This document shows, one piece after another, positions 1 to 34,373 of a stretch of 34,373 nt of DNA; positions within the stretch are counted from its first letter, which is position 1; every line of letters starts with the position of its first letter. Origin of the DNA: Halothermothrix sp. DTU029 (lineage in GTDB: Bacteria; Bacillota; Halanaerobiia; Halanaerobiales; DTU029). The stretch is taken from positions 4,491 to 38,863 of the forward strand of contig LFRS01000053.1 of the NCBI GenBank assembly GCA_001512435.1. The letters are read 5' to 3'. The notes under the pieces were generated by a model. The model saw nothing but the letters and a program-made list of their open reading frames with translations, was not told where the DNA came from and made no database searches. The translations under genes were made by a program, and so were the position numbers.

Positions 1-90
1 TTTTAATTTGTTTTCTTTAATATTTATATAATATCTTTAGCATATGCATTTCTGATAAGATTTATTTTAAATAACTCAAAAGAATCTGCT

Positions 91-127
91 AAAAAGAAAA
101 ACCGCAACTCCTGCCGGTTGCGGTTTA
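91..127 (-). terminator. Rho-independent terminator downstream of ssrA
   Basis: Inverted repeat aaaccgcaac (99-108) / gttgcggttt (118-127). On the minus strand the stem is followed by TTTTTCTTTTT. Confidence 0.85.
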
Positions 128-225
128 CTGTCTGAAGTTTTTAACAATATTTTATTAATATTATTATATTGTTATACAATTTATTAAGATTATTTCTTTA
201 TTTTGGATTTTATTGTGGATACGAA

Positions 226-579
226 TGGTGGAGGTGACGGGATTCGAACCCGTGTACTGCATAGCTCATGTTCCAGCTTCTACGAGTGTAGTCTGTTTTT
301 TATTTTAATAGCCTGGCCCCCAACAGACAGGGTTCCAAACTACGAGACTGTATTATTCCCATCTATCCTACAGTCATCGGATAAACGGTAGTCTGCAGAT
401 TATGACACCTAACTGTCTCCGCAGACAGGAGGACAGTTAAGCGTTTAGCTTTCTTAAGCAGCTAAAGCGTAGTTATTATTGTTTGCATTTAATTTTAATT
501 ACCAGTGTTTTACGAGTGAAAGGTGTCCTCGACCCGCTACTGAAACAATACACTACACAGGCGAAACCAAAACACCCCC
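226..579 (-). ncRNA. ssrA: tmRNA (one-piece), with encoded CCA
   Basis: Minus strand begins GGGGGTG and ends CACCTCCACCA, forming a 7-bp acceptor stem. T-arm GGGTTCGAATCCC is present. An internal reading frame encodes ANNNYALAA followed by TAA. Adjacent to smpB. Confidence 0.96.
454..486 (-). other. tmRNA proteolysis-tag reading frame (ANNNYALAA*)
   Basis: GCA AAC AAT AAT AAC TAC GCT TTA GCT GCT TAA read on the minus strand. The ALAA C-terminus is typical of the tag. Confidence 0.93.
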
Positions 580-631
580 GTATTGTTTCTTTAGAAACCT
601 GGATCGCTGAAATCCAGTCAAGTGTAAATAT

Positions 632-660
632 ATTATATCTTATCTAAAATTGAATGTCAA
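632..660 (-). promoter_or_regulatory. Consensus sigma-A promoter for ssrA
   Basis: Minus strand TTGACA-17 nt-TATAAT, exact consensus, about 50 nt upstream of the mature tmRNA 5' end. Confidence 0.85.
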
Positions 661-668
661 TAATTGCT

Positions 669-1136
669 TCAGGAAAACTGGCGGTCTTTAAAAGCCCGTT
701 CAATCTCCCTTTCAGCAGTTTTTTGAGCAATATCGCTTCTTTTATCCCAGACTTTTTTACCCCTGGCCAGGGCCAGCTCAATCTTGGCCAGATTCCTTTT
801 TATATAAATACTTAAAGGTACCAGTGTGTATCCTTTCATTGTTGTCCTACCTATAAGTTTTCTAATCTCCCTTTTATTTAAAAGCAATTTCCTTTTTCTT
901 TCTGGCTCATGATTTTCCCTGTTTCCATGAGAATAGGGACTGATATGCATATTATAAAGAAAAACCTCCCCATCTTCCACCAGGGCAAAACTATCTTTCA
1001 AATTAACCTTCCCTGCCCGTATAGATTTTATCTCTGTTCCTTTGAGGATTATTCCTGCCTCAAAGGTTTCTTCAATATGATAATCATGTCTGGCTTTTTT
1101 ATTCCTGGCTATTACCCGGATCTCGTCCTTGGCCAT
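669..1136 (-). CDS. smpB: SsrA-binding protein SmpB
   Basis: 155 aa. Motifs [31 protein letters not shown] and [22 protein letters not shown]; adjacent to ssrA. Confidence 0.97.
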
Positions 1137-1159
1137 TTTTTCCCCTCCCCATCTTCCTC

Positions 1160-3280
1160 TTATTCAAGAAGCAGAAAATCAATCTCCCTCTCATCCAGAT
1201 CTATTTTGTCTATCATAACACGGACCTTATCTCCAAAACGATAGACCTTGCCTGTATGTTCCCCCACCAGGCAATGCATTTTTTCATTATAGATATAATA
1301 ATCATCTTTCAGGTTCTCCACCCTGACCAAACCTTCTACTGTATTTTCCAGTTCAACAAAAAAACCAAAAGTAGTTATACCATTTATTATACCATCAAAT
1401 TCCTGGCCAACCTTATCCACCATGTATTCCAGTTTTTTCAGCTCCACTGAATCCCTTTCTGCTTCCATGGCCCTTCTTTCCTGTAGAGAACAATGTTCAG
1501 CAATATGTGGCAGCCTTTTTTCCAGACCAATAATCCTTTTTTCCGGCAGCACTCCCATAGTGAGAGATTCCTTTATAATCCGGTGGATCATTAAATCCGG
1601 ATATCTCCTGATCGGTGCAGTAAAATGGCTGTAAAAATCTATGGCCAAGCCAAAGTGGCCGATATTGGAAGGAGCATAAACAGCCTTTTTCATGGATCTT
1701 AATAAAAGGGTATTGATAACCCGCTCTTCTGGCTTTCCTTCCACCTCATCCAATAAATTCTGTAAGGCTCTGGGGTGAACCTGGTTCTGTATACCTTTCA
1801 GGAAATAACCAAAATTATGAATAAAGGCATTAAACTCCTGCAAACGATCCAGATCGGGCTGTTCATGGACCCGATAAATAAAAGGAATCTGTTTCCAACT
1901 CATGTCTTCAGAAACAACCCGGTTGGCAGCGATCATAAACTCTTCTATTAGCTGTTCAGCAATACCATGTTCCTCCATCCTGATTTCCACCGGTTTACCC
2001 ATTTCATTTAAAATAACCCTCACTTCTGGAAATTGAAAATTGATACTCCCCTTTTCAAATCTTTCCTGGCGTAATTTTTCCCGCAACTGATTCATCAAAT
2101 GCAACTGGGGCAGAAAATCCTCATACTTCTTTTCCACTTCAGGATTCCTGTTAACCAGGATTTCCTTTACCACAGTATAGGTCATCCGGTATTTACTCCT
2201 TATAACTGAAGGAGTAATCTCATATTCCAGCAATTTAAAGGGTTCCAGCTGATAGCTTATAAACACTGAAAGGGTTAAACGGTCTTCTCCCGGATTAAGA
2301 CTACAGATACCATTGGACAGCTTCGGTGGTAACATGGGTATAACCCTGTCAACCAGATAGATACTGGTTCCCCGTTCCAGGGCCTCTTTATCCAGGGCAG
2401 TACCTTCTTTTACATAATGGGAAACATCTGCTATATGCACACCCAGACGGACTTTCCCCTCACCCAGGTCCTCCATAGATACTGCATCATCCAGGTCTTT
2501 GGCATCTTCACCATCAATGGTTACCATGGGAAGCTCCCGCAGGTCCTTCCTATTAACCAATTCTTCTTCTAAGACCTTGTCTGGTATCTTATCCAGTTCA
2601 ACTTCAACCTCTACCGGAAAGGAGCGGGGTAAATCCAACTGCCGGATAATACTCTCAATATCAACACCTGGGGCTCCCTTATCACCCAGAATCTCGACAA
2701 TTCTTCCTTCTGGATTCCTGTTTTTTTCTGGCCAGCTGACAATCTCAGCAACAACTTTTTGATCCTGTTTTGCCCCATTTATCCCTTCCTTGGGGATGAA
2801 GAGGTCATAAAACAAACGCTTATTGTCAGGAACTACAAAACCAAAATATTTGCTCTTTTCAAAATTACCTACAATCCTCTTATTGGCCCTTTCCAGGATT
2901 TTTACAACTTCTCCTTCCTGGCGTTTGCCCCTGGTTCCAGAGATTAACCTGACCAGTACCTTGTCATTATGCATGGCTCCCTTCAGGTTTTCCCTGGCAA
3001 TAAAGATATCCTCCCTGGCCGGGTCCTCTGCTATCAGAAAACCAAATCCCTTCTGATTTCCGTCTATTCTTCCCACTATAAGATCCATCTTTTCTGGAAG
3101 ACTGAAACGGCCATTACTGCTTTTGTAGATAGCCCCCTCTTTAACCAGGTCTTTCAACAATTTACTCATTATTTCCCTTTGTTCCCTGGGAACATTAAAT
3201 TCCCTCATCAATTCTTTTTCTGTCAAGGGACGGTAGGTTTTATTTTTCATAAAATCCAGCAGTCTATCTCTTGCACCCAT
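1160..3280 (-). CDS. rnr: Ribonuclease R
   Basis: 706 aa. RNB domain ([45 protein letters not shown]) and C-terminal S1 domain; upstream of smpB. Confidence 0.96.
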
Positions 3281-3367
3281 TATCTAACCACCTTTTTAAA
3301 TAAATTAGGATTTACAATTTTATTAGTATAAATATATCATTTCCCCTACTGCAGCTTATTATTATCC

Positions 3368-3922
3368 TTACAGGCCAAGTTCTTTGCTGATCTCCTGCAT
3401 TGCCGCTAATGAAAGAGCAACAAATTCTTCCAGCTCCAGGCCCATTTCAATACAGGAAGCAATAGCCTCCCGGTCAGCTCCCCTGGCAAAAGATTTCTCG
3501 CCATAACGGTTCAAAACAAAATCAACATCAATGGAACTTAACTTCTTATCAGGATGTATTAAGGCTGCGGCAACAATTAAACCTGTCAATGGGTCACTGG
3601 CATATAAGGCCTTATCAATCAGCCTGACCCTTGGCAAACCATGGATAGCATTATGGGCTTTTACTGCATAGATTAGCTTTTCATCCAATCCCAATTCTGC
3701 CAGCATCTCTGCCCCCAGCAAACTATGTTGCTCTGGTTCCCTGGCAGTTTTATCATAATCAATATCATGTAGTAAACCAGCCAGGCCCCATATTTCTTCA
3801 TCTTCTCCAAAATAACCGGCCAGCTTTCTCATCACTGCTTCTACTGCCAGGCAATGTTTTATCAGATTTTTATTATGTAAATTCTCCTCAAGTACTGCAT
3901 ATGCTTCTTCCCTCTTCATCAA
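3368..3922 (-). CDS. HD-domain (HDIG-type) hydrolase
   Basis: H...GLLHDIDYD...H motifs of the HD superfamily. 184 aa. Confidence 0.85.
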   Translation of the reverse strand: MMKREEAYAVLEENLHNKNLIKHCLAVEAVMRKLAGYFGEDEEIWGLAGLLHDIDYDKTAREPEQHSLLGAEMLAELGLDEKLIYAVKAHNAIHGLPRVRLIDKALYASDPLTGLIVAAALIHPDKKLSSIDVDFVLNRYGEKSFARGADREAIASCIEMGLELEEFVALSLAAMQEISKELGL

Positions 3923-3950
3923 TAAAACACCCCTATCTTCCTGCTTATTT

Positions 3951-3984
3951 AAAAACCCTCCAGGAAAGTCCTTCCTGGAGGGTT
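3951..3984 (-). terminator. Rho-independent terminator downstream of secG
   Basis: accctccaggaa / ttcctggagggt inverted repeat. On the minus strand it is followed by TTTTT. Confidence 0.85.
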
Positions 3985-3992
3985 CATATATC

Positions 3993-4226
3993 CTAATTCA
4001 GTAAAGCAAGGGCCACTGAAGTGATCATGAAAAGAATCGCAAAAATTGTGGTCAGGCGACCTAATTTTTCATCTAAGCCCTTCTTTTTTCCAAAAATGTG
4101 AGTTGCTCCACCATCAATGGCTCCAGATAAACCTGCACTTTTCCCGGACTGGAGTAATACACCTAAAATAACACCCAGGGCTATAATTAAGTGCAAAACT
4201 TTAAGTAATACTACCACTTGGCTCAC
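3993..4226 (-). CDS. secG: Preprotein translocase subunit SecG
   Basis: 77 aa with two TM segments and the motif LLQSGKSAGLSGAIDGGATHIFGKKKGLDEKLGRLT. Confidence 0.93.
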   Translation of the reverse strand: MSQVVVLLKVLHLIIALGVILGVLLQSGKSAGLSGAIDGGATHIFGKKKGLDEKLGRLTTIFAILFMITSVALALLN

Positions 4227-4361
4227 CTCCAGAACTATACCTTATACAGATACTTCCATCTTCAATTAATAAAAAATTAAGACCGTACTTACAGACAAAT
4301 ATATTTTAACACATAAATCTAAAAAGTACAACAAACACTTTATTATTCTTCCTATTTATTT

Positions 4362-5546
4362 CTATACTTCTTCCAGTAAAAGATCAGCCAGGGAGTTTAG
4401 CTTATCTCTGCTTTTTTCCAGATTTATTACCTTGACCAGGAGTTTTTCCCTGATACCCTCTCCTATATTATTTAATAGCCTATCCTTAATTTTTAAACAT
4501 TCTTCTTCATTAACCCTATAAAGCAGTAGTAAGATACTGTTTTTATCCCAATGGCAAAAAACATCTCCTTCCCTTAATTTCTTGCGGCAGAGATGAAATA
4601 AATATTGTTTCATCTCCCTGAAAAACCTTCCGGTAATCTGGATATGGAGCAAAAAAAAGTCTTCCTGATACCTTGCCCGCCTTTTTAAAGCTAATTTATA
4701 TAATAATAGGAAAAGCTCCCGGTCACAGAGAAAGGGGCCATTATTTTCTTCAATATCATCAAAACCACCGGAAGCAATTAACTTATTATCTTTTTCAAAA
4801 AGATTATGGAATTTTTGCGCTGGTTCCAGCCCATATTCCTGGGCAATAAAGCGGGAATAATCCTGATAATACCTGGTGGCTTCAGCCAACTTACCAGCTT
4901 TAATCAACAAGCTGATTAAAAGATAATAAAGGTCTTCATCATAAAGTTTATACCTTAAGCTTTTTTTACATATTTCAATAGCTTCTTCATACTTATTCCC
5001 GCCCTCCAGAATTCTAATGGCATTGGTAATAAGTTGTGTATAGATATCTATATAATATTCACGAATAGGCATAGTCCAGTCTTCATAAAGATCATCCACC
5101 AGAAAATGATCTCTATAAAGAGCCAGTGCTCTCTTATATTTTTCCAGGGCCTTTTCTGGCTCCTTTTCCTCCAAAACAAGTCCCTGCTGGCATAAATCCT
5201 CCATCTCCTGGCAATCAATTTTTTTAACAATACTTTTATCAAAATAATAATAGCCTTGCCTATAATAAATGAATTTTTCCTTTTGATTATTGGCATACTT
5301 TCTTAATTTCTTTCTAATATAAGATATTGCCACATGTAAATTATATAATTCACAATCCTCAGGCCAGAAAAGTTCCAGCAAAAAATCCCTGGAAAGCCTT
5401 TTACCTGGATGAAACATTAAGTACTTTAATAGAGCTAAGGACTTTTTCGACTTCCAGCTATCAATATCCACTGGCTCTCCATTGATTACAATCAGAAAAC
5501 CTCCCAGAAAAAAAAGTTCCAGTGATAGATTATAGTCAGAAGGCAT
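4362..5546 (-). CDS. SARP/BTAD-family transcriptional regulator with unusual C-terminal domain
   Basis: N-terminal winged-helix signature (ELFFLGGFLIVINGEPVDI...KSLALLKYLMFHPGKRLSRDFLLELFWPE...AISYIRKKLR) followed by a TPR-like BTAD region (ALEKYKRALALYRDHFLVDDLYEDW...ATRYYQDYSRFIAQEYGLEP). Confidence 0.85.
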   Translation of the reverse strand: MPSDYNLSLELFFLGGFLIVINGEPVDIDSWKSKKSLALLKYLMFHPGKRLSRDFLLELFWPEDCELYNLHVAISYIRKKLRKYANNQKEKFIYYRQGYYYFDKSIVKKIDCQEMEDLCQQGLVLEEKEPEKALEKYKRALALYRDHFLVDDLYEDWTMPIREYYIDIYTQLITNAIRILEGGNKYEEAIEICKKSLRYKLYDEDLYYLLISLLIKAGKLAEATRYYQDYSRFIAQEYGLEPAQKFHNLFEKDNKLIASGGFDDIEENNGPFLCDRELFLLLYKLALKRRARYQEDFFLLHIQITGRFFREMKQYLFHLCRKKLREGDVFCHWDKNSILLLLYRVNEEECLKIKDRLLNNIGEGIREKLLVKVINLEKSRDKLNSLADLLLEEV

Positions 5547-5585
5547 TTTCCACCCTCCCTATTTGTACTAATCAACCCTATTACT

Positions 5586-5610
5586 ATATTCTTTTATATT
5601 CTGAATATTC
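5586..5610 (-). repeat. Three near-helically-phased ATATTC/GAATAT direct repeats upstream of the BTAD regulator gene
   Basis: ATATTC at 5586, 5596 and 5605 (spacing 10 and 9 bp) in the 102-bp gap upstream of the regulator start. Confidence 0.4.
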
Positions 5611-5648
5611 CTTTATTATTTCCATATATTTCTATCACTGGCTGGTTT

Positions 5649-7181
5649 TTATTCAACATAAATTGTATAGGTACTGTTTTGAATGCTATTATTTACACTC
5701 AAGACTTCTATTACAGCATTATATTCCCCTTCTTCCAGTTTACCTTTAAAGACTCCTTTAAAGAACACCTCTTTACCTGGAAATAAAAGCCCCTCTATCA
5801 AATCTTCAGATTCTAATTCTATTTCCCCCAGAGACTCCTGGGCTTTATTCAATAAATTTAATTTTACTCTAGGCTTCAAATGTACCTGGCCTATATTTTT
5901 TAAGAGGAGGAGAAAAGCCTGTTCCTCCTGGTTGATAAATTCAAATCCCTTAATCTGGGTCTCTAATCTACCATCCTTACCTACCAGGCAAGAAATAGGT
6001 ATTATTTTTTCATCCAGGAGATTTATGAGGGATTCATCTTCATAAACCTTTAGCTTCAGCAGGGCATAATAGCCACCTTCTGCTGCATCAATCGGTACCT
6101 GAAGGATCTTTAAAAACTGCCTGGATTGGCGGGGTAAAAGGGCCAGCCTGTCATCAGCATGTAATCTTAACCAGGGTATGAGGGAAAATTTATAATCTTC
6201 CTCTATATCCAGGACTTCTGTCTTGATATAAATACTTTCCCGGAAAATATTCTTGATTTCAAAGGTCTCAGTATATCTCTGGCCAGGCTTTAACTTAATA
6301 TTAACCATTTCTGGTTTAAGAGTAAAATATTTATTTAAGGCCTGAACCGGTTCTGGAAACTGGCCTGGCAAAATTCTAATATCATTTACAAAGGTCACCT
6401 TACCCCTTTCCCCATAAGACATTAAAGCCCTCAGCTCATAATTGCCTGGATATAAATAGTTTTCCGGCTTCCCGATAAATAAGACCCTGGAGCCAGGGTA
6501 TATTCTGGTAAAATCCCTCTGATTTCTTTCTGCTGCTATTGTACGCAGGACCAGCCGCTCTACCAGACTCCGATTTTCATCCCTGATTGTTACCTCTACT
6601 CCGGCCAGATAATCCAGTTGGGAGTTGTTTTCTACCTCCGCTACCAGGACCTGGTTTCCATTTTCATCCTTCTCCAGTTGGAGAAAGTTTATCCTGCCTC
6701 TTTCCCGTAGATTTGGGCCATCAACCCTTACAATCAGGCGGACAGCATACCTGACAATTAATGAAATACCATCTCCAGTTTTACTGGCTTCTGGTTCCAC
6801 CATTAAGATAATAACATAAGAACCTGGCCGGGTACCAAAAGGAACCCCGATACTGCCCTTTAATTCTACTTCCCCTTCAACCGGTACCAGGATATTATTC
6901 TTCTCCAGCTCTACCCAGCCCATCTCTGGAAAAGTCTCCAGATCGCCTACTCTATAGGCCAGATTACCGGTAAAATCCTGATAAGACTGATAAATAGATA
7001 TGGAAACACTTTCTTCCATGCCGGAAGAACTCAATATTAAGCTAAAATCTTTTCTTTCCCCTGGGGTCATAGTAAAATCCAGGGTTAAAGGTTGTACACC
7101 TATAGCCATGGCTGATAAACTAAAGAAAATCATAAAGAGGAAAAATAATATGATACCAGAAAAATATTCTAATCGACGCAA
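5649..7181 (-). CDS. Secreted protein with two tandem Ig-like chaperone/DUF916-like domains
   Basis: The ORF-track ATG start (7244) lies inside a stem-loop. A TTG at 7181 has an SD-like GGGGAGGG and gives a clean signal peptide, MRRLEYFSGIILFFLFMIFFSLSAMA. Two domain copies follow a PGxxxxxxxxxxN...W..L...VP....GgY pattern. Confidence 0.75.
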   Translation of the reverse strand: MRRLEYFSGIILFFLFMIFFSLSAMAIGVQPLTLDFTMTPGERKDFSLILSSSGMEESVSISIYQSYQDFTGNLAYRVGDLETFPEMGWVELEKNNILVPVEGEVELKGSIGVPFGTRPGSYVIILMVEPEASKTGDGISLIVRYAVRLIVRVDGPNLRERGRINFLQLEKDENGNQVLVAEVENNSQLDYLAGVEVTIRDENRSLVERLVLRTIAAERNQRDFTRIYPGSRVLFIGKPENYLYPGNYELRALMSYGERGKVTFVNDIRILPGQFPEPVQALNKYFTLKPEMVNIKLKPGQRYTETFEIKNIFRESIYIKTEVLDIEEDYKFSLIPWLRLHADDRLALLPRQSRQFLKILQVPIDAAEGGYYALLKLKVYEDESLINLLDEKIIPISCLVGKDGRLETQIKGFEFINQEEQAFLLLLKNIGQVHLKPRVKLNLLNKAQESLGEIELESEDLIEGLLFPGKEVFFKGVFKGKLEEGEYNAVIEVLSVNNSIQNSTYTIYVE

Positions 7182-7216
7182 AATTCTTCCCTCCCCATTA
7201 AGAGATAAGTAATAAG

Positions 7217-7243
7217 TGGCTGCCGGAATAATTCCGGCAGCCA
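7217..7243 (-). other. Intercistronic stem-loop
   Basis: Perfect 13-nt inverted repeat tggctgccggaat / attccggcagcca with 1 nt between arms and no T-tract on either side. Confidence 0.85.
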
Positions 7244-7257
7244 AGCCAGCTGCTTTA

Positions 7258-8010
7258 TTAAGAATCTGCAGAAACTGTCAGTCTTATTTCACCTTCATAA
7301 TTTCCTGCCTTAACTGCAGAGATATTCTCCCTTATTCCCGCAAAGCCAAAGACCTGGAAGGCATAGACACCTTTGTCATTAATTCCAGTATAAACCTGTG
7401 CGCTTTGTACCTTCTCTGGACTTGGCCAGATTACACCGGTAACGAGGTCCAATAAATGATCAAGCCAGTCTGGCCTGATATCAAATTCTGGTCCTCTGGG
7501 TATATCGGAACTATCGCCAAAATAACCAATCTCCTGTACTGGTATTAACTGCAGTGGTGGTGTCGCTGGGAAGAAAGGAATACGTGGTAATCTTATAGGT
7601 ATATCATTGACCCCTGCAGCTTTGAATGCCCAATAGGTTGTAGGCAGTGTAGTTGAACCATCAACATGGGTCAAGGGTGTACCTTCAAAAGTAAGATTAA
7701 CCGAACAGTTTGTTTCTACCAGGAAGCAATTGGAATCCTGGATACGGCTCCGCTGATCCGGATTACCTGTAAAATGTCCAAAATTCATTTCTGGCTCTAC
7801 TTCAAACCACTCATCTTCCAGTGGGATGGTCCAAAATGATTTTGTTACTTCATACTGCAATTTCTGCGGAACAACCGCTGCATAGGGGCCTACATTAGCA
7901 ATAACCTCAATCTCGTCCTTGATAGCACCTATGCTGCCCTGATTATCTGCAAAAACCAGAGAAGAAACAAGGAGAAACATTAATGATATGAATATAATAG
8001 ATCTTTTCAT
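7258..8010 (-). CDS. Secreted pilin/fimbrial-subunit-like protein
   Basis: Signal peptide MKRSIIFISLMFLLVSSLVFA. Shares FLVETNCSVNLTF...PLT and a C-terminal AGNYEGEIRLTVSA with the neighbouring proteins. Start placed at Met5 of the track ORF, after GGAGG. Confidence 0.7.
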   Translation of the reverse strand: MKRSIIFISLMFLLVSSLVFADNQGSIGAIKDEIEVIANVGPYAAVVPQKLQYEVTKSFWTIPLEDEWFEVEPEMNFGHFTGNPDQRSRIQDSNCFLVETNCSVNLTFEGTPLTHVDGSTTLPTTYWAFKAAGVNDIPIRLPRIPFFPATPPLQLIPVQEIGYFGDSSDIPRGPEFDIRPDWLDHLLDLVTGVIWPSPEKVQSAQVYTGINDKGVYAFQVFGFAGIRENISAVKAGNYEGEIRLTVSADS

Positions 8011-8044
8011 AACTCTATACACCTCCTCTTTTTTCTAATTTATT

Positions 8045-8560
8045 TTACTCTGCAGCAGCTACAGTTAGATAAATTGTGGAATTGTACTCACCAGCTGCCT
8101 GGTCAGAGATATTTCCTAAAGTAGCAGCAGCAGTAATGTTATAGACAACTACGCCATCAATATAATCCTGTATGTTCCTGATAACCTTATCATCACCATT
8201 GGCTCTTTCTGTACTGTAAGTTAACAATGCACTATCATTGCCAAGTTTAAACAATTCATAATCTACGGCAATAAAATCCCGGCCATTTGTCAGGGCATCT
8301 GCCTTGAAGGAAAGATCAATCAGGCAGTTAGACTCTACTGTAAAGATATTATCATCATCCCGGGCAACTTCTCCTGCTTTACCGATCAGGGATAGGTTTA
8401 CAAATGTATCACCTACCAGGATCTCTGCATATTTGCCAACAGAAGCCTTGACAGGTATTTCTGCTCCTATACTACCCAGAATACCCTCAGCAGCAAAGGA
8501 AAAAACACTGATACCTAACAACAAACTTAAAACCAAGACAGCAAGAAATATTCTCTTCAT
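8045..8560 (-). CDS. Secreted pilin/fimbrial-subunit-like protein
   Basis: Signal peptide MKRIFLAVLVLSLLLGISVFSFA. FTVESNCLIDLSFKADALT and C-terminal AGEYNSTIYLTVAA. Confidence 0.7.
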   Translation of the reverse strand: MKRIFLAVLVLSLLLGISVFSFAAEGILGSIGAEIPVKASVGKYAEILVGDTFVNLSLIGKAGEVARDDDNIFTVESNCLIDLSFKADALTNGRDFIAVDYELFKLGNDSALLTYSTERANGDDKVIRNIQDYIDGVVVYNITAAATLGNISDQAAGEYNSTIYLTVAAAE

Positions 8561-8649
8561 AATCCTACCTCCATTTTTTTGTTTTTATACCTCACCAACT
8601 AATAAACTAGCCCTTTAGTCCTTCCTCTCTCACCCCCTTTTAATAATTA

Positions 8650-9465
8650 TTACTCCAGCTTAAATATTAATTTTGCACCTGCATATTCTCCAGCCTTATC
8701 AGCAAGGCTATTATCTATTAAAAGCTGGATAAGGAAATCTTGCACCCTATTTCTGTTTCCAGAACTGAGAAGTAAGCCTTCTTTCTTAAATGGTACTGGT
8801 TCTTCCCCATTAACAGATATTAATAGTTTTTCCAGGGGAATTACGGGTAATTTCTCATTTCCCCCTACTAAGCCATCTTCCACCATGGTCAGGGGATTAC
8901 AATAGGCCTTTAAAGACCAGCCAGGATAATTTGTTCTAACCTCCACCAGAAAGGCTTCTTCTCCATATCTACCTGGACCAGAGTTAATCCTGAAATGAAT
9001 ATTTTCTTTATGGACAAGGATTTTGGCCAATTCTGGATGAAATAATTTCAGATTTAATACTGGATTAATTTCCGGATCACAGCCAGGCCTTAGATTTATT
9101 GGATAATAAGCACTGACATAGGACAAATCTTCAGCCAACCGTAACACTAGAACTTTTTCCCTGTGCCGGGAATTTAACTCAAGATCAATTTGTTCAAAAG
9201 GCAGAAAAAATTCCCCGCTTTTAATTAATAATTCAGGAGCTTCTCTGGCAGGAGAGGATATCTTATAGATAAGCTGGTGTTTTTCAACACCATCCTTAAG
9301 CCTGAACCTTATTAAAGCCTCCCTGTCATCAGGTCTGGAATAAAAAACACCAAGCTCCAGAATATCGTTCTCATAAGTCCAGTCCTGTCTATAATTATCC
9401 AGATTATATTCGCCTGCCTTAACTATCAAGACAAGCCCTATAAATAAGATAATTGTGCTGATCAC
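8650..9465 (-). CDS. Secreted protein related to the neighbouring subunit-like proteins
   Basis: N-terminal signal/anchor MISTIILFIGLVLIVKA (GTG start). FLVEVRTNYPGWSLKAYCNPLT and C-terminal AGEYAGAKLIFKLE parallel the two downstream proteins. Confidence 0.6.
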   Translation of the reverse strand: MISTIILFIGLVLIVKAGEYNLDNYRQDWTYENDILELGVFYSRPDDREALIRFRLKDGVEKHQLIYKISSPAREAPELLIKSGEFFLPFEQIDLELNSRHREKVLVLRLAEDLSYVSAYYPINLRPGCDPEINPVLNLKLFHPELAKILVHKENIHFRINSGPGRYGEEAFLVEVRTNYPGWSLKAYCNPLTMVEDGLVGGNEKLPVIPLEKLLISVNGEEPVPFKKEGLLLSSGNRNRVQDFLIQLLIDNSLADKAGEYAGAKLIFKLE

Positions 9466-9501
9466 TTTTTTTCTCAGTTAAACCACATCCTTAGGAGGAA
9501 A

Positions 9502-10746
9502 TTATTTATTGTATATAAGTCCCAGGTAATAGTCTTCCTCTTGCCAGACTAAAGACAGATCTATAAGGGGTGTAAGCTCATAATCTATTTTTATGGTATT
9601 GGTAATTTCTGAATTCCAGTGGCTACCTATATAGCTGATTCCAAAAGCCTTTTTCTCATATGACAGTTGGATTTCTGTTACTGGCTCCTGTCTATTAAAA
9701 TCATTCAGGTCATAGACCAGAGGATAAAAAGACAGCTGCCATTTAAAGTCAGCAGAACAGTTTATACTGTCTCTCAAACCCAACATTAGATATGGTTCTG
9801 CCTTTTTTTCAATTAATACAGAGCCCAATAACTCATTTTTTTCATTAAAGCTTTTATCAAAAACTGCCTGGTAATTGAGAGTTCCATCATTACTGAATAG
9901 GGCAAGCTTTAATTTCTCTCCACCTGTATCCCTCTTATACTCAACCCCTCCACCAGTATTGCCTAAATAAAAAGCAATTTGACTTTTGGACTCAATAAGC
10001 TTATCCAGTGAAAACAATTGATTTATGCCTTTAATATTATTCATGACCAGTATAGGGGCTGTCCCTCTTAACATTTCTGGATAAAGACTCCTGGCCTCAA
10101 TAAACAAGGCAAAATACCTGTATTGATTCTCCTTCTTACCCTCCTGGAGTTGTTTCAAAATAAATACAGGTTCAGTACTTTTACCCGCCAGCCAGACCTC
10201 TGTTTCTACACTGGCCACATTGCCAGATTTATTTTTATATTCCAGCTCCACTGCTGTAAGAATCTTTTCTTCACTTATAGTTAGCTCCAGAGGTTTTAAA
10301 AGAATACTAAAATAAGCCGGTGATTCTCTGTTTTTATCATTGAGCAGAGTATTATTTACCCTGATTATTCCTTCCTTGTTAGGTACGGTAATTAGCCAGG
10401 AACTATAGTCATTTCTTACCTGCCTTCCTTCCTGGAAATTCACCAGGTCCAACTGTAGATCTGACCAGATGCTGCTGATAACTTCCTGATCTGCAAAGAG
10501 CTGCCATTCCTCTTCTTCAACATTATCTTCCCAGGACAGGATATATTCCAGTTCATTGATTGTCTTCCAGGATAATTCCTCCATCTTCAATAAGTAAAAA
10601 ACCATTGGTGATTCTACCGTATATTTCCTATATTCCCAGCCAGGCTCAAGCAATTCAATGGCTGCTTCTTTTGTAAGGCTTATCTCTCCCGGCAACATGA
10701 AAAAAGCAAGAAAGAGAAATACAAGAATCAGTCTAGTTTTCTTCAT
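9502..10746 (-). CDS. Exported beta-rich protein of unknown function, candidate outer-membrane or envelope protein
   Basis: Signal peptide MKKTRLILVFLFLAFFMLPGEISL. The C-terminal half has alternating amphipathic beta-strand-like segments (FKWQLSFYPLVYDL, EIQLSYEKKAFGISYIGSHW, TNTIKIDYELTPLIDLSLVWQEEDYYLGLIY). Start set at internal Met5. Confidence 0.5.
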   Translation of the reverse strand: MKKTRLILVFLFLAFFMLPGEISLTKEAAIELLEPGWEYRKYTVESPMVFYLLKMEELSWKTINELEYILSWEDNVEEEEWQLFADQEVISSIWSDLQLDLVNFQEGRQVRNDYSSWLITVPNKEGIIRVNNTLLNDKNRESPAYFSILLKPLELTISEEKILTAVELEYKNKSGNVASVETEVWLAGKSTEPVFILKQLQEGKKENQYRYFALFIEARSLYPEMLRGTAPILVMNNIKGINQLFSLDKLIESKSQIAFYLGNTGGGVEYKRDTGGEKLKLALFSNDGTLNYQAVFDKSFNEKNELLGSVLIEKKAEPYLMLGLRDSINCSADFKWQLSFYPLVYDLNDFNRQEPVTEIQLSYEKKAFGISYIGSHWNSEITNTIKIDYELTPLIDLSLVWQEEDYYLGLIYNK

Positions 10747-10761
10747 AAAAACAATCATCTC

Positions 10762-11928
10762 CTACCTGATAATCGGTGTCACAAAGACCAGCAATTCTCT
10801 TTCGTTTTCTTCTTTGTTTTCGCTTCTAAATAACCACCTGACTAAAGGAATATCTCCCAGTAAGGGTACCTTTCTGGTAGAATCTGAATCCCTCTTTAAA
10901 GTCATTCCTGCCAGACAGACTGTTTCCCCATTTTTTATCTGTAAGCTAGTTTTCAATGAATTTTCCTTAACAAGCAAATTGGGATTTGCTTCATTAATAA
11001 AGTGGCTAATAACAGGGGCTAATTCCAGGTATACCTGATCTTCCCCAATTATTCTGGCCATAACCTCCAGTTCTACACCCACCTTTACTTCTTCGGCCCT
11101 GGTACTGTTGTAGCTCTCATTATGTATAAAAATAACCTGCTCTTCACCTATAAAAAACCTGGCTGAACCTCCATCACTGACCAATATATATGGGTTTGCT
11201 TCTATGGAAGCCAGCTGTTCTTCTTCCATTAACCTCAATTGCGAAAGCAAATGTCCATATAGGTCTGTTTCTACCCTTAATAAGTTGTCCCTGGAACTGT
11301 AAGCAATAGTTCTATCAACATCCTCCCCACTGGTAAATTGAAATAAGTTTATTCCCAAATCACTGGCTATTTTGCTATCTACTTCAGTTACCAATAATCT
11401 TATTTCAATCTGTTTCCTGGGCTTATCTATACTTCTGATATATTCCTTAATTCTTTCCAGCTCTTTGGGGGCTGCATTTATGGTCAGGACATTGTTCTCC
11501 CGCTCACCTCTAACATAGTTTGTTAAAAAAGTGGGAAGGAGATTAAAAACCTCTTTTACTGTGATATTTTCCAGCTGAATTACCTCAAAGTCACTCAAAT
11601 CACTGAAACTAACATTCCTGGGATCTGCCAGGCCCACTAGATAATAATCCTCTATCTTCCTGAAGGTAAAACCACCAGATGATAGAATCATATTCAGGGC
11701 CTTTTCCAGAGGTACATCCCTAAGATCTACTGTAATGACTCCATTTACTGTCTGATCTGCAATTATATTTATACCGGTCTGGATTGATAACTCATGAATG
11801 GCATCTCTAAGATCTGTTTCATAAAACATGGCATTTACCAGGGGTCCCTCTTCTGCCTTCATTACAAAAGAAATAGCTAGCAAAAATACTAATAACACAA
11901 TAAATCTGTTCTTTTCAATATATTTCAT
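10762..11928 (-). CDS. Short secretin (GspD/PilQ superfamily), STN/N-domain plus secretin domain
   Basis: N0/STN-like DAIHELSIQTGINIIADQTVNGVITVDLRDVPLEKALNMIL, N1-like IQLENITVKEVFNLLPTFL...NNVLTINAAPKELERIKEYIRSIDKP, and secretin core KNGETVCLAGMTLKRDSDSTRKVPLLGDIPLVRWLFRSENKEENERELLVFVTPII. Signal peptide present. Confidence 0.93.
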   Translation of the reverse strand: MKYIEKNRFIVLLVFLLAISFVMKAEEGPLVNAMFYETDLRDAIHELSIQTGINIIADQTVNGVITVDLRDVPLEKALNMILSSGGFTFRKIEDYYLVGLADPRNVSFSDLSDFEVIQLENITVKEVFNLLPTFLTNYVRGERENNVLTINAAPKELERIKEYIRSIDKPRKQIEIRLLVTEVDSKIASDLGINLFQFTSGEDVDRTIAYSSRDNLLRVETDLYGHLLSQLRLMEEEQLASIEANPYILVSDGGSARFFIGEEQVIFIHNESYNSTRAEEVKVGVELEVMARIIGEDQVYLELAPVISHFINEANPNLLVKENSLKTSLQIKNGETVCLAGMTLKRDSDSTRKVPLLGDIPLVRWLFRSENKEENERELLVFVTPIIR

Positions 11929-11975
11929 AAGTGCCTCCTTTCTCTTTATACTGCAACAACAGTATCTACTGAAAA

Positions 11976-12008
11976 ATTATAAACCCTTTTTCTAAAAGAA
12001 TTCTAAAA
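11976..12008 (-). promoter_or_regulatory. Candidate SARP-type promoter of the secretin cassette
   Basis: Minus strand TTTTAGAA-TTC-TTTTAGAA (11-bp period), then 8 bp, then TATAAT (11976-11981). No good -35 at 17 bp. The CDS starts 48 bp downstream, after AAAGGAGG. Confidence 0.55.
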
Positions 12009-12149
12009 CAAAATCCTGGCGTTCTCCTTCTAAAGATGTGTATTTAAGGGAATTATTGTTAATTTCTTTATTATTATTTACCAAAAAAGGCAAGTTTATA
12101 AATAATTTCATTGATTCTGTATTTTTTTATTACTATTTTTTTAGAAAAA

Positions 12150-12176
12150 AAGCCCCAACTTTAAAAAAGTTGGGGC
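12150..12176 (-). terminator. Second (tandem) Rho-independent terminator upstream of the secretin cassette
   Basis: gccccaacttt/aaagttggggc hairpin followed by TTTTTTT on the minus strand. Confidence 0.85.
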
Positions 12177-12197
12177 AAAAGCCTTCTCCGGACACAT

Positions 12198-12255
12198 AAA
12201 AAATACCTCCAGGTAGAAAATCTAAATAAAATTAGACTCTCTACTCTGGAGGTAT
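12198..12255 (-). terminator. Rho-independent terminator downstream of eno
   Basis: Long stem with atacctcca (12203-12211) / tggaggtat (12247-12255) plus inner pairing. A T-tract follows on the minus strand. Confidence 0.85.
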
Positions 12256-12282
12256 CACCTCAAAAACTTATTTAAATATTTA

Positions 12283-15176
<2,894 letters not shown>

Positions 15177-15267
15177 CCCTTTCTTTATCCAAAATCAATA
15201 TCTCCTGCTATGTTTTCCTCTGCCATTCTTATCTTTAAAATTATTAAAAGCCTAAATTTATTTTCAA

Positions 15268-16020
15268 TCATCTTGCCCCTTCTACTATCTTTACAAAGGA
15301 ATCAGCATCAAGGCTGGCTCCACCAACTAAGGCACCATCAATTTCAGGCTGGGCCATTAATTCTTCAATATTAGAGGGGTTGACACTACCACCATATTGG
15401 ATCCGGACCAGATCCGCTGCTTCAGCAAAATCCTCTCTAACCAGATCCCTGATGGCCTTAATTACCTCATTGGCATCTTCAGCAGTAGCAGTTCTTCCTG
15501 TACCTATAGCCCAGATTGGCTCATAGGCAATCACGGTCTCTGCTACCTGTTCTTTGCTTAAACCTGCCAGATCAGCTTTAATCTGTCCTTTTACTTTTTC
15601 CAGGGTCTGGCCAGCCTCCCTTTCTTCCAGGGTTTCCCCTACACAGACAATTGGCTTCAGGCCATATTTGAAGGCAGCTTTTACCTTTCTATTAACATCT
15701 TCATCACTTTCCTGGAAATATTCCCTTCTTTCAGAATGCCCAATAATTACATATGTAGCACCTATTTCCTTCAACATGGGGCCAGCTACCTCGCCAGTAT
15801 AGGCACCAGACTCTTCCCAATGCATATTCTGGGCACCTAATTTAATATTACTATCAGCGATTATCTCGTAAACCGGAAGCAGATTTACAGCCGGTGGACA
15901 GACTGCTATTTCTACATCATCAATACCAGCTACTTTATCTTTTAATTGGTTAACCAGTTCCTTAGCTTCATTCAAGGTCTTGTTCATCTTCCAGTTACCA
16001 GCAATAAGTGGTTTCCGCAC
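15268..16020 (-). CDS. tpiA: Triosephosphate isomerase
   Basis: [53 protein letters not shown] start (Val6 of the track ORF) after GGAGG. Confidence 0.98.
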
Positions 16021-16151
16021 CTGATTCACCTCCACAGGCTAAATTTTATTACTTCTGCCTTATTATAATATAGCATAATACTATCTTTTACAATGTAAAA
16101 CACATTACTTTTTTAGAATTGCCAGTCCCCATATTCATTGGGACCTGAATA

Positions 16152-17339
16152 TTAGTCTAAATCATCCAGAGCTTCTACACCTGGTAAAGGCTTTCCTTCA
16201 AAGAACATCAGGGAGGCTCCACCACCGGTAGAAATATGGGTCATCTTATCTTCCAGGCCAGCCTTTTTGATGGCTGCTGCAGAATCTCCACCACCAATAA
16301 TGGTCCTGGCCTTGCTTTCAGCCATAGCTTCGGCAATTGCAAAGGTTCCTTTTGCGAAATTATCCAGTTCAAAAACACCAATAGGACCATTCCAGATAAC
16401 AGTCCTGGCATTTTTAATTATTTCAGAGTATTTTTCAATGGTTTTTGGCCCACCGCTATCCAGGGATTCCCAATCAGCTGGAATATTATCGATGGTCACG
16501 GCCTTGAAGTTGGCATCATTACTGAAATCATCTGCAACAACAACATCTACAGGCAAGACTAATTCTACACCCTTTTCTTCAGCTTCCTTTAATAATTCTT
16601 TGGCCAGATCCAGCTTATCTTCTTCTACCAGGGATTTACCAGTCTCATATCCCTTAGCCCTGATAAAGGTATTGGCTATACCTCCACCTACCAGGAGATA
16701 ATCGATTTTATCCATCAAGTTACGGATAACACCAATCTTATCTGAAACCTTGGCACCACCCATAATGGCTACAAAAGGATGTTCCGGATTTTCCATAACA
16801 TCCCCAAGGGCTTCCAATTCTCTCTGGAGTAAAAATCCAGCTACTGCAGGCAAGTGTTCAGCAACTCCTACAGTAGAGGCATGGGCCCTATGTACAGTAC
16901 CAAAGGCATCACTGACGAATACATCAGCAATACTGGCCAGTTTTTTTGCAAAATCAGGATCATTCTTGGTTTCTTCTTTGTAGAAACGGGTATTTTCCAG
17001 AACCAGAACATCCCCATCCTGCATATTATTTACAGCTTCTTCTACCTCTGGCCCGATACAATCATCTACTTTGCTTACTTCCTTATTCAATAATTCAGCC
17101 AGCCTCTGGGCAACAGGATCCATCCGGTAAGCCTCATTAACCTCTCCTTTGGGTCTGCCCAGATGGGACATTAAAATAACCCGGGCCCCTTCATTGATTA
17201 AATACTGAATAGTTGGTAAGGCAGCCTGGATTCTGGTATCATCAGTTATTTGCCCATCTGCCAGAGGGACATTAAAGTCAACCCTGACCAGGGCCTTTTT
17301 CCCTTTAAAATCAAAATCCTTTAAGGTTTTTTTCCTCAT
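16152..17339 (-). CDS. pgk: Phosphoglycerate kinase
   Basis: [56 protein letters not shown]. Start placed at Met10 of the track ORF after ATGGAGG. Confidence 0.98.
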
Positions 17340-17424
17340 ATTAACACCTCCATAGTTTAGCGGCACTTGCAGAAGCTTCTTCTGCTTAAACTTTCTAACA
17401 ATCTAGCCTGATTTCAAAAGAACA

Positions 17425-17466
17425 GGTAGAAATCATTTCTCCAGATAGAGAAATCTGATTTCTACC
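17425..17466 (-). other. Strong intercistronic stem-loop between gap and pgk
   Basis: ggtagaaatca+tttctc pairs with gagaaa+tc(bulge)+tgatttctacc around a 6-nt loop. Seventeen base pairs, no T-tract. Confidence 0.85.
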
Positions 17467-17504
17467 ATGCTCATTAACAGGTCATGCTCAGCTTATTTTC
17501 CTAA

Positions 17505-18533
<1,029 letters not shown>

Positions 18534-18627
18534 TTAAATTTTTTTAGCCTTTAGGCTATTATTTTAATATTATCAACTAGCTAATTAAAAGTATATATGT
18601 ATATCCACAATTTTACAAACTAATTCC

Positions 18628-19656
18628 CTATCTCACCCCCTTTAAATACAAAATCTCTCTGGCAGTTGCTTCATCAGTAATCAATAAATTATGGTAAGCA
18701 GGTGAAATTACTGACAAGATGGCCCTGGCCTTATCTGGCGGGCCAGCAACAACTATCACCTTTTCTATTTCCTTCAAGTCTTCCAGGTGTAAGCCTACAC
18801 TGGTAGTTACATGAACCAGTTCCCCTGATTGATTAAAATAATACCCCAGGGCCTCAGCTACAGCTCCCTTGTCTATTAATTTCTGAATCTCTTCCCGGGA
18901 CATATCCCTTCTGGCAGCCATAACCTCGGCACTCCCTACCCCATGGATCAGGATATTAGCCTTTTTTAAGCAATTTAAAACCCTTTGAATTGAGGGCTCT
19001 GCAATTAATCTATCTACATTCTCTTCTTTTATTGAATCAGGTATATGTAAGAGGTGGTAACGGCCGCCCAGTTTGTTGGCCAGGGTAGCTGCTATAGTAT
19101 TAGCCTGAATTTCAACCTCTTCCCCCAGGCCTCCCCGGCCTGGAACTACAGTAATATCCATTGCTCTCTCATTTTCTCTCATGGCATTGGCTACCTGGGC
19201 CAGGGTTGTTCCACCGGTAACTGCCAGTATATCTCCATCTTTCAGCATTTTACATAATAACCTGGCAGCATAACGGCCTATCTCCTGAATGGTAGTAGAA
19301 GTTTCCAGTCCACCAGAAACAATATGGACTTCTTCTATTCCCAGGCAATCCTTCACTTCCTGCTCCAGAGCCTTGATATCTTTAAGCTCTTTCATGTACT
19401 TATCCAATTCAGGCAGAAAATCTGAACCCAAGTCTGTCATCACTGTTCCAGAACGGTTTACTTTAATCAGGCCTCTACCACACAGAAAGTCTAATTCTTT
19501 TCTCACCAGTCTTTCACTGATATTGGTTTTTTCTGCCAGGGCCCTTCTGCCGATAGGTTGGTTATAATAAATGTTACGTAATATAGTATACCGATTTTCC
19601 GCTATAGATATTAATTCAGGCACCAATTTTTCCTGGATTTTAAAAAGATATTTCAC
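18628..19656 (-). CDS. cggR: Central glycolytic genes regulator CggR (SorC/DeoR family)
   Basis: N-terminal HTH (ILRNIYYNQPIGRRALAEKTNISERLVRKELDFL) and sugar-binding SorC domain (ILAVTGGTTLAQVANAM, VVPGRGGLGEEVEIQANTIAATLA); directly upstream of gap. GTG start after GGAGG. Confidence 0.95.
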   Translation of the reverse strand: MKYLFKIQEKLVPELISIAENRYTILRNIYYNQPIGRRALAEKTNISERLVRKELDFLCGRGLIKVNRSGTVMTDLGSDFLPELDKYMKELKDIKALEQEVKDCLGIEEVHIVSGGLETSTTIQEIGRYAARLLCKMLKDGDILAVTGGTTLAQVANAMRENERAMDITVVPGRGGLGEEVEIQANTIAATLANKLGGRYHLLHIPDSIKEENVDRLIAEPSIQRVLNCLKKANILIHGVGSAEVMAARRDMSREEIQKLIDKGAVAEALGYYFNQSGELVHVTTSVGLHLEDLKEIEKVIVVAGPPDKARAILSVISPAYHNLLITDEATAREILYLKGVR

Positions 19657-19676
19657 AGCCCCTACCTCCATTAGAT

Positions 19677-19716
19677 GGGAACGTTATTATCCCGTTAGAA
19701 CATTTATGTCCCGCCC
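19677..19716 (-). promoter_or_regulatory. Candidate CggR operator
   Basis: Minus strand GGGCGGGACATAAATGTTCTAACGGGATAATAACGTTCCC: two GGGA(C/T)-type repeats just upstream of cggR, resembling the known B. subtilis CggR operator (repeated CGGGAC half-sites). Confidence 0.7.
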
Positions 19717-19737
19717 TTTTGAAAAAATATTTTTACC

Positions 19738-19765
19738 ACTATAATATATTCTATATAACTCTCAA
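19738..19765 (-). promoter_or_regulatory. Candidate sigma-A promoter of the glycolytic operon
   Basis: Minus strand TTGAGA-16 nt-TATAGT located immediately upstream of the candidate operator. Confidence 0.5.
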
Positions 19766-19789
19766 AAATCCTTTATTTTTTTCTCCTAT

Positions 19790-20740
19790 TTATAGATTTT
19801 TTTCTTCTCTTTTCTTCATCACCCTGATCTCATCAGCTACCTTCTTGATACGGCGCATCCGGTGATTAACTCCTGATTTACTAATCTTTGGTGATAATAA
19901 GTCCCCCAGTTCTTTTAAACTGGCATAGGGATATTCCTTTCTTAAATAGGCTATCTCCTGTAAGCTTGCCGGCAGGGAACTAATACCTCTTGTAGCCTCT
20001 ATTAGCTCAATATCCTCTATTTGTTCCAGTGCAGCAGTAATGGTCTTGTCCATATTGGCTGTTTCAAAATTAATCTTTCTATTTATATCATTCTTTAAAC
20101 TCTTCACTACATATATATTTTCCATTTCCAGCAGGGCACGGTGGGCCCCAATTATGTTTAAGATAGTTGTGATATCTTCATAGTTTTTAAAATAAACAAT
20201 ATGCTTATTATTATGCTCAGTTAATCGGCCTTCCAGATTGAAAGAAGCCAGAAGACTGAGCAGATCCCTGGCCAGGCCCCTATGTTCACACCTGAATTCA
20301 AGGTGATAAGCACTGGCTGGATTATTTACCGAGCCTCCCCCTAAAAAAGCCCCCCTAAGATAGGCCCTCTGGTAACTCCTGTTGCTGAAAAACTCATCTT
20401 TTATCCGGAAGATAATATTATTGTGGTCATCAATAAAACCCAGCCGGGATAAAAAGGTATCCAGCCCCTGCTGTGGGGGCAAGAAAAGTTCATATATATT
20501 ATGTTTACCAGCAAAGGGATAGTTTTTCCGGACTATAATCTGTATCTCTAGCCTGAACTTTTTTTTAATTACAGAATATACTTTCCGGGCCAGATCTCCC
20601 ATGGTCAATTTTATATTTAAGGCAAAGCTTTTATTTATAATCTGGATAGTACCATTCATCCTGATCAGGGCAGCTAATTCTGCTATCTCTCCACTCTTAA
20701 TCCTGACCAGTTCATGCTTTACGTCACCTGTAAAAGACAA
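19790..20740 (-). CDS. whiA: WhiA sporulation/cell-division regulator (LAGLIDADG-like plus HTH)
   Basis: SFTGDVKHELVRIK, YLRGAFLGGGSVNNPASAYHLEF, C-terminal YPYASLKELGDLLSPKISKSGVNHRMRRIKKVA; whiA-yvcK-rapZ synteny. Confidence 0.96.
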   Translation of the reverse strand: MSFTGDVKHELVRIKSGEIAELAALIRMNGTIQIINKSFALNIKLTMGDLARKVYSVIKKKFRLEIQIIVRKNYPFAGKHNIYELFLPPQQGLDTFLSRLGFIDDHNNIIFRIKDEFFSNRSYQRAYLRGAFLGGGSVNNPASAYHLEFRCEHRGLARDLLSLLASFNLEGRLTEHNNKHIVYFKNYEDITTILNIIGAHRALLEMENIYVVKSLKNDINRKINFETANMDKTITAALEQIEDIELIEATRGISSLPASLQEIAYLRKEYPYASLKELGDLLSPKISKSGVNHRMRRIKKVADEIRVMKKREEKNL

Positions 20741-20746
20741 TCCCCC

Positions 20747-22030
20747 TCACCTATCCTTCATTACCCCCAGGATAACCTTGGCCAGTTCATCTGGATTATG
20801 TCTGATAAAGCCTTCCCTGGATAGTAAATTCCCCTCAATAACCTTTATGTCCAGTTCTCTAATTTTCTTTTTATCTACTTTAACCTGAAAGGCCCCTTCT
20901 TCCCTATATCTATTTATTAATTCCCGGGAACTTTCCTCTCTATTCACCACAACATAATCAAATAAGTCCCCACCAGTATGCTTATAAATAGCCTTAATAT
21001 GATCACTGACAGTATAACCTGAAGTTTCACCAGCCTGTGTCATCACATTACAGACAAAGATCTTGACAGCACTGCTTTCCCTAATCTTAGCAGCAATATC
21101 GCCTACCAGTAAATTAGGAATAATACTGGTATACAGGCTGCCAGGCCCCACCACAATTATATCTGCTTCTTCTATGGCTTTCACCACTTCAGCAGTAGAC
21201 TTACAGGAAGAAGGCTGTAAAAAAACCCTTTCAATTTTCTTTTTTTGTTCAGGAATAATAGACTCACCCAATAAAACTGTCTTATCCGAATAAATTGCTC
21301 CCAGCCGTACATCCTCATTGGTTGCCGGCAATACCTTGCCCCTGATGGCCAGAACCTTACTGGATTCCCTGATGGCTTCTTCAAAATCCCCCAGTATATC
21401 AGTTAAGGAAGCAATAAAGAGATTGCCGAAATTATGGCCTTCCAGGTCTCCCCCAGAATTAAAGCGGTACTGAAACAACTCCTCCATTAAGGGTTCTGTA
21501 TCAGCCAGGGCTACCAGGCAATTGCGGATATCTCCAGGAGGTAAAATACCCAACTCATCCCTTAATTTACCGGAACTCCCTCCATCATCAGCAACTGTAA
21601 CCACTGCTGTCAAATTACTGGTATAATTCTTCAAACCCCTTAATAAATTTGATAAACCGGTTCCACCACCCAGGGCTACAATCCGGGGTCCTTTCTCCAG
21701 TATTTTCCTTTCAAAGGCCTTATCCAGAAACTTATTGGCTTCCAGATGATAAAAGCCTTTTAAGGCACCTTTCAAGGAGGCAAAAACCCCCCAGATCCCC
21801 AGGATTATCAGAACAAGGGCCGCAATAAGGTCGACAAAAAAGGATAGATTGCCCACAAAAGGCAAGAGGAAGCGGATGACCATGTTTTCCAGATAACTGA
21901 TTATCTGGTAACCCAGTAAAATAGAAATACCTGCACTGATTAATAAAAGGGATATAGTAAGCAATAAGATCCATCTCTTAATGCCAATCCCTGGATATAA
22001 CCATTTTTTATTGGAAAAATTGATTTTCAT
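20747..22030 (-). CDS. yvcK: YvcK/CofD-like gluconeogenesis factor with N-terminal transmembrane extension
   Basis: RIVALGGGTGLSNLLRGLKNYTSNLTAVVTVADDGGSSGKLR. Two hydrophobic segments in the first about 90 residues. Confidence 0.95.
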   Translation of the reverse strand: MKINFSNKKWLYPGIGIKRWILLLTISLLLISAGISILLGYQIISYLENMVIRFLLPFVGNLSFFVDLIAALVLIILGIWGVFASLKGALKGFYHLEANKFLDKAFERKILEKGPRIVALGGGTGLSNLLRGLKNYTSNLTAVVTVADDGGSSGKLRDELGILPPGDIRNCLVALADTEPLMEELFQYRFNSGGDLEGHNFGNLFIASLTDILGDFEEAIRESSKVLAIRGKVLPATNEDVRLGAIYSDKTVLLGESIIPEQKKKIERVFLQPSSCKSTAEVVKAIEEADIIVVGPGSLYTSIIPNLLVGDIAAKIRESSAVKIFVCNVMTQAGETSGYTVSDHIKAIYKHTGGDLFDYVVVNREESSRELINRYREEGAFQVKVDKKKIRELDIKVIEGNLLSREGFIRHNPDELAKVILGVMKDR

Positions 22031-22080
22031 AGACTTATCCGCCCTTAATTTATAAATAATAAAAAACCGGGCCTATCTTC

Positions 22081-22932
22081 TTACTTTTTTATGTCCTTAT
22101 GCTCTACTACAACCCGGTAACCTTTGCGGGCTAAAAAATCCCGTAACTTGATAGCAGTAGTCACTGAACGATGCTTGCCACCAGTACAGCCAATAGCAAT
22201 CATTAAATGACTCTTGCCTTCTTTTTCGTATTCCGGCAAGAGGAACTCTATGAAATCAAAGAACTTCTTATAAAACTTAGTCGACAGGGGCCATTTCATG
22301 ATATATTCCTGGACCACCTCTTCTTTTCCGGTAAGATCTTTAAGGGAACTAACATAGTGGGGATTAGGCAAAAATCTCACATCAAAAACCAGGTCTGCAT
22401 CCATGGGAATCCCATATTTATAACCAAAGGAAATAATGGAAATTGACAGGTTTTCTTTACCTACTTTATGGAAAGAATAGATCCGCCTTAATTCATTATA
22501 GAGATCCCTACTGACCATTGCAGAAGTATCTATAATTTTGTTAGCCTTTCCCCGGATTTCCTCTAACATGGCCCTCTCTCTCTGAATGGCATCAAGAATA
22601 CGGCCTTCTTCATCCAGGGGGTGTTTTCTTCTGGTCTCTTTGTACCTTCTTACCAGAGTCTCGTCAGAGGCCTCCAGAAAGAGTATCTCATAATTAAAGC
22701 CCTGTTTTTCCAGTTGCGCTAATTCTCCAAAGAGGGAATTAAAAAACTTGCCTCCCCTGATATCAGTCACTATGGCAATCTTTTCATACTCAGAACGAAG
22801 GCACAATTCAGCGAATTTATTTATAAAGGTAGGTGGTAAATTATCGATACAGAAATAACCCATATCTTCAAAAAAATTCAAAGCCACTGACTTACCTGCA
22901 CCTGACATCCCTGTTATTATTAAAAATTCCAT
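22081..22932 (-). CDS. rapZ: RNase adapter protein RapZ (YvcJ), P-loop NTPase
   Basis: FLIITGMSGAGKSVALNFFEDMGYFCIDNLPP, SFGYKYGIPMDADLVFDVRFLPNP, IAIGCTGGKHRSV. Confidence 0.97.
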   Translation of the reverse strand: MEFLIITGMSGAGKSVALNFFEDMGYFCIDNLPPTFINKFAELCLRSEYEKIAIVTDIRGGKFFNSLFGELAQLEKQGFNYEILFLEASDETLVRRYKETRRKHPLDEEGRILDAIQRERAMLEEIRGKANKIIDTSAMVSRDLYNELRRIYSFHKVGKENLSISIISFGYKYGIPMDADLVFDVRFLPNPHYVSSLKDLTGKEEVVQEYIMKWPLSTKFYKKFFDFIEFLLPEYEKEGKSHLMIAIGCTGGKHRSVTTAIKLRDFLARKGYRVVVEHKDIKK

Positions 22933-23018
22933 TATGGAAACTCCTCTCTGATAATCTTATATCATTAATCTTATAATACCATTGTATAATATCAGGAAGA
23001 GAATGTAAACAGCCATAC

Positions 23019-23948
23019 TTAGGCCAAAATTGGCAATTTATCCTTTAGTATTCTGAAAGTGGCCGGTAATACTCCAACTAATTCTCCATCCAGTTCCAGC
23101 TCCGAGCTCCCTTCATCCTCCAGTTCTAAAAGTATTTCCTCTGCCTGGAGGGAATCAACCAGGGGATGACTTAAATGGCTGCCTTTATAAGCTTTAGCCA
23201 GATTTACAATTATACCCATCTTGCTGAAGTTCTTTAATACTACTATATTTAATTTCCCACTGTCTAATTCAGCCTCAGGAGCTATCATAACACCTCCGCC
23301 AAAATACTTGCCATTGGCAATAATCACACTATTTAAGTATTGATTATACTGCTCCTGACCATCTATAATAACCCGGGTTTTTTTGTTTTTATAACTAAAG
23401 AGGGTTCTAAAAACACCAATTAAATAAGATAAAAAACCACCATAGATTTTGGAACTTTCATTAACCAATTTAGCAGTACTGGCCCCTATACCGGTATCAG
23501 CCACATTCAGGAAAAGCCTGGTCTCATTCTTGCCGGCATAATTTCTGTAACAAACCTCTGCAACATCTACTTCCCTGACCCTTTCTCTCCTGATAATATT
23601 TACAATATCCTCTATTTCCTTGCCAATACCAAAAGACCTGATAAAATCACAACCGGTTCCCTGGGAAAAGATAATTAATTTTATATCTTTAGCCAGCAAG
23701 TCTCCCTCTCTATAAAGGCCATTAATAACCTCATTAGTGGTTCCATCCCCACCTACAGCCATAATCCTGCGATAACCTTCAGCAAGGGCTGTCCTGGCCA
23801 ATTCTATAGCATGGCCTGGATATTCAGTAAAACGAACCTCCAGGTCTATTCCTTCATCATGAAAAACCTGCTCATACTTTGGCCAGACCTTCCCTGTCCG
23901 GCCATTGGCAGAAACAGGATTTACAATAGCTATAATCCCCTGTGTCAT
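23019..23948 (-). CDS. Diacylglycerol/lipid kinase (YegS/DagK family)
   Basis: IAIVNPVSANGRTGKVWP, IMAVGGDGTTNEVINGL, FSQGTGCDFIRSFGI. Confidence 0.92.
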   Translation of the reverse strand: MTQGIIAIVNPVSANGRTGKVWPKYEQVFHDEGIDLEVRFTEYPGHAIELARTALAEGYRRIMAVGGDGTTNEVINGLYREGDLLAKDIKLIIFSQGTGCDFIRSFGIGKEIEDIVNIIRRERVREVDVAEVCYRNYAGKNETRLFLNVADTGIGASTAKLVNESSKIYGGFLSYLIGVFRTLFSYKNKKTRVIIDGQEQYNQYLNSVIIANGKYFGGGVMIAPEAELDSGKLNIVVLKNFSKMGIIVNLAKAYKGSHLSHPLVDSLQAEEILLELEDEGSSELELDGELVGVLPATFRILKDKLPILA

Positions 23949-24120
23949 ATTAAACCAGTTCCTTTCCCTTTTAATTTCTCTCTCTTTATCTGCATAATAT
24001 AAGCAGCTTTTTACTAATTCTTCTTTATCTGCAATTTTTCCTGCAAAATCTACATCAATTGAAAGTATTTTTTATAACCTACATAGAAAAAGTCCAGGAA
24101 GCCTGATACAGGCCCCCGAA

Positions 24121-24160
24121 AAATAAAAAACAGAAGAAACCAGACTCTGGTCCCTTCTGT
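24121..24160 (-). terminator. Rho-independent terminator downstream of the membrane-protein gene
   Basis: acagaag..accaga / tctggt..cttctgt stem followed by TTTTTTATTTTT on the minus strand. Confidence 0.8.
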
Positions 24161-24256
24161 CTCAAAAGATCCTGTCAACTATAATTTAATTATTATTTAC
24201 ATTCCACTAATATAATAATTTTCCCACAGTAACTAAGTATAGCTTTTCTCTAAGTA

Positions 24257-24976
24257 CTAATTTTCCGGAGTCATTTCTTTACTCTCTGTTTCCTTCTTAT
24301 CTGCTGCTTTTTCTTCAATTTTTTCATTAAGATTTGCAGCCTTACTCCTGCTTCTCATCTTTTTAATATTATCCATTATTTGAACAAAGAAAAGAGGAAT
24401 CAGTGGCAAGACTATTAGTAGCAGCAACAGATACAATTTGTTACTGAATAACATTGCTTTTTCAATATCATTGAGCTGAAATATATAGATGCTGAAAATA
24501 GCAAATATGATGGTCATTAAGGCCATCAATAAGCTCATGTACTCCACCGGAACACCTTCACGGATGAGTACTGGCTGTTCTGAATCAAGGGCAGCTTTTT
24601 TACTGCTTTTCACCTTTAGATCCATTAGATTTTTACAATACAAATCCTTTTGTTCCATAGTTAAAAAAGGAGACTGCATGATATCTGTTATTATATCATC
24701 TATTAAGGACTGAATATTGTATAAATCTGCCTTATCAACATTATATTTATTGGCTGTTGAAGAAATAATTGAATTAAATAGATTTATATCAAACAAATCA
24801 TCTTTAGCGATCATCGGTCTAATAGTCTGTAGTATCTCCAGATTAGCTACATACAATTTGCGTAAATAATATTTTTTCTCCTTTTTAGCAACCAGTAGGC
24901 TGGATACAAGATAGACAATCAAACCTGACAGCAGCCCTCCCCCAATTCGCAAAACCCACGGATTTGCTAACACCAA
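24257..24976 (-). CDS. Uncharacterised membrane protein
   Basis: 239 aa. One N-terminal and two C-terminal hydrophobic segments; charged tail (EKIEEKAADKKETESKEM). No family recognised. Confidence 0.75.
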   Translation of the reverse strand: MVLANPWVLRIGGGLLSGLIVYLVSSLLVAKKEKKYYLRKLYVANLEILQTIRPMIAKDDLFDINLFNSIISSTANKYNVDKADLYNIQSLIDDIITDIMQSPFLTMEQKDLYCKNLMDLKVKSSKKAALDSEQPVLIREGVPVEYMSLLMALMTIIFAIFSIYIFQLNDIEKAMLFSNKLYLLLLLIVLPLIPLFFVQIMDNIKKMRSRSKAANLNEKIEEKAADKKETESKEMTPEN

Positions 24977-25092
24977 ACATCCCTCCTTATATTTTTTTCA
25001 TAGAAAAATATCTTTTTCTGGCTAAACTATATAATATATTATTAGAGATAATTAATAAATCTCCTTTTTACTTAAGAAAATTTCTTGTTCTT

Positions 25093-26367
25093 CTATAAAG
25101 TATAGCCAAAACCCAGAATAGTAAAGCTCTTAAATTCATCACCAGGGGCCATCTTTATTTCTATAGTATGCTCCCTCGCTTCATCCTCCTGGTAAAGCAG
25201 GGTAGCATTACAATGGGTCCAGTTAACCCGGCGGGGATCAAGGGTTTTAACATATTTACCATCTACATAGACCTCAGCCTTACCAAAATCAGCACTGCCG
25301 GAATCCTTAAAAACCAACATTAAACTTTTGCTGGTAATAGTCATCTTGAAACTCCCGGTACCAGAGTAGATATTATGCATCCAGTTATTGGGGAATTGGG
25401 CTGTTCCTCCAAGATCAGCATCCATCTCCACCCTCTGTAGGTCATGGTCCCGCAGGCGAAATCCCCCTGCCTCAATAGTTGCTGCCTCCGTATTGGTGTT
25501 CCTATCCAGCAGCCGTATGTTTTTAAAAGCATCCCCCAAGAGAGGTTTCTTATCTAAATTAATATCTTCTTCAGCTATTGCTGCCTTATCTGTTTCAGCA
25601 AAGAGATAGGCCAGGCAGTCAGCCATAATCCGGTGGCCAGCATTGGAAGGATGATAGATATCAGCAAAAAAATCCTCTTTGCTGATTATATTACCCTTTC
25701 CTTTTGATATATAAAACTGGTCTACCACTGCATCCTTAATACTAACCATAGGCAGATTATAGTATCTACCTATAGGGGCCAGCCGATCCTGCAGGTTCCA
25801 GTCACTCTTGAATACACTGAATAACAAGATAACTGCCGGTTTATTTTCTGCTTCAAGAATCTTTAAAACCAGGCTTTCATAAGATACCCCCCTGGTCTCA
25901 TCATCGGCATCATTTACGGCAAATTCCACTACAACGATATCTGGTTCAACAGTACCATCCCTTAAGACATCCCGGTCATAACGGATAACACCTAACTGGG
26001 AAGGGGTACCACCAACACCAGCCTTGATAAAATGAATATTATCACCACCATCTTTCCCAAACATCTCTTTAAAGCGCAAATAGGATTGATAGGCATAACA
26101 ATTGGTATTGATAGGACTGGCTCCTGCCCCCTGGGTTATTGAACCGCCTATATAGGCTATGGTAATCTCTTCCCCTCTTTTTGCCTTTTCTATGGCATTT
26201 TTCAGCCGCTGATTATTACCTGTACTTAATAGGGATTTAGCGATCATGGCCTGGTATTCTTCAGAAGCAAAATCTACTCCTCCACTACTGGCAGCAAAAG
26301 CCCTGATCATCCCCCCTGCAATAAGCATAACCAGTAAAAGGATAATTACTGTCCTGATTTTTTTCAT
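25093..26367 (-). CDS. Secreted SGNH/GDSL hydrolase with C-terminal beta domain
   Basis: SGNH blocks: IAYIGGSITQGAG, GVGGTPSQLGVIRYDRD, VVEFAVNDADDETRG, DIYHPSNAGHRIMADCL. Signal peptide MKKIRTVIILLLVMLIAGGMIRAFA. Start set at Met20 of the track ORF to avoid overlap with ktrA. Confidence 0.88.
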   Translation of the reverse strand: MKKIRTVIILLLVMLIAGGMIRAFAASSGGVDFASEEYQAMIAKSLLSTGNNQRLKNAIEKAKRGEEITIAYIGGSITQGAGASPINTNCYAYQSYLRFKEMFGKDGGDNIHFIKAGVGGTPSQLGVIRYDRDVLRDGTVEPDIVVVEFAVNDADDETRGVSYESLVLKILEAENKPAVILLFSVFKSDWNLQDRLAPIGRYYNLPMVSIKDAVVDQFYISKGKGNIISKEDFFADIYHPSNAGHRIMADCLAYLFAETDKAAIAEEDINLDKKPLLGDAFKNIRLLDRNTNTEAATIEAGGFRLRDHDLQRVEMDADLGGTAQFPNNWMHNIYSGTGSFKMTITSKSLMLVFKDSGSADFGKAEVYVDGKYVKTLDPRRVNWTHCNATLLYQEDEAREHTIEIKMAPGDEFKSFTILGFGYTL

Positions 26368-26380
26368 TTTACTCCTCCTC

Positions 26381-27031
26381 TTACAACTCTTTATCCATCT
26401 TTTGCAATTCATCATTACCACCAAAGGCTATCATAATGTCTCCGGTTTCAAAGCTTAAATCTGCCAGCCTGCTTACATAAATCTCATCACCCCTCTTGAC
26501 AGCCAGAACATTTATATTAAATCGATTTCTTAATTTTAATTCCTGTAGACTCTTGCCAATCATACTATCCCTTACTGGCAACTCAATAATACTGTAATCA
26601 GGAGAAAACTCCAGATAATCAATTATGTTTGAAGAAAGCAAATTATTAGCCACCCGGATACCCATATCCCTTTCCGGATAAACAACCCTATCAGCACCAA
26701 CTTTACTCAGTAAACGGCCATGCAAATCATCCCTGGCCTTGACAATAACATAGGGGACTCCCAATTCCTTCAGTATTAGGGTAATAAGTACATCAGCCTG
26801 GGAGTTATCACCAATACTTACAACTGCTACATCAAAGTTACCTGCCCCAAACCTCCGTAATACCTCCGGATCTGTGGCATCGGCTTCTACCGCATAAGTA
26901 AGATCAGCTGCTATTGATTGTACCCTTTCCATATCCTTATCTATGGCCAGGACATTATGTCCTCTTTCCACCAGAGTTCTGGCTACACTAGCACCAAAAG
27001 TGCCTAAACCAATTATAAGGAATTGTTTCAT
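26381..27031 (-). CDS. ktrA: Potassium uptake regulator KtrA/TrkA (RCK domain)
   Basis: FLIIGLGTFGASVARTLVERGHNVLAIDKDMERV Rossmann NAD-binding; RCK_C tail; adjacent to ktrB. Confidence 0.95.
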   Translation of the reverse strand: MKQFLIIGLGTFGASVARTLVERGHNVLAIDKDMERVQSIAADLTYAVEADATDPEVLRRFGAGNFDVAVVSIGDNSQADVLITLILKELGVPYVIVKARDDLHGRLLSKVGADRVVYPERDMGIRVANNLLSSNIIDYLEFSPDYSIIELPVRDSMIGKSLQELKLRNRFNINVLAVKRGDEIYVSRLADLSFETGDIMIAFGGNDELQKMDKEL

Positions 27032-27060
27032 TTCCGGAACCCTCCCATCAATCTAATTTA

Positions 27061-28398
27061 TCAACCCACCATTATTTCTTCCTCTGGATAACGATAGGGG
27101 AGTTTTTGCCTTTGCTCTGCCAGAGCAACTACCAGGGTTAAAGGCCCAACCCTGCCAATGAACATGGTCACTATAATCAACAACCTTCCTATTACCGACA
27201 AAGAAGCTGTTATACCTGTAGACAAACCGACAGTTCCAAAGGCCGCAACTGTTTCAAATAAAAGGGACATAAAAGAGGCCTCTTCTGTTACAGACAGGAC
27301 AATAGTAACAAACAGGATTAAAAATATAGCCAGTAATGTTATGACAAAAGCTTTTATAATCAATCTTTCCGGCAGACGGCGCTGAAAGATCTCAATATCC
27401 CTTTTACCCCTGATGACATTCCAGACCGTTATTGCTATCACACCAAAAGTAGTGGTTTTGATACCTCCACCGGTGGAACCGGGAGAAGCCCCAATAAACA
27501 TTAAAATTATAGTTAAAAACAGGGTGGCATTATGGACCTGTTCCACAGCCAATACATTAAAACCTGCAGTTCGCGAGTTAACTGCATAAAAGAAAGCAGC
27601 CTGGAGTTTCTCTCCCAAAGCTAGATTCCCTATGGTAGCCTGATTGTTATATTCCAATAAGAAAAAATATAAAAAAGCAAAGGCTATTAATATAAAAGTA
27701 AAGCTTAAGACTATTTTAGTCTGCAAAGTAAAAGCTTTCTTCTGCTTTTTAGTATACAATTCCACTAAAACCGAGAAACCTAAACTACCCAGGATTACCA
27801 GGATCATGATACTAATACTGACTAAAGGAGTATTGATAATAAAGCCAGCCAGATTTTCTCCAAAAAGAGCAAAACCAGCACTATTAAAGGCAGAAACTGA
27901 ATGGAAAATAGCCCAGTAAAGAGCTTTACCAGGAGGATAATCCCTGATCAAGCTTATAAATAAAGGAATTGCCCCAAACCCTTCTATAATCAAGGTAAGG
28001 AAGAGAACGGATTTAACCAGTCTTACCAGCCCCGCCATCTGTATATTATCCAGATCATCTTTTAATAATAAACGTCCCTTTAAACCGATTTTCCTGCCCA
28101 GTAAAAGGGCTATAATGGTAGAAAAGGTCATAATCCCGATGCCACCTATCTGGATTAAAAGCATGATTATAACCTGGCCAAATAGGCTGAAAGTGTTAGT
28201 AAAATCAAGGACCATCAAGCCTGTAACACAGGTAGCTGAACTGGCAGTAAAAAAAGCATCCAGGAAATCCAGGCCCCCTTCCCCTGTTGTCGCTATAGGT
28301 AACATTAATAAAAAAGTACCTATAACTATAACTGTAAAATAGGCGATAACAAGAAACTGGGCCGGATTAAATTTTCTTTTCCGCCGGTAGGCCTGCAT
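27061..28398 (-). CDS. ktrB: Potassium uptake transporter KtrB/TrkH
   Basis: 445 aa polytopic. Selectivity-filter segments such as TASSATCVTGL, SAFNSAGFALF, NSRTAGFN, FGTVGLSTG; MFIGRVGPLTLV. Confidence 0.95.
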   Translation of the reverse strand: MQAYRRKRKFNPAQFLVIAYFTVIVIGTFLLMLPIATTGEGGLDFLDAFFTASSATCVTGLMVLDFTNTFSLFGQVIIMLLIQIGGIGIMTFSTIIALLLGRKIGLKGRLLLKDDLDNIQMAGLVRLVKSVLFLTLIIEGFGAIPLFISLIRDYPPGKALYWAIFHSVSAFNSAGFALFGENLAGFIINTPLVSISIMILVILGSLGFSVLVELYTKKQKKAFTLQTKIVLSFTFILIAFAFLYFFLLEYNNQATIGNLALGEKLQAAFFYAVNSRTAGFNVLAVEQVHNATLFLTIILMFIGASPGSTGGGIKTTTFGVIAITVWNVIRGKRDIEIFQRRLPERLIIKAFVITLLAIFLILFVTIVLSVTEEASFMSLLFETVAAFGTVGLSTGITASLSVIGRLLIIVTMFIGRVGPLTLVVALAEQRQKLPYRYPEEEIMVG

Positions 28399-28527
28399 AA
28401 TAATTACCCCTTTAAAAAAGCATGGAATTCAAATTATTATCTTCTAATATCTGGGCACCTTCTGTTTTGTTAAAACAATTCTCATATTCTAACCCGGGAT
28501 TTTCCAGGCTCAGGCTGTAATAATACC

Positions 28528-30267
28528 TTAGAGGGTATAGCCAAAACCAAGAATGGTGAAACACTTATCTTCATCACCAGGAGCCATCTTAATCTCTATC
28601 TCATGTTCCCTGGCTTCCTCTTCTTGATATAAAATTACAGCATTACAATGGGTCCAGTTATTAATATGAGGATCAGCAGTCAGGACATATTCCCCATCTA
28701 CATAAATCTCTGCCTTGCCAAATTCACTGTTCCCTGAATCCTTAAAGACCAGCATCAGGCCTCTGCTAATGATAGTCATCTTAAAGCTTTCTGTACCAGA
28801 TGAAGGAGTACGCATCCAGTTATAGGGGAACTGGGCTGTTCCATGGGAATCAAGATCCATCTCTACCAGCTGTAAATCCTGGTCTCTTTCCTTAAAACCA
28901 CCCTCAGCTATACTGGCTACATGAGTATTAGTCTCTCTATCCAGGAGGAGAATATCTTTATAATAATTGCCAATTGCCGGTTCCTGATCAAGTATAATAT
29001 CTTCTTCAGCTATTGGGTCTTTACTGGTCTCGGCAAAGAGATAGGCCAGACAGTCTGCCATAATCCTATGGCCATCATTGGTCGGATGATAAATATCATA
29101 GAAAAACTGCCTTTTAGAGATAATATTCCCCTCTTCTTTAGATAGACGGAATTGCCCTACTACAGCATCCTTTACACTTACCATAGGCAAATTATAGTGT
29201 TCTCCCACAGGAGCAAGCCTGTCCTGCAGGTTCCAATCATTTTCAAAAACACTGAATAAGAGAATTACTGCCGGTTTATTTTCTGCTTCTAAAATCTTTA
29301 AAACCAGGCTTTCATAACAAACTCCCCTGGTCTCATCACCAGCATCGTTTACGGCAAATTCCACAATAACAATATCTGGTTCCACTTGTCCATCCCTTAA
29401 AATATCCCGCTCATAGCGGATAATACCTAGTTGTGAAGGGGTGCCACCAACACCGGCTTTAATATAATGAATATTATCCCCCCCATTCCTGCCAAACATC
29501 TCTTTAAATCTCAAATAAGACTGGTAAGCATAACAATTGGTATTGATGGGCTTGGCCCCTGCCCCCTGGGTAATGGAGCCACCTATATAAGCTATGTATA
29601 CATCTTCACCTCTTGCGGCTTTTTCCATAGCCTTTTTCAAGCGCCAGTTATTACCCTTATGTAATAATGATTTAGCTATCATTTTTTTATACTCTTCTGA
29701 AGCAAAATCAACCAGTGGGTCAACAATTAAGTCCTCCACCTCATAGCCGTCATTTAGATAAAACTTAACTGTAGCTTTACCTATCTGGCCAACCTGATCA
29801 AATTCAAAAGCAAATTTACCCAGGATATCATCATCTGAAGACCATTCATAATCTGCCAGTTCTATAAGAACTTCCCTGCCATCAGCCGGGCAGGGAACCC
29901 GCAATGTCGTTCCACTTTCATACTTATTGCTTTTTCCCCAGTTCTGTAAAACAAAATTCACTTCTTTTATACTATCATCACTAGCCTGTATGGATACACC
30001 AATACTGTGGACTAATTGATGGAATCCAGCACAGCTTTCCAGCAGCTGTAATATTTCTTCATCAGTTACTCCCCCTATAAACTCTGCTGCATTTCTTATC
30101 CGTCCTTCCAGGTAGATCTCCTCTGAAGGTTTGCCTTCATTCCTGCTGCTTGCTTCAATATCAGTATCCAGCATCAGGTATATACAGCTCCGCTTCTCAA
30201 CAGGGTCCTTTGGTGCCACAGGCCCCCTGCCCTTTTTTTCCTCATTTAATGTCTTATTCTTTTTCAC
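28528..30267 (-). CDS. SGNH/GDSL hydrolase, non-secreted paralog with about 185-aa N-terminal extension
   Basis: Same SGNH blocks and C-terminal domain as 25093-26367 (IAYIGGSITQGAGAKPINTNCYAYQSYLRFKEMFG...GFGYTL). N-terminus is hydrophilic with no signal peptide. Confidence 0.88.
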   Translation of the reverse strand: MKKNKTLNEEKKGRGPVAPKDPVEKRSCIYLMLDTDIEASSRNEGKPSEEIYLEGRIRNAAEFIGGVTDEEILQLLESCAGFHQLVHSIGVSIQASDDSIKEVNFVLQNWGKSNKYESGTTLRVPCPADGREVLIELADYEWSSDDDILGKFAFEFDQVGQIGKATVKFYLNDGYEVEDLIVDPLVDFASEEYKKMIAKSLLHKGNNWRLKKAMEKAARGEDVYIAYIGGSITQGAGAKPINTNCYAYQSYLRFKEMFGRNGGDNIHYIKAGVGGTPSQLGIIRYERDILRDGQVEPDIVIVEFAVNDAGDETRGVCYESLVLKILEAENKPAVILLFSVFENDWNLQDRLAPVGEHYNLPMVSVKDAVVGQFRLSKEEGNIISKRQFFYDIYHPTNDGHRIMADCLAYLFAETSKDPIAEEDIILDQEPAIGNYYKDILLLDRETNTHVASIAEGGFKERDQDLQLVEMDLDSHGTAQFPYNWMRTPSSGTESFKMTIISRGLMLVFKDSGNSEFGKAEIYVDGEYVLTADPHINNWTHCNAVILYQEEEAREHEIEIKMAPGDEDKCFTILGFGYTL

Positions 30268-30363
30268 CTTTACCGTCCTCCCTATATACTATATATCTTT
30301 TATAGCTTTATTTATCCTAATATATCCAGGAGCTTTCATAAAAACAGAGCTTAAATTTTAATA

Positions 30364-31104
30364 TCAACCAGGACACTCAGCTAAACGAGCCACTTTTATT
30401 ACCCGTAGGTAATCCTCCAATTGCTCTCTGTTTACTTCCATTTCCTTTAAGTACAGGTCTGTCAAGGCCCTCCTAAATTGCAGCAAGAGATCCTTATTCT
30501 CTGCCCCTGCAGGAATGGGGGCCTCTTCCAATAAAAATACAGTCCTGGCTACATCATACAAAAAGGGTCCCTGACATATATTCATAAAATCTATAACAAT
30601 AGGCACTCCTTCAGAGATGAAAATATTCCCTGGATGAAAATCCCCATGGCAGAGAATATTGCCATTCTGGAGTTTTTCCAGTAATTCCAGTATTTCTTTC
30701 CTGTTATTGACCTGCTTTGCCGGAATATTTAAGAGATTGTTTCTTAAAAAATCCTTATAATCAGGCAGTTTGTTGCCTTTATTACGAAGAATCTGCTTAT
30801 GTAAAGTAGCCATATATTCAGCACATTTCTTTAAATCACCGGTTTTTATAACCCACTCCAGTAAGGATTGGCCTTTTACTCGCTCATAGATGATGCCATA
30901 CTGTTTTCCAAAGGTATAGAGCCCATATACTCCCGGTTTTGCAAAATCTAAACCAGCTATGGCCCTGGCATTATATAATTCCTTTTCTATGGCTTCCCTG
31001 GGATATCCTTTATGAAAAAGCTTTAGTACCTTATTATCCTTCCACTCATAGACCTTTGCCGTTAGCCCTGTTCCAATTAATTTCCCGTAGTCCATTTTCA
31101 TCAC
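30364..31104 (-). CDS. Aminoglycoside phosphotransferase/protein-kinase-like protein
   Basis: GTGLTAKVYEWKDNKVLKLF N-lobe, ILCHGDFHPGNIFI catalytic loop, PIVIDFMN metal-binding motif. Confidence 0.85.
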   Translation of the reverse strand: MMKMDYGKLIGTGLTAKVYEWKDNKVLKLFHKGYPREAIEKELYNARAIAGLDFAKPGVYGLYTFGKQYGIIYERVKGQSLLEWVIKTGDLKKCAEYMATLHKQILRNKGNKLPDYKDFLRNNLLNIPAKQVNNRKEILELLEKLQNGNILCHGDFHPGNIFISEGVPIVIDFMNICQGPFLYDVARTVFLLEEAPIPAGAENKDLLLQFRRALTDLYLKEMEVNREQLEDYLRVIKVARLAECPG

Positions 31105-31232
31105 CTGTAATTTTAGATCTAATTTATATTTTGTTAAACCTTAATTATCTGCTTTCTTTTTACAAAAAACTACTTTTAGCCAGGATAATGCCTGGCTCGA
31201 TATGATAATTTCCTGCTTTTTAATAATACAGG

Positions 31233-32165
31233 TCAGGATAAAATCCAGGTACCGGTTTTACCTTTCAGGCCATCTATTGCTTTATCCAGAGAGGTTATTA
31301 ATGTTTTTCTTCCAGGCCTGGAAGAGGTAAAGGCCAGGCCAGCCTTTATCTTGGGAAGCATTGAACCTTCTGCAAACTCCCCTGCCTCAATATATTTTTC
31401 TGCTTCTTCTATTGACAATTGATCCAGCCATTTTTCTTCCGGCTTTCCATAGTTGATAGCTACTTTTTCAACAGCAGTTAATATAATCAAGGTATCAGCA
31501 TCTACCTGTTCAGCCAGTTTGGCTGAACTGAGATCCTTGTCAATTACAGCAGAAATCCCCGATATTTCCCTGTCCTCTTCAACTACCGGAATACCCCCTC
31601 CACCGATTGCTATTACTACATGGCCTGCCGCGAGGAGTAATTTAATGGACTCCAATTCTAAAATTTCTCTTGGTTCAGGTGAGGGAACTACCCTTCTATA
31701 GCCTCTGCCGGCATCCTCTTTCATGACAAAGCCTTTAGTCCTCATCCTCTCTGCTTCCTCACTACTATAAAATGCCCCTACCGGTTTTGTTGGATTTTGA
31801 AAGGCAGGATCATTCTGATCAACCAGAACCTGTGTTACAAGAGTGACTACAGGTATACTAAAACCCCTGGCTCTTAATTCATTTTGCAGGGCATTTTGCA
31901 GGTGGAAACCAATATAACCCTGGCTCATTGCCCCACATTCAGCAAAGGGCATCTCCGGGATATCTGTATTGTTTTTAGAGGCTATATCCATAGCCAGATT
32001 AATCATCCCTACCTGAGGACCATTACCATGAGTTATGACCAGTTGATAGCCTTCTGCTATTAAGTCAACAATATTTTGGGCTGTATTACGAACTGCCTCC
32101 TTCTGTGATTCGGGATCATTCCCCAGGGCATTTCCTCCCAGAGCTATAACTATCTTTTCTTTCAT
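31233..32165 (-). CDS. arcC: Carbamate kinase
   Basis: KIVIALGGNALGN, VITHGNGPQVGMINLA, GYRRVVPSPEP, AIGGGGIPVV, GSMLPKIKAGLAF. Confidence 0.95.
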   Translation of the reverse strand: MKEKIVIALGGNALGNDPESQKEAVRNTAQNIVDLIAEGYQLVITHGNGPQVGMINLAMDIASKNNTDIPEMPFAECGAMSQGYIGFHLQNALQNELRARGFSIPVVTLVTQVLVDQNDPAFQNPTKPVGAFYSSEEAERMRTKGFVMKEDAGRGYRRVVPSPEPREILELESIKLLLAAGHVVIAIGGGGIPVVEEDREISGISAVIDKDLSSAKLAEQVDADTLIILTAVEKVAINYGKPEEKWLDQLSIEEAEKYIEAGEFAEGSMLPKIKAGLAFTSSRPGRKTLITSLDKAIDGLKGKTGTWILS

Positions 32166-32541
32166 AAATAATCCCCCTGATCCATTAGAATAATTTTTCT
32201 TTTTTGTAATAATAAAAAAGACAATATATGCTAATTGTCAGCAACAGAAATCATTATTCTTTTATAATTCGCCAAACAGTAAATATCTCCTTTTTAATAC
32301 CAGCTATGATTTTTATCCTGAATTATTTATTTCTATATCTCCTGAGCTGTCTTATTTGGTCTTCCCTATAGGGTTTAGATATGGTTTAATTATGTTTTTT
32401 TATATAATTATTTTATATGTTTTATAAATACACTTAATCTCACTAGATCTAAAATAAAAAAGAGCCTGTACTTGTTCCTGGCCCTTTAAAATAGTCTTTT
32501 TCTTTATTAATAGTTTTCTTGTCTCTATTTTATTTTGTTTC

Positions 32542-33288
32542 TTATTTGACAATATTCACTATCCGCTCCCAGGGCAAAGCCAGTTTTTCCACTAACTCCA
32601 AGGCTTTCTCAAAATTACCCACCTCTTCTGCTCCATGGGCATCACTATTAATGATAAATTTTACCTCTGTCCTGGCTGCTGCCTCTATAAAAGCCCTCAG
32701 TTCTTCCACATGACGGGCATTTATCTCCAGCAAGGTTCCCCTTTCTGCACAGGCCTCTGCCAACTTATAAGTATCTATATCTATTCCATAACCAGGATGA
32801 GTTATAAAGTCAATCTTATATCTCTTAACTGCCTTGATAAGAATCTCTGTATTCTCTTTGCGTATTTCTTTTCTTTTGCCTGGAAACCACTTATAGATAA
32901 ACCTGTTCTTTAAAATAATATCCTGAAAAGAAGAGAAATCAGGGGGATAGATTAAAAGGTGAAAACCAGCAGCCACAATATCTAAATCTGCCAGTATCTC
33001 TTCCGGGACATCCAGTTCTCCTTCCCGGTTGATTATATTTGCTTCAACACCACTGTATAACTTTATTCCGGGATACTTTTGCTGTAAAGCTTTTATTTCC
33101 CTTTTAATGACCAAAAGTTCAGAGGCGGACCTTACTCCCAGCCGGATAAAATTCCAGGACCCTGGCCCATGATCGGTAATGGCCAGTTCCTTCAAACCCC
33201 TGGCCAGGGCTGCCTGTATATTTTCCTCTATATTTCCCTTGCCATGACTATATTGGGAATGGGTATGGTAATCACCATAACATCTCAT
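32542..33288 (-). CDS. PHP-domain phosphoesterase
   Basis: YGDYHTHSQYSHGKGNIEENIQAALARGLKELAITDHGPG, DFITHPGYG, FIINSDAHGAEEVG. Confidence 0.9.
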   Translation of the reverse strand: MRCYGDYHTHSQYSHGKGNIEENIQAALARGLKELAITDHGPGSWNFIRLGVRSASELLVIKREIKALQQKYPGIKLYSGVEANIINREGELDVPEEILADLDIVAAGFHLLIYPPDFSSFQDIILKNRFIYKWFPGKRKEIRKENTEILIKAVKRYKIDFITHPGYGIDIDTYKLAEACAERGTLLEINARHVEELRAFIEAAARTEVKFIINSDAHGAEEVGNFEKALELVEKLALPWERIVNIVK

Positions 33289-34100
33289 TAGAGCAAGATC
33301 CCCATTCTGGAAGCCAGTATCCCCAGGATCATGGAGAAATAAACCAGTTCAAAGGCAGGTACTTTTCCAGGCTGGCGGAAGAAAAGAAAAAGAATAGCAA
33401 ATAACAATAAGGCAGAAAAAATACCATAAGGTAATAAGAGACTGGCAGCATAAGTAGTCATAAATATAACCAGTAGTGAAAGGACAAAATAAAGCCTGTC
33501 CTTCTGAAAAAGAAAAGATTTGAATTCCCACTGGTTTTTTGTAAAAAGGTTTATAAGATATGTACCCCCTAGCCAGAGGGGAAGGGTCAGAAAACTACCC
33601 ATTAAACCTGTCAGAGAACAGAGCAATACCAGCAGAGATTCAAAGATCTCCTTATTACTAGCTTTACTTTTTAATAATAAACGAAATCTGATTAAAAAAA
33701 TTAAAAGTCCTGCAATAGTCAGCAAGCCCCCTGCAATATTTAACTCATTCAAGAGCTTAACAGGGACCAGTCCCAATAAAAGTCTCCAGACTGGTGTCAT
33801 CAGGAGAGAAAGAAAAGCCATTAAAAAATAGGCAGTCTTCTTCTTGCCTGAGCCCAGGACATAGCCAGCCTGAATCAAATAGGCCAATGACCAGAGGTAC
33901 AAAAATATCAATTCCATATTTATATTTCCGGTCAGAATAAGCAGCAAAACTGTAGTAATACCGATAAATAAAGAACCTGGACCTATACCCCAGGTTAATC
34001 CGGTCAAGCCTGCCACTACTGGACCAAGGCTGAAATTCCCTGAAACTACTGTTATTAAAGGCAGCAGAATAAAAATATTGCTTGCTTTCTTCCAATTCAT
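33288..34100 (-). CDS. Uncharacterised polytopic membrane protein
   Basis: Many hydrophobic segments; overlaps the PHP gene by 1 nt. Start set at Met8 of the track ORF after AGGGAGG. Confidence 0.75.
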   Translation of the reverse strand: MNWKKASNIFILLPLITVVSGNFSLGPVVAGLTGLTWGIGPGSLFIGITTVLLLILTGNINMELIFLYLWSLAYLIQAGYVLGSGKKKTAYFLMAFLSLLMTPVWRLLLGLVPVKLLNELNIAGGLLTIAGLLIFLIRFRLLLKSKASNKEIFESLLVLLCSLTGLMGSFLTLPLWLGGTYLINLFTKNQWEFKSFLFQKDRLYFVLSLLVIFMTTYAASLLLPYGIFSALLLFAILFLFFRQPGKVPAFELVYFSMILGILASRMGILL

Positions 34101-34163
34101 TTTCAAGCCTCCCTGGCTCATTGATTTTATCAGCTACTTATATTATTACCAGCCAGGGAATTT

Positions 34164-34373
34164 TTATACTAAATAATAGGGCCAGGCCCTTTCCAGGAAG
34201 GCCTTTTCCGGGTTTTTCATTATTTTCAGGAAGCTTAATTTATCAACCTTTACCCGTTCCGGCCCATATAATACAGCTGGATTATTGTCCATTTCCTCTA
34301 TAGTGGCCAGGCCCAAGGCATTATTAAGGGAATAAAATTTCCTATAGCCCGGCTTGTCCTCAGGAATTGCCAG
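34164..34373 (-). CDS. 3' end of a truncated CDS of unknown function
   Basis: Open minus-strand frame from the window edge to TAA: LAIPEDKPGYRKFYSLNNALGLATIEEMDNNPAVLYGPERVKVDKLSFLKIMKNPEKAFLERAWPYYLV*. Absent from the ORF track because its start is outside the window. Confidence 0.6.
   Translation of the reverse strand: MAIPEDKPGYRKFYSLNNALGLATIEEMDNNPAVLYGPERVKVDKLSFLKIMKNPEKAFLERAWPYYLV

Follow-up and report, generated by a model that had tools for sequence, protein, structure and literature searches.

A conserved gene module of secretin, WxLIP-like and pilin-like proteins in diderm Firmicutes: a candidate chaperone-secretin system

Secretins are known to serve motor-driven machines as outer-membrane pores, and donor-strand fimbriae are known to be made by ushers. 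The locus considered here lies in a 34,373-nucleotide stretch of Halothermothrix sp. DTU029 DNA (the window) and combines a short secretin with an Ig-like protein and several small exported proteins, with no usher, ATPase or platform gene at the locus, as originally predicted. Could a secretin take the place of an usher? The original prediction had proposed that it might, in a surface structure of the chaperone-secretin type; the conserved neighbourhood, the pilin-like folds and the separate clade of the secretin support this reading, in which export and fibre formation are put forward conditionally.

All seven genes of the predicted minus-strand string were confirmed in place. Tandem intrinsic terminators (minus strand, about 12150–12258; 12152–12258), which had also been anticipated, separate the upstream eno unit from the module. 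One was scored by the terminator scan at 12176–12152, with 11 pairs and a T-run; the other, a hairpin ATACCTCCAG...CTGGAGGTAT with a T-run after it, was recognized just upstream of it by sequence inspection. The first gene, SEC (10762–11928, minus strand), encodes a secretin of 388 aa with a signal peptide, N0/STN and N1 domains and the secretin domain (PF00263, 8e-35; Secretin_N, PF03958; STN, PF07660). SEC is thus a true secretin in its domains, like PilQ of type IV pili and GspD of the type II secretion system (T2SS). Unlike them, it is only about 390 aa long, has no linked platform, ATPase or prepilin gene and falls outside the PilQ/GspD-type clades: in the secretin tree, the SEC clade (42 sequences, support 100/100) is fully apart from the other secretins, those of type IV pili and the T2SS included. 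The pIV secretin of filamentous phages is similarly small, shares the domain layout, and its chain is matched by SEC; however, SEC has no phage genes alongside and is linked to chaperone-like and pilin-like genes instead.

The predicted conservation of the neighbourhood in relatives held across 20 families. SEC and IG (the Ig-like protein) were searched by independent profiles in 399 genomes across the phylum. SEC-clade secretins were detected in 40 genomes, and an IG gene lies no more than 5.5 kb away from 40 of the 46 SEC-clade genes (median 1.2 kb), compared with 1 of 34 other secretins. Omp85 is present in all 40 carriers versus 102 of the 399 genomes overall. Ten independently fetched loci had enough sequence on both flanks, and all ten share a secretin directly followed by BETA and an IG gene surrounded by subunits; the gene set is therefore not a product of chance. 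SEC, BETA and IG form a conserved module.

Three proteins of the string were predicted to be related subunits, and the relationship was borne out. S171 (8045–8560, minus strand; 171 aa, 148 aa when mature) and S254 (7258–8022, minus strand) share the C-terminal motif AGxYxGxIxLTV, and a homologue of S254 from another locus (L022) matches S171 at 6e-5. S271 (8650–9465, minus strand) is a secreted two-domain protein that recurs in the clusters; the C-terminal domain of its family is pilin-like and aligns with the profile of S171 and S254 (hhalign 97.8%, E 8e-13). This protein is a candidate tip adhesin or adaptor.

The small proteins also proved not to be unrelated folds, since they have in common an Ig fold of the pilin type, and the structural neighbours of this fold are donor-strand-complemented pilins. 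In its AlphaFold2 model (pLDDT 88.1), S171 folds like such pilins: Foldseek matched it to CfaB, CsuA/B, the PapG pilin domain, FimG and FimA, with modest values (best E 1.7e-4, TM about 0.45–0.49). The subunit family profile matches CsuE (E 9e-4) in a PDB profile search repeated on mature sequences, as the full-length run was contaminated with antibody chains that have signal peptides of bacterial origin. DUF4402 and SCPU matches were obtained for 5 and 3 of the 74 family members, respectively. Near the N-terminus, a perfectly alternating strand of seven residues occurs in 29 of 49 mature subunits versus 5.6 in shuffled sequences (maximum 12). In the S171 model this strand is free, residues 1–21 being unpaired.

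IG (5649–7181, minus strand) is an exported protein with four Ig-like domains and was originally described as a double Ig chaperone-like protein. The Ig fold and the duplication stood (model pLDDT 90.7; internal hhalign 98.5%, 3e-15), while the kinship was revised: by fold search, IG resembles WxLIP (DUF916/DUF3324) more closely than PapD. Its Foldseek matches include the WxLIP structures 9i1y and 9i25 (TM 0.57–0.60 by target length), and PapD-like chaperones are absent among the 50 matches listed. The first 21 ranks of the same search were occupied by tandem-Ig chains (ciliary proteins, PrgB), which were rejected as relatives (TM at most 0.30, rmsd above 19 A). The IG alignment gave no match in a PDB profile search, the structural matches having come from the fold search; a weak WxLIP_PGBD match, below the Pfam cut-offs, was observed in 8 of 13 IG homologues. 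A PapD-type chaperone domain (PF00345) was found in none of the clusters and elsewhere in 1 of 14 genomes. IG consists of two tandem WxLIP-like modules and is a candidate periplasmic chaperone.

The likeness to WxLIP brings in the strongest rival explanation, in which no fibre is formed: surface proteins of the WxL type would be held one-to-one by IG on the peptidoglycan or outer-membrane surface, and the secretin pair would only export them. The WxL/WxLIP (DUF916-DUF3324) clusters of monoderm Firmicutes likewise contain, beside a WxLIP, both small and large proteins; in that system, strand insertion is predicted as the means by which the WxLIP completes its WxL partner (PMC10599100). Unlike these clusters, the present ones lack WxL domains (PF13731 in 0 of 14 carrier genomes, with a positive Lactococcus lactis control) and have a secretin pair added, and IG, with its two modules, lacks the C-terminal membrane helix of WxLIP or any other anchor in its sequence. 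Polymerising pilins as the nearest folds of S171 also argue against such display, and a free alternating N-terminal strand would be superfluous in a one-to-one complex. We consider this explanation unlikely, although it is the most probable of the rivals.

Directly downstream of SEC lies BETA (9502–10758, minus strand; 418 aa), predicted earlier as a beta-rich exported protein. The gene is there, and its description can be refined: judged from profile comparisons, BETA is a second, degenerate secretin. Its profile aligns with that of SEC (hhalign E 2e-4), its homologues in three other loci (L093, L094 and L095) match the SEC HMM at 6e-28 to 2e-15, and the one in L093 retains an STN domain (7.6e-7). 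The C-terminus resembles that of beta-barrel outer-membrane proteins, and 28 of 38 BETA proteins have an aromatic residue among their final three positions, versus a background of 22%.

This C-terminus, together with the position next to SEC, could suggest that BETA, or an outer-membrane protein encoded elsewhere, is an unrecognised functional usher and that SEC has another purpose. One cluster (L033) indeed adjoins a gene for an usher-like outer-membrane protein of 1016 aa, next to a PapD/WxLIP-like protein, but it lies outside the conserved module. The secretin origin of the BETA homologues speaks against an usher, as does the usher domain PF00577, found in 0 of 25 carrier genomes by a Pfam model that may miss distant ushers (the E. 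coli control was positive). The probability of this explanation is low, about half that of one-to-one display.

A chaperone-secretin system, in which chaperoned pilin-like subunits leave through a dedicated secretin pair and polymerise without an ATPase, is given somewhat better than an even chance. S171, S254, the two-domain S271 and IG would be exported to the periplasm by Sec. There IG would hold each subunit, probably by donating a strand from its own first domain (R116-Y-A-V-R-L, a conserved hairpin strand) to the subunit's incomplete Ig fold. Of all octamers in IG, the strand RYAVRLIV is the most conserved. A ring of SEC with its degenerate partner BETA could serve as the exit in the outer membrane, in place of the usher. 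Once outside, each subunit would use its free, alternating N-terminal strand to complete the fold of the next one. Assembly would be driven by folding energy, so that no ATPase would be needed, and S271 could cap the fibre as a tip adhesin.

The same proteins could instead build a static scaffold between the outer membrane and the wall, with no export route. A related locus (L103), in which a secretin domain is fused to LysM peptidoglycan-binding modules, is in favour of this. However, the subunit repertoire varies between clusters in number and sequence with SEC, BETA and IG constant, which is typical of surface-exposed structures, and we regard a scaffold as improbable.

The chaperone-secretin reading supposes independence from a motor, and the carriers allow this in part. 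The T2SSF platform gene is missing from 8 of the 40 carriers; 7 of these 8 genomes are at least 90% complete, and 2 are single-contig genomes, the latter speaking against assembly gaps. No T2SSE ATPase scored above the cut-off in the two of the eight that were checked for it (G192 and G344), and in G192 the secretin of the cluster is the sole secretin. Since most carriers, own genome included, have T4P-type ATPases and platform proteins, motor borrowing is excluded in some lineages only. An accessory outer-membrane role of SEC in the cell's own type IV pilus or T2SS, which these motors might suggest, is very improbable and was rejected, as the original prediction required, given the separate clade, the carriers without a platform and, in two cases, without an ATPase, the constant linkage with IG and subunits rather than with pil/gsp genes, and the separate long T4P-type secretin that the own genome encodes, along with its ATPases and platform protein, elsewhere (C119, C70).

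Among known systems, the archaic chaperone-usher (Csu-type) fimbriae are similar in the small Sec-exported pilin-like subunits, the two-domain tip-adhesin-like protein, the periplasmic Ig chaperone candidate, the N-terminal alternating strand and a cluster without an ATPase. In contrast to them, a secretin pair is found here and no usher, and the chaperone is doubled and resembles WxLIP more than PapD. Searches of open papers, which do not extend to most subscription journals and preprints, gave no description of a system of this kind; the gene set, widespread in two-membraned relatives of Gram-positive bacteria, is apparently undescribed. The chances are about even that it represents an undescribed outer-membrane pathway exporting donor-strand pilins through a paired secretin without an ATPase or usher.

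Cell-surface structures may be built here in a new way. If so, the system would follow a new export logic, with a secretin dedicated to pilin-like subunits and to the chaperone that serves them, sometimes in cells without a T2SS/T4P motor, and would form a link between diderm chaperone-usher fimbriae and monoderm WxL/WxLIP systems. The WxLIP fold of IG is that of wall complexes in Gram-positive bacteria, while the fold of its partners is that of fimbrial subunits in Gram-negative ones; the system is therefore relevant to how the assembly of surface proteins came to differ between one- and two-membrane bacteria. A surface structure is thereby predicted for many diderm Firmicutes, mostly metagenome-only, and could be searched for in cultured Halanaerobium.

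Several features concern expression of the unit. The last gene (4362–5546, minus strand) encodes the expected BTAD/SARP-type transcriptional regulator (BTAD 4e-13; Trans_reg_C 3e-10), a recurrent neighbour present in 6 of the 10 fully flanked loci, which could control the unit. Pfam and NCBIfam searches with single proteins of the window gave nothing useful beyond the secretin and this regulator. The start of IG, previously placed at 7244, is most likely the TTG at 7181, because a ribosome-binding site (GGGGAGG) lies just upstream and a signal peptide follows; for S254, ATG 8010 is a more likely start than 8022. A perfect 12-bp hairpin (7217–7243, minus strand; local fold z-score -3.8) lies in the gap that separates IG from the subunit genes and may stabilise the 3' end of the subunit mRNA or act as its attenuator.

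Seven minus-strand genes, bracketed by the eno-unit terminators and by secG as the original prediction had it, encode a short secretin (SEC, 388 aa, 10762..11928), a beta-rich protein (BETA, 418 aa, 9502..10758), three secreted subunit-like proteins (S271, 8650..9465; S171, 8045..8560; S254, 7258..8022), an Ig-like protein (IG, 5649..7181) and a BTAD-type regulator (4362..5546). TTG 7181 is a better start for the IG gene than 7244. A strong, perfect 12-bp hairpin with no clear T-run (7217-7243) is intercistronic between the variable subunit genes and IG.

The neighbourhood proved to be conserved. In a PF00263 search of 41 relatives, secretins of about 390-420 aa were found beside long T4P-type ones, with the same gene set recurring around the shorter kind, and a second copy of the set is located on contig C33 of the same genome. 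A profile search of genome contigs with the IG alignment alone retrieved 34 loci; all ten with enough sequence on both sides encode SEC followed immediately by BETA, together with subunits (six of them also the regulator). When IG and SEC were searched by separate profiles in 399 genomes across the phylum, IG lay within 5.5 kb of 40 of the 46 genes of the SEC clade (scores of 200 bits or more); the contigs of the other six gave no IG match. The corresponding count among the listed secretins at 135-200 bits was 1 of 34. The carriers comprise 40 genomes of 20 families and are all Omp85-positive (102/399 overall), counts that are not independent trials, since carriers are related to one another. 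In Halothermothrix orenii (L025:7337-10968) IG occupies two separate reading frames and the BETA region is fragmented; this copy may be decaying. In a deep-branching variant (L086, L097, L100, L101) the gene immediately before a same-clade secretin encodes a longer form of IG, of about 560-615 aa, and genes for other secreted proteins lie around.

SEC is its own kind of secretin: a maximum-likelihood tree built from 68 secretins places the 42 from such clusters together on one side of a branch supported at 100/100. The long T4P-type secretin (C70) and the ATPase/platform genes (C119) of the same genome lie away from the module. The T2SSF platform was not found in 8 of 40 carriers (G192, G344, G405, G079, G262, G213, G238, G252), seven of them at least 90% complete and two single-contig; a T2SSE ATPase above cut-off is likewise missing from G344 and from G192, whose sole secretin is the cluster one. 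The module therefore needs no T4P/T2SS in those lineages. The canonical usher (PF00577) was not found in any of 25 carriers tested. Adjoining the module of Halanaerobium kushneri (L033:2518-7332), and possibly forming a second system that is usher-like, are genes for a 1016-aa protein of outer-membrane type that shows usher-like features (matching SdrD_B and Cu-amine-oxidase-N), for a two-domain PapD/WxLIP-like protein of 269 aa and for a secreted protein of 286 aa. L103:325-6812, perhaps a peptidoglycan-anchored variant, encodes a 563-aa secretin that carries LysM modules as a fusion, a 1052-aa NEW3/SdrD/LysM protein, a subunit-like protein and a short two-domain IG homologue.

BETA, predicted as a beta-rich exported protein, is refined by profile comparison to a second, diverged secretin. 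Profile alignment pairs it with SEC's secretin domain (E 2e-4), and for same-slot homologues in other families (L093, L094, L095) matches to the SEC model range from 6e-28 to 2e-15; Pfam finds an N-terminal secretin domain in the first (STN 7.6e-7) and, weakly, in the second. Outer-membrane barrels often carry a C-terminal aromatic residue; similarly, 28 of 38 BETA homologues have one within the last three positions (22% of background ORFs).

The subunits are pilin-like and, as anticipated, share a family. Their profiles match the CsuE pilin domain (8.5e-6 with 74 members; 9e-4 with 49 members lacking signal peptides) and, weakly, Caf1, and single members match DUF4402 and SCPU. The AlphaFold2 model of S171 (pLDDT 88.1, residues 1-21 unpaired) has among its fold neighbours CfaB, CsuA/B, PapG, FimG and FimA, for the most part donor-strand pilins (E 1e-4 to 3e-2, TM about 0.45). 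A perfectly alternating seven-residue strand occurs near the N-terminus of 29/49 mature subunits, versus a mean of 5.6 and a maximum of 12 after shuffling. S271 has two domains, like two-domain tip adhesins, its C-terminal one belonging to the subunit family.

IG is Ig-like as predicted, with four domains in its model (pLDDT 90.7) instead of two, and one half is a homologue of the other (98.5%, 3e-15). Among the PDB chains listed, Enterococcus faecium WxLIP, alone and WxL-bound, superposes best over two domains (TM 0.57-0.60); the protein is WxLIP-like and doubled. Conservation in IG peaks at RYAVRLIV, which forms the second strand of a first-domain hairpin. In WxLIP, AlphaFold2 predicts a hairpin strand completing the WxL sandwich (PMC10599100), and by analogy IG would complete the subunit fold. 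The analysis establishes the parts and their constant company; subunit binding, export and polymerisation are inferred. IG would capture subunits in the periplasm, these would leave through SEC together with BETA, and chains would lengthen through donor-strand exchange, independently of ATP. The main rival reading is a WxL-type surface complex that does not polymerise.

Excerpts of earlier papers report a T4P PilQ in Halanaerobiales (PMC5007114), a pair of secretins linked to T2SS in Halothermothrix orenii (PMC2626281) and, for diderm Firmicutes, six secretin-containing filament systems (PMC6668835); no description of the SEC/BETA/IG/subunit module was found in these excerpts or in the other open papers searched. 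Within the open papers compared, no known kind of system joins such parts; each part has a known fold, and the function is predicted.

Elsewhere in the window, two SGNH-like proteins (25093-26424 and 28528-30267) are 77% identical over 394 aa, with a TrkA/TrkH-type pair between their genes, and represent a recent duplication on either side of a locus for potassium transport.
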